A stretch of 64,000 nucleotides of DNA from Clostridiaceae bacterium (GTDB taxonomy: Bacteria; Bacillota; Clostridia; Oscillospirales; Acutalibacteraceae), in assembly GCA_016280595.1 (NCBI GenBank), contig JAEEHB010000002.1, positions 1 to 64,000 on the forward strand, read 5' to 3'. Of this stretch, positions 1-64,000 are shown in pieces; within the stretch, counting starts at the first letter, position 1, and every line of letters begins with the position of its first letter. A program made the position numbers and the translations under genes. The notes beneath the pieces are model-generated. The model had not been told where the DNA came from. It ran no database searches and saw only the letters and a program-made list of their open reading frames with translations.

Positions 1-1
1 A

Positions 2-703
2 AACCGCGGACTGTTTTCCGGATTGCTTTATTGCGCCGATTGCGGAAAGAAGCTTACTTTTGAAGCGACAGCAAACTTTAAGCCTGATCAATACAGATAT
101 GTATGCTCAGGTTACCGCGGCGGCAGAGGCGATTGCACCATCCATTACATCAGGGAATGCGTTATCAAGGAAATTGTAACCGCAAAACTCAGGGAAGCGT
201 TATCCGTTGTCAAAAGCGACATTGACGGTTTTCGTGAAGAGTGGCTGAAACAGAATAATGCCCTGAAAAGCAAAGCGGATGCCGGCGATCGTAAAAAGCT
301 TGCGGAATTGAATAAGCGATATGATAATCTTGATGCCGTTATTGCCAAAACCTATGAAGATTATGCTCTCGGAACGCTGACACAGGAACGGTATTTCAAA
401 CTGGTAGATAAATTTGAGGATGAACAGTCAACTCTTAAATCCGAAATTGATCTGCTTGAAGAAAAAATCTCAAAAACCGATGAAACCGAAGACAAGGTTG
501 ACAGTTTTATTGAACTCGTTGAGAAATACACCGATGTTCCCGAACTGACACCCACTATTGTCAATGAATTTATTGACAGAATTATCGTTCATGAAGCAGA
601 TAAATCCACAGGCAAACGCACCCAGGCAATTGAAATCGTATTCAACTTTATCGGTCAAATTGCTTTCACCCCCGAAAGCTCCGATTATCCGATTGCAAGT
701 TAA
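2..703 (+). CDS. Large serine recombinase, C-terminal fragment (zinc-ribbon and coiled-coil part), truncated by window start
   Basis: Frame open from base 2 (NRGLFSGLLYCADCGKKL...); CADC/C-x-C zinc-ribbon pattern, charged coiled coil and C-terminal EFIDRIIVHEADKSTGKRTQAIEIVFNFIG typical of Tn4451/TnpX-type site-specific recombinases. Confidence 0.85.
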   Translation, partial: NRGLFSGLLYCADCGKKLTFEATANFKPDQYRYVCSGYRGGRGDCTIHYIRECVIKEIVTAKLREALSVVKSDIDGFREEWLKQNNALKSKADAGDRKKLAELNKRYDNLDAVIAKTYEDYALGTLTQERYFKLVDKFEDEQSTLKSEIDLLEEKISKTDETEDKVDSFIELVEKYTDVPELTPTIVNEFIDRIIVHEADKSTGKRTQAIEIVFNFIGQIAFTPESSDYPIAS

Positions 704-754
704 GATGCACCCAATCAAAACCTATTAAATCATGCAAAACACAAGTGAAATAAC

Positions 755-793
755 AGAGTCGTGTGACTCGTTTTTAACAAATCACACGACTCT
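755..793. repeat. Perfect 12-bp inverted repeat agagtcgtgtga ... tcacacgactct, 15-nt spacer
   Basis: Seen directly: 755-766 is the reverse complement of 782-793; lies just after the recombinase stop; no clear T-run, so terminator status is uncertain. Confidence 0.7.
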
Positions 794-863
794 CTGACCA
801 AAAAGTTCCTTACAAGGATTTAGGCATGCGCAATTCGCAATTGAGGGGCGCAGGGCTCCCGCC

Positions 864-931
864 TGTCATTCCGAGCCTGCCGAGGAATCTCAAATAGATC
901 CTTCGACTCGTTTCACTCGCTCAGGATGACA
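864..931. repeat. Long imperfect hairpin repeat (tgtcattccgag...gaggaatct / agatccttc...ctcaggatgaca), dispersed-repeat/MITE-like
   Basis: Outer arms match at about 10/12 and inner arms at about 8/9; sequence style resembles widespread intergenic hairpin repeats. Confidence 0.55.
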
Positions 932-1280
932 AAACGGTTTTAGATGTTGCTTCTTCAAAGGCACTGAGGGAGGACGCAAGAAGCGATGAAAACAACGCAT
1001 TTATGAGCGAAGACAGTATCGGGATACGGCGAGCGAATAAAGGCGTTGGGTCGAACCGCCAATGCGCCGCCTGTGGCGGATAAAGCGAGGCGGTGAGAGG
1101 AAGAAACAAGGAGAACTGCGAAGCGAGCCAGCGAGCAGAGCGACTATGTTTCTGACGGGCTTTAATATTCTCTTCCTTATAGTCAATCACCGCAAAACAG
1201 CAAAAAGAACTGCGAGTGTAAAACCCGCAGTTCATTAAAACTTTTTTCTTTTCGTTTTTCGCCTTTTATGCCCCGACCGG

Positions 1281-2693
1281 TCACCCCGCCATCGGGAGGG
1301 CACCGTTTACGATAAATGCCGTCGCTATGCCGAAATAAATCAGCAGCGAGAGCGCGTCCACTATCGTGGTAATCATCGGGCCTGCCATTAGAGCCGGGTC
1401 AAGATGAAGCACCTTGGCGAGTATGGGCAGGGAGCAGCCGATGGTCTTGGCTATGATGACGGTGAGTACCATTGAGATGCATACCACGAAGAAGACGGGG
1501 GTGCTGGTGTCAGAGTGGAAGACCATGCGCATTACCCACATCCTGATAAAGTTAGCCACAGAGAGGGTAATACCGCACATAACGGCGACGCGGATTTCCT
1601 TCCAGAGCACCAGGAAATAGTCTTTTACTTTGATGTTACCGAGCGCAAGGCCACGGATGATAAGGGTTGAAACCTGGTTGCCCGAGTTACCGCCGGTGTC
1701 CATAAGCATGGGAATGCAGGCGGTGAGGCCCGCGATGAGCGCGAGTTTGTCCTCAAAGTTTTCGATTATCATTCCCGTGAATGTAGCGGAAATCATAAGG
1801 ATGAGGAGCCATACGATTCTGTTTTTGAAAAGCTTGAAAACGCCGGTCTTGAGGTAGTTCTCTTCCGAGGGTAACAGCAAGGCCATCTTTTCAAAGTCTT
1901 CCGTGTTTTCTTCCTGGATAACGTCAACGATATCGTCGATGGTGATGATGCCGACGAGTCTGTTTTCGTTATCAACAACGGGCACGGAGAGAAGGTCGTA
2001 TTTGCGCACGATTTCGGCGACCGTTTCCTGGTCGTCAAGGGTGTTGACGGAGATAAGGCGGTCGTCATCGACCATTATCGATTCGAGCACGGTGCCTTTT
2101 TTCGCGACTATGAGTTTGCGAAGGGGGAGCACGCCCACGAGTTTGCGCTTTTCGTCAATGCAGTAGCAGGTTTCGATTGATTCCTTGTCCTGCGCCGTGC
2201 GTCTGAGTTCGTCAATCGCCTCGTCTACGGTGAGGCGGGAGTGGAATGCCGCCATTTCGGCAGTCATGATGCTGCCTGCGGAATCCTCGGGATATCTGAG
2301 AAATTTGTTGATGGTTTCTCTTGTCTCGCGGCTTGTCTGGGCAAGCACGCGCGTAACCACATTTGCGGGCACCTCTTCAAGAAAGTCAACGGCGTCGTCG
2401 ATGAACATATCTTCAACGAGGTTGTGAATTTCAACATTGGTGATTGAGTTTATAACCGCTTCCTGTGTTTCCGATTCGAGATAGGAGAAAACATCAGCAG
2501 ATGAATTTTTGGGAAGAAGACGGAAGATTTTTACCTGGTCCTCTTCGCCTGCCTCCGATATCACCTGGGCGATATCGACGGTATTCATTTCATTGAGAAT
2601 ATCTTTTATCGTGGAAAATTTATTCTCATGAAGCATGTTGGTGATAAGGTTGAGCAAAACTTCATTTTCCAAAATAATACGCCCTTTCCGCAA
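1281..2693 (-). CDS. mgtE: Magnesium transporter MgtE
   Basis: MgtE N-domain, EDSAGSIMTAEM, two CBS domains, and TM domain with MDTGGNSGNQ. A TTG start at 2672 (LENEVLLNLI) preceded by AAAGGG is an alternative start. Confidence 0.93.
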   Translation of the reverse strand: MRKGRIILENEVLLNLITNMLHENKFSTIKDILNEMNTVDIAQVISEAGEEDQVKIFRLLPKNSSADVFSYLESETQEAVINSITNVEIHNLVEDMFIDDAVDFLEEVPANVVTRVLAQTSRETRETINKFLRYPEDSAGSIMTAEMAAFHSRLTVDEAIDELRRTAQDKESIETCYCIDEKRKLVGVLPLRKLIVAKKGTVLESIMVDDDRLISVNTLDDQETVAEIVRKYDLLSVPVVDNENRLVGIITIDDIVDVIQEENTEDFEKMALLLPSEENYLKTGVFKLFKNRIVWLLILMISATFTGMIIENFEDKLALIAGLTACIPMLMDTGGNSGNQVSTLIIRGLALGNIKVKDYFLVLWKEIRVAVMCGITLSVANFIRMWVMRMVFHSDTSTPVFFVVCISMVLTVIIAKTIGCSLPILAKVLHLDPALMAGPMITTIVDALSLLIYFGIATAFIVNGALPMAG

Positions 2694-2844
2694 TAGCGTA
2701 AGGGCGTTAAAGAATAATCAAACCGCTGAAAAAACAATCAAACAACCGTCTGAGATGAACCCAACAGCCTGCACGCTAATGCTTTATAGAATTTTAAGAT
2801 GCATAATCGACCGTGACTACTGTCGCTGTTCAAGAAATCTCACC

Positions 2845-3705
2845 TCACTGTTTCTGTGCCTGTTTTTTCTTTCTGGCTTTGGATTTGTAACTCAGGAGCG
2901 CTTTTACCGAATCTTCGGGGGTAACAATGTCGCCCACACAAAGCGCCGATTCGGAATACATGCCTCTGAATTCGGTGCCTCCGATGGTAAGCAGGCCTTT
3001 TGCCTTGGCAATCTTAAGCAGTTCTTTCTGCTGCTCTTCGGTGTTGCCCGGGTGCCAGACCTCTACGCCGTCAAGCCCGATTTTGATAAGCTCGTCAAGC
3101 AGTTCGAAACTGTTTCTTGAGCCCGGATGAGCAAGCACCGCGATGCCGCCCGCCTCGTGAATCGCCTTGACTATTTCGGAGGGTTCGGGGTATTTTGCGA
3201 TTGTGACCACATTTCCTTCGCTTTCGGGGGAGAAGAGTTCATCGTAAATGTCTCCGTAAATCCCGGCGGAAATGCCGCACTCCATAAGAGCATGCATAAT
3301 GTGCTGCTCAAATACGGCTGTGGAGCCGGTGGCGCACTTTGTGACAAGCTCGGGAGTGATGGGATACTTACGGGCGACTTTGAGAGTCATTATCTGACTC
3401 GCCCTTTTCCTCGCGTCGATATTTCTGTGGCAGAGGCCTTCGAGCCTGTCGGGGCTGTCGGGGAGATAGCACAGGATATCGGCGTAACTGTTCCGTTTTG
3501 AATCGTAGGCCGAAAGTTCAACTCCGGGGATAACCGTAACGCCTTTCCTTTCGCCTATTATTTTGCCTCTTACGGTGCCCGCCTGACAGTCTCTGTCTGT
3601 GATGGCGATGGCTTCCAGTCCTCTTTTCTGGGCGAGAACGATGAGATCGTCAATGCCCATGGAACTGTCCGAAAGTTTGGTATGGCAGTGTAAATCTCCT
3701 GTCAT
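2845..3705 (-). CDS. PHP domain-containing phosphoesterase
   Basis: MTGDLHCHTKLSDSSMGIDDLI, AITDRD, VIPGVELSAY, VLAHPG motifs. Confidence 0.9.
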   Translation of the reverse strand: MTGDLHCHTKLSDSSMGIDDLIVLAQKRGLEAIAITDRDCQAGTVRGKIIGERKGVTVIPGVELSAYDSKRNSYADILCYLPDSPDRLEGLCHRNIDARKRASQIMTLKVARKYPITPELVTKCATGSTAVFEQHIMHALMECGISAGIYGDIYDELFSPESEGNVVTIAKYPEPSEIVKAIHEAGGIAVLAHPGSRNSFELLDELIKIGLDGVEVWHPGNTEEQQKELLKIAKAKGLLTIGGTEFRGMYSESALCVGDIVTPEDSVKALLSYKSKARKKKQAQKQ

Positions 3706-3842
3706 AAATGAAAACCTCTTTCAAAAAATCGCATATACCCTCAATATACAGCCATTATATAATAAAAATTTTAATATTGCAAGTCTTTTTGAATTTTTTA
3801 TTAAAAATAATTGAATAAGTGTTTTTTTGACCTGTGTTATGG

Positions 3843-3878
3843 TATAATACCTTGAACTGTAAAAACCGGAAAGGAGGG
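3843..3878 (+). promoter_or_regulatory. Extended -10 (TGGTATAAT) and Shine-Dalgarno aaggaggg ahead of the FtsW/RodA gene
   Basis: TATAAT at 3843-3848 preceded by TG-N; SD at 3871-3878; ATG at 3884. Confidence 0.55.
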
Positions 3879-3883
3879 ATACG

Positions 3884-5158
3884 ATGGCAAAGCAGCCCAA
3901 AGAAAACAGATTCAGGCAGACTACCGTTATGGTGCTCATTTCGCTCTTTCAGGCAATCTGCGCGTGCGAAGTGATTCTGTATCAGAAGGAAGCAAGCAAC
4001 AGTCTGATTTACATATTCGCCGGTTACATCGCCGCCGAGTGGCTCTATATGATGTTCGGCGTGATTATCACGGGCAACGATTATTTCGAACTCGAAGCCA
4101 TCGCGTTTTTCCTTTCGGGCATTGGGCTCACGGTGTGCGCTACAATCAGCGAGGATTACGCCTTAAAGCAGGTTATCGCCATCGGGCTCGGGCTTGCTGT
4201 TTACCTCGTGCTCCTTCTCCTCATAAAGAATATAAGAGTCGCGATGTTCTTAAGGTACCCGGCGGCGGTCGCTTCGCTTATTCTGCTTGCGGTAAATCTC
4301 GTTATGGCGAAGGTCACAAACGGTGCGCTCAACTGGATTACGCTCGGCTCGTTTTCGTTTCAGCCGTCCGAACTTGTAAAAGTAGCCTTCGTGCTTGTTG
4401 GCGCGGTTTCGCTTGACAAACTGCTTTCAAACGTCAATCTCATAAGATATATCGCTTTCTGCCTTGCCTGCGTGGGCGCGCTCTTTTTGATGCGCGATTT
4501 CGGCACGGCACTCATCTTCTTTTTCACATTTATCCTGATTGCCTATATGCGCTCGGGCGATGTGCGTACTATTGCGCTCATCTGCACCGCCGCGCTCATG
4601 GGCGCGCTGCTTATAATCTATTTCAAGCCCTATGTCGCAAACCGCTTTTCGGCTTACAGGCACGTGTGGGAAAATATGGACACCACCGGATACCAGCAGA
4701 CAAGAGTGCTCATTTATTCCTCCTCGGGCGGACTTTTCGGGCTCGGGCTCGGCGAAGGCAAACTCAGGGATGTTTTCGCCGCTTCAACTGACCTCGTCTT
4801 CGGCCTTATATGCGAGGAAATGGGCCTCATAACCGCCATTGCGGTATGCGTGTCATTCGCGTTTATCGCGGTATTCGCCTTAAGGGCGGCAAAGGGCGCA
4901 AAGTCTTCATTTTACGCTATCGCCTCGGTCGCGGCTTCGGGTATGATACTGTTTCAGCTTATGCTCAATGTTTTCGGCATCACGGATCTTCTGCCGCTCA
5001 CGGGCGTAACCCTGCCTTTTGTTTCAAGGGGCGGCTCAAGCGTAATCTGCTCGTGGGGTCTGCTTGCCTATATCAAGGCGGCGGGCGCACCCTTCAAACT
5101 GCCCTCGCCCGATGTTGATATGTCGCGCAAGGCGAAGAAGGGGGGCACAGCCGCGTGA
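3884..5158 (+). CDS. FtsW/RodA/SpoVE family SEDS glycosyltransferase
   Basis: Multi-TM, FQPSELVKVAFV and GGSSVICSWGLLAYI signature. Confidence 0.92.
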   Translation: MAKQPKENRFRQTTVMVLISLFQAICACEVILYQKEASNSLIYIFAGYIAAEWLYMMFGVIITGNDYFELEAIAFFLSGIGLTVCATISEDYALKQVIAIGLGLAVYLVLLLLIKNIRVAMFLRYPAAVASLILLAVNLVMAKVTNGALNWITLGSFSFQPSELVKVAFVLVGAVSLDKLLSNVNLIRYIAFCLACVGALFLMRDFGTALIFFFTFILIAYMRSGDVRTIALICTAALMGALLIIYFKPYVANRFSAYRHVWENMDTTGYQQTRVLIYSSSGGLFGLGLGEGKLRDVFAASTDLVFGLICEEMGLITAIAVCVSFAFIAVFALRAAKGAKSSFYAIASVAASGMILFQLMLNVFGITDLLPLTGVTLPFVSRGGSSVICSWGLLAYIKAAGAPFKLPSPDVDMSRKAKKGGTAA

Positions 5159-6519
5159 AAAAAACGGTCAAACGCGCCGCGGTCCTCTACTTCCTTGTAG
5201 CAATTTTCCTCGCGGGTATGATTCTGCTCACGGTGCAGTTTGTGATGAACGGCTCAAAGTGGGCAAACAACAGAGCCAACCGCCATATTTATTCGGGCGG
5301 CACAGTCGCTCAGGCGGGCGCGATTTATGACAGAAACGGCGTAACCCTCGCCGCGAGTGAAAACGGCAAAAGAGTATTTGCAAAGGCGTCTGCGGTAAGA
5401 AAAGCGGTGCTCCACGTTGTGGGAGACACAAGCGGAGTGATTTCAACTGGCACTCACTATCTTTACAGAAGCACCCTTTCGGGTTACAATCTTATTGACG
5501 GCATATATTCGCTCAAGTCAAAAGGCACAGGCAACGATATCACGCTCAATATCGATTCGGGGGCGTGCAGGGCCGCTTATGAAGCGCTGGGCGAGCGCAA
5601 CGGCACGGTGGTTGTGTGCAACTACAAAACGGGCGAACTGCTTGTGTCGGTTTCAAAGCCGTCTTACGATGTGACGGATGTGCCCAAAAACCTCAGAACA
5701 AGCGAAAGATACGAGGGCGTATTCCTCGATAAAGCCTGCTCGGGCATTTACACGCCGGGCTCGATTATGAAGATAATCACAGCCGCCTGCGCGATTGAAA
5801 ATATACCCGATATATATATGCGCACATTCGAGTGCAAGGGTGAATACAAAACGGGCGACGGCACGGTAATCTGCAACGGCACTCACGGCAAGGTGAGTTT
5901 TCAGCAGGCGCTCAATGAATCGTGCAACTGCGCTTTCGCTCAGATTTCAATAGAACTCGGAGCGCAGAAACTGAAAGCGACCGCGGAGTCGCTCGGCTTC
6001 AACAAGCAGCTTTACGCAAAGGAAGTGCCGCTTGTAAAAAGCAGATTCAACCCTTCCGCCTCAAGCAAAACAGAACTCGGCTGGGCGGGAATAGGGCAGT
6101 CAACAACTTATGTAAATCCCGTTCATTTCCTCGCAATTATGAACGCGATTGCAAACTCCGGCACGGGATACGCGCCGGACAGAATAAAGCAGACGGGCAC
6201 ACTCACACAGATTATCGGCAGGATGCCCGAAATAATGGTGAGGATGAATCCCGACACCGCCTCGCAGTTAAAACGGTTGCTTCGCTCAAACGTCACCGAT
6301 AAATACGGCGAGGGTAAATTCCCGGGCCTTGTGATGTGCGGCAAAACGGGCACCGCAGAACTTGACGACGCCGAAAGCCACAGCGTGTTTGCGGGCTTCT
6401 GCGCAAGGGATGACCTTCCCTTAAGCGTGGTGGTAATTGCCGAAAACGCGGGCTGGGGAAGCGGCGTTGCGGCAAACACGGCAAACAGAGTGCTTCAGTA
6501 TCTTGATGACAACAGATAA
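5155..6519 (+). CDS. Penicillin-binding protein, transpeptidase (class B-like)
   Basis: SIMK (SxxK), SCN (SxN), KTGTAE (KTG) motifs; N-terminal TM; GTG start overlaps upstream stop. Confidence 0.9.
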   Translation: MKKTVKRAAVLYFLVAIFLAGMILLTVQFVMNGSKWANNRANRHIYSGGTVAQAGAIYDRNGVTLAASENGKRVFAKASAVRKAVLHVVGDTSGVISTGTHYLYRSTLSGYNLIDGIYSLKSKGTGNDITLNIDSGACRAAYEALGERNGTVVVCNYKTGELLVSVSKPSYDVTDVPKNLRTSERYEGVFLDKACSGIYTPGSIMKIITAACAIENIPDIYMRTFECKGEYKTGDGTVICNGTHGKVSFQQALNESCNCAFAQISIELGAQKLKATAESLGFNKQLYAKEVPLVKSRFNPSASSKTELGWAGIGQSTTYVNPVHFLAIMNAIANSGTGYAPDRIKQTGTLTQIIGRMPEIMVRMNPDTASQLKRLLRSNVTDKYGEGKFPGLVMCGKTGTAELDDAESHSVFAGFCARDDLPLSVVVIAENAGWGSGVAANTANRVLQYLDDNR

Positions 6520-6537
6520 AACCGGGTGAGGTATGAA

Positions 6538-8082
6538 ATGATTAAAAGAATACTTTCCGTTTTCGCCGCGGCAGTGCTTATTGCTCTGTGCTGCCTGCCG
6601 GCTTTCTGCGAAGAAGAAGAGACCGAATATCCCGCCGCCTCCTGCAAAACAAAGGCTGACGGCATCACAACCATATATGTGATAAAGCAGAAGGAAGAGG
6701 ATTATATCTGCGAGGAAAAATTTCTCCCTTCGGGCACCGCGCTGACCTTTGCCTATGAAGAAAAAGATCCGCAGATTATTTCCGACAGCGGCTTTGAGCC
6801 GGGCGGCAAGTACTACGCCTATGTCGAGGCGGAAATCGGCACCGGCTATGTGTGCACGGACGATATCGTGCCGGACGAAGAGGTCTTTTCGGGCAAGAGT
6901 TTTCTGAATTCATATCAGGATACCTATGTCGCGGACGCGGCGAAGGGCGTTGAAATCAGAAAAGGACCCTCAAGGATGTATGACACGGTTGCCGTTATAC
7001 CGCAGGGCGAAACTTTCACCGTTTCCGAATTTGATTCAAACCTGAATAACCCTTACTACGGCTATGTGAATTACGGCGGCAAAGAGGGCTGGGTGTATGT
7101 TTACGATTTCGACCTTGACCACGCCGTCTGCTATAAAGTTGACTCCGCGTCGTATTTCGCCGGCAAGGCGCAGGTTATATCAACAGGCGTTTATCTTGCG
7201 GATATCCGCCGCGACGACGGCACAAAATATTTAAGACTCTCGGACGATATTCCTCTGGGCACAACGCTCAAATATGATAAATACTGCTACCTTGACGCGA
7301 CAAACGTTGCCGCATATACGGAGTATAACGGCACAAAGGGCTGGCTGACTTTCAGCGTCGGCACGCAGGACACCTCGCCCGGTCACGTGCTTCCGTATGT
7401 GTATGATATCGCTTATATCGGAAGCGACTCGGAGATTTACTCAAAGAGAGGCGATATTTTATCCGGCACGGGCAAAGCGATACCCGCGGGCACGCTCGTT
7501 AACCTGCAGGCGTTTTACCTTGAGGCGGACAGCACTGTTTACCGCTGGTGGCTTAATGTCGAATACGGCGGCAAGAATGTGTGGATTACCGCCGACGATT
7601 CTTCTTCAAGCGCAATCGGCTCGGGTATGTACGCGCTCGCCTATGTTTCGGGCGATTCAATCGGTATGTATGACAGCCTTGACCTTTCATCGGGCATATC
7701 GAAAACCCTTTATTACGGCGAAAGGCTTTCGCTCTTTGCTTCAATCCATTCGAAAGGGCTTTACTGGTATTATGTCAACACTCCGGGCGGCCCGGGAATT
7801 GTGAGGCAGTCCGATTTAATCACGTTATACGCTTCTTCCAAACGCCACGCCCTCAGGATGAATGAAGACGGCGAAACCGTGATGGGCGTGAGCGAAGTGC
7901 TTGAAGACCCGGGAGTTGAAACAACAGCCCCGGCAGAAGAAGACGAAACGGAAGAGGCAAAGGAAAAGAAAGATTTTCCGCTCACAAAAGTGCTTATCGG
8001 AGCGGGTGCGGCGGTGATTATTGCGGCGGCTGTCGCGGTTTCCGCGGTTACGACGGTAAAGAAGAATAAAAAAGAAGATTAA
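6538..8082 (+). CDS. SH3-domain-like secreted/membrane-anchored protein
   Basis: Signal peptide (MIKRILSVFAAAVLIALCCLPAFC), repeated SH3b-like segments (GVEIRKGPSRMYDTVAVIPQGETFTV), C-terminal TM followed by KKNKKED. Confidence 0.65.
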   Translation: MIKRILSVFAAAVLIALCCLPAFCEEEETEYPAASCKTKADGITTIYVIKQKEEDYICEEKFLPSGTALTFAYEEKDPQIISDSGFEPGGKYYAYVEAEIGTGYVCTDDIVPDEEVFSGKSFLNSYQDTYVADAAKGVEIRKGPSRMYDTVAVIPQGETFTVSEFDSNLNNPYYGYVNYGGKEGWVYVYDFDLDHAVCYKVDSASYFAGKAQVISTGVYLADIRRDDGTKYLRLSDDIPLGTTLKYDKYCYLDATNVAAYTEYNGTKGWLTFSVGTQDTSPGHVLPYVYDIAYIGSDSEIYSKRGDILSGTGKAIPAGTLVNLQAFYLEADSTVYRWWLNVEYGGKNVWITADDSSSSAIGSGMYALAYVSGDSIGMYDSLDLSSGISKTLYYGERLSLFASIHSKGLYWYYVNTPGGPGIVRQSDLITLYASSKRHALRMNEDGETVMGVSEVLEDPGVETTAPAEEDETEEAKEKKDFPLTKVLIGAGAAVIIAAAVAVSAVTTVKKNKKED

Positions 8083-8096
8083 TTAAAAAACAAAAC

Positions 8097-8130
8097 GGCA
8101 GGCTCGAAATGAGCCTGCCTATTTTATTTA
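8097..8130. terminator. Bidirectional Rho-independent terminator between convergent genes
   Basis: ggcaggctc-gaaat-gagcctgcc stem followed by T-rich tract; A-rich on the other side. Confidence 0.85.
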
Positions 8131-8137
8131 TTTTTTT

Positions 8138-9472
8138 TTACTGCGCCGTGAATTCAAGCTTGATTGTATCGGATTTCTTTTGGTATGCGCTCTCCGCCTG
8201 CACGCTGAGAGTGTAGGTCTTGCCGGATTCGAGCGTGTCCGCGCCGATTCTGAAATCCGCGGTATCGTCATCGTCAATCACATAGTAGTCGTTGATGAAA
8301 GTGTCGGAGCAAACTTTCTTCCCGTTTTCATCCCTGATTGTGATTTTATAGTTGTGCACAATGTAGCCGTCTGCCGCCTTTGCCTCGTCAAACGAAATCA
8401 CCCATTCGCCGCCTTCATTTTTATATGCGGTTGCCTTGGTGTCATCGGCGAATACGGGAGCGGTGTCCTGCGCTTTTCTGCTCTTGTAGGAGTAGGCGTA
8501 GGTGCTCTTGTCGTTTACATTATCGGTGTAGTAATCAAAGAGATATGTGCCCGAAAGAAGATCGTAGCCTATAAGACGCACGCTGCCGTCATTGTCCGCC
8601 TCAACTATGCACATCTGAGCCGCCGGGTCATATCCGTCGGGATGCTGACCGGGAATGTAATTCTTGTCAAGCTCGAATGTTGCGGTTGCGCCGCAGCCGA
8701 GAGCGGTATAAGTGGACTGGTAAATGCTTCTCGGGTCGTTCATCGGGAAATGGGAGTGACCGGAGAAATCAACTATGCCGGGATGCTTGTTGAAAATGGG
8801 ATTCAGCTGCGGGTCGCCCCAGTAGGTGCTGCCGTAAACGGTGCCCCACGCGTGAGGATGCTGGAAAACGAAAACCGCTTTTCCGTCCGCTTTCTTCTCG
8901 GCCTCACTTATGGATTTATCGAGCCAGTTGAGGCTTGACGGGGTGAAGGTCCATTCGGTCTGCCCGCGCTCGCCCGAAAAGGCGATGAGTGAAAAGCCGT
9001 TTACTTCATTGACCGTATCGGGGTCGTGCCCGAAATATTTAACAAAGTATTCTTTGTAGTTGTCGTTTTTGAATTCGTGATTGCCGTGAATAACTATCAG
9101 CTGAGTTTCTTCGCGCACGTGCTCGGAGAGAGTCGCGGCAAAGTTTGCGTAGTCGCCTTCGCCGCCGACGCTTGAGAAATCACCGAGGTGCACAACGGCG
9201 TCAATGCCGGGGTAGGTGCTGTCATTGTCATAAAGTTCATAGGCCGTGTCAACCGCGAGGGCGACGTGGTCGTTTTTGTTATGGGAATCGGTGATGATAA
9301 CAAAGCGCACCGCGGGGACAAAGTCCTCCGGGACTGCGGGAACGGCATCGGCTTTGGTGCCCGTTGCCACCTGGAAAATCTGACCGGGCAGTACAAATGT
9401 CAGCACCGAAAAAACTCCGAAGATGATACCTATTACCCAGTTTTTGATTTCAATGAGAGTACCTCTGTCCAT
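8138..9472 (-). CDS. Metallophosphoesterase, membrane-anchored
   Basis: N-terminal TM; ITDSHNK, HLGDFS, IHGNHE, FSGHSHFP calcineurin-type motifs; C-terminal Fn3-like region. Confidence 0.85.
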   Translation of the reverse strand: MDRGTLIEIKNWVIGIIFGVFSVLTFVLPGQIFQVATGTKADAVPAVPEDFVPAVRFVIITDSHNKNDHVALAVDTAYELYDNDSTYPGIDAVVHLGDFSSVGGEGDYANFAATLSEHVREETQLIVIHGNHEFKNDNYKEYFVKYFGHDPDTVNEVNGFSLIAFSGERGQTEWTFTPSSLNWLDKSISEAEKKADGKAVFVFQHPHAWGTVYGSTYWGDPQLNPIFNKHPGIVDFSGHSHFPMNDPRSIYQSTYTALGCGATATFELDKNYIPGQHPDGYDPAAQMCIVEADNDGSVRLIGYDLLSGTYLFDYYTDNVNDKSTYAYSYKSRKAQDTAPVFADDTKATAYKNEGGEWVISFDEAKAADGYIVHNYKITIRDENGKKVCSDTFINDYYVIDDDDTADFRIGADTLESGKTYTLSVQAESAYQKKSDTIKLEFTAQ

Positions 9473-9473
9473 A

Positions 9474-10235
9474 TTATTTCTCCTTGTCTGCTTTTATGAG
9501 TAATCTCACGGCTTCAACCGCCGTCTTTACGGCGCAGTCCGTGTCGGTGTTTCTGTTTTCGGGCATACCGCATTCGGCAATCTCCTGATTCCACACGCAG
9601 TGGAAAATCGCGCCCGCGCGCGCTCGTCTTAACGAAGCGAGCACAAACATAGTCGCACTCTCCATTTCGGATGCGAGGCAGCCGCCTTTAATCCACGCGC
9701 TCCACTTGCTTTTGAGTTCATCCGCGCAGCCCATTGTATCGGGACTGTGCTGGCCGTAGAAACTGTCTTTCGCCTGCACGATGCCCGTGTGATAAGGAAA
9801 GCCGAGTTTTCCGCCCGCTTTTACTAGAGCGTTTGTCACCTCAAGATCCGCAACCGCCGGAAACTCAAGCGGCATATATTCCTTTGAGGTGCCGTCCATC
9901 CTGATTGCGCCCGTGGCTATCACAAGGTCTCCGGGCAGCACATTCAACTGCATTCCTCCGCAGGTGCCAACCCTCACAAAGGTGTCAACGCCTATGTGGA
10001 TGAGTTCTTCCATGCAGATTGCCGCGGACGGACCGCCTATGCCCGTTGAAACGGCAAGCACGTTTTCACCGTCGATTGTGCCGCGGAAGGTGCGGAATTC
10101 ACGGTTGAATGCGATTTCTTCGGCAGAGTCGAAGTATGACGCAATCTGCTCAGTCCTTGCGGGGTCGCCGGGAAGTATGGCGTATTTCGCGCCCTGGGCG
10201 GCGGTAAGATTAATATGGTATTCGGGTTTCGGCAT
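9474..10235 (-). CDS. Nucleoside phosphorylase, uridine phosphorylase-like
   Basis: ILPGDPARTEQIA, VSTGIGGPSAAI, RVGTCGGMQ, ASEMESATMFVLA motifs. Confidence 0.88.
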   Translation of the reverse strand: MPKPEYHINLTAAQGAKYAILPGDPARTEQIASYFDSAEEIAFNREFRTFRGTIDGENVLAVSTGIGGPSAAICMEELIHIGVDTFVRVGTCGGMQLNVLPGDLVIATGAIRMDGTSKEYMPLEFPAVADLEVTNALVKAGGKLGFPYHTGIVQAKDSFYGQHSPDTMGCADELKSKWSAWIKGGCLASEMESATMFVLASLRRARAGAIFHCVWNQEIAECGMPENRNTDTDCAVKTAVEAVRLLIKADKEK

Positions 10236-10236
10236 A

Positions 10237-10695
10237 TTATCCTTCCTTCTTTTTTCTCAGTTTCTCAAAAAACTCCGATAAGAGTGAAGAACATTCTTCC
10301 TGCATAAAGCCCGCAGTTACTTCGGGCTTGTGATTATAGGGCAGGTCAAACAGATTTATAACCGACGAGCAGGAGCCCGCCTTCGGGTCAAACGCGCCGT
10401 AAACGAGGCGCCTTATGCGTGAGTTTATGATTGCGCCCGTGCACATCGGGCAGGGCTCGAGGGTCACAAACAGGTCGCACTCCCACAGCCGCCAGCCGCC
10501 GAGCTTTTTGCAGGCGAGGTCAATCGCCTCTATCTCCGCGTGGGCAAGGGCGTTTTTGCCGTTTTCGCGTCTGTTTCTGCCGGTCGAAATAACTTCGCCG
10601 TTTTTCGCTATTACGGCGCCTACGGGCACTTCGCCTTCAGCCGCCGCAAGCCGTGCCTGCTCGAGGGCAAGGCTCATAAGCATTTCATCGGTCAT
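10237..10695 (-). CDS. tadA: tRNA-specific adenosine deaminase
   Basis: HAEIEAI and PCPMCTGAI zinc motifs; RRLVYGAFDPKAG. Confidence 0.93.
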   Translation of the reverse strand: MTDEMLMSLALEQARLAAAEGEVPVGAVIAKNGEVISTGRNRRENGKNALAHAEIEAIDLACKKLGGWRLWECDLFVTLEPCPMCTGAIINSRIRRLVYGAFDPKAGSCSSVINLFDLPYNHKPEVTAGFMQEECSSLLSEFFEKLRKKKEG

Positions 10696-13091
10696 TATTT
10701 AAGGCCCCAGATGTTTTTCGCGTATTCGTTTATTGCTCTGTCCGCGCTGAAGATGCCTGCGCCCGAGATATTCATGAGCGACATTCTGTTCCAGCGCTGT
10801 TTGTCAAGCCATACCTGCTCAACGTTTCTCTGAGCCTGTCTGTAATCGGCAAAGTCCGCGAGCACCATATAGGGATCGTGATGGATGATAGTGCCGCCTA
10901 TTTCGCCGAACTGCTTGCCGCAGATGCCCTTGTTGATGAATTCGACTATATCGTGAATTTCGGGGCTGTTGAGATAATAGTTGTTTGGATTGTAGCCGTC
11001 TCTCTGAAGTTTGCTGACTTCGTCCGTTCTCATACCGAAGATGAAGATGTTGTCTTCGCCTACGGCATCGTATATTTCGACATTCGCGCCGTCCATTGTG
11101 CCGAGAGTGAGAGCGCCGTTAATCATAAGTTTCATATTGCCGGTGCCGCTCGCTTCCGTGCCGGCGAGTGAAATCTGCTCGCTGATTTCGGCGGCGGGCA
11201 TAAGCGCCTCCGCCTTTGTCACGCAGTAGTTTTCAACAAAGAGGACCTTGAGTTTATCGTTTACCTGCGGGTCTTCGTTTATCATCTTGCCGAGGTAGCA
11301 GATAAATTCGATAATCTTCTTCGCGACGAAGTAGCCGGGAGCGGCTTTCGCGCCGAAAATGTAGGTGTGGGGAACATAGTCGCCGTTCGGATTATTCTTG
11401 ATTTCAAGGTATTTCGCAAGAATATTGAGGGCGTTGAGTTCCTGCCTCTTGTATTCGTGCAGTCTCTTCACCTGTACATCGAAGAGTGAATCGGGGTCAA
11501 GCACTTCGCCGGTTGTCTTTTTGATGAGTTTCGCGAAATCAGCCTTGTTGGCGGCTTTGATTTTGCCGAGTTCTTCGAGCACATCCGCCTTGTCGGCAAA
11601 TTCCCTGAGCTTTATAAGTTCGCTGCCGTCGTGGATAAACTTCTTGCCGATTGTGTCGGAAAGAAGGGCGGTAAGGCGAGGGTTAGCCTGGCAGAGCCAG
11701 CGGCGGTATGCGATACCGTTGGTGACATTGGTGAATTTACCGGGCTCAAGGGTGTAGAAATCTTTGAAAGTGCTGTCTTTGAGAATCTGGCTGTGAAGGG
11801 CGGAAACGCCGTTTACCTTGTGGCATACGGCAACGCAGAGGTTTGCCATACGCACAGCGCCGCCGGAGATGATTGCCATTCTCTCAACTCTTGCCGCGTC
11901 ACCCGTGAGATCCCAGATTTTCCTTCTGAATCTGTTGTCTATTTCTTTAACTATCTGATAAATTCTGGGCAGAAGTCTCTCAAAGAGTTCTTCGCTCCAG
12001 CATTCAAGCGCCTCTGCCATAACGGTATGGTTTGTGTAGGCGCAGACCTTCTGCACGGTTGCAAAAGCGTCATCCCAGCCGAAACCGCACTCGTCGAGCA
12101 GTATTCTCATAAGTTCGGGGATAGCCATTGTGGGATGGGTGTCGTTTATGTGAATAGCGCATTTCTCCGCAAGATTGTCAAGCGAGCCGAAGTTGCGAAG
12201 ATGCCAGGAGATGATATCCTGCACCGATGCGCTCACAAGGAAATACTGCTGCCTTAAACGGAGGCTCTTTCCTTCGGGGTGATTGTCGGCAGGGTAGAGC
12301 ACCTTGCTGATAACTTCCGCCATAGCCTTTTCTTCCATAGCCCTGATATAGTTGCCCTCGTTGAAAGAGGTCATATCAATGCTGTCCGCTTTCGCGCTCC
12401 ACAGGCGGAGCACCGCAACGCCCTTGCCGTCTTTTGAGGGCACCATCATATCGTAGGGCACGGCTTTTACGGTTTTGCAGTCGACAAGTTCAACATAGTG
12501 GAAGCCGTCGCTCCAGCTGTCTTCAACTCTGCCTTCAAACTTTACTTCAACCGTCTTTTCTTCTCTGGGCACGAGCCACACATTGCCGCCCGGCAGCCAG
12601 AATTCGGGCATCTCGGTCTGCCAGCCGTCAACGAGTTTCTGCTTGAAAATGCCGTATTCATAAAGGATTGAATAGCCTATGCCGTGGTAGTTTTCGTTTG
12701 CCATCGCGTCAAGGTAGCAGGCGGCAAGTCTGCCGAGACCCCCGTTGCCAAGACCCGCGTCGGGCTCGCAGTTGTAAAGTTTTTCAAGGTTTACATTGTA
12801 TTCTTTGAGAGCGGAGGCAACCGTTTCAGTGAGGCTGAGGTTGTAAAGAGTATTCTTGAGGCTTCTGCCCATAAGAAACTCCATGCTCATATAGTAAACT
12901 CTTTTGCTGCCCTCTTTTTTGCCTTCATCGTCAAATTTGCGGCGGATGTTTCTCGCGAGGTCACGTGAAATACCGGCGACAACTTCGTAAAACTGCTCGT
13001 CGGTTGCCTGCGCGGGAGTGATGCCGTAAAGATGTGACAGGCGGGTTGCAATCATTTCTTTCATCTGTGATACTGTAATTTTCTTTGCCAT
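10695..13091 (-). CDS. glgP: Glycogen/starch/alpha-glucan phosphorylase
   Basis: EPDAGLGNGGLGRLAACYLD; EASGTGNMKLMINGALTLGTMDGANVEI PLP region; ATG at 13091 with upstream aggag is preferred to the longer ORF start. Confidence 0.96.
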   Translation of the reverse strand: MAKKITVSQMKEMIATRLSHLYGITPAQATDEQFYEVVAGISRDLARNIRRKFDDEGKKEGSKRVYYMSMEFLMGRSLKNTLYNLSLTETVASALKEYNVNLEKLYNCEPDAGLGNGGLGRLAACYLDAMANENYHGIGYSILYEYGIFKQKLVDGWQTEMPEFWLPGGNVWLVPREEKTVEVKFEGRVEDSWSDGFHYVELVDCKTVKAVPYDMMVPSKDGKGVAVLRLWSAKADSIDMTSFNEGNYIRAMEEKAMAEVISKVLYPADNHPEGKSLRLRQQYFLVSASVQDIISWHLRNFGSLDNLAEKCAIHINDTHPTMAIPELMRILLDECGFGWDDAFATVQKVCAYTNHTVMAEALECWSEELFERLLPRIYQIVKEIDNRFRRKIWDLTGDAARVERMAIISGGAVRMANLCVAVCHKVNGVSALHSQILKDSTFKDFYTLEPGKFTNVTNGIAYRRWLCQANPRLTALLSDTIGKKFIHDGSELIKLREFADKADVLEELGKIKAANKADFAKLIKKTTGEVLDPDSLFDVQVKRLHEYKRQELNALNILAKYLEIKNNPNGDYVPHTYIFGAKAAPGYFVAKKIIEFICYLGKMINEDPQVNDKLKVLFVENYCVTKAEALMPAAEISEQISLAGTEASGTGNMKLMINGALTLGTMDGANVEIYDAVGEDNIFIFGMRTDEVSKLQRDGYNPNNYYLNSPEIHDIVEFINKGICGKQFGEIGGTIIHHDPYMVLADFADYRQAQRNVEQVWLDKQRWNRMSLMNISGAGIFSADRAINEYAKNIWGLK

Positions 13092-13149
13092 AAAATAACT
13101 CCTGTAAAACGGGCTTTTATTGTGCCCGTGTATTATTATCCGATTAAAA

Positions 13150-13178
13150 ATTATATCCCAAATCAGCCTCACATACAA
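13150..13178 (-). promoter_or_regulatory. SigA-type promoter for glgP: TTGTAT-17-TATAAT
   Basis: Read on minus strand; 17-nt spacer counted. Confidence 0.6.
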
Positions 13179-13209
13179 TAATATTTTATAATTTTGTAAA
13201 ATTACATAC

Positions 13210-13238
13210 TTGTCAGGGGTGGATATTTGCTTTATAAT
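13210..13238 (+). promoter_or_regulatory. SigA-type promoter for the CPBP protease gene: TTGTCA-17-TATAAT
   Basis: TTGTCA 13210-13215, TATAAT 13233-13238. Confidence 0.65.
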
Positions 13239-13304
13239 GTATAAAATAACTAATAACTATACACACTCCTGCTCCCTGCAGGAGTTTAAGCGAAGGAAAC
13301 CGAT

Positions 13305-14285
13305 ATGGATAACAGCGTTTACAATTACACGGCAAATCAGTTTGCCCGTATTCAGGAAGAGAAAAAAGGAATCAGACTCATAGGCAAAGCATCGGGCATC
13401 TGCGTTATCGCCTTTGTCGTGATTCAGTATATAGTCACCGTGCCGATTCTTATTCCGTTTCTTCTGAGTCTCTATAAGTCGGATACAGTATTCCGTGACA
13501 GCGTTTCAATCATCATTTCGCTTCTGAGCGTTTTGGTGCCGTTTGTTGCCGCGGGATTTTATCTGAAAAAGCGCACGGGCATTGAGTTTGCCCTGTTTTC
13601 AAAGCCCGGTAATTCCGTCACCGCTCTGCTGCTGATTTTTGTGGGGCTGTTTTTCTGCGTCGCGGGCGATTACATCACTTCATGGCTCTCCGCGCTCGTC
13701 AGAATATTCGGCTTTGAACTCACCACGCCCGACGAAACTGTTGCAACAGGCTTTTTCCCGAGACTCGTTTATGTGATTTATGTCGCTTTCACCGCTCCTC
13801 TGTGCGAAGAAATTGCGATAAGGGGAGTAGTACTTCAGCCGCTCAGACGCTACGGCGATGTGTTTGCGATTGTTGTGAGCTCGGTCGTTTTCGGTGTGCT
13901 TCACGGCAACCTCGTGCAGGCACCGTTTGCCTTTGTTGTGGGCATCGGACTCGGCTACACCGCCTGCATCACGGGCTCGCTCTGGCCCTGCATTATCATC
14001 CATTCAATCAATAATCTTATTGCCGCATTATCGCTTTTTGCGAGCGAAGACCTCGCGCCCGAAGTTTTTCTTTCGCGCTATAATATGGTGCAGTACACTT
14101 TGATTGTGCTCGGCGTACTCTCGGCAATAGGTTTCGTTTTTGTAAAAGGCCGTGAGCATCTCGGCAAATCGCAGACATACTCGGGTACGGGAGCAAAGAC
14201 AGCGGCGTTTTTCCTCAATGTGCCGATGATTATCGCCCTTCTCCTTATGGCGTTTTTCACCGCACAGTATGTGCATAAAATCTAA
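13305..14285 (+). CDS. CPBP family intramembrane glutamic endopeptidase
   Basis: Multi-TM; EEIAIRGVVLQPLRRYG, FGVLHGN, HSINN motifs. Confidence 0.9.
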   Translation: MDNSVYNYTANQFARIQEEKKGIRLIGKASGICVIAFVVIQYIVTVPILIPFLLSLYKSDTVFRDSVSIIISLLSVLVPFVAAGFYLKKRTGIEFALFSKPGNSVTALLLIFVGLFFCVAGDYITSWLSALVRIFGFELTTPDETVATGFFPRLVYVIYVAFTAPLCEEIAIRGVVLQPLRRYGDVFAIVVSSVVFGVLHGNLVQAPFAFVVGIGLGYTACITGSLWPCIIIHSINNLIAALSLFASEDLAPEVFLSRYNMVQYTLIVLGVLSAIGFVFVKGREHLGKSQTYSGTGAKTAAFFLNVPMIIALLLMAFFTAQYVHKI

Positions 14286-15637
14286 TGATAAAGAAAAACG
14301 ATATAATCGAACTTGATATTGAAAACTGCGACCTGGGCGGCAGCGGCATAGGCAGATACGAAGGCATGGCGATATTTGTGCCACACACCGCTTCGGGAGA
14401 CAGAATCTCTGCCCGCGTGCTCAAAGTCAAGAAGACTTACGCCTACGCGAAAATTGAAAAGATACTCACCCCTTCGCCCGACAGAATCGACTGCCCCTGC
14501 CCGGTTTACGGCAGATGCGGGGGCTGTGCTTTCGGGCATATTTCATATGAAGCCGAACTGAAAATCAAAGAAAATCATGTGAAGGAATGTTTCCGCAGAA
14601 TAGCGGGAATCGAGCCGCGCTTTGAGCCGGTTATTCACGATGAAAAAGTATACGCCTACCGTAACAAGGCGCAGTTTCCCGTGGCCGAAAACGGCGGCGA
14701 AATAATAACAGGCTTTTACGCGAGCCACAGCCACCGTGTGGTGGACTGCCCCTCCTGCCTGTTACAGCCGCCCGAATTTGCGGGCATAACAGCCGCCGTA
14801 AAGGAGTATATGAAGAAATACGGCGTTTCCGCCTATGACGAAGTAACGGGCAAAGGGCTCATAAGACATATATTCATCCGCAAGGCGGTGAGCACGGGCG
14901 AAATTGCCGTTTGCCCCGTGATTAACGGCAGAAGCCTGCCTCATAAAGAGGAGTTTTGCCGCGCGGTGCTTGACGCCTGCCCGGATGTAAAGAGTATTAT
15001 GCTCAACATAAACACGGGAAACACAAATGTAATTCTCGGCAGTGAGTGTGTCTGTCTTTACGGCGAATCATACATTACCGATATACTCTGCTCACTTAAA
15101 TTCAGGATTTCACCTCTCTCGTTTTATCAGGTGAATCACGCCGTTGCGGGGCTCATTTACACAAAGGCGCTCGAATACGCCGCCCCCGGCGAAGACGAAA
15201 CCGTGCTCGACCTCTACTGCGGCACGGGCACTATAGGGCTCTCGCTCGCGCACGCGGCGAAAGAGGTTATAGGCGTTGAGATTGTGCCGCAGGCGGTTGA
15301 AGACGCGAAAATCAACGCAGAGATAAACGGTATAAATAACGCGAGATTTATCTGCGGCGACGCGAAGACAGCCGCGCTCACTCTCAAAGATGAGGGCATA
15401 ACACCCGGTGCTGTAATTCTCGATCCGCCGCGAAAGGGCTGCTCGCCCGAAGTAATAAAGACGGTCGCTCAGATGAAACCGCGCAGGATAGTTTATGTTT
15501 CATGCGACCCCGCCACTCTCGCGAGGGACTGCGCGCTCTTTGCCGCGCAGGGCTATAACACCGCGCTTGTCACCCCTGCGGATATGTTTCCGCGCACGGG
15601 AAACTGCGAATCCGTCGCGCTTCTTAAAGCGGACTGA
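14285..15637 (+). CDS. rlmD: 23S rRNA (uracil-5-)-methyltransferase, RlmD/TrmA family
   Basis: TRAM-like N-terminus, CPVYGRCGGCAFGHI Fe-S cysteines, DLYCGTGTIGLSLA, DPPRKGCSPEV, YVSCDPATLARD. Confidence 0.93.
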   Translation: MIKKNDIIELDIENCDLGGSGIGRYEGMAIFVPHTASGDRISARVLKVKKTYAYAKIEKILTPSPDRIDCPCPVYGRCGGCAFGHISYEAELKIKENHVKECFRRIAGIEPRFEPVIHDEKVYAYRNKAQFPVAENGGEIITGFYASHSHRVVDCPSCLLQPPEFAGITAAVKEYMKKYGVSAYDEVTGKGLIRHIFIRKAVSTGEIAVCPVINGRSLPHKEEFCRAVLDACPDVKSIMLNINTGNTNVILGSECVCLYGESYITDILCSLKFRISPLSFYQVNHAVAGLIYTKALEYAAPGEDETVLDLYCGTGTIGLSLAHAAKEVIGVEIVPQAVEDAKINAEINGINNARFICGDAKTAALTLKDEGITPGAVILDPPRKGCSPEVIKTVAQMKPRRIVYVSCDPATLARDCALFAAQGYNTALVTPADMFPRTGNCESVALLKAD

Positions 15638-15675
15638 AATTCCTTATCGGAATATAAAACGAAAGAGAGAATAAA

Positions 15676-17145
15676 ATGGAAAAGTTTTTTGCTGACGGGC
15701 TGAAGTTTGTTGACGGCGAAGGCCGCGTGAGGATATTCAACGGCTTCAATATCGATGACAAACTTCTCAATCAATCCGCCTTCCGCTATGAACTCGATGA
15801 AGTCTTTTTCGGAAAGTACAGAGCGTACGGCCTCAACTTTATCCGCCTTGCCGTAACCTGGCAGAATCTCGAGCCGGAAATGGGCAAGTACAACGAAAGT
15901 TACCTTCAGTCAATTGACGGTATTTTCCGCCTGGCTGAGAAATACGGGGTTTACATCCTGCTCGATGTGCATCAGGATCTTTACTCCGGCTATGACGGCG
16001 ACGGCTGCGGCGACGGCGCTCCTATGTGGGCGGCGCTGACCGACGGCTACAAATCAAAGCAGCCCAAGTTTGTGTGGGCGGAGGGCTACATTTTCGGCAA
16101 ATGGGTTCACCGCGCGTTTGACCATTTCTGGAATAACGACCCCGTTGAAGGGGAGGGACTGCAGGACAGATACGCAAGGCTCTGGCAGATGCTTGCCGCA
16201 CGATACTGCGACAGCCCGGCTCTCTTCGGCTTCGACCTTATGAACGAGCCGTTTCCCGGCTCGGACTCAAAGAAGATGATGCTCCGCCTTGTGAGGAGTG
16301 TTACAGCCGCCGTTCTTTTCAGCAGAAAGATAAAACGCGGCAAAATTCTCAAATCACTCGTAAAGCGCGATACGGCGGGGCTCCTCAATTCCGTTGGCGG
16401 CAACGCAATCCGCGATATTATGAAACACGTCGATCCGCTTTCGGCGGAGTTTGACCTTAAAAAATATTCGCCGTTTCTCAACAAGATAACGGCGGCAATA
16501 AGAGAGATTACGAAAAACGGCTTTATTATGATTGAGCAGGCGTATCTGTGTAACGGCGGCGTAAAACAGTCCGTGCCGCCCATTACCGTAAACGGAGAGC
16601 GCGAGCCCCTGCAGTGCTTCGGACCTCACGCTTATGATATGACCGTTGACACGCCTCTTTACAAATACGCAAACGCCGACAGGGTAAAGGCTTTCTTTAC
16701 CGAGATGAGAAACACGCAGCTTCGCCTAAATGTGCCCGTTGTGGTGGGCGAATGGGGCGGATGCAGTGACAATAAAGACACTTCCTGGTTTCCGCACGCT
16801 TATGAACTTCTCGATTTCTTTGACACTCAGCACTGGGGTCAGGCTTACTGGGATTATCACGGCGACGACCTCGATTCTCCGCTGATGGGTATGCTCTGCA
16901 GGCCGCATCCTGTGGCTGTCGCGGGCAAGATTATTAATTACGGCTACGACAGGGAAAAAGATGTTTTCACCCTCTCTTTCACCTCGCAATCGCCCGGTGA
17001 GAGCATAATATATCTTCACAAGAATTTTGAAATATCCGCTCATACCGTTTATGAAATAATCGAGCGGTATGACAGCGGCGCGGCCCTTGTGCTGATTAAA
17101 ACGGGGTCAGGGGAACATACGGTTGAAGCAAGACTGTTTGACTGA
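15676..17145 (+). CDS. Glycoside hydrolase family 5, endoglycoceramidase-like
   Basis: RLAVTWQNLEPEMGKYNESYL, LLDVHQDLY, DLMNEPFPG, VVGEWGG; no signal peptide seen. Confidence 0.85.
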   Translation: MEKFFADGLKFVDGEGRVRIFNGFNIDDKLLNQSAFRYELDEVFFGKYRAYGLNFIRLAVTWQNLEPEMGKYNESYLQSIDGIFRLAEKYGVYILLDVHQDLYSGYDGDGCGDGAPMWAALTDGYKSKQPKFVWAEGYIFGKWVHRAFDHFWNNDPVEGEGLQDRYARLWQMLAARYCDSPALFGFDLMNEPFPGSDSKKMMLRLVRSVTAAVLFSRKIKRGKILKSLVKRDTAGLLNSVGGNAIRDIMKHVDPLSAEFDLKKYSPFLNKITAAIREITKNGFIMIEQAYLCNGGVKQSVPPITVNGEREPLQCFGPHAYDMTVDTPLYKYANADRVKAFFTEMRNTQLRLNVPVVVGEWGGCSDNKDTSWFPHAYELLDFFDTQHWGQAYWDYHGDDLDSPLMGMLCRPHPVAVAGKIINYGYDREKDVFTLSFTSQSPGESIIYLHKNFEISAHTVYEIIERYDSGAALVLIKTGSGEHTVEARLFD

Positions 17146-17159
17146 CGGAGGATTTGCGA

Positions 17160-19352
17160 ATGAATTATATCAAAACAGGCATTGAAAAAGTGAAAGAGGT
17201 CAAGACGTACTGGAAGAAGCCTTCCGAGGGCAACTATATGTCCTTCAGGGAGATTTTCGCTTATTCCGTAGGCGGCTTCGGCGCTTATTCCATATTCACT
17301 ATGGCGCAGGCGCTCCTGCTTTCGACCACCAATGTCATCATAGGCAATACTATCGGTATTCAGCCGATGCATATGTATGTGATGTATCTGATTTCGGTCA
17401 TCACAAACATTCCGCTGACTATGGTCAGGGCAAATATGGTGGATAACGTCAAATACAAAGAGGGCAAATACCGCCCGTATCTGCTCAGGATGGGCATACC
17501 CACCGTGGCGATATCAATGCTCTTTGTGTTTACGCCCTATACGAGAGTGCCCTACCTTGTGCGCTGCGTGCTGATTTTCGTTTACAACTTCGGCCTTCAG
17601 TTTTTCTATAACTTCTTCTATGATGCTTACGAAAACCTGATTCACGTGCTTTCACCCAACTCTCAGGAGCGCACCAACGTGACCGCAATCAAGAGTATGA
17701 TTTATTCGCTCTCGCCCACGGTCACCAATTTCATCACCCCGCTCATCGCCTCCAAGGTTGCCGACGGCAATATGTATGACCTCAGGGTTTACCGCTGGCT
17801 CTATCCCTTTATCGCCGTAATCGGCGTTGCGATGATAGTGCTTGTTTATTCAAGGACGGAGGAAAAAATCGTCATCGCGCGCACCCACAAGATGAAGATT
17901 AAATTCACCGACGCTTTAAGGGAAGTTGCCAAGAACAAATACTTCTGGATTATTTCCCTCGCGGGCTGGCTCGGTTTCCTTGAAACCTGCACCTATGTCA
18001 TCTTGCAGTGGCTTTACAATTACGCCCACCTGTGCACCCCCGAGCAGTACGCGTTCATCACTCTTATACGCGGCACTGCATACACCTGGGGTATGGTGCT
18101 CGCCCCGTTTGCAATAAAACGCTGGGGCAAGAAAAAGGTGCTGATTGTAACCAACCTTTTCAATATCGCCTTCCTCGCGCTCGTCTATCCGCTTATGGGC
18201 TCAATCTGGACGGTGCTTATCTGTATGTATATGAACTCTGTTGCGGATTCGTTCATCCTTGTGCTTAACCCGGCTATACAGGCGGATATAAGGGATTATC
18301 AGCAGTATAAGAGCGGCGAAAGAATTGACGGTATGTTCGGCGCTGTTGCAATGATAGGCTCGTTTGTCACTATGGCAACAAGTTCAGTGCTTCCCGCTGT
18401 CTACGAAAAATACGGCATCTATTCGGGCAACGGATACGAGAATATGTATGATGTTCTCTATAATCCCGATATTCTTTACAAACTCGTCGGTGTGCTTGTA
18501 ATCCTTTCTGCGGTCGGCGCTGCGCTAAATGTTATACCGTACTTCTTCTATGACCTGACCGAAACCAAGCAGAAGGCGATTATCCGCATTCTCAAAATCA
18601 GAGCGATGTTTGAGGATTACGGCAACGGCGTGCTCACCGATGACGATATGAAGAGCACTATGGAACTTATCCGCTCCTCAAAAGACAGGGCGGAAAACTC
18701 GCAGATTATCGACATAAAAGCCCTTAAAGCACATGGCGCCACGAAGCAGGAACTCAAGCAGGCGAGAGCCGACAACGAAGAATATGAAATGTCCGTCGCG
18801 GTTGTTGAAGAGCTTATGCGTTTCACCACTCCCGAAGGCCTTGCAAGGCTTGAATGGGCAAAGAAAATCGCCGCGGGCGGCATAGAGAATATCGCATCTC
18901 TTTCATATGACGATGTGACCGCCGCGAAAGCCCTTCCCTCGGGAAATCACCGCGAGAGAGCAATCAGAAAAGAAACGGTTGCCGACGCAAAACTCGGTAT
19001 GCGCTCAAAGAAGGCGTGCCTCAAGTTTTACCCGGACGGCATAAAGGACTTTGATATTCAGCACCTTCACGACCTTGAAAAAGAAGAAAACGAGGTTGAG
19101 GAAAAGAAGGCGATGCTGTTAAAGCAGAAAGCGGATGCTAAGGAAATAGAAGCCCTTACCGAAAGGCTCAGAGCCCTTCACGCCGAAATCAAGGCGCGGA
19201 CAGAGGAGTATCAGCATTTCGCCGCCGCCACCATGGTTTATACCGAGGCGAAGAAATACATCACCCAGGCGGAAAACTACGCAAGATTCGGCGAACTCGA
19301 TTCAAAATACACCGCAAGCCTTGCGGACAGCGACAGCGAAGAAGCGGAATAA
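17160..19352 (+). CDS. MFS/GPH-type sugar transporter with about 240-aa cytoplasmic C-terminal extension
   Basis: 12-TM-like N-terminal part; long charged coiled-coil tail; ATG at 17160 after ggagg. Confidence 0.82.
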   Translation: MNYIKTGIEKVKEVKTYWKKPSEGNYMSFREIFAYSVGGFGAYSIFTMAQALLLSTTNVIIGNTIGIQPMHMYVMYLISVITNIPLTMVRANMVDNVKYKEGKYRPYLLRMGIPTVAISMLFVFTPYTRVPYLVRCVLIFVYNFGLQFFYNFFYDAYENLIHVLSPNSQERTNVTAIKSMIYSLSPTVTNFITPLIASKVADGNMYDLRVYRWLYPFIAVIGVAMIVLVYSRTEEKIVIARTHKMKIKFTDALREVAKNKYFWIISLAGWLGFLETCTYVILQWLYNYAHLCTPEQYAFITLIRGTAYTWGMVLAPFAIKRWGKKKVLIVTNLFNIAFLALVYPLMGSIWTVLICMYMNSVADSFILVLNPAIQADIRDYQQYKSGERIDGMFGAVAMIGSFVTMATSSVLPAVYEKYGIYSGNGYENMYDVLYNPDILYKLVGVLVILSAVGAALNVIPYFFYDLTETKQKAIIRILKIRAMFEDYGNGVLTDDDMKSTMELIRSSKDRAENSQIIDIKALKAHGATKQELKQARADNEEYEMSVAVVEELMRFTTPEGLARLEWAKKIAAGGIENIASLSYDDVTAAKALPSGNHRERAIRKETVADAKLGMRSKKACLKFYPDGIKDFDIQHLHDLEKEENEVEEKKAMLLKQKADAKEIEALTERLRALHAEIKARTEEYQHFAAATMVYTEAKKYITQAENYARFGELDSKYTASLADSDSEEAE

Positions 19353-19369
19353 ATAAAAAACAAAAAAAG

Positions 19370-19406
19370 CGGCAGGCAGTCTTTCGACTTGCCTGCCGTT
19401 TAATTT
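19370..19406. terminator. Bidirectional Rho-independent terminator
   Basis: cggcaggca...tgcctgccg stem, A-tract on left and T-rich on right, between convergent genes. Confidence 0.82.
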
Positions 19407-19411
19407 TATGC

Positions 19412-21655
19412 TCAGTCTTTGAAATACTGGGGCAGATACTGTTTGTGAGCCTGCTTCATTTCTTCAAAGCAGTTTGAAGCCGCCTCCCAGTCGCCTACAA
19501 GGGGATGAATCAGCAGAGCGTTGAGCGCCGCCTCCTCATCGCCGTCTCTGCCGGCTTTCACGGTGTAGTTTTCATATTCTTTTACCACCTGCATAAGGCC
19601 GATGATATGGTGATTGTTTATCTCGCCTACGGGCAGGGGCTTCGCGCCGTGTTTGCCTATCCTCGCGGCTACTTCAATCACGTCGTCGGGCTTGAGGAAG
19701 GGGAGAGTATCTCCGTTTTTGATGTTGACCACCTGAATGTCGTTTATGTCATTGGCAATCGCACTTATGAGGTTAACCGCGACGAGCGAATACTTGTGAC
19801 CGCCTCTCTGGTCGAGCAGTGCGGGTTTTACATAGAGCCCTTCGTCGCTGTACATTTCAAGCAGTTCTTCCTCTATCTCCATGCACACCTGCGCTCTGCT
19901 TTTTTCGCCTTCAAGCAGGTGCTTGAGTTTCGCGTTTCTGCAGTAATAATACTGCAGGTAGGAGGAGGGCAGGGCGTGAATGGCGGCGAGAGTTTCGAGC
20001 GAGAAGCCGTCATCCTTTATGTTTGCCATAACTTTGGGCGAAAAGCCCTTCGCGAGCAGTTCGTCAATCAGTTCCTTACCGCCCGAGCGCACGCTCGTGA
20101 GCCAGCTTAAGTGATTGAGGCCTACATAGGTGTACTGCATATCCTCGCCCACGATTTCCTTTGTGTCGTCAATCATATCTATCGGCACATTGCAAAGACC
20201 TATGCACTTGACGTTTGTGTTGTTGAGCACAAACTCGGTGATGATGCCGGAGGGATTGGTGAAGTTAATCAGCCAGGCGTCGGGGCAGATTGCCTCTATC
20301 CTGTCGCAAATATTCTTGATAACGGGTATCGTTCTCTGCGCTTTGAAAAAGCCGCCTATGCCCGTTGTCTCCTGACCGATGAGGTTGTATTTGAGCGGGA
20401 TGGTTTCGTCAAGATGTCTCGCAGGCAGTTTGCCCACTCTAATCTGAGTTACCACGAAGTCCGCGCCCTGTAGCGCCTCGTCAAGGTTATCCGTCAGCAG
20501 AGTTTCACAGTCAACGCCCGCCGCCTTGAGCATACGGATGCACAGACCGCCTACAATATTCCTCTTTCTCTCGTCGATATCCATAAAGGATATTTTCCTG
20601 AGCCTGAGTTTATCCTGCGCTTTTAGGAAACCGTCGATAAGTTCGGGGCAGTAGGTGCTGCCCGAGCCGATAACCGCAACGGTAATGTCTTTGGGCGCGT
20701 TCGCCTTTTCTTCATCGGTGGCATATTCCTGCATAATCCAGTTTATGCAGCCCGTAACGGGAGCCTGAGTTAGTTTTTTGAATTTAAGTTTCTTGGACGC
20801 GTACTGCTCCGCTCTCTCGGTGAGTTCTCTGATATAGGTGGGCGAGCCGACTTTTACATTGATTGAGCCGGAGAGGATAACCTCAACTTCGTCGCCGTCA
20901 AAATTCATCTGGTTTACGAGCGAGGCGATTGACTTCGCGCCCCTGTCCGCCATCTTGATGCAGTACTGCCTCGCGTGAGCGTCTCCCTGCTCAACGGCGT
21001 CAAAGAAGAAACCTACAAAGTTGCGCACGTGCTCGGGCTCGTCTGGGTTTTCGATTTTGCCGAGCAGTTCAAGAAATTCCTCTCTGTTTTTGATGCCGTA
21101 GCATTCCTTGACCATATCGGTTATCGGGCTCTCCTCTATGCCGAGGAAAAGCTGTCTGTAAGCGATTTCGTATGCTTTAATCGCTATTGTCTGGCCGCCG
21201 GAAAGGTCGCCCGAGAAAACGCCGAGCCCCATTAACTGAAGCATACCGCCCTTTGAATCTATGCCGTTACAGCAGACGCCCGTGCCGCAGTTATAGCCTA
21301 CCGCCGCGCCTGTGTCGGAGCCCGCTTTGATAATGAGGAAACCGTCATTGTAAATTTCAAAATTGTCAAGGCCTTTTTCCCTGAGCAGGGCGCACATTTT
21401 ATCGTGCTGCCATTTGTGGTCAATGCCTGCAAGTCCCATGAGCGAAAACGAAATATCGCCGCTGTCAAGGCCGTTTTGCCTGCAGAGGGTGTTGATGCCT
21501 TCCATTATGATGTCGGAGGCCTCGTCAAAGCCGCCGTCAAGATTTTCGTGATTGCTGCCCTTGCCTTCATAGAGGTCGAGCAGTTTTTTTGTGCTGTCAA
21601 AAAGGGCAAAAGCGGTTTTTGTGCCGCCGCCGTCAACTCCGATATAGAATTTCAT
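19412..21655 (-). CDS. Fusion protein: BadF/BadG/BcrA-type (GlcNAc kinase-like) ATPase plus GH4 NAD-dependent 6-phospho-glycosidase
   Basis: N-part: GVDGGGTKTAFALFD, LAGIDHKW, YNCGTGVCCNGID. C-part (from about 20700 downwards): ITVAVIGSGSTYCPELIDG, QIRVGKLPARHLDETIPLKYNLIGQETTGIGGFFKAQRT, INFTNPSGI, IGLCNVP, GLNHLSW. One uninterrupted 747-aa ORF. Confidence 0.9.
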   Translation of the reverse strand: MKFYIGVDGGGTKTAFALFDSTKKLLDLYEGKGSNHENLDGGFDEASDIIMEGINTLCRQNGLDSGDISFSLMGLAGIDHKWQHDKMCALLREKGLDNFEIYNDGFLIIKAGSDTGAAVGYNCGTGVCCNGIDSKGGMLQLMGLGVFSGDLSGGQTIAIKAYEIAYRQLFLGIEESPITDMVKECYGIKNREEFLELLGKIENPDEPEHVRNFVGFFFDAVEQGDAHARQYCIKMADRGAKSIASLVNQMNFDGDEVEVILSGSINVKVGSPTYIRELTERAEQYASKKLKFKKLTQAPVTGCINWIMQEYATDEEKANAPKDITVAVIGSGSTYCPELIDGFLKAQDKLRLRKISFMDIDERKRNIVGGLCIRMLKAAGVDCETLLTDNLDEALQGADFVVTQIRVGKLPARHLDETIPLKYNLIGQETTGIGGFFKAQRTIPVIKNICDRIEAICPDAWLINFTNPSGIITEFVLNNTNVKCIGLCNVPIDMIDDTKEIVGEDMQYTYVGLNHLSWLTSVRSGGKELIDELLAKGFSPKVMANIKDDGFSLETLAAIHALPSSYLQYYYCRNAKLKHLLEGEKSRAQVCMEIEEELLEMYSDEGLYVKPALLDQRGGHKYSLVAVNLISAIANDINDIQVVNIKNGDTLPFLKPDDVIEVAARIGKHGAKPLPVGEINNHHIIGLMQVVKEYENYTVKAGRDGDEEAALNALLIHPLVGDWEAASNCFEEMKQAHKQYLPQYFKD

Positions 21656-21673
21656 TTTTCATCCTCTTTTCAA

Positions 21674-22939
21674 TCAGTCTTCTTCAAAAAAGTCGTTGCA
21701 CACTTCCTCAAGGCAGAATGTGCCGCGTCTGTAGGGCTCTCTGTCTATCCACATACCGCAGGTGAAATCGGGGAAAGGTACGGGAGCGGAGCCGATTGCG
21801 ACGGACTGCTCCGAAAGCGCTGTGACAGCCATCCAGGTGGCGGCGTCATACACATCAATCGGGGGCTTTGCCTCAAGCCTCAGGCTTTCGACAAAAGCGC
21901 TGAGCACAAGGTAGTCCATACCGCCGTGTCCGCCGGCGTGTATGCCCTCTTCGGAATACTTTTTCCAGAGCGGATGCTCGTATTTATCGCGGTAGCCGTC
22001 CTCAACGAATTTTTCCCACACGTGAGTCCAGTGGGTATTATCTTCGTGAGATACGCCTTCAAGGTAAATCGTGCCGCCGTCTTCCATATATATGCCCTTT
22101 GTGCCCTGAATTCTGTAGGCTCTCGAATAGGGGCGGGGCAGGCAGCAGTCGTGAGTGAGCACAACTGTTTCGCCGTTTGCGCATTTAATCATTGTGGTGA
22201 CTATATCACCCTGATTGAAATGATAGTCCGCAAGGTCGTACGCTTCGCCTTTGTTGTCATTTATCCAGCCGTTGAGACCTCTTGACTTGGTAGCCATAGA
22301 TACAAGGGAGATAAATCTGTTGCCCCTGTTTATGCCGAGCACCTTCGCGATGGGGCCGAGCTGATGGGTGGGGTAAAGCTCGCCGTTGCGGTGCTGGAAA
22401 TTGTAAAGCCTGCCGTGCCTGTCTTCCCTGCCGAGCGAGATTTCTTCGCGCAGGTCGTGCTGATAGCCGCCCTGCAGGTGAATAAGTTCACCGAATATGC
22501 CCTGCTTTACCATATTAAAGAGAGCCATTTCGTTGCGGTCATAGCAGCAGTTTTCGAGCAGCATACAGAATTTGCCTGTCTCTTCGCTCGCTCTTACCAT
22601 CTGCCAGCATTCCTCAACGCTCGCGCTGCCGCCCACTTCGAGGGCAACGTGCTTGCCCGCTCTCATGGAATCGGTGGCGATACGCGCGTGGGTAATCCAG
22701 GTGGTGCAGCACATAACCGCGTCTATATCATCCCTTGCAAGGAGTTCTTTATAGTTGAGATATACATCGGGAGCAGTCCCGGTTTTTTCGAGCACTATCT
22801 TTTGGCCTTCAAGGGCCCTGTCTTCATATTTATCGCATACGGCGGGCACAATAACTCCTTCGCAGTTGAGCAGTTCGCCGAGGTTTCCTCTGCCTCTGCC
22901 GCCGAGTCCTATAACGCCTATTCTTACTTTATCTTTCAT
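21674..22939 (-). CDS. Gfo/Idh/MocA-fold NAD-dependent enzyme, GH109 (alpha-N-acetylgalactosaminidase)-like
   Basis: RIGVIGLGGRGRGNL; ENCCYDRNEMALFNMVKQGIFGELIHLQGGYQHDLR; RNGELYPTHQLGPIAKVLGINRGNR; HAGGHGGMDYLVL; pattern recognised from GH109 proteins. Confidence 0.85.
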   Translation of the reverse strand: MKDKVRIGVIGLGGRGRGNLGELLNCEGVIVPAVCDKYEDRALEGQKIVLEKTGTAPDVYLNYKELLARDDIDAVMCCTTWITHARIATDSMRAGKHVALEVGGSASVEECWQMVRASEETGKFCMLLENCCYDRNEMALFNMVKQGIFGELIHLQGGYQHDLREEISLGREDRHGRLYNFQHRNGELYPTHQLGPIAKVLGINRGNRFISLVSMATKSRGLNGWINDNKGEAYDLADYHFNQGDIVTTMIKCANGETVVLTHDCCLPRPYSRAYRIQGTKGIYMEDGGTIYLEGVSHEDNTHWTHVWEKFVEDGYRDKYEHPLWKKYSEEGIHAGGHGGMDYLVLSAFVESLRLEAKPPIDVYDAATWMAVTALSEQSVAIGSAPVPFPDFTCGMWIDREPYRRGTFCLEEVCNDFFEED

Positions 22940-22947
22940 ATAAAAAC

Positions 22948-22999
22948 CCCCTTGATATAATATCTATCTGTATTATATCAAAGGGGACTTAAAAATCAA
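22948..22999 (-). promoter_or_regulatory. Promoter TTGATT-16-TATAAT overlapped by a 15-bp inverted repeat (operator-like)
   Basis: -35 at 22994-22999, -10 at 22972-22977; IR arms 22948-22962 / 22971-22986 with one bulged A. Confidence 0.6.
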
Positions 23000-23000
23000 C

Positions 23001-23534
23001 CTATTTAAGATATTTTTTGAAGTGTTTGCGCCATTTTTTTAGATAGAGTGTTATAAGGCGCGTAAGAGCGATATCGTAAAAGACAAAAGCGAAGGCGCCT
23101 ATGCCCAGAAGCATCACCGCTCCCCACATACCGTGCTCCTCAAGTTCATCGAGCGTAAGACCCATAAGTTTAATCATAAGGTAATATGAAACGGTGATTG
23201 TTGTAAGAAACGAGAGCACTTTGAGTATCCACGCGGGCACGGCAGGTATATGCGCTTCAATCAGGGCTTTGATTATCGGATAGTAGCCGAAAAACGCTAT
23301 GTACATTACCGCCACTTCTTTTTCGGGCACGAGGAAAAAGGCGAGAATTGAAATGACGGAGTAAACGCCGAAAGCCCAGGTTTTATTTGTTTCTATCACT
23401 ATCACTATAATCAGTGCTCCCGCGAGAGCGGGCAGGGCGTAGGTCATAAACGGCACTATCGCCACGCTGATAAGCAGGGTGAGCGACAGGGCAGCGGTAA
23501 TGCCGCCGAGCGCGCATTTGGAAGTCTGTTTCAT
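23001..23534 (-). CDS. Small polytopic membrane protein of unknown function, possibly ECF-transporter S-component-like
   Basis: 177 aa, about 5-6 hydrophobic segments; no diagnostic motif. Confidence 0.55.
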   Translation of the reverse strand: MKQTSKCALGGITAALSLTLLISVAIVPFMTYALPALAGALIIVIVIETNKTWAFGVYSVISILAFFLVPEKEVAVMYIAFFGYYPIIKALIEAHIPAVPAWILKVLSFLTTITVSYYLMIKLMGLTLDELEEHGMWGAVMLLGIGAFAFVFYDIALTRLITLYLKKWRKHFKKYLK

Positions 23535-23542
23535 TTGTCACC

Positions 23543-24100
23543 TCAGCAGCAGGGAATAATGTCACCGCCGAAACATTCGCAGCAGCAGTCGGCACAGAGC
23601 AGGCCCGTGATTACGTCGCAGGCGGAGCAGCCGCTGTCGCCGCGCGAAGATTTGCGCGAAGTCCTGTATCCGCCGCTTCTGGCGTTATTCATTCTGTTAT
23701 AAGCGTCTTTGTATTCTCTGTTTGACGGGTCCATTGAGTTGGCTCTCGCGTAATGGTTTACCGCCTCTTCGAGCCAGCCCTTTCTCTCATAAATCATACC
23801 GCGCAGGTAATACCACTCGGCGTTTCTTGCATTTACGGGCACGCCGTCAAGCAACAGTTGCGCGTCCTCAAGCCTGCCGGCTTTGATTTTTTCGTAAATA
23901 TCTGAAAAATCGGTGCCGACAAACGAGTATCCGCCGCCGCGCGAGTTCAGAATTATCTGATCGTATGCGTCGTTGAGTTCGGAGAGCTTGTCCTCCCTGC
24001 CGTTTTCACGGTATTCTCTTGCTTTTCTTTTGTATGCCTCGTCGATTATATCGCCTGAGGCTCCGCGGGGTACTCCCAGCACTGCATAAGGATCAATCAT
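23543..24100 (-). CDS. J-domain-like protein with TPR-like segment and Cys-rich C-terminus
   Basis: MIDPYAVLGVPRGASGDIIDEAYKRKAREY...ELNDAYDQI; CSACDVITGLLCADCCCECFGGDIIPCC tail. Confidence 0.75.
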   Translation of the reverse strand: MIDPYAVLGVPRGASGDIIDEAYKRKAREYRENGREDKLSELNDAYDQIILNSRGGGYSFVGTDFSDIYEKIKAGRLEDAQLLLDGVPVNARNAEWYYLRGMIYERKGWLEEAVNHYARANSMDPSNREYKDAYNRMNNARSGGYRTSRKSSRGDSGCSACDVITGLLCADCCCECFGGDIIPCC

Positions 24101-24110
24101 AAATCAAACC

Positions 24111-25010
24111 TCATTCTACCGTAAATGAATCGGGTGTTTTCTCTTTCTCTGTATATTTTGAAACGATGCGCTCCGCCGCGGCGGCGAGCCCGTCGTAAAT
24201 CACATTTTCCGCTATGCTTTCAAATCTGTTGAATTTTAGTTCTTTGCACGCTTCGATAAGTGATGCCTGCGTGAGATTGATAAGCGAGAGCGCGTATGAA
24301 GCAAACTTCCGCCTTACTTCGGGATTGCTTATATCGCGGTATTCTTCCGCAAACGGATTGAACGCTCCGGTTTTTATGTCTTTTTCGAGGTCATCGGCGG
24401 CATCCATAATGTATACGAGCCTCCCTGTGAGGTAACCGAGACGCTCAAGTTCTGCCGTGTTTTCGCTTTCGCCCACGGCAAACAGTTTTCCGAGCGCCTG
24501 TGCCGTAGGGTCGGCACACTCGTCTATGCCCGGATTTTCGATTTTCTCCGTTTGAGACTGCTGCACCATACTTTCCGAAATAATATTTTCGATTTCGGGT
24601 GCGAGGCGTTTTGCCTTTCTGTGCATGAGCGAAACAACAGGCAAAAGAAGGAGCGAAACAATCTTTTTGCCGAAACCGGGGTCGCGCAGGTTATCTTTGA
24701 TTTTGTAATAGGCCGTTATTACCGCGCCGTGCGCGCATAAATCCGTTTCCGCTTTATTCTCGCAGAAATAACACTTGTGAAGCGGATTGAAGGGACAGCG
24801 CTTTCTCGTAAACGTGCACGAGGGGGAAGCGACGGCGAGCCTGATAACGGCGGCAAAGGCGTAATCGTAACTGAGCAGCATTTTGCCGAGCGGACCGTAG
24901 TATCTGCCGAGGGCTTTGCACAGCGAGCAGTAAACGCCTTTGTAGATTTCATATTCGGCAACTTTCATTTCGCTTTTGCACGCCTTCACATAGCCGAGCA
25001 CCGTCATCAC
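24111..25010 (-). CDS. DUF5685-like protein of unknown function
   Basis: GYVKACKSEMKVAEYEIYKGVYCSLCKALGRYYGPLGKMLLSYDYAF; Cys pairs CYFCENK. Confidence 0.7.
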   Translation of the reverse strand: MMTVLGYVKACKSEMKVAEYEIYKGVYCSLCKALGRYYGPLGKMLLSYDYAFAAVIRLAVASPSCTFTRKRCPFNPLHKCYFCENKAETDLCAHGAVITAYYKIKDNLRDPGFGKKIVSLLLLPVVSLMHRKAKRLAPEIENIISESMVQQSQTEKIENPGIDECADPTAQALGKLFAVGESENTAELERLGYLTGRLVYIMDAADDLEKDIKTGAFNPFAEEYRDISNPEVRRKFASYALSLINLTQASLIEACKELKFNRFESIAENVIYDGLAAAAERIVSKYTEKEKTPDSFTVE

Positions 25011-25106
25011 CTCTTTCCTTTTATTTTATTACATCCGCAGGCAAAATCTTTTAACATACTGTAAATTTTATATTTAAAAAAGCAGAGACCGTAAAAACAA
25101 TCTCTG

Positions 25107-26219
25107 CTATAATCCGAGTTTTTTCTGAAACTCTTTCTGATATTCAATTTCCGCTTTTTCCGCCCTGCCCGCATCACGGTGCCAGCGGAAAAATCTTTTT
25201 CTGTGACTGCCTGTTTTCAGGGAATCTATTATCCGCAGAAAAACTGCAACGGGGAAAAGCACGGGATGCTTTTTGAGCCAGGGATAGCGGTTTTCGTATT
25301 CCGCGCGGTTCCTGAAAAGCTGCCGCAGAAACGCTCCGCTTCTGCCTCCCGACTTGCCGAGTTCTATGGCGGTCATTCGCCGCGCGCTGCCGTTGAGCCC
25401 GCTTGAGAGCACGTAATCCGCAAGTTCGCTTATAACGCCCTGCGCCTGCGCGCCGGAGAAAAGGTGCTCGGATAAATCCATAAGGTTTTTCGCCGCTTCG
25501 CAAATGCCGTCTTCCCTGAGCTTTTCATATACTTTATCCCAGTCGGGAGCGGGGGAGTGAAGATGCCTTAAAACCCACAGGTCGAGAATGTATCTCACAC
25601 CCGGTCCGCCCTTTGTGAGGTCATATACGGCGTGGCCTATTATGTTGAGGGCAAAGCCCTCGGGGGTGAGTCTGTCAGAGGCACAGTCAACATATTCCCA
25701 CGCGGGGTAATGCTCAATATCGCCTTTCGTTTTTCTGTAAAGAAGTCTGCCGTGCATTTCGATTTTTATGCCGCCTGGGAAGATGAACTGATCATCGCCC
25801 GATTCCGTGCCGGTAAAGGTGCTGCCGGCGGAAATCATCGCCTCTTTGATTGCTTCTCTTGATTTGGGATTAATGTAAAAATCCATGTCCGTCATAAATC
25901 TCAGATACGGTTCGGGGTAATCACTTTTAAGAATCGCGCCTTTGAGCAGGCCGTAATGAATGCCCGCGTCTTTAAGCGCTTTTTCGGTTAATTCAAGGTA
26001 ATGAGCCTGGCGGGCGGAGCGTGCGAGCATACTTAATCTGACACCCTCGTATTTCTCTCTGAAAACTTCGGGTGCCGCTTCAAAAACAATTGTTTCAAGG
26101 TGATTTTCCTTAGCGAGAGCCATCATCGCGTCCGGGTCAAAGCCGGAAGGAACGGGAGTCCCGTCGCGGCAGACAACAGCCCTCAGTATCGCAATCAGCT
26201 GCTTTTTAAGGTCATTCAT
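25107..26219 (-). CDS. Nucleotidyltransferase family protein (PF14907-like)
   Basis: YGLLKGAILKSDYPEPYLRFMTDMDFYI; ATG at 26219 preferred. Confidence 0.75.
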   Translation of the reverse strand: MNDLKKQLIAILRAVVCRDGTPVPSGFDPDAMMALAKENHLETIVFEAAPEVFREKYEGVRLSMLARSARQAHYLELTEKALKDAGIHYGLLKGAILKSDYPEPYLRFMTDMDFYINPKSREAIKEAMISAGSTFTGTESGDDQFIFPGGIKIEMHGRLLYRKTKGDIEHYPAWEYVDCASDRLTPEGFALNIIGHAVYDLTKGGPGVRYILDLWVLRHLHSPAPDWDKVYEKLREDGICEAAKNLMDLSEHLFSGAQAQGVISELADYVLSSGLNGSARRMTAIELGKSGGRSGAFLRQLFRNRAEYENRYPWLKKHPVLFPVAVFLRIIDSLKTGSHRKRFFRWHRDAGRAEKAEIEYQKEFQKKLGL

Positions 26220-27393
26220 TTTTTTCCTCTGTATCAAGTTTTTTCAGCTTGCTGAATAACAGGTATTCTTTGTCCGTTATAACAAACTGGAAGCAGATAA
26301 GCATCCAGAATTCAGGCCTTTTCCAGAGAACGGAACTGAACAAAAGCCGCCCCATGGCCAGCGAGAAGATAAGCAGTAAAATAGTTTTATCTTCTGTATT
26401 AATTCTCTTGTTAAAGAGCGTGTAGAAAGAATAGAGAACAAAAACGGAAACAAGGATAAGCGCTACTATGCCCAAATCACGGCCTACCTGCAGGAACAGA
26501 TTATGAACATACTGACCGCCGGTTTCCTCAACAGACATCGGATTTCCGATCAGCGGATGAAGTTTGATTTCTCTGATTGCCTCTCTGTATCGTTCATCCC
26601 TGCCGGCTGATGTGGAGGACAGACCGACTTTAAGAGCCAATTGATATTTCCTCAGAGCATAGGAGTAAAGACCGAATTTTTCTGCAATCAACTGCACCAG
26701 ATCAAGAACACTGCTGAGGTTGAGTACAAGTAAAATAGCAGTTCCGGCTATAACGGTATTTCTGATAACATTTTGCCTGTGAATGATGAAAGTGTCCAGA
26801 ATAAAGAAAAGAATAAATGTAACTATACAGCCTCTTGCTCCCCATACCAGCACTTCAAACAGGGATAAACCGAGTATTACCCCGAGGAAGATTCTTTCAA
26901 GTATTTTACGGTCTTTATTGTACAGAAAATCCGAGAAAAGAAATACCGGAGTAAGAAGAAGTCCGTATCCGAATCTCATATATTCATACTGCCCCCAGAA
27001 CGGTATCCAGAACAGCATGAAGAAATTCAGGATTGCAAGGTTATGACAGACTTTCAGAAAATAAGCCCGGTCAAAATAACAGGAAAAAATCGGAAGAACG
27101 GGTAATGCAATCAGAAGAAAATACATCAGAACATTCGGCTTGCTGTCATCCAGAATCAGTTTCAAAACCAAAGCAAGGATAATGAAAATATATATAATCA
27201 GAGTTTTGGAATTGACCAGTACTTTTCTGTTGTTGATAACCGACAGGCCGAGAAGCGCAATGCCGGTAACTCCGACCAGAAGTACCGGATTGATATATGA
27301 CATCAGCGGAATCAGCAATGAATATTGAAAAATAAACAGTGCAGCAATTAATGCGTTTTTTTCTTCTGTTTTTTTTGCATGGATTTTAAACAT
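26212..27393 (-). CDS. O-antigen ligase/polymerase (Wzy)-like membrane protein
   Basis: Multi-TM; LHPLIGNPMSVEETGGQYVHNLFLQVGRDLGIVAL loop; genomic context. Confidence 0.7.
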   Translation of the reverse strand: MFKIHAKKTEEKNALIAALFIFQYSLLIPLMSYINPVLLVGVTGIALLGLSVINNRKVLVNSKTLIIYIFIILALVLKLILDDSKPNVLMYFLLIALPVLPIFSCYFDRAYFLKVCHNLAILNFFMLFWIPFWGQYEYMRFGYGLLLTPVFLFSDFLYNKDRKILERIFLGVILGLSLFEVLVWGARGCIVTFILFFILDTFIIHRQNVIRNTVIAGTAILLVLNLSSVLDLVQLIAEKFGLYSYALRKYQLALKVGLSSTSAGRDERYREAIREIKLHPLIGNPMSVEETGGQYVHNLFLQVGRDLGIVALILVSVFVLYSFYTLFNKRINTEDKTILLLIFSLAMGRLLFSSVLWKRPEFWMLICFQFVITDKEYLLFSKLKKLDTEEKNE

Positions 27394-27430
27394 TTTTTAA
27401 GCCCTTCATAAAACAGTTCACCACATCAAA

Positions 27431-28963
27431 TCAGTAATTTGTGCGAACTTTTCCTTTTAACATTTTAAGTGCAAACATAGTGAATTTTTCTTTGAGAATC
27501 AAGAGAACTCCGAAAAATACGGCAAAACATACGAGCGTGGATGCCGCGAAGCAAAACAGCGCAGACATATGCAACCGGGTTACGCCGAATACCGCGCCTG
27601 TAGAAACGGCGAGCGCGATAATATACCTGACTGCGGAGTTGAGCGCGTAGCCGCCCTCGTAATCTGGCAGATATTTTCTGACCGCGATGCGCTCGAGTAT
27701 TACGGCTATTACCGTGCTTGCCACTGTGCCTATCGCAACGCCCGGCAGACCGATTAACACAGTGAGGGGAATGCTTGTGCCGAGATTTATAACAACCGCA
27801 ATCAATGAAATAATCATCGGTTTTAAAGTATCACCGAAAGCATAGAGGACTTGAATATAAACGCCCTGTATCATTACCGGCACAAAATTCAGTGCATAAA
27901 AGAACAAAACGCCTCCTACCATTGCGGTCGCTTCCGGTGAAAACCTGCCGCGCTCGTAAACGATTTTAACGATATCGTTTGAGCAGAATACGGTTACCAC
28001 CGCTATCGGCAGAAGCACCATAGTCATTATTGAGATTGTCTTGCGCATGGATGCCGTGATTTTGTCATACTCCTTGCGTGCGCACATATTGTTGAAGTCA
28101 GTGAGAATGATTGTTGTAAGATTGATAACAAAAACTGCATCTACAACTTTATATAGACTGTGTGCATAAGTTAAGGCGGAAACAGAACCGACCTCAAGAG
28201 TGGAGGCTATTATTTTATCTACCATAAGCGCAACTCTGTCTATACCATGGCTTATCATCAAGGGCAGCATCATTTTGAGCGCCGTCTTTACATCTTCCGT
28301 CAGCCTCGGAGGGGTGAATCTGAGATGCCCGTAGCGCATTGTGGAAAAGCGCACAAGAGCGCAGTAGAGCAGAATGCTGATAACATAGGCTATGCTCAGC
28401 GCATCCGCGTTTTTAAGTTCGTTGCGGCTGAAAATCAGCACGCTGATTATGCCGACCACGCTTATGAAAAGGCTCTTGAGCGCGGTGATGCCGAAAGCCT
28501 TTTTCTGCCTGAGTACCGCAAGCCCTATGGAAGTGATGCACACGACAGACGGGATTACCGACATCACTCTGATACAGCGTATGACTATGTATCTTGCCTC
28601 TTCGCCGTAGCCGGGGGCAACGATATATGAGAGCGGCTTCGCGCACAGGAAGATAATCACCGTGAGCAGCACCATAAGAGGGAAGTAGAAGGACTGAAGT
28701 TCCGACAGAGCGGAAAAGCCCCGCTCTTCACCCTCTTCGGTTACATGAACGGTGTATCTGTTGAGCGCGACCACAACTATGGCGCTGAGAAAGGCGGAGT
28801 CAATCAGTGTAAACATTTCCGCCGATGTGAAGTAGCCGTCGGTTATTATATTCGTGCCGAGTTTTGCCGCTATAATCGCTTCAAACAAAAAGGCAATCAG
28901 TTTTTCGGCAACGGTTATTACCGTGAGAAGCGAAAAACTGTGAACTGTAGATTTATCTTTCAT
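27431..28963 (-). CDS. MurJ/MVF-family lipid-linked flippase
   Basis: Polytopic; KLGTNIITDGYFTSAEM, ERGRFSPEATAMVGGVLFFYALNFVPVMIQGVYIQVLYAFGDTLKP. Confidence 0.85.
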   Translation of the reverse strand: MKDKSTVHSFSLLTVITVAEKLIAFLFEAIIAAKLGTNIITDGYFTSAEMFTLIDSAFLSAIVVVALNRYTVHVTEEGEERGFSALSELQSFYFPLMVLLTVIIFLCAKPLSYIVAPGYGEEARYIVIRCIRVMSVIPSVVCITSIGLAVLRQKKAFGITALKSLFISVVGIISVLIFSRNELKNADALSIAYVISILLYCALVRFSTMRYGHLRFTPPRLTEDVKTALKMMLPLMISHGIDRVALMVDKIIASTLEVGSVSALTYAHSLYKVVDAVFVINLTTIILTDFNNMCARKEYDKITASMRKTISIMTMVLLPIAVVTVFCSNDIVKIVYERGRFSPEATAMVGGVLFFYALNFVPVMIQGVYIQVLYAFGDTLKPMIISLIAVVINLGTSIPLTVLIGLPGVAIGTVASTVIAVILERIAVRKYLPDYEGGYALNSAVRYIIALAVSTGAVFGVTRLHMSALFCFAASTLVCFAVFFGVLLILKEKFTMFALKMLKGKVRTNY

Positions 28964-29049
28964 TTAACAGGATGTCTCCTCACCGGACGGGGCATTCTCT
29001 TTGCCGTCAACCGGTTTTTCATTGAATGTTATGAGACCGTCGTTTAATC

Positions 29050-30372
29050 TTACAGCCGCCACCACTGCATGCCGGATGCTTTCAGATCTTCGACTTTGTA
29101 AAGCCCTTTTACATCTATGAGAACTTTCTCTTCATCGGGCGTTTCTCTGTAGAACTTTTTGATATCATCCAGGCTGAGAGCCCTGAACTCGTTATGAGCA
29201 ACCGCTACAATCACGCAGTCGGCGTCAGAGACATCTTCGATTTTTGTCAGATCAACGCCGTACTCGTGCTTTGCGTCTCTTTCGCTCGCCCACGGGTCAA
29301 CTATTACGGGCTTGATATCGTAGGTGTTCAGCTGCTTGATAATGTCATCAACTTTTGAGTTTCTTGTGTCGGGGCAGTTTTCCTTGAAGGTGAGGCCGAG
29401 TATAACGACCTTGCTCTTCTTCGGAGCCTGACCCGCTTCAATCATCTTTTTAACAGCCTTGTCCGCGACGAATGCGCCCATGCTGTCATTAACGATACGG
29501 CCGTTAAGGATAATCTGACTGTGATATCCGAGTTTCTCCGCCTCATAAGTGAAATAATAGGGGTCAACGCCGATGCAGTGGCCGCCTACAAGACCCGGTC
29601 TGAAGCCCAGCGCATTCCACTTGGTGTTCATTCCGTCAACGACTTCGTTGGTGTCGATGTCCATACGGTCAAACACCATAGCCAGTTCGTTCATAAAGGC
29701 GATATTGATATCGCGCTGTGAGTTTTCAACCACTTTAACCGCTTCGGCAGTACGCAGGTTGGAAACAGGATGTGTGCCGACCTCGATAACAAGGTCATAA
29801 ACGGCTTTGATGGTTTCAAGACTCTCACGGTCAATTCCGCTCACAATCTTATGTATGTTTTCAAGGCGATGCACCTTGTCACCGGGATTGATACGTTCGG
29901 GGCTGTATCCGACTTTGAAATCGGCGCCGCACTTAAGTCCAGACTCTTTCTCGAGAATCGGTATGCAGACGTCCTCGGTGCATCCCGGATAGACTGTTGA
30001 TTCGTAAACCACAACAGAGCCCGGCGTAAGATTTCTTCCCACAATTTCGGATGCTCCGATAACGGGGGTCAGGTCGGGCGTATGGTCGGTGTTCACAGGT
30101 GTCGGAACAGCGACGATAATGAACTTCGCTTTCCTCAGTTCGGTTTCATCGGCTGTAAACTGAATCTGTGTTTTCTTTATTTCCTCGTCACCGACTTCCA
30201 TAGTCGGGTCAATGCCGGATTTATACAGTTCAATCTTTGATTTGTTAAGATCGAAGCCGATAACATTAAGGCCTTTCTTGGCAAAGGCGTGGGCAATGGG
30301 CATGCCTACATATCCCAGGCCTACCAGAGCGAGGGACTCTGTTTTGTTAATGAGTGCATCATAGAGTTTCAT
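29050..30372 (-). CDS. Nucleotide-sugar dehydrogenase (UDP-HexNAc 6-dehydrogenase type)
   Basis: LALVGLGYVGMPIAHAFAKKG; YSPERINPGDKVHRLENIHKIVSG; GGHCIGVDPYYF; LGLTFKENCPDTRNSKV. Confidence 0.93.
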   Translation of the reverse strand: MKLYDALINKTESLALVGLGYVGMPIAHAFAKKGLNVIGFDLNKSKIELYKSGIDPTMEVGDEEIKKTQIQFTADETELRKAKFIIVAVPTPVNTDHTPDLTPVIGASEIVGRNLTPGSVVVYESTVYPGCTEDVCIPILEKESGLKCGADFKVGYSPERINPGDKVHRLENIHKIVSGIDRESLETIKAVYDLVIEVGTHPVSNLRTAEAVKVVENSQRDINIAFMNELAMVFDRMDIDTNEVVDGMNTKWNALGFRPGLVGGHCIGVDPYYFTYEAEKLGYHSQIILNGRIVNDSMGAFVADKAVKKMIEAGQAPKKSKVVILGLTFKENCPDTRNSKVDDIIKQLNTYDIKPVIVDPWASERDAKHEYGVDLTKIEDVSDADCVIVAVAHNEFRALSLDDIKKFYRETPDEEKVLIDVKGLYKVEDLKASGMQWWRL

Positions 30373-30387
30373 ATGATTTCCTCCGGT

Positions 30388-31644
30388 TTATATGTTTTCA
30401 ATCACGTCAGCCAGTTTCTGAGTGAGATATCTGAAATCGTACTTTTCCGCTGTTTGCGCGGCGTTAAGGCTGTACTGCCTGTATTCTTCGTCACTGAGAT
30501 TTACAATCATCTCTATTGCGTCTGCTATACTTTCCGCGCTTTGATTCTCAATTTCAAAGCCGCAGGCGTTTTCTTTGCAGATACTGTGTCCTACGGAATA
30601 TGTCATCAATATCGGCTTTCCCGCCGCAAGGTATTCAAAAAACTTATTCTGACTCTGACCGTATTTATCCAATCCGGTACTTGAATTATGGAGTACCGTT
30701 ACATAAGCCTTGTCTAAAACAGCGGGAACATTTTCCTTACGGACTCTACCCATAAAGACTATGTTTGTCAGGTTTTCCCGCTCAACATATCCGGAAAGTT
30801 TCTCGCGTTCCGTTCCGTCACCGTAAACAAGAAACTTATATCCTTTTAAATTCCGCTTATTTAAAATTTCTGCGGCTTCCACAATCATTGCAAGATTGTT
30901 TACTTTACGGACTGAACCCGTATAGACAATTTTTTTGATGCCGGGATTCTCAATCTCACTGTCGGAATAAGGGTGAGATTCTATATTCTTTCTGAATTCC
31001 TCAAGGTCCACTCCGTTACTGATATGAGTAACCTTTTCTTCCGGTATATCCGTTTCCCATCCTTTTTCCGTTATGTAGTCATAGCCGCCGGGCCAGGTCA
31101 TAATCACCTGATCGGCTTTAACATAAAGTTTCTTCTCAAACGCGTATAAGATTTTGGCTATGATTGAGTTTCTTTTCAGATGACCGTATGCCACCAGGCT
31201 TTCGGGCCACAGATCACGCACTTCGCAGATGCATTTGACTCCGAAATGCTTTGCCAGTTTCTGCCCTGCGAGCAGAGTCAGCGGATGCACGGAGGATGCA
31301 AGTATAACATCCGGCTTGCAATGTTCCTTTGCATACTGCTTTACCGCTTTCTGCACGTTTCTGTAAAAACCGAACATGTTGATTATTCTGTCTATGCCGT
31401 TTTTCTTGTAGGATGACGACCTTACAAAAACAAACGGGGTGTCTATTTCTTCGGCAACTTTCATTGTCCAGAGCGTGTTGCTTTTGACAAACTGATTATC
31501 AAAATTATGCATTTCGTTGCATGCGAATACAACCGGGTCATAGCCCAGCCTTTTAAGATATTTTGCGAGCCAGTAATGACGCCCGCCCTTGTCAAAAAGC
31601 ATACAGCCTGCGTAATGATTTAAAATCCAGATATTTTTTTTCAT
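30388..31644 (-). CDS. Glycosyltransferase family 4
   Basis: ICEVRDLWPESL; ISNGVDLEEFRKN; IVYTGSVRKVNNL; NKFFEYLAAGKPILMT. Confidence 0.9.
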   Translation of the reverse strand: MKKNIWILNHYAGCMLFDKGGRHYWLAKYLKRLGYDPVVFACNEMHNFDNQFVKSNTLWTMKVAEEIDTPFVFVRSSSYKKNGIDRIINMFGFYRNVQKAVKQYAKEHCKPDVILASSVHPLTLLAGQKLAKHFGVKCICEVRDLWPESLVAYGHLKRNSIIAKILYAFEKKLYVKADQVIMTWPGGYDYITEKGWETDIPEEKVTHISNGVDLEEFRKNIESHPYSDSEIENPGIKKIVYTGSVRKVNNLAMIVEAAEILNKRNLKGYKFLVYGDGTEREKLSGYVERENLTNIVFMGRVRKENVPAVLDKAYVTVLHNSSTGLDKYGQSQNKFFEYLAAGKPILMTYSVGHSICKENACGFEIENQSAESIADAIEMIVNLSDEEYRQYSLNAAQTAEKYDFRYLTQKLADVIENI

Positions 31645-31647
31645 TGT

Positions 31648-32688
31648 TTAGCCTCTGTATTTCGGAAAATAGGAAATATTGTCTGTATTATTTCTTAAAG
31701 CAAGAAGTTCATCGTATCTTTCTTTATCGAATATCCGCTTTCCGATATGGAAGCGGTTGAGCTCACCTTTGTAAAAAGCGCGCTTGAACTTAAACAGACT
31801 GTCTTCTCCCGAGCCGACGCCTCCGCCGAGATACAGGGTCTTACATCCGTTTGCGTATCCCCACATAGCCGCTTTGAGCAGGAGCAGATTTCCCGATGCG
31901 AGGGAACTGTATTCCCTGTCCGACCCGGAAAGATGGTAGTTCATACGCCCGTTTGCCGAGAGCATAATCGAGGCGGCAATCACCCTTTCATCCTTCACGG
32001 CATAAAAGACCTGAGCATTCTGCGGCAGGTCGTTGAGAAGCGAATCATAGAATTCACTGCCGAAGTAATAGTATTTGTCGGCGTTGTCCTTATCCATTGT
32101 GGCGTTGTATATTCTGCGGAATGTTTCGTATATCTCCGGATATCTTCCGTTGTATATGCGCACTCCGTTTTTCTCCGCTTTCCTGATTACGTTTCTGTTT
32201 TTGCTTACAATATTTTCCCATATAGTTTCGGGGGAGGAAAGGTCCATATGCACCACTTCGCCGAGTTTTACAACATCGTAAAAACCTTCGCAGGCTGTGT
32301 GGTTCCCGAGCATCGGATGAAAGCGGACAAATTCGCTTATGATTTTGTCTTTAGCCAGGCGGCGCGAATATGCCTCAAACACTTTTTCAGGCTCATCACC
32401 CTCGATTATCCATCCGCCGTAGCCGTAAGGAGTCGCAAAATCGAAATACTTTCCCTCCGGTATCTTTCCGGCAAATCTCGGGTCCTTCGCGACATCGCGC
32501 TTCATCACGGCGTTTATCGCGCGGGTTGAGCCGTCGTCATAATAAAACAAAAGAGGCTCGCCGTCGCCGTGAATACGGAACGCCTTGACATAACCGCTCA
32601 GCCAGTAGACATCATAGTCTCTGAACGATTGAACGGTGCTGTCCCATTTATCCTGTTGTTCGAGTGTGAAAACTTCAAGCGCCATCAA
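31648..32688 (-). CDS. FemAB/GNAT-type acyltransferase
   Basis: SKNRNVIRKAEKNGVRI; ASIMLSANGRMNYHLSGSDREYSSLASGNLLLLKAAMWGYANGCKTLYLGGG. Confidence 0.8.
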   Translation of the reverse strand: MMALEVFTLEQQDKWDSTVQSFRDYDVYWLSGYVKAFRIHGDGEPLLFYYDDGSTRAINAVMKRDVAKDPRFAGKIPEGKYFDFATPYGYGGWIIEGDEPEKVFEAYSRRLAKDKIISEFVRFHPMLGNHTACEGFYDVVKLGEVVHMDLSSPETIWENIVSKNRNVIRKAEKNGVRIYNGRYPEIYETFRRIYNATMDKDNADKYYYFGSEFYDSLLNDLPQNAQVFYAVKDERVIAASIMLSANGRMNYHLSGSDREYSSLASGNLLLLKAAMWGYANGCKTLYLGGGVGSGEDSLFKFKRAFYKGELNRFHIGKRIFDKERYDELLALRNNTDNISYFPKYRG

Positions 32689-33692
32689 GGCTCCTCCGAA
32701 AACAATTTGATAGTGTTTACGATATATTGCATATCCTGCGGTGTGTATCTCTGATCGCAGACAAGGCTCAGTTCATTGTCATAAATGAAGCGCTCTTTTT
32801 CGCCGAGGGTGTGATATTTACTCACAGGCCAGTGAACGGGGCAGTAAACCGAGCGGTTTATGAGAAACGCGCGAAGGGCATCCCTCTTGCCGCCGGGTAC
32901 AAGCACGGGCACAAACAGGGGACAGTCAGTTTCCTTCATATCCGGAAACAAAAGCCAATCCTTAAATGCCGAGCGCAGTATTTCCGCGTTTTCGCGGCGT
33001 GCGCTTCCGATATAATCCGCGTCGATATTCTCATATGAAACGGTGTCGTATCCATCCGATGAAACCGCGCCGAAACCGTCAAGCATTTCTTCCGCTTCGT
33101 TAAACAGGGCGAGGTAACCCTTGTCCGCTGAGCTATCACCCGAAAGGTACTGCTCTTTAAGGCGCATCGCCTTTGCGCGGAGATTTATGTAGGCGGAAAT
33201 ATCTTCTTGTGCGGCAGAGAGGGGATGACCGTAATTTGCACAGGCGAATCCGCCCGCCGGCACCGCACACCACTTGCGCAGTGAGCCGAAATAATAATCC
33301 GCATCATCATATCTGCAGGAGAAAAGAGAATGGGTGACATCCCTTATCACCGTGCCACCGTATTCCGGGAGCAAAGTGCCGGAGGAGTAACCGAAGTAAT
33401 CCATAACGAGGACGGCATCCGTGTCCGTGCGGATTTTCTGTTTAAACCCGCCGTCAGAATAAACCGGATAAAACTCCACGCGAATACCCGCGTCGGTAAA
33501 CGGCTTTATCATACTGTCACAGCACCAGGAGGGGAGAGCAACGCTCCTGCAGGAATCAAGTTCGCTTATGATAGCCTTGAGAGCGCTCCTGCCCGAAACA
33601 TAGTGCCGGGCACAGGCGGGGAAAATGTCATTTTTTTTGTCAGTCAGCGGCACGCGGGTAAACTCGCTGCCGATTTCATACTGCATTTTCAT
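32685..33692 (-). CDS. PLP-dependent aminotransferase-fold protein (divergent DegT-like)
   Basis: VSGRSALKAI, LPSWCCDSMIKPF, RDVTHSLFS, FGSLRKWCAVPAGGFA (candidate PLP lysine); ATG at 33692 avoids overlap with the upstream gene. Confidence 0.7.
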   Translation of the reverse strand: MKMQYEIGSEFTRVPLTDKKNDIFPACARHYVSGRSALKAIISELDSCRSVALPSWCCDSMIKPFTDAGIRVEFYPVYSDGGFKQKIRTDTDAVLVMDYFGYSSGTLLPEYGGTVIRDVTHSLFSCRYDDADYYFGSLRKWCAVPAGGFACANYGHPLSAAQEDISAYINLRAKAMRLKEQYLSGDSSADKGYLALFNEAEEMLDGFGAVSSDGYDTVSYENIDADYIGSARRENAEILRSAFKDWLLFPDMKETDCPLFVPVLVPGGKRDALRAFLINRSVYCPVHWPVSKYHTLGEKERFIYDNELSLVCDQRYTPQDMQYIVNTIKLFSEEP

Positions 33693-33696
33693 ATGT

Positions 33697-34338
33697 TTAC
33701 TCTTCGGGCTTCGGAACGATGCCGCTTTCCCACTGCTTTTCTCTGTAGTCATAAAAATTGCCTTGTTCTTCCGCTCCGACGATTCCTTCATGAGCAAACA
33801 CTTTTTTGACAGTGAGTATTATTATTTTGCAGTCGCTAATAAACGTCACATTGTCAACATAGTCAATATCATATTTCAGCCGCTCATCCCAGTCTGAAGC
33901 AGTTCTCCCGTTGACCTGTGCAAGCCCTGTCAGGCCGGGCCTTACCTCATGTCTCCGGTGTTCTTCAGGCGTAAAGTATTTAAGGTAAGACACAGCCCAC
34001 GGCCTAGGACCTACTACAGACATATCTCCTTTGAGAATATTCCATGCTTCGGGAAGTTCGTCAAGGCTGGTAGCGCGCAGTATTTTTCCGAATTTCGGCA
34101 GCCTGTCTGAATCGGGGAGCAGGTTTCCTTTTTCATCACGTTCATTTGTCATTGAGCGGAACTTACAAAGTTCAAATATTTTTTCGCCTTTACCCGGTCT
34201 CTTTTGTTTGAAAATAACAGGGGAGCCAAGTTTAACACGTACCAGAACAGCAATAATAATATAGAGCCAACTGAATACAATCAGCGCCAAAAACGCACAT
34301 ATTATATCAAGAAAACGTTTGACATATTTTCGGTACAT
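33697..34338 (-). CDS. Undecaprenyl-phosphate sugar phosphotransferase (bacterial sugar transferase)
   Basis: KRFLDIICAFLAL; VFKQKRPGKGEKIFELCKFRSMTNE; LRATSLDELPEAWNILKGDMSVVGPRP; RPGLTGLAQVNGR. Confidence 0.95.
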   Translation of the reverse strand: MYRKYVKRFLDIICAFLALIVFSWLYIIIAVLVRVKLGSPVIFKQKRPGKGEKIFELCKFRSMTNERDEKGNLLPDSDRLPKFGKILRATSLDELPEAWNILKGDMSVVGPRPWAVSYLKYFTPEEHRRHEVRPGLTGLAQVNGRTASDWDERLKYDIDYVDNVTFISDCKIIILTVKKVFAHEGIVGAEEQGNFYDYREKQWESGIVPKPEE

Positions 34339-34382
34339 CGCTTTTTCTCCAATTCGGTTCAAGGTGTTTAAAACTGCAGTTG

Positions 34383-35801
34383 TTATTGATCATACAGATT
34401 CATAACTGCAAAACTTTTTCCGTAATGTTTTTTACAGAAAATATAGAAAATAAAGCCGAGAGATATCCAGCTGCCGACTATAATCCATTCCTGTTTTGTC
34501 AGAGTACTACCCGAATTGGGTAGAAGATAAAGCAGGACCATGAGACCGGAAAGTATGGAAGCGGTTATGCCGACAAATTTGTAATGCTTTACTTTGTAAG
34601 GTCTGTATAACCCGGGTTCTTTTTTGCGAAGCACAAGAAAAGATATGGCCACTATGCAATATGCCAGGCAGCAGGCAAAACTTGCCGCGTCCGATATCCA
34701 TACAAGCATTTTTCTGCCGAAAAACGGAGCAGCCAAAGAAAGGGTTCCAACCAGAATCAATGCAGCGACCGGAGTTTTATGCTTGCTGTGCAAGTTGGCA
34801 AATATTTTAGGAATCATTTTTGATTCTGCCATCGAAAAAATAGCGCGGCTACCACCTATAAGGAAAGAATTCCAGCTGGTTAAGACTCCGCAGAGTCCGC
34901 CGATTATCAAAACTTTTGCCATAACAGAACTTTTGAAAACTTTTTCCATTGCATAAGCGGTAACCAACCCGGAACCTTGCATAGCTGATGAAATCTCGTC
35001 TGAATTCAGTGCGTATCCTACGGCAAAAACAACAAGTCCGTAAAAGGCAACAGCACAGATTATGGAAAGCAAAAGTATTTTTGCAATCTTTGTTAAGGGG
35101 ATATTGATTTCTTCCGCAACCTGCGGAATCACATCAAAACCAAAGAGAAAGAAAGGTGCCACGACGGCAACCGAAAAAATGTTTTTGATAGAATCAAAGT
35201 TTTCTCCGACAATCACCTGACCGCTGAGATTATCGCTGTTTCCGTTTATTGCAGACGCTGTTACAAGAATCACTCCCACAGCGGCAATAGTTACGGTCAG
35301 TATGGTCTGAAAAACAGAAGCGGCTTTTATTCCCATTATGTTGATAATAATAATTGCGATTGTAAAAACGGAGGCAACCAATATACTTGTTAAATAAATG
35401 TCGGAACCAGCAACTGTATAGAGATATCCTCGTGCGAAAGAGGGAAAAATGTATTGAATAATTGCGGGCAGTGAAACAGCCTCAAAGCAGACAACGCCGA
35501 TATAACTCAGTATAAGTGCCCAGGTACATATGAATGAGCCTGTCGGCCCCAGTGCTTTATAACTGAACACATGTTCACCGCCGACTTTAGGCATTGCAGG
35601 AGTCAATTCCGCATAAGTCATACCCACGAAATATATCATTATTCCGCCGATGATAAAGCCAATCACCGTGCCTATTGTTCCTGCATTCTGAATCCATTTT
35701 CCCGATGAGACAACCCATCCCCAGCCTATCATCGCCCCAAAAGAAACAACAAGCAGGTCTGTTGAGTTCATTATTTTTTTAAACCTGTTTTTTTCTGACA
35801 T
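34383..35801 (-). CDS. APC-family amino acid permease
   Basis: 12-TM; SFGAMIGWGWVVSSGKWIQNAGTIGTVIGF N-terminal APC signature. Confidence 0.9.
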   Translation of the reverse strand: MSEKNRFKKIMNSTDLLVVSFGAMIGWGWVVSSGKWIQNAGTIGTVIGFIIGGIMIYFVGMTYAELTPAMPKVGGEHVFSYKALGPTGSFICTWALILSYIGVVCFEAVSLPAIIQYIFPSFARGYLYTVAGSDIYLTSILVASVFTIAIIIINIMGIKAASVFQTILTVTIAAVGVILVTASAINGNSDNLSGQVIVGENFDSIKNIFSVAVVAPFFLFGFDVIPQVAEEINIPLTKIAKILLLSIICAVAFYGLVVFAVGYALNSDEISSAMQGSGLVTAYAMEKVFKSSVMAKVLIIGGLCGVLTSWNSFLIGGSRAIFSMAESKMIPKIFANLHSKHKTPVAALILVGTLSLAAPFFGRKMLVWISDAASFACCLAYCIVAISFLVLRKKEPGLYRPYKVKHYKFVGITASILSGLMVLLYLLPNSGSTLTKQEWIIVGSWISLGFIFYIFCKKHYGKSFAVMNLYDQ

Positions 35802-35863
35802 TTGTATCCTCTCTCTGCAGCCGTATGGCTGTCAACAGTTTAATACGGAAATCGGTCCGGTAG

Positions 35864-36997
35864 TTATATAAGAGCAGACTTATCCCACAAATTAAGTTTT
35901 GTACCTATTCCGCACTTAAGTGCGTTAAGATAAATATCGTGTGCCCAGGCAACATCTTCAACAGGCATACCGCCTACAGCGTAAATGATTATTTGATTTT
36001 CGTTTTCACGGCCCTTCTGCTCTCCGAGAAGAATTCCGCCCATATCTGATATGTCATTTCTGTTTATTTTGTTCTCACAGACAGCATCATAGAATCCCAT
36101 TCCAAGCAGCGTTGAAACGGTTTTTTGAGTCGGCTGTTCCTGACCGGTGCCCCAGCCTTCATACATAAGATAATTGTCGGCGACCAATTTTACATCGGTG
36201 GCGGAAAGAAAATCAGTCGAAATGATAAGTGACGAAGCACTGATTATCAAAGCACCATTTTTCACCCAATTATGTTCGATATGCGGGTTATCTTCATAAA
36301 CGGATGCGTTTGTAGTTCCGAAAAATATAATGTCAGAATCAAGGCAGGCGTTCTCAATAGAATCACATATAGTGATATTAAGACCGGGATACTTTTTTTC
36401 TGCGTTTCGGATAAACCTGTCAAGGCTTTTTTTGCCGCGCCCTTTGATCTTGATTGTACTTATTGAAGGCTTGGTAACCATAATTGCATCAAGAGTATAT
36501 TCCGAAATAACTCCGGGCCCTATAATGCCGAGAGTCTTTGGCTCGCTTACCGACAGGTATTTTACTCCGACACCGGTTGTTGCCGCAGTACGCATCGCGC
36601 TCAGAACATTTGCGGACATATAGGCTAGAGGAACGCCGGTATCAATGTCCTTGAGTGACATCATAAGCACAGAGCGGGGAAGACCTTTGTCTTTATTGGT
36701 GTGATGAGAGCCGTAGTCTTTGATGCCGAACACATGAAACCTTCCGCCCAGATATGCCGGCATAGCCATAAATCTGTAGTCAGGTGCATGAAGAGGCATT
36801 CCTTCAATAGTTGATGATTCCGGAAAAGAAACACGGATTCCGTGTTCATTTGCGTCTTCGCCGCCCATACGGTAGTCACCGTTATAGAGCAGAGAAAACA
36901 TATCCTCCATAGCACTTATGCAGCCGGGCATATCGGTTACTCCGGCTTTCAGCATATCCTGTTCATTAAGATATAAAAAATCAACTTTTCCGTTCAT
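35864..36997 (-). CDS. Ornithine cyclodeaminase/mu-crystallin family protein
   Basis: SANVLSAMRTAATTGVGVKYLS; LGIIGPGVISEYTLDAI; DSDIIFFGTTNA. Confidence 0.85.
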   Translation of the reverse strand: MNGKVDFLYLNEQDMLKAGVTDMPGCISAMEDMFSLLYNGDYRMGGEDANEHGIRVSFPESSTIEGMPLHAPDYRFMAMPAYLGGRFHVFGIKDYGSHHTNKDKGLPRSVLMMSLKDIDTGVPLAYMSANVLSAMRTAATTGVGVKYLSVSEPKTLGIIGPGVISEYTLDAIMVTKPSISTIKIKGRGKKSLDRFIRNAEKKYPGLNITICDSIENACLDSDIIFFGTTNASVYEDNPHIEHNWVKNGALIISASSLIISTDFLSATDVKLVADNYLMYEGWGTGQEQPTQKTVSTLLGMGFYDAVCENKINRNDISDMGGILLGEQKGRENENQIIIYAVGGMPVEDVAWAHDIYLNALKCGIGTKLNLWDKSALI

Positions 36998-37011
36998 AAA
37001 TCTTTCCTTCT

Positions 37012-38298
37012 TCAGTTATTCCACCATTCTGCTATGATTGCCGGATTAATTCTGTCATAAACCATATCAGTTCCGTCTTCGTTTTTAATAGAATACACAC
37101 TGTTGGCATAAGAAACATCTTCTGCCAGTTTTTCGGCGGAATGATTGCAAAAATGAACCATAGTCATTTTTGACAGAATGGCTCTGTTTGCGTCGCATTT
37201 TTCTCCGACTCTTCCCGTTTGAAGCAGGAAGTTGCAATCTTCCATTTGCTTTATATCATCCAGACCGCAAAAGCCGGACACCGTGCCGCCTGTTGAATAG
37301 TAATTAATCATTGAACATTTAAGCCCAGGATTTGTTTCTTCGTGCCACTCAAGAAGATCGGTACTTCCCGTAAGAGCGTGGATAATGAACAAATCAAGAA
37401 TATTGACAATACCGCGCTTGATCATATATCTGTACATATGACCTCCGCTTAGTCTGAAGCCTGTTTCAAAGAAAACAAAATCAACATCCGTACCGTGCTC
37501 AATTGCAAATCCGGAGAAGAAAATGTACCCGTCTTTTATCTGAAGATTATTTATCAGCCGGCAAAGCGGAGCATTTGCTTTTTCCATAAAATTCTTATGA
37601 TACCGAGAAGGAAACAGCCATCCGCTCTGAACCACTCTTTCAAATCCGTTATCATCAGCATTAACGGTATCGCAGTCTGACAAAAGAATCGGCTTACCGT
37701 TGCAGACAGCATATGTCACATCAAATTTGAATCCGTTTGATATGAAATCTTCAATTATAACGCTTTTGCAATATGATTTTTCCATTGCATATTCGTAGGC
37801 CTTGCGCAGACTATCCGTATCTGTGGCAACGCTTACTCCTATTGAGCCTGCTCTGTCTACAGGTTTGACAATGACCGGAAACGAAGTGACATTCTCGGGG
37901 CTCGGATATTCATTCACTACCGGAACACCGCTTCTTCTGCATTCGCTCTTAAAAAGCATTTTATCTCTTGTGAGTGCCAGTTGATTGTCGTTGCAATAGC
38001 ACGGTAGATTAAGACGATCACACAGTTTTATACAGCACTCAACGGGTGATTCGCTGTAGCCGGTTGTAATGCCGCTGATTCCTTCTTCTCGGCACTTTCT
38101 TTCAAGAGTATCAAGATCGCTCCAACTTATATTCCAGTATTCGTCAGCGGTTTGCTTTGCAGGGCTGGTCTGGACATCATAATAATCTGTTACAATTGTA
38201 TAAATGCCGAGTTCTTTTGCTCTTTCAACAAGAGTCACAAGATGAGGGCTCCCGGCAAGAATTAACAGTTTTTTACCTTGCAGTATTTCGAGTGACAT
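37012..38298 (-). CDS. ATP-grasp domain ligase
   Basis: LLILAGSPHLVTLVERAKELGIYTIVTDYY; FPVIVKPVDRAGSIGVSVATD; VIIEDFISNGFKFDVTYA; ATP-grasp fold pattern. Confidence 0.88.
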   Translation of the reverse strand: MSLEILQGKKLLILAGSPHLVTLVERAKELGIYTIVTDYYDVQTSPAKQTADEYWNISWSDLDTLERKCREEGISGITTGYSESPVECCIKLCDRLNLPCYCNDNQLALTRDKMLFKSECRRSGVPVVNEYPSPENVTSFPVIVKPVDRAGSIGVSVATDTDSLRKAYEYAMEKSYCKSVIIEDFISNGFKFDVTYAVCNGKPILLSDCDTVNADDNGFERVVQSGWLFPSRYHKNFMEKANAPLCRLINNLQIKDGYIFFSGFAIEHGTDVDFVFFETGFRLSGGHMYRYMIKRGIVNILDLFIIHALTGSTDLLEWHEETNPGLKCSMINYYSTGGTVSGFCGLDDIKQMEDCNFLLQTGRVGEKCDANRAILSKMTMVHFCNHSAEKLAEDVSYANSVYSIKNEDGTDMVYDRINPAIIAEWWNN

Positions 38299-38323
38299 AA
38301 GAAGTTCTCCTTAACGGGTACGA

Positions 38324-39613
38324 TCAGTCAAAGCATCTGCGGATAACATCGATTATCACATCCTGCTGTGCGGGCGTGATTTTATTGTCGCTGGGCAGGC
38401 ACAGTCCTCTGCGGAAGATATCCGCGCCGGCATCGCGGAAAGCGGTGCTCTTGATGTAAGCGTTGCTCTTTGCCCTGCCTTCGCCCGAGGCGGTGACGAA
38501 CTGATGCATCCTGTAAATCGGCTGAAGGTGCATAGGTTTCCATATGGGTCTGCCTTCGGCATTGATATACGCGAGCGCTTCCAGTATTTCGGCGGGGCAG
38601 GATTTGCCGCTTTCGGGCACATAGAGCGCCTCGTTGTCGGAGCGCACCGTTTTGCACATAGCGTCTTCGTCTATTATCATACAGCTCAGCCAGTAGTTGG
38701 CTTCACACTCGCTCTCATTGACCGGATTCATTTTTACGGGAAGGCCCTCAAAGCCTTTCTTGTATCTTTCGTAGAGGGTTTTCTTCTGAGCGATATGCTC
38801 GCCGAGATACGGCAGCTGACCTCTCACAACGCCCGCGACTATGTTTGACATCCTGTAGTTGAAGCCGAGTTCCTCGTGCTGATACCAGGGGGCGTCCTCG
38901 CGGCTCTGCGTGCTCCACTTGCGTATTTTTTCTGCGTCGTCACCGCTGTCGGTGAGAATCATTCCTCCGGTGGAGCCGGTCACTATTTTGTTGCCGTTAA
39001 ATGAAATAACCGAAGCGTCGCCGAAGCAGCCCGTCTGCACGCCTTTGAATGACGCGCCGAAAGACTCGGCAGCATCCTCAACTATCAAAGCGCCGTGCTT
39101 TTGAGCGACGGCTTTGATCTTATCCATCTTTGCGGGCGTGCCGTAAAGGTGAGCGGCAACAATCAGTTTAACATCCGGATAAATCTCAAACGCCTTTTCG
39201 AGCGCCTCGGGGCACATATTCCAGGTGTCGTATTCGGTGTCAATGAAAACAGCCTCTCCGCCTTCGTACGCCACGGGATTTACCGTTGCGCTGAAAGTAA
39301 GGTCGCTGCAGAATACCTTTTTGCCTTCGAGCGAGCCGTGACCCGCGCGCGGTCTGCCGTAAAGTTTTTCCGCGCAGAGTTTCACGGCAAGGTGAAGCGC
39401 GGCTGTGCCCGATGAGAGCCCGACCGCGTATTTTCTGCCCGTGATTTCCGCAGCCATACGCTCAACTTCATTTATGTTTGCGCCTACTGTTGAAACCCAG
39501 TTTGTGGAAATAGCCTCGTCAACCCATTTCTGCTCATCGCCGTGCATCGTGGGGGAAGCAAGCCATATTCTTTTTTCAAACGGAGTGAAGTTTTTAACAG
39601 AATCTTTTATCAT
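38324..39613 (-). CDS. DegT/DnrJ/EryC1/StrS aminotransferase (PglE-like)
   Basis: VGLSSGTAALHLAVK; VEDAAESFGASFKG; FNGNKIVTGSTGGMI; LGFNYRMSNIVAGVVRGQL. Confidence 0.92.
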   Translation of the reverse strand: MIKDSVKNFTPFEKRIWLASPTMHGDEQKWVDEAISTNWVSTVGANINEVERMAAEITGRKYAVGLSSGTAALHLAVKLCAEKLYGRPRAGHGSLEGKKVFCSDLTFSATVNPVAYEGGEAVFIDTEYDTWNMCPEALEKAFEIYPDVKLIVAAHLYGTPAKMDKIKAVAQKHGALIVEDAAESFGASFKGVQTGCFGDASVISFNGNKIVTGSTGGMILTDSGDDAEKIRKWSTQSREDAPWYQHEELGFNYRMSNIVAGVVRGQLPYLGEHIAQKKTLYERYKKGFEGLPVKMNPVNESECEANYWLSCMIIDEDAMCKTVRSDNEALYVPESGKSCPAEILEALAYINAEGRPIWKPMHLQPIYRMHQFVTASGEGRAKSNAYIKSTAFRDAGADIFRRGLCLPSDNKITPAQQDVIIDVIRRCFD

Positions 39614-39637
39614 ACTTGCACCTTCCGGTATTATCGG

Positions 39638-41650
39638 TTAAGAATTGTCTGCGGGGTGGTAGGTGTCAACAATATCCATTACGAGTTCACGGATGTTGTC
39701 GCTGTTTTCAAAAGCGGCAGTGAGAAGGTCAGAGAGTTTTGCGAGAAATTCGTCAATATCAAACGCGATCGGGTTGCCGATATGGATGAGATTGTTGGGC
39801 GTGGTTTTAAGCCCTTCCTCGCTCATCAGTTTTTCTTCATACAGTTTTTCGCCGGGGCGAAGGCCGGTGTATTCAATCTTCACGTCAACATCCGGGCGAA
39901 GTCCGCTAAGTTTAATGAGGTTACGCGCAAGGGTATCAATCTTCACGGGCTCTCCCATATCGAGCACAAAGATTTCTCCGCCCTTTGCGTAAGTGCCCGC
40001 CTCAAGCACAAGGCTGACCGCTTCGGGTATTGTCATAAAGTAGCGGATAATGTCCTTATGTGTAACGGTAACCACTCTCGTGGTTTCAATCTGCTTTTTG
40101 AAAAGAGGAATAACGGAGCCGTTGCTTCCGAGCACGTTGCCGAATCTCACCGCGACAAATTCGGTTTTGACTCGGCTGCCGGAGTCACCTTCGACGGGCG
40201 AGGGAAGAAAGACGCCCGGAGTGTCTCCGTCTTCCATGTGAGAGCGAAGCACGGGAATTTCGTTTTCTTTGTTTTCTTTGATTTTCTGGTCAAACGCCTG
40301 GATAATCATTTCGCAGATGCGTTTGCTCGCGCCCATAATGTTGGTCGGGTTAACTGCCTTGTCTGTGCTTATGAGCACAAAGCGCTGCACTCCGTTCATC
40401 ATCGCGGCGTAAGCGGTTTTATATGTGCCGAACACATTGTTCTTGATTGCTTCGTTGGGGCTGTCTTCCATAAGGGGCACATGCTTGTGAGCGGCGGCGT
40501 GATAAACTATGTCCGGCTTATACCGTGCAAACAGTTCGTTCAGCCTTCTGCTGTCGCGCACCGAGCCGATTTCCACAGCGAGGTTGAGTTCGGGATGAGT
40601 GCGTTTTAATTCCTGCTGAATATCGTAAGCGTTGTTTTCGTAAACGTCGTAAATGAGAAGCAGGGCGGGGGAGTGATTTGCCACCTGACGGCAGAGTTCG
40701 CTGCCTATGCTTCCGCCGCCTCCGGTGACGAGAATTCTTTTGCCCTTTATGTATTCGAATATTTCGCTCAGGTCAACCTTGACGGGCTCCCTGCCGAGCA
40801 GGTCGAGCACATCTACATTTCTCATCTGAGACACATTGACCTCGCCGTTAACGAGCTGATACATTGCGGGCAGGTTTTTAAGTTCGCATCCCGTCTCCTT
40901 GCATATGTCAAGGATTGCTCTTAAATCTTCATACTTTGCGCTCGGTATGGCAACATAGATTTTGTCTATGTGATATTTCTTGCAGTAGTGAATTATGTCG
41001 TAACGGTCGCCAACGACTTTTACGCCGTCAATGAATCTCCCTTTTTTGTTCGGATTGTCATCAATCAGGCAGCAGACTCTGCCGTTGACTCTGTCGGAGG
41101 TTTTGATATCCCTGAGAATCATCTGCCCCGCGCTTCCGCAGCCCACAATCATTATTCTCGGGCCGCCGGAGGATTCCGCCATTGCGTTTTTGAAAAACAG
41201 CAGGGCCTTGTAGCCGAATCGCGCGCCGACAATCAGCACATACTGGAATACCGCTCCGAAAATATAATAGGAAAACGGCATTCTCATTCTGCCGAAGCCG
41301 TAGAAGATAAACGGCATAATCAGCAGGGAGTGAATAACGCTTGTAAGTACGCAGGCGACTGACGAGTAGGCAAGTTCATAATATCCGGCGTAACGCCACA
41401 TCATATTGTAGAGTTTGAATGCGGCAAATACGATTACGCAGATTACGGAGTAGAAGGGCGCAAAGCGCTGGAAGGAAGTGAGATATGAAACGGGTATGAA
41501 GGAATAGCGCAGGTCAAAGCGCAGTAAGAGCGCGGCAAAGTATGAGATATTGACCGCCAGTGCGTCGTAAATAACGAGCAGGGCGGCAACTTTCTGCCAG
41601 TGTTCAAGCGGGAATAATCCCTTCTTTTGTTTTTTATCCGTTTGTTTCAC
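39638..41650 (-). CDS. Membrane-anchored polysaccharide biosynthesis NDP-sugar 4,6-dehydratase (CapD/PglF/WbpM-like)
   Basis: N-terminal TM domain, MIVGCGSAGQMILRD, LVTGGGGSIGSELCRQV, YHAAAHKHVPLMEDSPNEAIKNNVFGT, ISTDKAVNPTNIMGASKRI, VRFGNVLGSNGSVIPLFKKQI. Confidence 0.93.
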   Translation of the reverse strand: MKQTDKKQKKGLFPLEHWQKVAALLVIYDALAVNISYFAALLLRFDLRYSFIPVSYLTSFQRFAPFYSVICVIVFAAFKLYNMMWRYAGYYELAYSSVACVLTSVIHSLLIMPFIFYGFGRMRMPFSYYIFGAVFQYVLIVGARFGYKALLFFKNAMAESSGGPRIMIVGCGSAGQMILRDIKTSDRVNGRVCCLIDDNPNKKGRFIDGVKVVGDRYDIIHYCKKYHIDKIYVAIPSAKYEDLRAILDICKETGCELKNLPAMYQLVNGEVNVSQMRNVDVLDLLGREPVKVDLSEIFEYIKGKRILVTGGGGSIGSELCRQVANHSPALLLIYDVYENNAYDIQQELKRTHPELNLAVEIGSVRDSRRLNELFARYKPDIVYHAAAHKHVPLMEDSPNEAIKNNVFGTYKTAYAAMMNGVQRFVLISTDKAVNPTNIMGASKRICEMIIQAFDQKIKENKENEIPVLRSHMEDGDTPGVFLPSPVEGDSGSRVKTEFVAVRFGNVLGSNGSVIPLFKKQIETTRVVTVTHKDIIRYFMTIPEAVSLVLEAGTYAKGGEIFVLDMGEPVKIDTLARNLIKLSGLRPDVDVKIEYTGLRPGEKLYEEKLMSEEGLKTTPNNLIHIGNPIAFDIDEFLAKLSDLLTAAFENSDNIRELVMDIVDTYHPADNS

Positions 41651-41695
41651 TTCTATCCTTCTTCCGTAAGTTGTTTTATCGATTGAGCAGGACGG

Positions 41696-42433
41696 TTATT
41701 CCGCTTTACCCGCTTTTTTAAGCAGGGCGCAGAGCATATCCGGCTGCCTTGTGGTTATGTTATCGGGCTTCATACCGAGCACATACCGTGCTTTCATTTT
41801 TGTATTGACTGTCCATACGGACGCGAGCAGGGAGTGCCTGTGCATTTCGCGGCAGAGCGACGCGCTCGCGCTGCTGTGATTGAGGTTGATGCCGATTGCT
41901 CCCGCTTTTTCAACCTTGTCGGCTGCGGCTTTCACGGAATTGATGCCGCTGAGATTGAGGTAATAGGGGATGCCGGGCGCTTTTTCCTTAACATCGGGCA
42001 CAAAATTTTCGCCCACACCCGTGAAGAATATCTGAGAGAGTACGCCCGTTTCTTCGGCAAGAGGCTTCACGGTTTCGAGATGCTCGGTGCTTTTTACATC
42101 CACATTTGCTTTTATGCCGGGATGCTTTGCGAGAAATTCAAATGCCTCTCGCAGTGTAACGCAGTTATCATCAGGCGCGGGTTTGTTATGCGAAAGAACC
42201 GGCTCACCTTCGGCGGTATAGTTGAGGTCAAACTCCACAATGTCCGCCCCCGCGTTTATACCCGCCTCCATCGCCTCAAGGGAATTGTCGGGAAGACCCA
42301 TACAGCCGGAGTGCGCAGTCACGGTGAAACCGTCTCTTGTTACGGTCTTTCTGAAAAACAGTTTGTAGATTATAGATGCCGCCGCAAAGAGTATCGCGGC
42401 GCAAAGAACGGTAACGGCAATTATGTAGCCCAT
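41696..42433 (-). CDS. Glycerophosphodiester phosphodiesterase family protein
   Basis: TAHSGCMGLPDNSLEAMEAGINAGADIVEFDLNYTAEGEPVLSHN; N-terminal TM. Confidence 0.9.
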   Translation of the reverse strand: MGYIIAVTVLCAAILFAAASIIYKLFFRKTVTRDGFTVTAHSGCMGLPDNSLEAMEAGINAGADIVEFDLNYTAEGEPVLSHNKPAPDDNCVTLREAFEFLAKHPGIKANVDVKSTEHLETVKPLAEETGVLSQIFFTGVGENFVPDVKEKAPGIPYYLNLSGINSVKAAADKVEKAGAIGINLNHSSASASLCREMHRHSLLASVWTVNTKMKARYVLGMKPDNITTRQPDMLCALLKKAGKAE

Positions 42434-42444
42434 TGCAATCCCTC

Positions 42445-43368
42445 TCAGTTTTCAAATTTAAGCAGGGCGAATATCGGGAAATGATCGCTTGAATACGCTC
42501 CGTCGTAGGTGTCGGTGATAACTTTGTATTCGAGAGCGGTAAGCCCCTGTTTTGAAATCATGAAGTAGTCTATCCTGCCGCGCTCAAGTGCTTTGCCCCA
42601 GTTCTGATATGTGCAGGAGTCGCGCATCGTTTCGGGGGCGATGACCGCCGCGTCGTTGAAGATTTCGGTGGCACAGTTGTAGGTAGTGCTGCCTTCGCCG
42701 GCGTTGAAGTCTCCCATGAGAACTGCAGGCAGAGAGCCGAACTCCTCGATTTTCCGGAGGATGAGTTTTATGCCGTTGATTCTCGCTTCTTCACTCTCAT
42801 TGTCGAGATGAAAGTTGAACACCACGAAACGGTTTGCGTTTTCTTTTGTTTCGAGTATGGTGTAACTGCAGATTCTGTAGCATCCGGAATCCCAGTCTTT
42901 GCTCATCACATCCGGAGTTTCCGAGAGCCAGAATGAGCCGTCCTCAATAAGCGAATAGAGTTTCGTGTTGTAAAACACGGGGCAGGATTCGGAGTTATAA
43001 GCAGTGTCGCGGTAGGTGATTACCGAATCATAATCGGGCAGGCAGTCGCAGATGTAACTGTACTGCCATCTTGTCACTTCCTGAAACCCGATTATTCCGG
43101 GCGCGGTATTCTCTATGCCTTCGAGCACGTAATTCGCTCTGTAAAACCAGCTTTTCTTTCCGGTGTCAAGAGGATTTACGCATCTCACATTGCAGCTCAT
43201 CACCCTGATTTCATCCGCTTCGGCTTCATATACTTTCTCGACGGAGTATTCTTTCTTCTCGGAGAGGTATCTCGGATAGTAAACCGCCATGGGCAGACAT
43301 CCGATTATCACCGCCACCGCAAGAAAAAACGAAACAACCGAGTCTTTGATTGTGCCTGTATTATTCAT
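42445..43368 (-). CDS. Endonuclease/exonuclease/phosphatase family protein, membrane-anchored
   Basis: IRVMSCNVRCVN; GIIGFQEVTRWQ; LMGDFNAGEGS; SSDHFPIFALL. Confidence 0.88.
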   Translation of the reverse strand: MNNTGTIKDSVVSFFLAVAVIIGCLPMAVYYPRYLSEKKEYSVEKVYEAEADEIRVMSCNVRCVNPLDTGKKSWFYRANYVLEGIENTAPGIIGFQEVTRWQYSYICDCLPDYDSVITYRDTAYNSESCPVFYNTKLYSLIEDGSFWLSETPDVMSKDWDSGCYRICSYTILETKENANRFVVFNFHLDNESEEARINGIKLILRKIEEFGSLPAVLMGDFNAGEGSTTYNCATEIFNDAAVIAPETMRDSCTYQNWGKALERGRIDYFMISKQGLTALEYKVITDTYDGAYSSDHFPIFALLKFEN

Positions 43369-43454
43369 AATATTTCCCCGTATATTCTTTTAATCGTGAC
43401 AGCTATTATATACCCGCTCGCGCCCGCGGTCAATAAATAAAATAATATTAGTAT

Positions 43455-43483
43455 TGATTTTCAAAAAATTTTATACTATAATC
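43455..43483 (+). promoter_or_regulatory. SigA-type promoter TTGATT-17-TATAAT
   Basis: -35 43455-43460, -10 43478-43483, ahead of the ATG at 43529. Confidence 0.7.
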
Positions 43484-43528
43484 TAATGTGGTTTTTTATG
43501 ACTTCATTTGCGAGAAAGGAACATCACA

Positions 43529-44617
43529 ATGTCTTTTTCACTCGAAAAATATGTTGCCCCGGATTTCACATCCGCCGTTTTTGAAAACTCACCCGACGCG
43601 GTGCTTCGTCCGTCACCCAAAGACGGAGTCGCGCCCGATAATTATCACGCGACCAGCATCTATCCCGAGTATTTCAAGATAAACGGGCAGTGGCTGCTTG
43701 CAGAGGAGAGCAGGATGGACTGCGTGCCCGTATATGAAAACGGACGCATTTCCGTTAAGGAATTCCGCCGCCTCAAAGCGGGCGACCTTGTTGTCTGCGG
43801 CAGGACGGAGCGCGCCGAAGAGGGCATTTTCCTTTATGCCGACGGCTTCCCGGGCGAAGATACGGAAAAGGAAACCTTTGCTTTCAGGCAGGGGCACTCG
43901 AGGGAAACATCTTTTTCGCGCGACTATGATGAACTCTATGAACTGCTGAAACACGAAAAGGAAAACGGCAAGATAGTATGGGTTATGGGCCCCGCTTTTT
44001 CGTTTGACCACGATGCGAGAGACGCTTTTTCAAGAGTGATCGCGGGCGGCTACGCCCACGCCGTGCTTGCGGGCAATGCCCTCGCTACGCACGACCTTGA
44101 GGGCGCTTATCTCAAAACCGCGCTCGGGCAGAATATCTACACACAGAAAAATCAGCCGCTCGGCCATTACAACCATATCGACACCCTCAACAGAATCCGC
44201 TATTACGGCTCTGTATCCGAATTCATAAAAAATGAAAACATAGATAACGGCATTATATACAGCTGTGAGAAATACGGCGTGCCCTATGTGCTCGCGGGCT
44301 CAATTCGTGACGACGGCCCGATTCCCTGCGTTTACGGCGATGCTTATGCCGCGCAGGACGCAATGAGAGCCGTGATAAAGGACGCTACAACCGTTATCTG
44401 CATGGCAACCATGCTTCACTCCATAGCGGTCGGAAATATGACGCCGTCATTCAGGGTGACCAAAGACGGCACAGTCAGAAAAGTCTATTTCTACTGCGTT
44501 GATATTTCCGAATTCACGGTGAACAAACTCACCGACAGAGGAAGTCTGAGTTCAAGAGGAATAGTCACCAACGCTCAGGACTTCATAGTCAATATAGCAA
44601 ACGGTCTAGGATTATAA
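43529..44617 (+). CDS. Ornithine cyclodeaminase, LOR/SDH (TIGR00300)-type homologue
   Basis: GGYAHAVLAGNALATHDLEGAYLKTALGQNIYT; GIIYSCEKYGVPYVLAGSIRDDGPIP; VICMATMLHSIAVGNMTPS; NKLTDRGSLSSRGIVTNAQDFIVNI, recognised from the archaeal/cyanobacterial OCD (AgrE C-terminal) family. Confidence 0.85.
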   Translation: MSFSLEKYVAPDFTSAVFENSPDAVLRPSPKDGVAPDNYHATSIYPEYFKINGQWLLAEESRMDCVPVYENGRISVKEFRRLKAGDLVVCGRTERAEEGIFLYADGFPGEDTEKETFAFRQGHSRETSFSRDYDELYELLKHEKENGKIVWVMGPAFSFDHDARDAFSRVIAGGYAHAVLAGNALATHDLEGAYLKTALGQNIYTQKNQPLGHYNHIDTLNRIRYYGSVSEFIKNENIDNGIIYSCEKYGVPYVLAGSIRDDGPIPCVYGDAYAAQDAMRAVIKDATTVICMATMLHSIAVGNMTPSFRVTKDGTVRKVYFYCVDISEFTVNKLTDRGSLSSRGIVTNAQDFIVNIANGLGL

Positions 44618-44634
44618 CTTACGGAGGAATTAAA

Positions 44635-46272
44635 ATGTCTGCAAAGATTTACGGCTCGGGCAACAAGCCTCTTAAAATCCAGTTTATCACCGATGTGCAC
44701 TATTACTCACGCGAAAACGGCACCGAAGGCGCCGCCTATGATAAGGAAGAGGCAAAGAGCCAGATAGTAATAAAAGACAGTGACATCGTAATAAAGAGAG
44801 CGTTTGATATGCTCTGTGAGGATACCTCAACCGATATAGTTGTTCTTTCGGGCGATACCACGAGAAACGGCGAATATAACTCCCACGCCGGCATAATCGA
44901 ACTGCTCCGCTCTCTCAAAGCGCGCGGCAAGCAGGTCTATGTGATTACCGCCACCCACGATTACAGGGGAGGCGGCGAAGGTGTAGGATTCAAAGGCGAC
45001 GAAAGAATAAAAGTTCCCGCCGTGAGCGACAGGCAGGAACTCTGGGATATGTATTATGAATTCGGCCCCGAGCAGGCGATTGCCACTCACAGAGAGTCGC
45101 TCTCATATGTGGTGCAGCTCGCTCCCGGCTACCGTCTGTTTGCACTTAATGACGATACAAATATGAAACAGGAGGGCGGCGGCTCGGGCTACCCCGATTC
45201 CTGTATGGAATGGATTAAAGAGCAGCTCGAGGACGCGAAGAAAAACGATCAGTTTGTTATCGCGATGACTCACCATCCGATGATTTCCCCCTCACCGTTT
45301 TATTCGATAATCGGCAGCGGCGATATGCAGAAAAATCACGAGACAACCCGTGAAATCTTTGCGGACGCAGGTCTTTCCTGTATGCTTACGGGCCATACTC
45401 ATATCCATAATATCGGCTATATCACCACCGCGAAAGGCAACAGGTTTTATGATATTTCGTGCAGCGCTCTTATCGGCTGCCCGCCCAACTACAGAAACGT
45501 GACCTTTGACCCCGCCAACGCTAAGGTTGAAGTGGAAACGGTCACCGTTACCGATGTGCCCGGCCTTAAAACCGAAAAGGGCGGCTTTGACAAATACATG
45601 GAAGACTTCTTCTTCGGTATGATTAAAAGAGTTGTCTGGGCAATGGGTTACGATATCGACAAACTTGCCGAGATGACTCCCGCTTTTTCAATACCGGGCG
45701 AGAAGGTCCGTAAACTCAGGGCAGTAATCAAGCCCGTCGGCAAATTCCTCAACAAACTCACTTTCAAAAAAATCTGGAGAGTGTGCAAAAAAGAATGCGG
45801 GCTCAAAAAAGCGGATATTGAGGATATAAAAGACAACAAGGTTGTTGACTTCATAGTTGAACTTGTCAAAAACCTTTACTGCGGCGATTCTCCCTATACT
45901 CCCGACACAAGGGAATACAAACTCACCTGCGGCTTCCTCAATGTGATTGACAGTTTTCTCGGCACAATCCATCTGCCGATTGGCAAATTTCTCAAGGGCG
46001 CGCAGAGTGTACGCTCACTTGTTGAGCCTCTCCTCTGGAAAGACGGCTATCCCGATGCCGCGGCAACCCTTCCGCTCTATCCTCTTTACGACGACGAAAA
46101 CCCCGCCCCCGCGGAAATGTTTGAGAAAAAGGAATTCACCGACACCGTAAAGAAGAGCAGAAAAGGTCCGCTTGTGCTGCTTATTATCATCCTTGCCGTG
46201 CTTATTCTGCTCGGCATACTCGCGGCAGTCATAGCGGGAATAATCGCTCTCATAATGCTTCTCATCCACTGA
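44635..46272 (+). CDS. Metallophosphoesterase with C-terminal TM anchor
   Basis: KIQFITDVHYYS; VLSGDTTRNGE; THDYRGG; THHPMISPS; LTGHTHIHN; C-terminal LVLLIIILAVLILLGILAAVIAGIIALIMLLIH. Confidence 0.85.
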   Translation: MSAKIYGSGNKPLKIQFITDVHYYSRENGTEGAAYDKEEAKSQIVIKDSDIVIKRAFDMLCEDTSTDIVVLSGDTTRNGEYNSHAGIIELLRSLKARGKQVYVITATHDYRGGGEGVGFKGDERIKVPAVSDRQELWDMYYEFGPEQAIATHRESLSYVVQLAPGYRLFALNDDTNMKQEGGGSGYPDSCMEWIKEQLEDAKKNDQFVIAMTHHPMISPSPFYSIIGSGDMQKNHETTREIFADAGLSCMLTGHTHIHNIGYITTAKGNRFYDISCSALIGCPPNYRNVTFDPANAKVEVETVTVTDVPGLKTEKGGFDKYMEDFFFGMIKRVVWAMGYDIDKLAEMTPAFSIPGEKVRKLRAVIKPVGKFLNKLTFKKIWRVCKKECGLKKADIEDIKDNKVVDFIVELVKNLYCGDSPYTPDTREYKLTCGFLNVIDSFLGTIHLPIGKFLKGAQSVRSLVEPLLWKDGYPDAAATLPLYPLYDDENPAPAEMFEKKEFTDTVKKSRKGPLVLLIIILAVLILLGILAAVIAGIIALIMLLIH

Positions 46273-46356
46273 CAGCGAAAGAGCGGCAATTATAAACCAC
46301 AGGCAATAAGGCACACACCGGCAAATACCGGCAAAGATATTTTTCGAGGCGTTACA

Positions 46357-47442
46357 ATGAAAAAACTTTTGGCATTCGCAATTATCATCGCACTTATCAT
46401 GACATCTTTTATCGCGGTCATTTCCCACGCACAGGACGACGAATTCTTTGAAGGAATGAACGTCGTTCAGAATTCTGAGGATGACGGCTCACGCGCTCAC
46501 GACATAGAGCCGCCTCAGGGCGAAAACCCGGACGGTGACAATGAAAATCCCGGCACCGGGCAGGAACCCGAAGAGCCGGGAAATGAAGATGACGGATATA
46601 TTCCCAAGAAAAAACTTCCCACATCCGAAGGCATAGAAGCGCTCAGGGGAGAGTTCGATTATTATCAGGGGCCGTATGTTTACGGTGTCAGAGCAAACGA
46701 CTACGCTCTGTTTGACCCGAGAGGGAAAAACGACACTCACAAGTATCCGCTTATCGTTTATGTTCACGGCGCGTTTCACGGTCTGCTTCGAGAGGGGCAG
46801 CTCAATGACAGCGACTTCCCTTACTGGGCATCGGAAGAGCTTCAGAGCCGTTTTGACGAGGGCGGAGCCTTCATAATGCTCCCGAGGTCAACCGGCGCGC
46901 TCACTTTCTGGGATCAGGGTCAGGTGCCGAGCCTCAAAGCGGCGATTGACGATGTTATCGCAAATGCGGGTGACAGCATTGATACAAGCAAAATAGTGAT
47001 TATGGGCTCATCCGACGGCGGAGCAATGGTCCGCAAGATGATTTGCCGTTACCCGACTTTCTTCTGCGGCGCGCTCACCCTTTGCCAGACAGGCTTCTAC
47101 TCGGGCTCGAACGCTCAGAAAACGGCGAATATACCCATCTGGCTCATCGCCTGCAAAAAGGATTTCTTTGTGCTCTATTCAATATTCCAGGTGCCTATGT
47201 GGAATACAATCAAGCGAAACACCAATGTACCCGAAATGTGCAGATTCACATCCCTTGCCGAACTCTATTATCCCGACGGCTCAAAGCCCACGAACACGCA
47301 CAATCTCGCGAGGGTGGCGTCATACGACCTTCAACTGATAGACGGCTCGGATTACCCGTATGCCGAAACGGTTGACGGCAACGGAAAGGTGCTCGACCTT
47401 CATGCGGGCAACGGCATTATCGCCTGGATAAACGAACTGTAA
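46357..47442 (+). CDS. Secreted alpha/beta hydrolase (esterase/depolymerase-like)
   Basis: Signal peptide; acidic Pro/Gly/Glu-rich linker; LIVYVHGAFHG oxyanion region; GSSDGG nucleophile elbow. Confidence 0.72.
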   Translation: MKKLLAFAIIIALIMTSFIAVISHAQDDEFFEGMNVVQNSEDDGSRAHDIEPPQGENPDGDNENPGTGQEPEEPGNEDDGYIPKKKLPTSEGIEALRGEFDYYQGPYVYGVRANDYALFDPRGKNDTHKYPLIVYVHGAFHGLLREGQLNDSDFPYWASEELQSRFDEGGAFIMLPRSTGALTFWDQGQVPSLKAAIDDVIANAGDSIDTSKIVIMGSSDGGAMVRKMICRYPTFFCGALTLCQTGFYSGSNAQKTANIPIWLIACKKDFFVLYSIFQVPMWNTIKRNTNVPEMCRFTSLAELYYPDGSKPTNTHNLARVASYDLQLIDGSDYPYAETVDGNGKVLDLHAGNGIIAWINEL

Positions 47443-47477
47443 TTACAATAGAATATCTGAAAAAAGCAAAAAAAATC

Positions 47478-47501
47478 GCCCCTTTTGGGGGCGTTTTTTT
47501 C
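47478..47501. terminator. Rho-independent terminator, probably bidirectional
   Basis: cgcccc-tttt-gggggcg stem flanked by A8 and T7 tracts. Confidence 0.85.
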
Positions 47502-47508
47502 GACTCAA

Positions 47509-47790
47509 TCAGGCCTCTTCCTGCTGAATCTTTGCAAAGCACTCGCTGCAGTAAACAGGTCTGTCCTCACGCGGCTTAAAGGGAACTTTTGCAACTCCAC
47601 CGCAGGAATCGCATGTTGCCTCAAACCATTCGCGCTCTCCGCGGGCAGCATTTTTGCGTGCGTCACGGCAGGCTTTGCAGCGCTGGGGCTCGTTTACGAA
47701 ACCCTTTTCAGCGTAGAATTCCTGTTCACCGGCGGTGAAAACGAATTCGTTTCCGCATTCCTTGCAGATGAGAGTTTTGTCTTCGTACAT
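47509..47790 (-). CDS. Small zinc-ribbon domain protein
   Basis: LICKECGNEFVFTAGEQEFYAEKGFVNEPQRCKACR and CDSCGG...YCSECF; ATG at 47790 with upstream gcgagg. Confidence 0.82.
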   Translation of the reverse strand: MYEDKTLICKECGNEFVFTAGEQEFYAEKGFVNEPQRCKACRDARKNAARGEREWFEATCDSCGGVAKVPFKPREDRPVYCSECFAKIQQEEA

Positions 47791-47880
47791 GGATTTTACC
47801 TCGCTAAAATAATTTTTCCCCTGGGCGGAATTGCACCGCCACCTTTGTCTAGACAACGTTCTGCTTAAACTACGTGGGGC
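47791..47880 (-). other. Structured leader/intergenic candidate: hairpin ttgtc-ta-gacaa, then T-arm-like hairpin ggcgg-tgcaatt-ccgcc
   Basis: Hairpins read directly on the minus strand between the sigma-factor stop and the zinc-ribbon ATG. Confidence 0.45.
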
Positions 47881-47895
47881 ATATATGAAGCGAAA

Positions 47896-48483
47896 TCAAT
47901 CGCTTTCTTTACTGAATTTACGGTATTTCTTTCTTATGCGCTGAATCGCATTGTCGACCGCTTTTTCGCTGCACGAAAGGCGGGCGGCTATTTCGGAATA
48001 CCTGCAGCCTTTTAGCCTGAGAGAGACAACGCTTTTTTCAAAAGAGGTAAGGCAGGTGTCAATAAACAGGCTGATTTCAATTTTCTGCTCGCGTATGGTG
48101 ATGCTGTTTACCGGGTCTTCCGGGTCATAGGGAATATCGTCATCAATGATATTCACGGCTCCCGAGAGGGCTTTGTTGCCGTCTGACGAGCAGGAGTTAA
48201 CGAAAGAAATGATTCTGCGCTCAATGCATTTCACGGCATATGCCTCAAACGGTACACCGAGCGAAGGGTCATAACTTTTGACAGCGCCGAGGAAACCTAT
48301 CATACCCTCCTGCGCGAGGTCCTCCTCAGAGAGCCTGTAATTGCCGGATGAGTATTTGATTCCTTTGGCTGTCGCGGCGGGAGAGATTGCGGCAACGAGA
48401 CGCGACATTGCGTCGTCATCTCCTTCATTTGCCCGCTTTACGAGTTCCGCGGTGGCGGCAAATTCTTCGCTGTTTTTCATCAT
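47896..48483 (-). CDS. RNA polymerase sigma factor, sigma-70 family (SigH/sporulation-like)
   Basis: EEDLAQEGMIGFLGAVKSYDPSLGVPFEAYAVKCIERRIISFV (region 2); CRYSEIAARLSCSEKAVDNAIQRIRKKYRKF (region 4). Confidence 0.88.
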   Translation of the reverse strand: MMKNSEEFAATAELVKRANEGDDDAMSRLVAAISPAATAKGIKYSSGNYRLSEEDLAQEGMIGFLGAVKSYDPSLGVPFEAYAVKCIERRIISFVNSCSSDGNKALSGAVNIIDDDIPYDPEDPVNSITIREQKIEISLFIDTCLTSFEKSVVSLRLKGCRYSEIAARLSCSEKAVDNAIQRIRKKYRKFSKESD

Positions 48484-48514
48484 GATAACCAACCTCTCAC
48501 CATAAGCGTTTTAC

Positions 48515-48543
48515 ATTATAAAGGGTAATAATTTCTTTGTCAA
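48515..48543 (-). promoter_or_regulatory. Consensus SigA promoter TTGACA-17-TATAAT for the sigma factor gene
   Basis: Exact consensus hexamers with 17-nt spacer on the minus strand. Confidence 0.8.
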
Positions 48544-48686
48544 TATTTTAGAAAAAATAATTTGTGCAAATTGCAGTAATTGACTGAATTTGTAACCTTT
48601 GCACAAGCGGAAAACGGCATAATAGACAAACAAAACCCCTTGTGTTTGTTGATATCGCCTATTATTATTTCACCCGAACAAGTTGT

Positions 48687-48715
48687 TTGACAAGAGCGCC
48701 TTACACAGTTAAAAT
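48687..48715 (+). promoter_or_regulatory. SigA promoter TTGACA-17-TAAAAT for the ydjC-like gene
   Basis: -35 48687-48692, -10 48710-48715. Confidence 0.72.
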
Positions 48716-48751
48716 GAAAAAGAACAATAAATCATATACGGAGGAGTAAAA

Positions 48752-49627
48752 ATGAAACGTTATCTTATCATAAACGCCGATGACTGCGGTCTGTGTGACA
48801 GCGCAAACGAAGCGATTTTTGACCTTTTCAGAAGCGGCTCAATCAAATCTTCCACAATTATGATGCCCTGCCCCAAAGCAAAAGAGGCGGTGCGTTTCGC
48901 GGCGGAAAATCCGCAGTATGCCTTCGGCGTTCACCTTACAATGACAAACGAGTGGCAGGCAAACTGGCCCTGGGGCTCGCTCACAGGCGGCAAAACGCTC
49001 GTAAACGAAGAGGGCAGGATGTGGCCCGAAAACGAGGACTTTGAAAGCCACTGTACATATAAAGAAGCGGAAAAGGAGATTTACGCCCAGATTGAAATGG
49101 CTGAAAATCTCGGCATGAAGGTAGTGCAGGTAGATAACCATATGGGCTCCCTTTACGGAATGAACGGCAGATACTTAATGCTCCCGAAGGTCTTTAAAAT
49201 CTGCGGCAAAAAGAAATATCCCTTCCGTATGTGCACCACACCCAAAGACGAATTCTGCCCCGAGGGCGTATCGCTCGGTCTCTATAAATTCTTCTGCTAT
49301 TTCTGCAGATTTCTCGGCAAAATCCATAAGGTTGTAACCCCCGATTACCTTATACTTACCGACCAGGTCGCCTCCCTTAAAGACAAGGCAACCTATGAGG
49401 AATTCAGAGACGCTTTCCTTGAATTCCACGGCAATATTCCCGACGGCGTCACCGAAACCTTTATCCACCCCGCCTATGATACCGACGAAATGAAGCACAT
49501 CACCGGCACCTGGCAGAGAAGATACTGGGAGTACCTGCTGATGAAGGACCCCGTAACTCACGAGTTCTTCAAAAGCAAGGATATCGAGCTTATCAGTTAC
49601 CGCGAACTGCTTGAAATGAAAAAATAA
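48752..49627 (+). CDS. ChbG/YdjC-type carbohydrate deacetylase
   Basis: YLIINADDCGLCDSANEAI; FGVHLTMTNEW; VDNHMGSLYG. Confidence 0.88.
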   Translation: MKRYLIINADDCGLCDSANEAIFDLFRSGSIKSSTIMMPCPKAKEAVRFAAENPQYAFGVHLTMTNEWQANWPWGSLTGGKTLVNEEGRMWPENEDFESHCTYKEAEKEIYAQIEMAENLGMKVVQVDNHMGSLYGMNGRYLMLPKVFKICGKKKYPFRMCTTPKDEFCPEGVSLGLYKFFCYFCRFLGKIHKVVTPDYLILTDQVASLKDKATYEEFRDAFLEFHGNIPDGVTETFIHPAYDTDEMKHITGTWQRRYWEYLLMKDPVTHEFFKSKDIELISYRELLEMKK

Positions 49628-49642
49628 GAAAGAGGTCGGATT

Positions 49643-50077
49643 ATGAAGATACTCGTCATAAACGGTCCCAATATCAATATGCTCGGCATAAGAGAGCCCG
49701 GCATCTACGGCAGCGAAGACTACGTTCACCTGTGCTCGATGATAACGGAGCACGGCAAAGAAGCCGGCGTGCAGACCGAGATTTATCAGTCCAACCACGA
49801 GGGAGACCTCGTTGATAAAATCCAGCAGGCATACGGAAACACGGACGCTATTATCATTAACCCCGGCGCCTATACTCACACGAGCGTTGCCCTGCTGGAC
49901 GCGCTCAAAGCGGTGGGCATTCCCGCCGTTGAGGTGCATATCAGCGACCCGGACACCCGCGAAGATTTCAGAAAGATAAGTTATGTGCGCCTCGCCGCAG
50001 TTAAAACAATCAAGGGCAAGGGACTTCAGGGTTATCTTGACGCTATGGATTATATTGTAAAGGAAGTAATAAAATGA
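49643..50077 (+). CDS. aroQ: Type II 3-dehydroquinate dehydratase
   Basis: MKILVINGPNINMLGIREPGIYG; YQSNHEGDLVDKIQQA; INPGAYTHTSVALLDAL; VEVHISDP. Confidence 0.95.
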   Translation: MKILVINGPNINMLGIREPGIYGSEDYVHLCSMITEHGKEAGVQTEIYQSNHEGDLVDKIQQAYGNTDAIIINPGAYTHTSVALLDALKAVGIPAVEVHISDPDTREDFRKISYVRLAAVKTIKGKGLQGYLDAMDYIVKEVIK

Positions 50078-51036
50078 GAGCAACAAGAAAACAGATTGCG
50101 TGGGCGTGGATTCTGTTTGCAGTCGTTTTTGCGGCGCTTCTTATCACCGCCACATTTACCGACCTTCAGGTTTCACAGATTCTCACCAAGGGCACCTTGC
50201 CCGATGGCAGTTACCTCGCAAAGGGTATTTTCGGCGTTACGCTCGAATGCCTCGGCTGCACAGCGCCATACCTTATGGGCGGAATTGCGCTTGAACTTTT
50301 CTTTATATATATACTTCGCTTCGCAAAGAGCAAAGGCGTTAAAATAATACTCGGCATAGTTTTGCAGATTGCCGATTTTGCCACCTGGTATGCCGTTGCG
50401 CTCGATACGCTCAATTATAATGTAAGGCACTACGGCCTCGAAGGCGGAAAGCCGATGTTTATGAAGACGGAACTTATCTTTGTAGCCGCTTTGCTGGTAT
50501 TTCTGACCGCCCTCGCGGCAAACAGTTTCTCCGATGAAAGCATAAAAAGAGTGCCCAATCTCTGCTACGCCACCGCCCTTGCGATAGCGCTTTCGAGCAT
50601 AGTGGTCACTCTTCTCAAAGAGCCCTTCGGCAGACCCCGCTTCAGAGCGATGAATTACGCGGGCGACTTCAGTTATTATTCACGCTGGTATGTTTTGAAT
50701 CATCAGCCGGATAAAGAATGGATGAAGGAATTCTTCAGTTCAACCGATGCCTGCAAATCCTTCCCCAGCGGCCACACACAGAGTGCGGCGATGATATTCT
50801 GTATTGTTATGCTCAAGGATATGTTTGCCTGGACTTCTAAGAAAAAGAACGCTCTTCTCTGGATTGTCAGCATAGTATGGACAGGTGCTGTTGCTCTGAG
50901 CCGCATTATGGTAGGCGCTCACTTCTTCAGTGATGTGCTTGCGGGCGGCACAATCGGTTTCCTCTCCGTGATGCTTGCGAGAGAAATATTGGTATATAAA
51001 GGATATAACTGTAAAACTCTTTTAGGAAAACAGTAA
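50074..51036 (+). CDS. PAP2-family membrane phosphatase
   Basis: KEPFGRPRF; SFPSGHTQSAAM; SRIMVGAHFFSDVLAG. Confidence 0.92.
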   Translation: MRATRKQIAWAWILFAVVFAALLITATFTDLQVSQILTKGTLPDGSYLAKGIFGVTLECLGCTAPYLMGGIALELFFIYILRFAKSKGVKIILGIVLQIADFATWYAVALDTLNYNVRHYGLEGGKPMFMKTELIFVAALLVFLTALAANSFSDESIKRVPNLCYATALAIALSSIVVTLLKEPFGRPRFRAMNYAGDFSYYSRWYVLNHQPDKEWMKEFFSSTDACKSFPSGHTQSAAMIFCIVMLKDMFAWTSKKKNALLWIVSIVWTGAVALSRIMVGAHFFSDVLAGGTIGFLSVMLAREILVYKGYNCKTLLGKQ

Positions 51037-51050
51037 TAACTGAAATAATA

Positions 51051-51077
51051 AAAAGGACTGCGCCTGGCAGTCCTTTT
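51051..51077. terminator. Bidirectional Rho-independent terminator
   Basis: aaaaggactgc ... gcagtcctttt hairpin between convergent genes. Confidence 0.85.
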
Positions 51078-51084
51078 TTATGTG

Positions 51085-53211
51085 CTATGAAATGTAATCC
51101 GCCGGGTTTCTCGTTTCGCCGTTGTAAATCACTTCGAAGTGAAGGTGAGGTCCGGTGGAGTTTCCGGTTGAGCCGACCTTGCCGATTACCTTGCCGCCCT
51201 CAACATAATCTCCCGCTCTCACGGTGATTGAGTTGTTCATCATATGGGCGTATCTCGTCTTGTAGCCGTCGCCGTGGTTTATCACCACCATATTGCCGTA
51301 ACCGGAGCCCGAGTGCGATACTATTTCCACAGTCCCGCTTCTTGCGGCTATAACGGGTGTGCCCATTGCTGTGCCGTTGCCCGTGCATATATCAACGCCG
51401 CTGTGCCAGCCCGTGCTTCTCCAGCCGTAGGGTGAACTTATGTAGTGGCAGCTCGGCGCGGGCCACAGGAAGCCCTGATCGGACGCCATACCTATATAGA
51501 TGCCGCCGTAGGTTGTCATCGTGCCGACCACGATTTTTTCATCTGTTGCAGGTGTCACGATTTCGTTGTGAACGGAAGTGTCAACGAGTGTGTCGTTTAT
51601 ATAAGTCCTGGTGGTTATTATCCTCTGCGTGCCGTTTACGCCCTTCTGACGCACAAGTCTGTAGCCGCTGTATTTTGTGGCGTCGCGCGTGGTTACCGTT
51701 TCAAACGGAACGGAGGCAATCTTTGATGATTTTACGGTCTTCTTTATATTTACGAGCCTGTTGGTCGTGGGCACGGTAACGCTTTCGCCCGCTTCAAATA
51801 CTTCGTCGCCCGTGAGCGAGGGGTTGAGGCTGAGCAGCTGAGTAACGCTCGCGCCGCAGATATCCGCAATCTCATCGAGCGTCTGCTCCTGCGGCACTAT
51901 GTAGGCGGCAGTCGCTCCGTCTTTGCCGAGCACGGTCGTTTCGAGTTTGAGCGCGTCCCACATAAGGTCGGGATCATCGCGGTAAAGGCCCTGTACATAG
52001 TCAATATCTTCGGCAAAACCTACCATATAGCCGTTGCGGTTTGCGTCTTCTTCATACGGCTCAAGTATGTTGTAAAACACCGTTTTGGCGTCCGCCTCGT
52101 TTTTGACGGCGCACAGGAAGTTTCCGTTTATGTAAACTCCGCAGGCGTTTGTAAGGTTGTCAACGGAGTTTTCTATCATCCTGTCGGATATTGTTCTCGC
52201 GTCGCTGAGTTCATCGAGCGAAACGAGGGCAAGTTCATAGCCCGCGCTCAGCGAAGGCGCCGCAACCTGCTTTACATCAGAGCCCGTGCTGTTGGCGGAG
52301 AGTTTGTCTTTAACAAGTTCTCTCGCCTTGATAAATACGGATTCGTCCGTGATGTAGCCCACGCTCTGATTGTTGTAGATTACATTAAGCGCGAATGTCA
52401 CGCTGTTCCAGTAATTGAAAACCGCGAGCAGGATAAGCAGTGACAAAACGGGGAGAGCCGTGTTTGCAACTGTCCTTAAAAGCTGCTTGTGCCTGATTAT
52501 CGCCTTGCGTATGTAGTGCATGATAATCGGCGGAATGGACATCGGCTTTCTGAGCGCGGCAAAAATGGATTTCCTTGCCGAGCGCACCTCGCGGTGGAAA
52601 TATACAACTTCTCTCGCGGTTGCTTTTGCGCTTCTGTTAAGGTTTCGCTTTGTGTCCGCGGTAGCCGACTGAATTGCCTTTCGCAGTTTTTTAACGGGAA
52701 TTGACAGAATATGAAGTATGACGTCAATCACCGAGCCGAGCGCGTTGATTACATAATCGCCGAGCGAATAAAGGCTTCTGTAAACAGCGGGTTTCTCGTC
52801 AAGGTCAAAATAAACGGGAGCCCTGCGCTTTCTCTTTTTCGCGCGCCTTGAGGCCTTTTTTGACTTGCGCTTTTTCCCGGCGGGCTTTTCCCCGCTTCTG
52901 AATGCTTCAAGGTCGATTACTTCCCCGTCACCCGCTTTTACGGATGAAGATCTGCCTGCTATGGAATCGGCATTGCTGATTGCTTCTTCAACCTGCAGAG
53001 AGTATCTTCTTTCAACGTCTTCGCGGATGGCCTCCATCTCTTTCCGGCGCCGCTCTTCATCGCGCAGACGTATTTCTCTTTCTCTGGGAGTTTCTTCCTG
53101 TGTGCCTGTTCCCGCAAGGTCAATATCACTGCCGAAAACTTCATCTGAAGAGCCGGCGGGGGAAGTATCCTGCCCGTTGCTATTCGGTTTTTTGTTGTTT
53201 TCGTCGCTCAT
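51085..53211 (-). CDS. M23-family peptidase with LysM and G5 domains, membrane-anchored
   Basis: HSGVDICTGNGTAMGTPVIAARSGTVEIVSHSGSGYGNMVVINHGDGYKTRYAHM...GPHLHFEV; LysM AAYIVPQEQTLDEIADICGASVTQLLSLNPSL; G5-like VHNEIVTPATDEKIVVG; TM near ANTALPVLSLLILLAVFNYW. Confidence 0.92.
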   Translation of the reverse strand: MSDENNKKPNSNGQDTSPAGSSDEVFGSDIDLAGTGTQEETPREREIRLRDEERRRKEMEAIREDVERRYSLQVEEAISNADSIAGRSSSVKAGDGEVIDLEAFRSGEKPAGKKRKSKKASRRAKKRKRRAPVYFDLDEKPAVYRSLYSLGDYVINALGSVIDVILHILSIPVKKLRKAIQSATADTKRNLNRSAKATAREVVYFHREVRSARKSIFAALRKPMSIPPIIMHYIRKAIIRHKQLLRTVANTALPVLSLLILLAVFNYWNSVTFALNVIYNNQSVGYITDESVFIKARELVKDKLSANSTGSDVKQVAAPSLSAGYELALVSLDELSDARTISDRMIENSVDNLTNACGVYINGNFLCAVKNEADAKTVFYNILEPYEEDANRNGYMVGFAEDIDYVQGLYRDDPDLMWDALKLETTVLGKDGATAAYIVPQEQTLDEIADICGASVTQLLSLNPSLTGDEVFEAGESVTVPTTNRLVNIKKTVKSSKIASVPFETVTTRDATKYSGYRLVRQKGVNGTQRIITTRTYINDTLVDTSVHNEIVTPATDEKIVVGTMTTYGGIYIGMASDQGFLWPAPSCHYISSPYGWRSTGWHSGVDICTGNGTAMGTPVIAARSGTVEIVSHSGSGYGNMVVINHGDGYKTRYAHMMNNSITVRAGDYVEGGKVIGKVGSTGNSTGPHLHFEVIYNGETRNPADYIS

Positions 53212-53253
53212 GAATCTCTCCTGTATAATGCGGAAAAATAATTACTAAACTAT

Positions 53254-53282
53254 ATTATACCACAATATAATGTGGTTTTCAA
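53254..53282 (-). promoter_or_regulatory. Promoter TTGAAA-17-TATAAT whose spacer is an inverted repeat (ACCACA-TTATAT-TGTGGT)
   Basis: -35 53277-53282, -10 53254-53259, IR 53259-53276, all read on the minus strand. Confidence 0.72.
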
Positions 53283-53290
53283 CTTTTTGT

Positions 53291-54148
53291 TTATATAGCG
53301 GTTTCTTCTTTTGTAAGCGCAACAAATCGTTTCACCGCGTCCTGCCAGTCGGGCAGTCTCGAAAAGCCCGCTTCATCAAGAGATTTCTTTGACAGGCGGG
53401 AGTTGTGCGGCCTCTTTGCGGCAGACGGATATTCGTCAGATGTTATCGGAATTATCTTCGCTTTGAGCGAGGCGGCTTTCATTATTTCGCATGCAAATTC
53501 GGCAAAGGAGCAAACGCCTTCATTTGTCGCGTGATATACGCCGTATTTTTCGCTCTGTATCATATCGCACATCAGAGGGGCAAGGTCGCGCGTATAGGTG
53601 GGGGAGCCGACCTGATCGTCAACCACTCTGATTTCGTCCTTTTCCGCGCCGAGCCTCATCATTGTGTAAACGAAGTTTTTGCCGCAGGGGCCGAATACCC
53701 ACGAAATTCTCACGATGAAATGTTTTTCGCATATGCGTTCCACCGCCTGCTCGCCGAGCAGTTTCGTTTCGCCGTAATAGTTGAGGGGCGCTTTCGGGCT
53801 GTCTGTTTCATAGAATTCCTCTCCCTCTCCGCCGAAAACATAGTCAGTGGAGGTGTAGAGGATTTTTATATTTCTTTCTTTGCAAAGGCGCGCGATATTT
53901 TCCGTGCCGGTCACATTAACTCTGCGGCAGGTTTCCCTGTCGCTCTCCGCTTTGTCAACCGCGGTAAAAGCCGCAAGGTGAATCACGGCATCCGGTGAAA
54001 ACTCATCAAACGCTTTTTTTACGGACTCTGAGTCCGTTATATCATACTCCGGAATATCAAGAGGGAAGACATCGATGCCTCTCTCTTTAAGCAGAGCGGT
54101 GACATCGGTGCCGAGCTGGCCTTTTGCTCCGGTAACAATTACTTTCAT
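53291..54148 (-). CDS. rfbD: dTDP-4-dehydrorhamnose reductase
   Basis: MKVIVTGAKGQLGTDV; DAVIHLAAFTAVDKAESD; STDYVFGGEG; NYYGETKLLGEQAV. Confidence 0.92.
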   Translation of the reverse strand: MKVIVTGAKGQLGTDVTALLKERGIDVFPLDIPEYDITDSESVKKAFDEFSPDAVIHLAAFTAVDKAESDRETCRRVNVTGTENIARLCKERNIKILYTSTDYVFGGEGEEFYETDSPKAPLNYYGETKLLGEQAVERICEKHFIVRISWVFGPCGKNFVYTMMRLGAEKDEIRVVDDQVGSPTYTRDLAPLMCDMIQSEKYGVYHATNEGVCSFAEFACEIMKAASLKAKIIPITSDEYPSAAKRPHNSRLSKKSLDEAGFSRLPDWQDAVKRFVALTKEETAI

Positions 54149-54278
54149 AAAGCACCTCAATACGGCCCGTAAGGGCTTAATCTTTCGGTCATTTTATCAT
54201 ATAGACGGATTATAAACAATATTTTTTAAAAAATATCTGTAAATGTGTAAATAATTGTGGTAAGATTACTTTGAGAAG

Positions 54279-55103
54279 GTGTTTATCTTGTCTTACAGAA
54301 ATATTACCGACCTGCATACGCACACGGAAAGGTCCTTTGACGGGCATTATCCGGCCCTCGTTATGTGCGAGCAGGCGGCTGAAAAAAACATAAAAACAAT
54401 CGCCGTTACCGACCATCTCGAAATGTACGCTTATTACCGCGATTCATTTGACGAAACCGCCCGCCTCTCTTACGCCGACACTCTCGCCGCGCGTGAAGTC
54501 TTAAGCGGAAAGATTGAAATACTCACGGGCGCGGAGACGGGCGAAGCGGTTTACGACAAAGCGCTGAGCGAAGAGGTGCTCGGGCAGTATGATTACGATA
54601 TCGTAATCGGCGCAATTCACAATCTGCCCGATAAAGACGATTTCTACTATATGGATTTCAGCGGCGATATGGTTTTTTACCCCCTGCTTGACGAATACTT
54701 TTATTGGGAACTCGAAATGGCAAAGTGGGCGCGCTTTGATACCCTCGCTCACCTGACTTATCCTCTGCGCTACATAATAGGCAATTATCACAGGCAGGTT
54801 GATATGGGCAGATACTCTGAAATAATCGATGAAATTCTGCTCACGCTCATAAAAAACAAAACGGCGCTCGAGCTCAACACTGCGGGCTTCCGCCAGCCGA
54901 TAGGCGTCCCTTCGCCGGACAGAGACATAATCTCACGCTACCGCGCTCTCGGCGGCAAACTTCTCACGGTCGGCTCGGACGCTCACTACACAGAGCATCT
55001 CGGCGCCAATATTGAAGACGCTTACGATATCGCGCTCGGATGCGGTTTTGAAAGCATTACCGTTTACAGAAAAAGAGAACCTTACTTTATACCCATTGAA
55101 TGA
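54279..55103 (+). CDS. PHP-domain histidinol-phosphatase-like protein
   Basis: ITDLHTHTERSFDGHYPALVMCEQAAEKNIKTIAVTDHLEM; GAETGEAVYD; TVGSDAHYTEHLG. TTG at 54288 is an alternative start. Confidence 0.87.
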   Translation: MFILSYRNITDLHTHTERSFDGHYPALVMCEQAAEKNIKTIAVTDHLEMYAYYRDSFDETARLSYADTLAAREVLSGKIEILTGAETGEAVYDKALSEEVLGQYDYDIVIGAIHNLPDKDDFYYMDFSGDMVFYPLLDEYFYWELEMAKWARFDTLAHLTYPLRYIIGNYHRQVDMGRYSEIIDEILLTLIKNKTALELNTAGFRQPIGVPSPDRDIISRYRALGGKLLTVGSDAHYTEHLGANIEDAYDIALGCGFESITVYRKREPYFIPIE

Positions 55104-55112
55104 GGTGATTAT

Positions 55113-55973
55113 ATGGCAGTTAAAATGAAGGCATACGCAAAAATCAATCTTTTCCTCGATATTCTCGGCAAACTCGAAAACGGTTACCACAGCCTCTTTA
55201 TGGTGATGCAGAGCATTGACCTTTGCGATATTGTGGAGGTTGAAAAAGCGCCCTCCGGCATAGATGTGACCGTTTCCGACCGTCAGATACCCCGTGACGG
55301 CAAAAACACCGCTTACAAGGCGGCGAAAATCTTTTTTGAAGATACCGGGATCAAAGGCGGAGCGGCAATCGGTATAGAGAAGCATATTCCCGTTGAGGCG
55401 GGGCTTGCGGGCGGCAGCGCGGACGCCGCGGCTGTGCTCTGCGCTCTCAATGAACTCTATGATGCCGGGCTCTCTCAGCCGGAACTCTGCAGAATGGGCC
55501 TCAAAGTCGGCAGCGACGTGCCTTTCTGCGTGGTCGGCGGCACCTGCCTTGCCCAGAATACGGGCGGCATTCTTTCACCGCTTGTAGAACTCAAAAACTG
55601 CTGTGTTGTGCTCGCAAAACCCGACAGGGGAGTATCCACCAAGTGGGCTTATGAGCAGGCGGATTCAATGTATCTTTATCATCCCGACAGAATAAGAATT
55701 CTCGATTTCTGCGAAAAGGGAGATATAGACGGTATATGCAAGTACGCCGGCAATGTGTTTGAGCAGATAGTTGAGGTGCCCGAGAGGGTTGAAATCAAGA
55801 GAATTATGCGCGAGCACGGCTCCAAACTCTGCCAGATGAGCGGCAGCGGACCGACCGTATTCGGAATATTTGAGGATGAGAAAAAAGCCCGCGAAGCCGC
55901 CGCGGCGATTGAAAAAATCTGCGGCGAGGTCTATGTGACCGGGCTTAAGCAAAAGGGAACTGAAAAGGCGTAA
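55113..55973 (+). CDS. ispE: 4-diphosphocytidyl-2-C-methyl-D-erythritol kinase
   Basis: AYAKINLFLDILGKLENGYHSL; PVEAGLAGGSADAAAVL; MSGSGPTVFGIF. Confidence 0.95.
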   Translation: MAVKMKAYAKINLFLDILGKLENGYHSLFMVMQSIDLCDIVEVEKAPSGIDVTVSDRQIPRDGKNTAYKAAKIFFEDTGIKGGAAIGIEKHIPVEAGLAGGSADAAAVLCALNELYDAGLSQPELCRMGLKVGSDVPFCVVGGTCLAQNTGGILSPLVELKNCCVVLAKPDRGVSTKWAYEQADSMYLYHPDRIRILDFCEKGDIDGICKYAGNVFEQIVEVPERVEIKRIMREHGSKLCQMSGSGPTVFGIFEDEKKAREAAAAIEKICGEVYVTGLKQKGTEKA

Positions 55974-56002
55974 AACGCTTATATAAAAGGAAGAAAGAGA
56001 AA

Positions 56003-58612
56003 ATGAAAAAAACCAAAAAAGCGGTCGCGCTCATACTTGCGGCTATAATGCTTGTTTCGCTTGCTTTTCCGGCATTCGCGAGAAGCGGCAAACTCGATGA
56101 AAAAATCGCGTCTTACACCCGCAAAATAGCAGTTGACATTGAGAGCGAAGGCGTTGTACTTCTCAAAAACGAAGACAATGTGCTTCCCCTCAAAGGCAAG
56201 AGCATAAATGTTTTCGGCGCGGGCTCTGTGGTGCCTTTTTACGGCGGCGCAGGCTCGGGCGCTGTTACCACGCAGGACCCTGTTGACCTTTACGAAGCGC
56301 TCGAAACCGCAGGCATACGCTACAACGAAAAACTCAAATCGCTTTATGAAAAGCACTGCAAGTCACCCACCGCGGCGGCAAGCACCGACAATACGGTTAT
56401 CAATAATCTGCTGCAACTTGCCCTTGCGGACAGCAGCCTTGACGAAATGCCCGTGCGCTACCTCAAGGCCTCCGTTATGAAGCAGGCGAAGGAGTTTTCC
56501 GACACGGCGATTATAGTCATCAGCCGCACAAGCGCCGAGGGCTCCGATTTATCGGCGGATACCCTGCGCCTCTCGGCAGAGGAAAAAGCCCTCGTTGAGT
56601 GTGTCACCTCCGCTTTCGAAAACGTGATTGTACTTTTCAACACAGGCAATATAATGGAGATGGGCTGGCTTGACGATTATGACAGCATCAAGGCGGCGGC
56701 GCTTATCTGGATTCCCGGTGAATTCGGGCTTGAGGGAGCGGCAAAAGTGCTCTCGGGTGAAGTTTCCCCTTCGGGCAGACTTGCCGACACCGTTGCTTAT
56801 AATGTTGACGACCATCCTTCGGGAGCAAGTTTCGGCTCAATCAAATATGATGACGGCGGCAACTATGTTGAATACCTTGAAGGCATTTATGTCGGCTACC
56901 GCTACTTTGAAACTTTTGCAAAAGACAAGGTGCAGTATCCTTTTGGATACGGCCTCTCATATACGAAATTCAGCAAAAGCGGAGTGTCTTTTTCCGTGAA
57001 AAACGGCAAAGTCACCGCGAAAGTAACCGTCACCAACACGGGCAAATGCTCCGGCAAAGAGGTTGTGCAGCTTTATTACAGCGCACCTTATAAAAAAGTT
57101 GGCACGGAAAAGAGCGCAATCTGCCTCGGCGCATTTGCAAAGACAAAACTCCTTGCGCCCGGCAAGAGCCAGACTCTGACTCTCACAATGCCCGTGCGCT
57201 CAATGGCTTCTTATGACAGCGTAAAAGAGCAGGCCTATGTGCTTGACAGCGGCAGTTATAAACTCATGCTTGCAAACGATATCCGCTCACCTTACGCTTC
57301 TTACACATACACTCAGGGCGAAAGAAAAGTTTACCGCACCGACGAAGTGACGGGCAGAAAGATAAAGAATCTTTTTGACGATGCCGACAGCGGCTCACCC
57401 GTGCTTTCGAGAGCGGACGGCAAAAACGCCTTCCCGGAGGCGAAGCCCCTTGCGGCAACCGATTCAGTCAAAAACTGCGATACCCTGCCCGAGCCCGTAA
57501 AAGAGGGCACTGCACCGAAGCAGGGAGTGAAATACAGCAAGACCATTATGCTCAGCGATGTCGCGAAAGACGAATCTCTCTGGGAGCCCTTCCTTGACCA
57601 GCTTACGGTTGACGAAATGATTACCCTCGCAATTCACTCGGGCTATGAAACTCAGGGCGTAGAGCGTCTCGGTATACCCGCCACCGAAGATAACGACGGA
57701 CCTTCCAGCCTAAAGGGACGGCACGGCCTTGTTTATACGGACTGCGGCACGGCCTACCCCTGCGAAACGGCGATAGCCTGCACCTGGAATACCGACCTTG
57801 CCGAAGAGATGGGCAGAGGCATAGGTAAAGAGGGCGCCGATATGGGCGAAGATATATGGTATGCGCCCGGCGTCAATATTCACCGCAACCCCAGAGGCGG
57901 CAGAAACTTTGAGTATTTCTCCGAAGACCCGCTTGTTTCCGGCAAAATGGGTGCCGCAATAGTAAAGGGCGCAAACTCCGAAGGCCTTGTGACAACGGTC
58001 AAGCATTTCGCCCTCAACGACCAGGAGTCTCACCGCAATGGCCTGTTTGTGTGGGCAAACGAGCAGACGATGAGAGAAATCTATCTGCGTGCATTTGAAT
58101 ACACCGTAAAAGAAGGCAAAACCGTCGGCATTATGTCCGCTTACAACAGAATCGGAGCAGACTGGTGCGGCGCGAAATCCGCCCTGCTCAAAGACCTTCT
58201 CAGAAAGGAATGGGGCTTTGACGGCTATGTTATTTCCGACTATTCCGCCAATGTTACGGGCAGCGGCTATATGAGCCCCGTGCTCGCCGTATATAACGGC
58301 AACGATACCATGCTCACCGGCGTGTGGATTATAAACCGCCCCGGTCACGAAATATCGATGCGCGCCGCCTATGCAAAAGATCCCGTAGGCTTCGGCAAAG
58401 CCCTCAGGGAATCTACGAAGAATCTGTGCAAGGCAAAGATGCATACAAAGGCGTTCACGCATCCCGAAATCACTTATGATGAGTCGCTTATCGGCTCTCT
58501 TGTAAAAATATCCGAGTGGAATTTTGAATTTCCTTACGCGTTTTCACTCTTCAGATATCTGCTCAACAATCTCGCCTACGTGGTGATTTACGCTTTCAGA
58601 TTTATTCTGTAA
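56003..58612 (+). CDS. Secreted GH3 glycosidase with permuted domain order
   Basis: Signal peptide; GH3 C-domain (SEGVVLLKNEDNVLPLKGKSINVFG) precedes Fn3-like (VTVTNTGKCSGKEVVQLYY) and then the GH3 barrel (VKHFALNDQESHRNG; GFDGYVISDY). Confidence 0.9.
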   Translation: MKKTKKAVALILAAIMLVSLAFPAFARSGKLDEKIASYTRKIAVDIESEGVVLLKNEDNVLPLKGKSINVFGAGSVVPFYGGAGSGAVTTQDPVDLYEALETAGIRYNEKLKSLYEKHCKSPTAAASTDNTVINNLLQLALADSSLDEMPVRYLKASVMKQAKEFSDTAIIVISRTSAEGSDLSADTLRLSAEEKALVECVTSAFENVIVLFNTGNIMEMGWLDDYDSIKAAALIWIPGEFGLEGAAKVLSGEVSPSGRLADTVAYNVDDHPSGASFGSIKYDDGGNYVEYLEGIYVGYRYFETFAKDKVQYPFGYGLSYTKFSKSGVSFSVKNGKVTAKVTVTNTGKCSGKEVVQLYYSAPYKKVGTEKSAICLGAFAKTKLLAPGKSQTLTLTMPVRSMASYDSVKEQAYVLDSGSYKLMLANDIRSPYASYTYTQGERKVYRTDEVTGRKIKNLFDDADSGSPVLSRADGKNAFPEAKPLAATDSVKNCDTLPEPVKEGTAPKQGVKYSKTIMLSDVAKDESLWEPFLDQLTVDEMITLAIHSGYETQGVERLGIPATEDNDGPSSLKGRHGLVYTDCGTAYPCETAIACTWNTDLAEEMGRGIGKEGADMGEDIWYAPGVNIHRNPRGGRNFEYFSEDPLVSGKMGAAIVKGANSEGLVTTVKHFALNDQESHRNGLFVWANEQTMREIYLRAFEYTVKEGKTVGIMSAYNRIGADWCGAKSALLKDLLRKEWGFDGYVISDYSANVTGSGYMSPVLAVYNGNDTMLTGVWIINRPGHEISMRAAYAKDPVGFGKALRESTKNLCKAKMHTKAFTHPEITYDESLIGSLVKISEWNFEFPYAFSLFRYLLNNLAYVVIYAFRFIL

Positions 58613-58634
58613 TTAATGTTGCGGAGGTTTCCGT

Positions 58635-59540
58635 ATGATTATAATTCTCAAACGGATAGTGGTGTATTATATGTCAATTCTTTCTCTCTTTTCTTCCTTA
58701 AGCGGCAAGGAATTTGCCGACAGTTACGCAGGGCACGATTTTGCTATAATCTCTGCCGCTGAGCAGGCGGAGGGCACAACAAGGATTATGTCTTTCAATA
58801 TCCGCTGCGGTGATGTAAACGGAGTTAAAGTGCCTCAGCGTACCGGCATAGGCGTGAGGCAGATTCTTGAAGTGATGCCCGATTCGCTCGGTATTCAGGA
58901 GGCGACAGCCGAATGGATGAAAGCACTCAAATCAAAACTTACGCTCTACGACTGGGTAGGCATTGAAAGAGAAAAGGGAGAGCCTGCCGATAAATCGGGC
59001 GAATCCTGCCCCATCTTTTATCTCAAGGCAAAGTATACTCTTGTTGACCATGGCGATTTCTGGCTGAGCGAAACTCCCGGCGAGCCCTCTTACGGGCCCG
59101 GTGCCGCCTGCAGAAGAATCTGCACCTGGGCACGCCTTATAGATAAGAGCACAGGTAAAGAATATGTGCACGTGAATACTCACTTTGACCACGTGTCGGA
59201 GGACGCGAGAGTATTCGGCGCAAACGCGGTTACCGATTTCATCAAAGAGAATTTCACGGATGTACCTGTAGTCTTTACTGCGGATATAAACACCTTTGAG
59301 GGGCTTGAAACCTATAACACCCTCACCTCCGTGTTTGACGATACGCGCAAAACCGCGCAGAATTGCGAGTACTACGGCACCTTCCACGCCTGCAGCCCCG
59401 AAACGCATGCGGATTACACAATCGACTTTGTTCTCTGCCCGCAGGGAGCCGAAGTGAAAGAATACCGCACCGTCACAAAAGGCGTTGACGGCAGATTTGT
59501 GTCCGACCATTTTCCGATTTATGCCGATATTGTTTTATGA
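58635..59540 (+). CDS. Endonuclease/exonuclease/phosphatase family protein
   Basis: MSFNIRCGDVNG; LGIQEATAEW; TADINTFEG; VSDHFPIYADIV. Confidence 0.85.
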   Translation: MIIILKRIVVYYMSILSLFSSLSGKEFADSYAGHDFAIISAAEQAEGTTRIMSFNIRCGDVNGVKVPQRTGIGVRQILEVMPDSLGIQEATAEWMKALKSKLTLYDWVGIEREKGEPADKSGESCPIFYLKAKYTLVDHGDFWLSETPGEPSYGPGAACRRICTWARLIDKSTGKEYVHVNTHFDHVSEDARVFGANAVTDFIKENFTDVPVVFTADINTFEGLETYNTLTSVFDDTRKTAQNCEYYGTFHACSPETHADYTIDFVLCPQGAEVKEYRTVTKGVDGRFVSDHFPIYADIVL

Positions 59541-61483
59541 TGAATAACCTTAAAGTTACCGAAAACAAAATACTTTTTTCGAGAATCGGGGAACTTGTGA
59601 GAATTACTCCCTGCCACAAAAACGCAATACGTTTTGAGGCGTTTCCCGACTGCTCCGAATATGACGAAAACTTCACCCTTATGCCGCAGAGCGCGCAGTG
59701 CAGCATAACGCAGGAGGATTACTGCGTTAAAATGACAGCCGGCTGCCTCGAAGTGAAACTTGAAAACAGCGGCAAGTTGACCTTTTATAAAGACGGAAAC
59801 GTAATTCTTGAGGAAAAACCCGAACTCGCTTTCAGAAGCGGCTACCGCAACTATGAGCGCAGAGACGGCCTCTGGAATGCCCGCGTCACTTTTGAGAGCA
59901 ATGAGGGCGAGCACTTTTACGGTCTCGGTCACGAGCCGAGCGGAAAGTTTGACCTGAAGGGCTGTTCGTTTGATCTTCGTCACCTGAACACAAAGTGCTC
60001 AATTCCTTATGTTTATTCTTCTCTCGGCTACGGCTTTATATGGAATAACCCCGCGATAGGCAGTGTTGAACTATCGGAAAACCGCACCCGCTGGACCGCA
60101 GGAGCAACCCGCAAAATTGATTTTGTGGTTATTGCAGGTACTCCTAAACAGGTGAGCAAAACACTTGCCGATTTAACGGGGCACGCTCCCGTGATGCCTC
60201 ACTGGGCAACAGGTTTCTGGCAGAGCCGCCTGAGATATGAAACTCAGGAGGATTTGCTCGAAGTAGCGAGAAGATACAAGAAGGAGGGCGTACCTCTTTC
60301 TGTTATCATCTGCGATTATTTTCACTGGACGGAGCAGGGCGATTACCGCTTCGCCCCCGAATACTGGCCCGATGTGAAAGCGATGACCGATGAACTTCAC
60401 TCTATGGGCACAAGGCTCGTTGTCTCCGTATGGCCCACAATCAACGGCGGCACCGAAAATTACTACTATATGCGCGATAACAATATGCTTATCCGCACGG
60501 CGAAAGGGCTTGACCGCGTTTTCAGTTTTTACGGACCTCAGGCTGAAATAGATGTCACAAACCCCGAAACAAGAAAATATGTTTTCTCAAAGCTCAAGGA
60601 AAACTACCTTGACAGCGGAGTTGACGGCCTTTGGTTTGACGAGGCGGAGCCCGAAATTCACCCCGAGCACTTTGACAATCTTCTGCTTCACATAGGCAGA
60701 GGGGATGAGGTAGGTCTCGCATTTCCCTACTACTACGCGCAGATGGCGTGGGACGGTTTCTCACAGATGGGCGAAGTGCCCGTCACTCTCATCCGCTGCG
60801 CCTACCTCGGCAGTCAGAAATTCGGCACGCTCGTTTGGAGCGGAGATGTTGAATCAACATTTGAAAGTCTTTCTCAGCAGGTCAAAGCAGGGCTTAACGC
60901 CTCAATCTGCGGCCTTCCCTGGTGGAATACCGATATCGGAGGATTCTGGGGCGGCGACACACAGAGCGATGAATTCAGGGAACTGATAGTCCGCTGGTTT
61001 CAGTACGGCGTTTTCTCACCCGTTATGCGCGTGCACGGCAACAGAAACCGTCACGGCGAAAAAAAGCGTGATGTGAGAGAGCCTACGGGCGACCCGAATG
61101 AAATCTGGAGTTTCGGTGAAAAGAACTTCCCGGTGCTGAAAGACCTTGTTATGCTTCGTGAGAGGCTGAGGCCTTACATAGAGGAGCAGATGAAGACGGC
61201 GTCCGAAAAGGGCTACCCGGTGATGCGCCCGATGTTTTTCGAATACCCGGATGACGAAGTGTGCTACACTCTCGGTGAGCAGTATATGTTCGGCGATGAC
61301 ATCCTCTTTGCTCCCGTCGTAAACAAAGGGCAGACCGGGAAGCAGGTCTATCTGCCCGAGGGTGAGTGGATTCTCACAAAGACAAAAGAAAAATATGCGC
61401 CGGGCTTTCATACTGTTCACGCGGAGGTCGACGAATTTGTCGCCTTCGTGAAAGCGGGCTCTCCGGTGATTGATTGTTTCTGA
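59537..61483 (+). CDS. GH31 alpha-glucosidase/alpha-xylosidase family
   Basis: GEHFYGLGHEPSGKFDLKG; GLWFDEAEPEIH catalytic region; PWWNTDIGGFWGGD; ATGA overlap with upstream stop. Confidence 0.92.
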   Translation: MMNNLKVTENKILFSRIGELVRITPCHKNAIRFEAFPDCSEYDENFTLMPQSAQCSITQEDYCVKMTAGCLEVKLENSGKLTFYKDGNVILEEKPELAFRSGYRNYERRDGLWNARVTFESNEGEHFYGLGHEPSGKFDLKGCSFDLRHLNTKCSIPYVYSSLGYGFIWNNPAIGSVELSENRTRWTAGATRKIDFVVIAGTPKQVSKTLADLTGHAPVMPHWATGFWQSRLRYETQEDLLEVARRYKKEGVPLSVIICDYFHWTEQGDYRFAPEYWPDVKAMTDELHSMGTRLVVSVWPTINGGTENYYYMRDNNMLIRTAKGLDRVFSFYGPQAEIDVTNPETRKYVFSKLKENYLDSGVDGLWFDEAEPEIHPEHFDNLLLHIGRGDEVGLAFPYYYAQMAWDGFSQMGEVPVTLIRCAYLGSQKFGTLVWSGDVESTFESLSQQVKAGLNASICGLPWWNTDIGGFWGGDTQSDEFRELIVRWFQYGVFSPVMRVHGNRNRHGEKKRDVREPTGDPNEIWSFGEKNFPVLKDLVMLRERLRPYIEEQMKTASEKGYPVMRPMFFEYPDDEVCYTLGEQYMFGDDILFAPVVNKGQTGKQVYLPEGEWILTKTKEKYAPGFHTVHAEVDEFVAFVKAGSPVIDCF

Positions 61484-61497
61484 TAATAAACAGTAAT

Positions 61498-61530
61498 GCC
61501 GCAGACACATTTGTGCCTGCGGCTCTTTTT
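61498..61530. terminator. Rho-independent terminator
   Basis: gccgcag...ctgcggc stem followed by ctcttttta, between convergent genes. Confidence 0.8.
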
Positions 61531-61542
61531 ATGTGCGGAATA

Positions 61543-63993
61543 TCAGTCCGCTTTCTTTGCTTTGTGCTGACGGCGCAGGATATAAATGACCGCCTTTGTA
61601 CCTCTTACAATGTATTTGCCCAGATTGCCTTTGATGCCGCTTAAAAGCGGTGAGCGGATTTTGACATTTTCGAGCGCACTGTCAACTTCGTGCACGCGTA
61701 CATTTTCACCGTCAAATGCCGAAAGCACCCCGCTTGAGCCTGTGGCGTACGCTCCGTCCGCAAAGGAGAGAAGCGCCGTAAGTTTTTCTTCGCCGGGCAT
61801 TTTTCCCTCAAACGGCAGCAGGCATAAAACGGCGGTTTCACTGCTTCCGTTGTAAGACGGGGCAAGGCTCTTGCCCTGCGGGGCAATGAGCGTATAGGTC
61901 AGGGGAATTTTGTCACCCGAGCGGTTTAAGTGATGGCGCTGTTTGCCGTAAAAAGTGCCGAAGGGATTTAAGGTTACTCTGCCGTTTTCCTCAAGGCGCA
62001 TCGGGCAGTGAGCCATAGACGAGAGCACGTTTCTTGCGTTTCCCGTAAGCAGCCCGAATTTGCCGTCCGTAATGCCGACAAGACCTGCGCTCAGCTGATT
62101 GTTGAAGGAGTCGAGAGTTTTGTTGCGGCTGTCCGCTTCGCCGTAAGACGCGGTGCGGAAAGAGGACATGTCACCCTCAAAGTTTCGCTTGATTACCGAG
62201 GTGTCACCGGTTAAACAGGGCTTCAGGGCAAAGGGCACAGCCTCTGTCCATTTCATATCGGTATATCTTCCGAGTGTTGAGTTTTCGGTGGAAATCGCGT
62301 CTCTCTCGGGCGTGTAGGGGTAATTTATCTGAGTTATCACAAAGATACCTTCAGCCGCCTCGGAAGTGAAGAAACGATAGGTAAAATCGCCCTGCCTTAC
62401 CGAGCCTGGAAGTGTAATCATGCCGTATATTTCGGCGCATTCGCCGCCGCTAATATCCGCCGTGCGTATGCCTTCGCAAGTAAAATCATATCGCTTTGCG
62501 CCGTATGTGATATATGAAGTGAGAAAATCTTTTCCGCCGATTGTTTTGTTTTCAAAATTAAAACTGTCTACGCGTCCGTCCGCCGTAAAGGAAAGTTTCG
62601 CTTTTCCGCTTTCGAGCGAAAGCAGAGGCGCTTTTTCCTCTGATTCGGTTTCACGCGCGGTGACTGTGTAAGTATCTTTTACTTCACTGAATTTCAGCAG
62701 AGCGAAAACACTGCCGCTGCCCGCGGGTACAACAGTCGCTTTTTCGAGCCCTTCGCCCTCAATAACAACTTTCTTATCCGTACTGCAGGCAAACTGTACA
62801 CACTGCAGAGTGCCGCCGCAGGTATTGTGAATTGTGAGGCCTCCGCTTTTATCCGAAGCCGCTGTTATGAGTTTTTCCGCGAGGGCGTTTGCCGCCGTTT
62901 CGCGCTGAATGTTGAGCACCGGTGTGGCAAGCCCGAAATGGGTGGTGGAGAGGAGTTTTACCCTGTCGAGAAACAAGCCGTTTTCGGGGAAGGCTTTTGA
63001 GTGTGTGCGGCTTCTCTCAATCGCAGTCCAGATTTTGCGGTTATAAGGTTTTTCGGACCAGGAGGCGTAGCCGGTGAAATTGCCGTCCGCCGTATCCTGC
63101 GTAAAACTTACCGTGCCCGCGCTCTCGTGAGAATCAAGATAACCGCCGGGTGTGTCAAACTCCACATAATCAAGGTCGGCAACCTCTCTCACAAGCCCGT
63201 TTATGCCGTCCGTATTTGCGATTCTGTTTCCGGCGAGCGGCAGGTTGAGGCTCTCCCAGAATATTGCGTCCGCATCCATATTGACAAACAGGAAGAGGTC
63301 TCTCTTTATTTCACCGCTTTTCTGCTTTGCGTGAAGGTCCTTTACCCACGCTCTGAGACACCCCGCGTCGCATACATCCGCATTTGAGTAGGTCGGGATT
63401 ACAGTGAGCCCCTCGCCCTTGTATTCAAAGGTGAGCGGATTGAAAGCCTGCTCGTCGCCGAGCGGTTTTATAAAAGTCCTGAACGCGTCAAACGGTACAC
63501 AGGAGTAGTAAAGGCACAGCGCCCTTACGCCGAGTTTGTTGTAGGTATGCACCTGCGAGGGGGTGAACATAACTTCCTGCGGGCGCACAATCTTTTCGCA
63601 TTTGCCGAAGATATCCTCGAGCCCCGAGCCCTGCGGATTGGTCACCGCGAGATTTATCGAAGCGGCGAGTTCATCCTCCTGCATTGCGCCCAGAGCGCCG
63701 TTTGAGTAGCCCATAATGATATTTTCGTCGCCGTTTTCTTTTACCCTTCGCTTCATCCCCTCGATAATATCGGGAGCGTATTGAGGCAGAATCTGCTCAA
63801 GTGAAAAGAAGTTTTCACTGTCCCAGGTGCCTTTTACCGGGATTCCCTCAGAATTGAGAGTGTCGAGACTCTTAATAATTGAGCGGATTATTCTTATATC
63901 CGAGCCGAATCCCTGAGCGTCGTTTGTGTCGCCCCTGTAAGAGTGGTAGCAGTTTACGTGAAAGCCGAATGCAACATGAATTTTATATTCCAT
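61543..63993 (-). CDS. Divergent GH38/GH57/polysaccharide-deacetylase-superfamily-like putative glycosidase
   Basis: HVAFGFHVNCYHSYRGD, GTWDSENFFSLEQILPQYAPDII, IMGYSNGALGAMQEDEL, C-terminal beta-sandwich-like half; family assignment tentative. Confidence 0.55.
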   Translation of the reverse strand: MEYKIHVAFGFHVNCYHSYRGDTNDAQGFGSDIRIIRSIIKSLDTLNSEGIPVKGTWDSENFFSLEQILPQYAPDIIEGMKRRVKENGDENIIMGYSNGALGAMQEDELAASINLAVTNPQGSGLEDIFGKCEKIVRPQEVMFTPSQVHTYNKLGVRALCLYYSCVPFDAFRTFIKPLGDEQAFNPLTFEYKGEGLTVIPTYSNADVCDAGCLRAWVKDLHAKQKSGEIKRDLFLFVNMDADAIFWESLNLPLAGNRIANTDGINGLVREVADLDYVEFDTPGGYLDSHESAGTVSFTQDTADGNFTGYASWSEKPYNRKIWTAIERSRTHSKAFPENGLFLDRVKLLSTTHFGLATPVLNIQRETAANALAEKLITAASDKSGGLTIHNTCGGTLQCVQFACSTDKKVVIEGEGLEKATVVPAGSGSVFALLKFSEVKDTYTVTARETESEEKAPLLSLESGKAKLSFTADGRVDSFNFENKTIGGKDFLTSYITYGAKRYDFTCEGIRTADISGGECAEIYGMITLPGSVRQGDFTYRFFTSEAAEGIFVITQINYPYTPERDAISTENSTLGRYTDMKWTEAVPFALKPCLTGDTSVIKRNFEGDMSSFRTASYGEADSRNKTLDSFNNQLSAGLVGITDGKFGLLTGNARNVLSSMAHCPMRLEENGRVTLNPFGTFYGKQRHHLNRSGDKIPLTYTLIAPQGKSLAPSYNGSSETAVLCLLPFEGKMPGEEKLTALLSFADGAYATGSSGVLSAFDGENVRVHEVDSALENVKIRSPLLSGIKGNLGKYIVRGTKAVIYILRRQHKAKKAD

Positions 63994-64000
63994 ATCCGCA

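Follow-up and report, generated by a model that had tools for sequence, protein, structure and literature searches.

Fusion of a BadF-type sugar kinase to a GH4 glycosidase and its possible part in a PTS-independent route through 6-phospho-glycosides

A gene on the minus strand of the window (the whole stretch of 64,000 nucleotides that was analysed) encodes a single protein in which an N-terminal BadF/NAGK/MurK-type sugar kinase is joined to a GH4 glycosidase. A rather likely reading is that a glycoside taken up by the cell receives a phosphate from the kinase and is then cut by GH4, independently of a PTS. The starting substrate would be an unphosphorylated beta-glycoside or disaccharide taken up by the cell. 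The kinase, having the BadF/NAGK fold and presumably accepting glycosides, would most likely phosphorylate O6 of the non-reducing sugar. The GH4 domain, which would require that phosphate, would then cut the 6-phospho-glycoside by NAD+/metal-dependent oxidation-elimination to give a sugar-6-phosphate and an aglycone or second sugar. The kinase would in this way stand in for the PTS missing from the genus. We infer the order of the two reactions, kinase then GH4, by elimination. The features of the gene are as follows.

19412..21655, minus strand: fused kinase-GH4 gene, 747 aa plus stop, ATG start
20726..21655, minus strand: BadF/NAGK/MurK-type sugar kinase domain, N-terminal, residues 1-310 (Pfam BcrAD_BadFG and AlphaFold/Foldseek)
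21344..21346, minus strand: codon of Asp104, putative catalytic base by homology to TfMurK D95
20693..20725, minus strand: acidic linker, residues 311-321 (junction DNA comparison; pLDDT ~56)
19415..20692, minus strand: GH4 domain, probable 6-phospho-beta-glucosidase (CNVP) group, residues 322-747
20192..20194, minus strand: codon of Cys488, GH4 metal ligand (GLCNVP), invariant in alignment
20111..20113, minus strand: codon of His515, GH4 metal ligand (GLNH), invariant in alignment

The frame contains no internal stops. An earlier note on this DNA had described a single unbroken kinase-GH4 polypeptide and this was found to be so, the correct strand being minus. Its domain identities were recovered in Pfam: BcrAD_BadFG (PF01869) at residues 5-266, with 57.6 bits for a cut-off of 31.5, Glyco_hydro_4 (PF02056) at 326-502 with 180.8 bits and Glyco_hydro_4C (PF11975) at 510-720 with 165.8 bits, the latter two above their gathering scores. 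The motifs DGGGTKT, GSGSTYCPEL, GLCNVP and GLNH were all present. Loss of catalytic residues was looked for in each half and both halves were intact. D8, G10, K13, D104, G124 and G126 of the kinase, which cover the phosphate-1 motif DGGGTKT, the GTG motif and the catalytic Asp, were invariant among 69 aligned kinases, as were G330, G332, C488, N489 and H515 (NAD motif, metal Cys and His) in the GH4 alignment.

The GH4 half was nearest to the 6-phospho-beta-glucosidases 5c3m, 1s6y and 1up6, at 249-339 bits (above 330 for 5c3m and 1s6y), and gave 58 bits with the non-phospho enzyme AglA (1obb). BglT of Thermotoga (1up6) and the Geobacillus enzymes 5c3m and 1s6y share with it the GH4 domain, CNVP, the metal Cys and His and the NAD-binding motif but have no attached kinase domain. 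CNVP is a signature of the GH4 6-phospho-beta-glucosidase subgroup, and the nearest relatives and GLCNVP together suggest that the GH4 half belongs to it. The GH4 enzymes BglT and GlvA need 6-phospho substrates and cleave them by oxidation-elimination (PMC10628242).

Neither PTS_EIIC (PF02378) nor the N-domain of PTS enzyme I (PF05524) was found in any of the 45 genus genomes searched, 15 of which had a completeness of 90% or more and a contamination of 5% or less. The same profile searches were positive in 7 of 14 control genomes. Where enzyme I is absent no PTS can supply 6-phospho-glycosides. If the GH4 domain needs a 6-phosphate as BglT and GlvA do, then the kinase would be its natural supplier, an argument by elimination. 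The earlier proposal of a self-contained, PTS-independent route is therefore sustained as far as the PTS is concerned, but ‘self-contained’ was too strong: the pair is unfused elsewhere, a GH109 gene usually lies upstream and an importer would still be needed. No importer conserved beside the kinase-GH4 genes was found at the genus loci.

The kinase half did not match ROK in Pfam, the match being to BcrAD_BadFG. ROK kinases scoring above curated cut-offs are encoded outside the fused locus in 40 of the 45 genus genomes, so the BadF-type kinase need not be the cell's glucokinase. When the AlphaFold model of the kinase half (pLDDT 94.7, pTM 0.90) was compared using Foldseek, the best match was MurK (8zo3, TM 0.80), and Sulfolobus hexokinase and human NAGK were also similar. 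The sequence match to MurK 8zo3 and to NAGK was weak, and the fused protein scored 37 bits with the NCBIfam NagK equivalog NF046058, for which the cut-off is 370. MurK of C. acetobutylicum (8zo3) and human NAGK (2ch5) share the fold (TM ~0.7-0.8) and the catalytic Asp with the fused kinase, but identity is ~20% and their GDEGSG and GGWG loops are replaced in the fused kinase and in most GH4-paired relatives. The fused kinase has the loop GDLSGG, unlike the GDEGS-type loop of canonical NAGK and MurK. The exact GDEGSG loop, present in MurK and several unpaired kinases, occurred in none of the paired kinases, most of which have Gln140 in common. An Asp at matching spacing touches the C1 hydroxyl in TfMurK (PMC10465942); going by alignment spacing, this residue appears to be kept as Asp150. 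The altered loop near C1 would fit acceptance of glycosides by the kinase but is not proof of it. In the kinase tree, 38 of the 39 sampled GH4-paired kinases and six scored unpaired ones clustered separately from MurK, NAGK and 14 other kinases, mostly from the same genus; the boundary had an SH-aLRT of 93 and long branches were present. This grouping is suggestive, not firm, evidence that the GH4-linked BadF kinases are a separate subfamily.

The gene directly upstream of the fusion also encodes a glycosidase.

21674..22939, minus strand: GH109 NAD-dependent glycosidase, 421 aa, with GGHGG loop

This protein scored 232 bits with GH109_C (PF21252) and 322 bits with 2ixa, and contains the GGHGG loop, whose role in GH109 is taken from a title (Teze 2020) in the references of PMC10154618. 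The family was upstream in 56 of 81 loci of the group. Given this neighbour and the NAGK-like fold, an amino-sugar glycoside is a possible substrate. The same observations allow the kinase to be placed after hydrolysis, with GH4 or GH109 freeing a hexose or N-acetylhexosamine that the kinase would phosphorylate for catabolism, as NAGK and MurK do. The fold and nearest sequences are those of MurK and NAGK, GH109 is an N-acetylgalactosaminidase family, and NagA is encoded above curated cut-offs in 36 of the 45 genus genomes. However, the GH4 group is expected to need a 6-phosphate, for which a PTS-less cell offers no other obvious supplier, and the paired kinases are set apart from the canonical ones, so this order of events is considered unlikely.

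The fusion itself was examined by scanning relatives, with one genome per species. Of the 80 loci retrieved, 74 encode kinase and GH4 separately, three hold a one-frame fusion and three are partial. The unbroken frame is found in L061 (Tb.RUG.222), L062/G004 (UBA1236) and L076/G007 (a reindeer MAG), with diverged linkers. Kinase and GH4 are together in all 74 scorable split loci, at most ~75 nt apart in 72 of them. The junction DNA of the split copies contains a stop, usually a purine-rich stretch, and then an ATG before KEINVAV. In the fused copies this stretch has given way to a linker of ~11-14 residues, acidic or polar in character; the stop codon of the kinase has disappeared, and with it the ribosome-binding site and start codon of GH4. 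In MAGs, such as the named relatives, assembly errors can occur, and two genes might be joined by an assembly or frameshift artefact. The fusion is present in four divergent, independent assemblies, its linker differs from one to the next, and the start codon and ribosome-binding site have been lost, so this explanation can be set aside almost completely. Apparent full-length fusions in genomes G292, G632, G875, G832 and G1025 and in f114 genomes proved to be two ORFs parted by a stop.

The four fused copies form one clade in the GH4 tree, requiring a single state change (SH-aLRT 99). The fusion is a recent, local derivative of an adjacent gene pair, with one origin and four species of related gut bacteria. 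Among the fused copies dS is ~0.9-1.6; in this clade the kinase has a dN/dS of 0.05-0.18 and GH4 one of 0.03-0.04. Purifying selection acts on both halves. Decay of the kinase was considered and is ruled out by dN/dS and the invariant Asp104. Within the fused clade the protein sequence of the kinase half changes at ~2 to 4 times the rate of the GH4 half, and in split relatives the kinase is again the faster one. The sequence of the linker is unconserved among the fused copies. The earlier note had looked to structure prediction for the junction; the full-length model gave a poorly ordered linker (pLDDT ~56) and a pTM of 0.60, so the relative placement of the domains is not predicted. It is quite possible, if slightly short of probable, that the fusion was a neutral accident of stop-codon loss and that the pair matters while the fusion does not. 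The single origin in four species, the unconserved and disordered linker with the low pTM, and the many split pairs that already share a frame with little spacing are all in keeping with this. Set against it is the retention of the fused frame to a dS of ~1 with both halves under purifying selection. This reading concerns the fusion only and is compatible with phosphorylation followed by cleavage.

Outside the genus, searches at order, class and phylum level and of flanking genes showed the kinase adjoining GH4 in ~12 Bacillota families, in both orders (kinase-GH4 and GH4-kinase) and always unfused. The pair lies alongside genes for a LacI regulator, a solute-binding protein and permeases in G875 and G1155, one permease-sized gene of G1155 being without a Pfam match. 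In G832 the genes are laid out in the same way and include one for a solute-binding protein, and the pair of G699 has an SBP_bac_1 protein immediately upstream. LacI, an ABC sugar importer, the kinase and GH4 were seen in one gene row in L300 (6428-13085) and L192 (2651-9415). Enzyme I was sought in 79 GH4-bearing genomes. Pairing occurred in 22 of 35 genomes without enzyme I and in 8 of 43 with it (Fisher p 1.4e-4), but an independent-pairs test of pairing against enzyme I absence, run on the GH4 tree, gave a non-significant median p of 1. The association of pairing with the absence of enzyme I is at clade level only. As the raw association was lost under independent pairs, PTS absence is not claimed as the driver of pairing. 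Pairing requires at least nine changes on the GH4 tree and has thus been gained or lost repeatedly.

In genome G632, which has enzyme I, the kinase, GH4 and MupG (6-phospho-N-acetylmuramidase) genes are adjacent (L204, 6621-10002). This kinase is the one paired kinase that groups with MurK and NAGK, and the pair may be a cell-wall recycling unit. Extended to the fused protein, such a role in recycling GlcNAc/MurNAc fragments would have the kinase phosphorylate an amino-sugar di- or monosaccharide and GH4 cleave the product. MurK is the best fold match, and GH3, beta-lactamase-fold and GNAT genes are neighbours of some further pairs. The G632 kinase is, however, outside the GH4-linked group, and no conserved cell-wall gene was found in the genus operon. 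The GH4 mechanism proceeds by oxidation at C3, the position blocked in MurNAc by the lactyl ether. Cell-wall recycling by the fused protein is quite improbable. For phosphorylation of an imported glycoside before cleavage there are the completeness of both domains, the conserved pairing, and the LacI and ABC sugar-import genes in operons of other families. Against it, MurK and NAGK, the closest characterised kinases, use free amino sugars as substrates, the Asp that touches the C1 hydroxyl appears to be kept, and enzyme I is present in eight of the paired genomes.

The logic of a kinase acting with a 6-phospho-glycosidase is already known from BglK of Klebsiella and its 6-phospho-beta-glucosidase, in which ATP-dependent phosphorylation of a beta-glucoside is likewise followed by a 6-phospho-glucosidase. 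BglK, a ROK kinase, is separate from the hydrolase, whereas the present kinase is of the BadF/NAGK type and fused. In ChbF-type PTS/GH4 operons for chitobiose or cellobiose, GH4 also cuts a 6-phosphorylated disaccharide, but there the phosphate comes from a PTS, which this genus does not have. BglK and GH4 have been used as a two-enzyme path in vitro (PMC10628242). What differs here is the kinase family, the widespread pairing in Bacillota and the one recent fusion. In the literature covered, which took in few subscription journals, papers sought on BadF together with GH4 or other glycoside hydrolases described neither a fusion nor a BadF-GH4 system. Within that incomplete coverage the architecture had no prior description, and the fusion and the GH4-linked kinase subfamily appear to be undescribed so far. 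A wider proposal, which we put forward tentatively and regard as rather doubtful, is that intact glycosides are the substrates of an undescribed BadF-type kinase subfamily which, through widespread coupling to GH4 in Bacillota, replaces the PTS by ABC import and ATP-driven phosphorylation; in one clade the two steps would have been fused into a bifunctional enzyme, with the intermediate handed from one active site to the other. GH4 enzymes of the 6-phospho-beta-glucosidase group have so far been explained via the PTS, and the use of phospho-glycosidases by gut bacteria that have no PTS would become understandable if a kinase subfamily is tied to GH4 there. For the many pairs that are not fused, the natural fusion serves as a Rosetta stone, and it offers a single molecule for assaying the full hypothesis.

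Two non-coding features flank the genes described above.

22947..22999, minus strand: putative promoter TTGATT-16-TATAAT before GH109 (consensus scan only), overlapping a 16-bp inverted repeat
19370..19398, no strand assigned: hairpin with T-rich flanks on both strands, read directly from the sequence

The 16-bp inverted repeat at 22947-22986, which could be a terminator or an operator, overlaps a promoter-like site of the extended -10 type immediately ahead of the GH109 start; the repeat is recognisable in L061 and weaker in L062 and L076. The hairpin is likely a bidirectional terminator between convergent genes. The gene convergent with the fusion (17154-19352) encodes a 732-aa sugar:cation symporter of the GPH family, which continues for ~250 residues past the transporter domain at its C-terminus, and 15676-17145 encodes a GH5 protein with a GH5_C domain and a weak match to endoglycoceramidase. 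These two were rejected as partners of the fusion, the symporter family being found in just 3 of 81 loci. Other neighbours vary by clade, a xylose-isomerase-like TIM-barrel gene being present in six loci. Farther upstream, genes for a DUF5685 protein, a DnaJ/TPR protein and an unassigned 177-aa protein are kept by only some members of the group and have the look of chromosomal context. The second of these (23543-24100) encodes a small protein with DnaJ and TPR domains and a Cys-rich tail, and its gene order with the DUF5685 and 177-aa proteins is kept in ~30 relatives.
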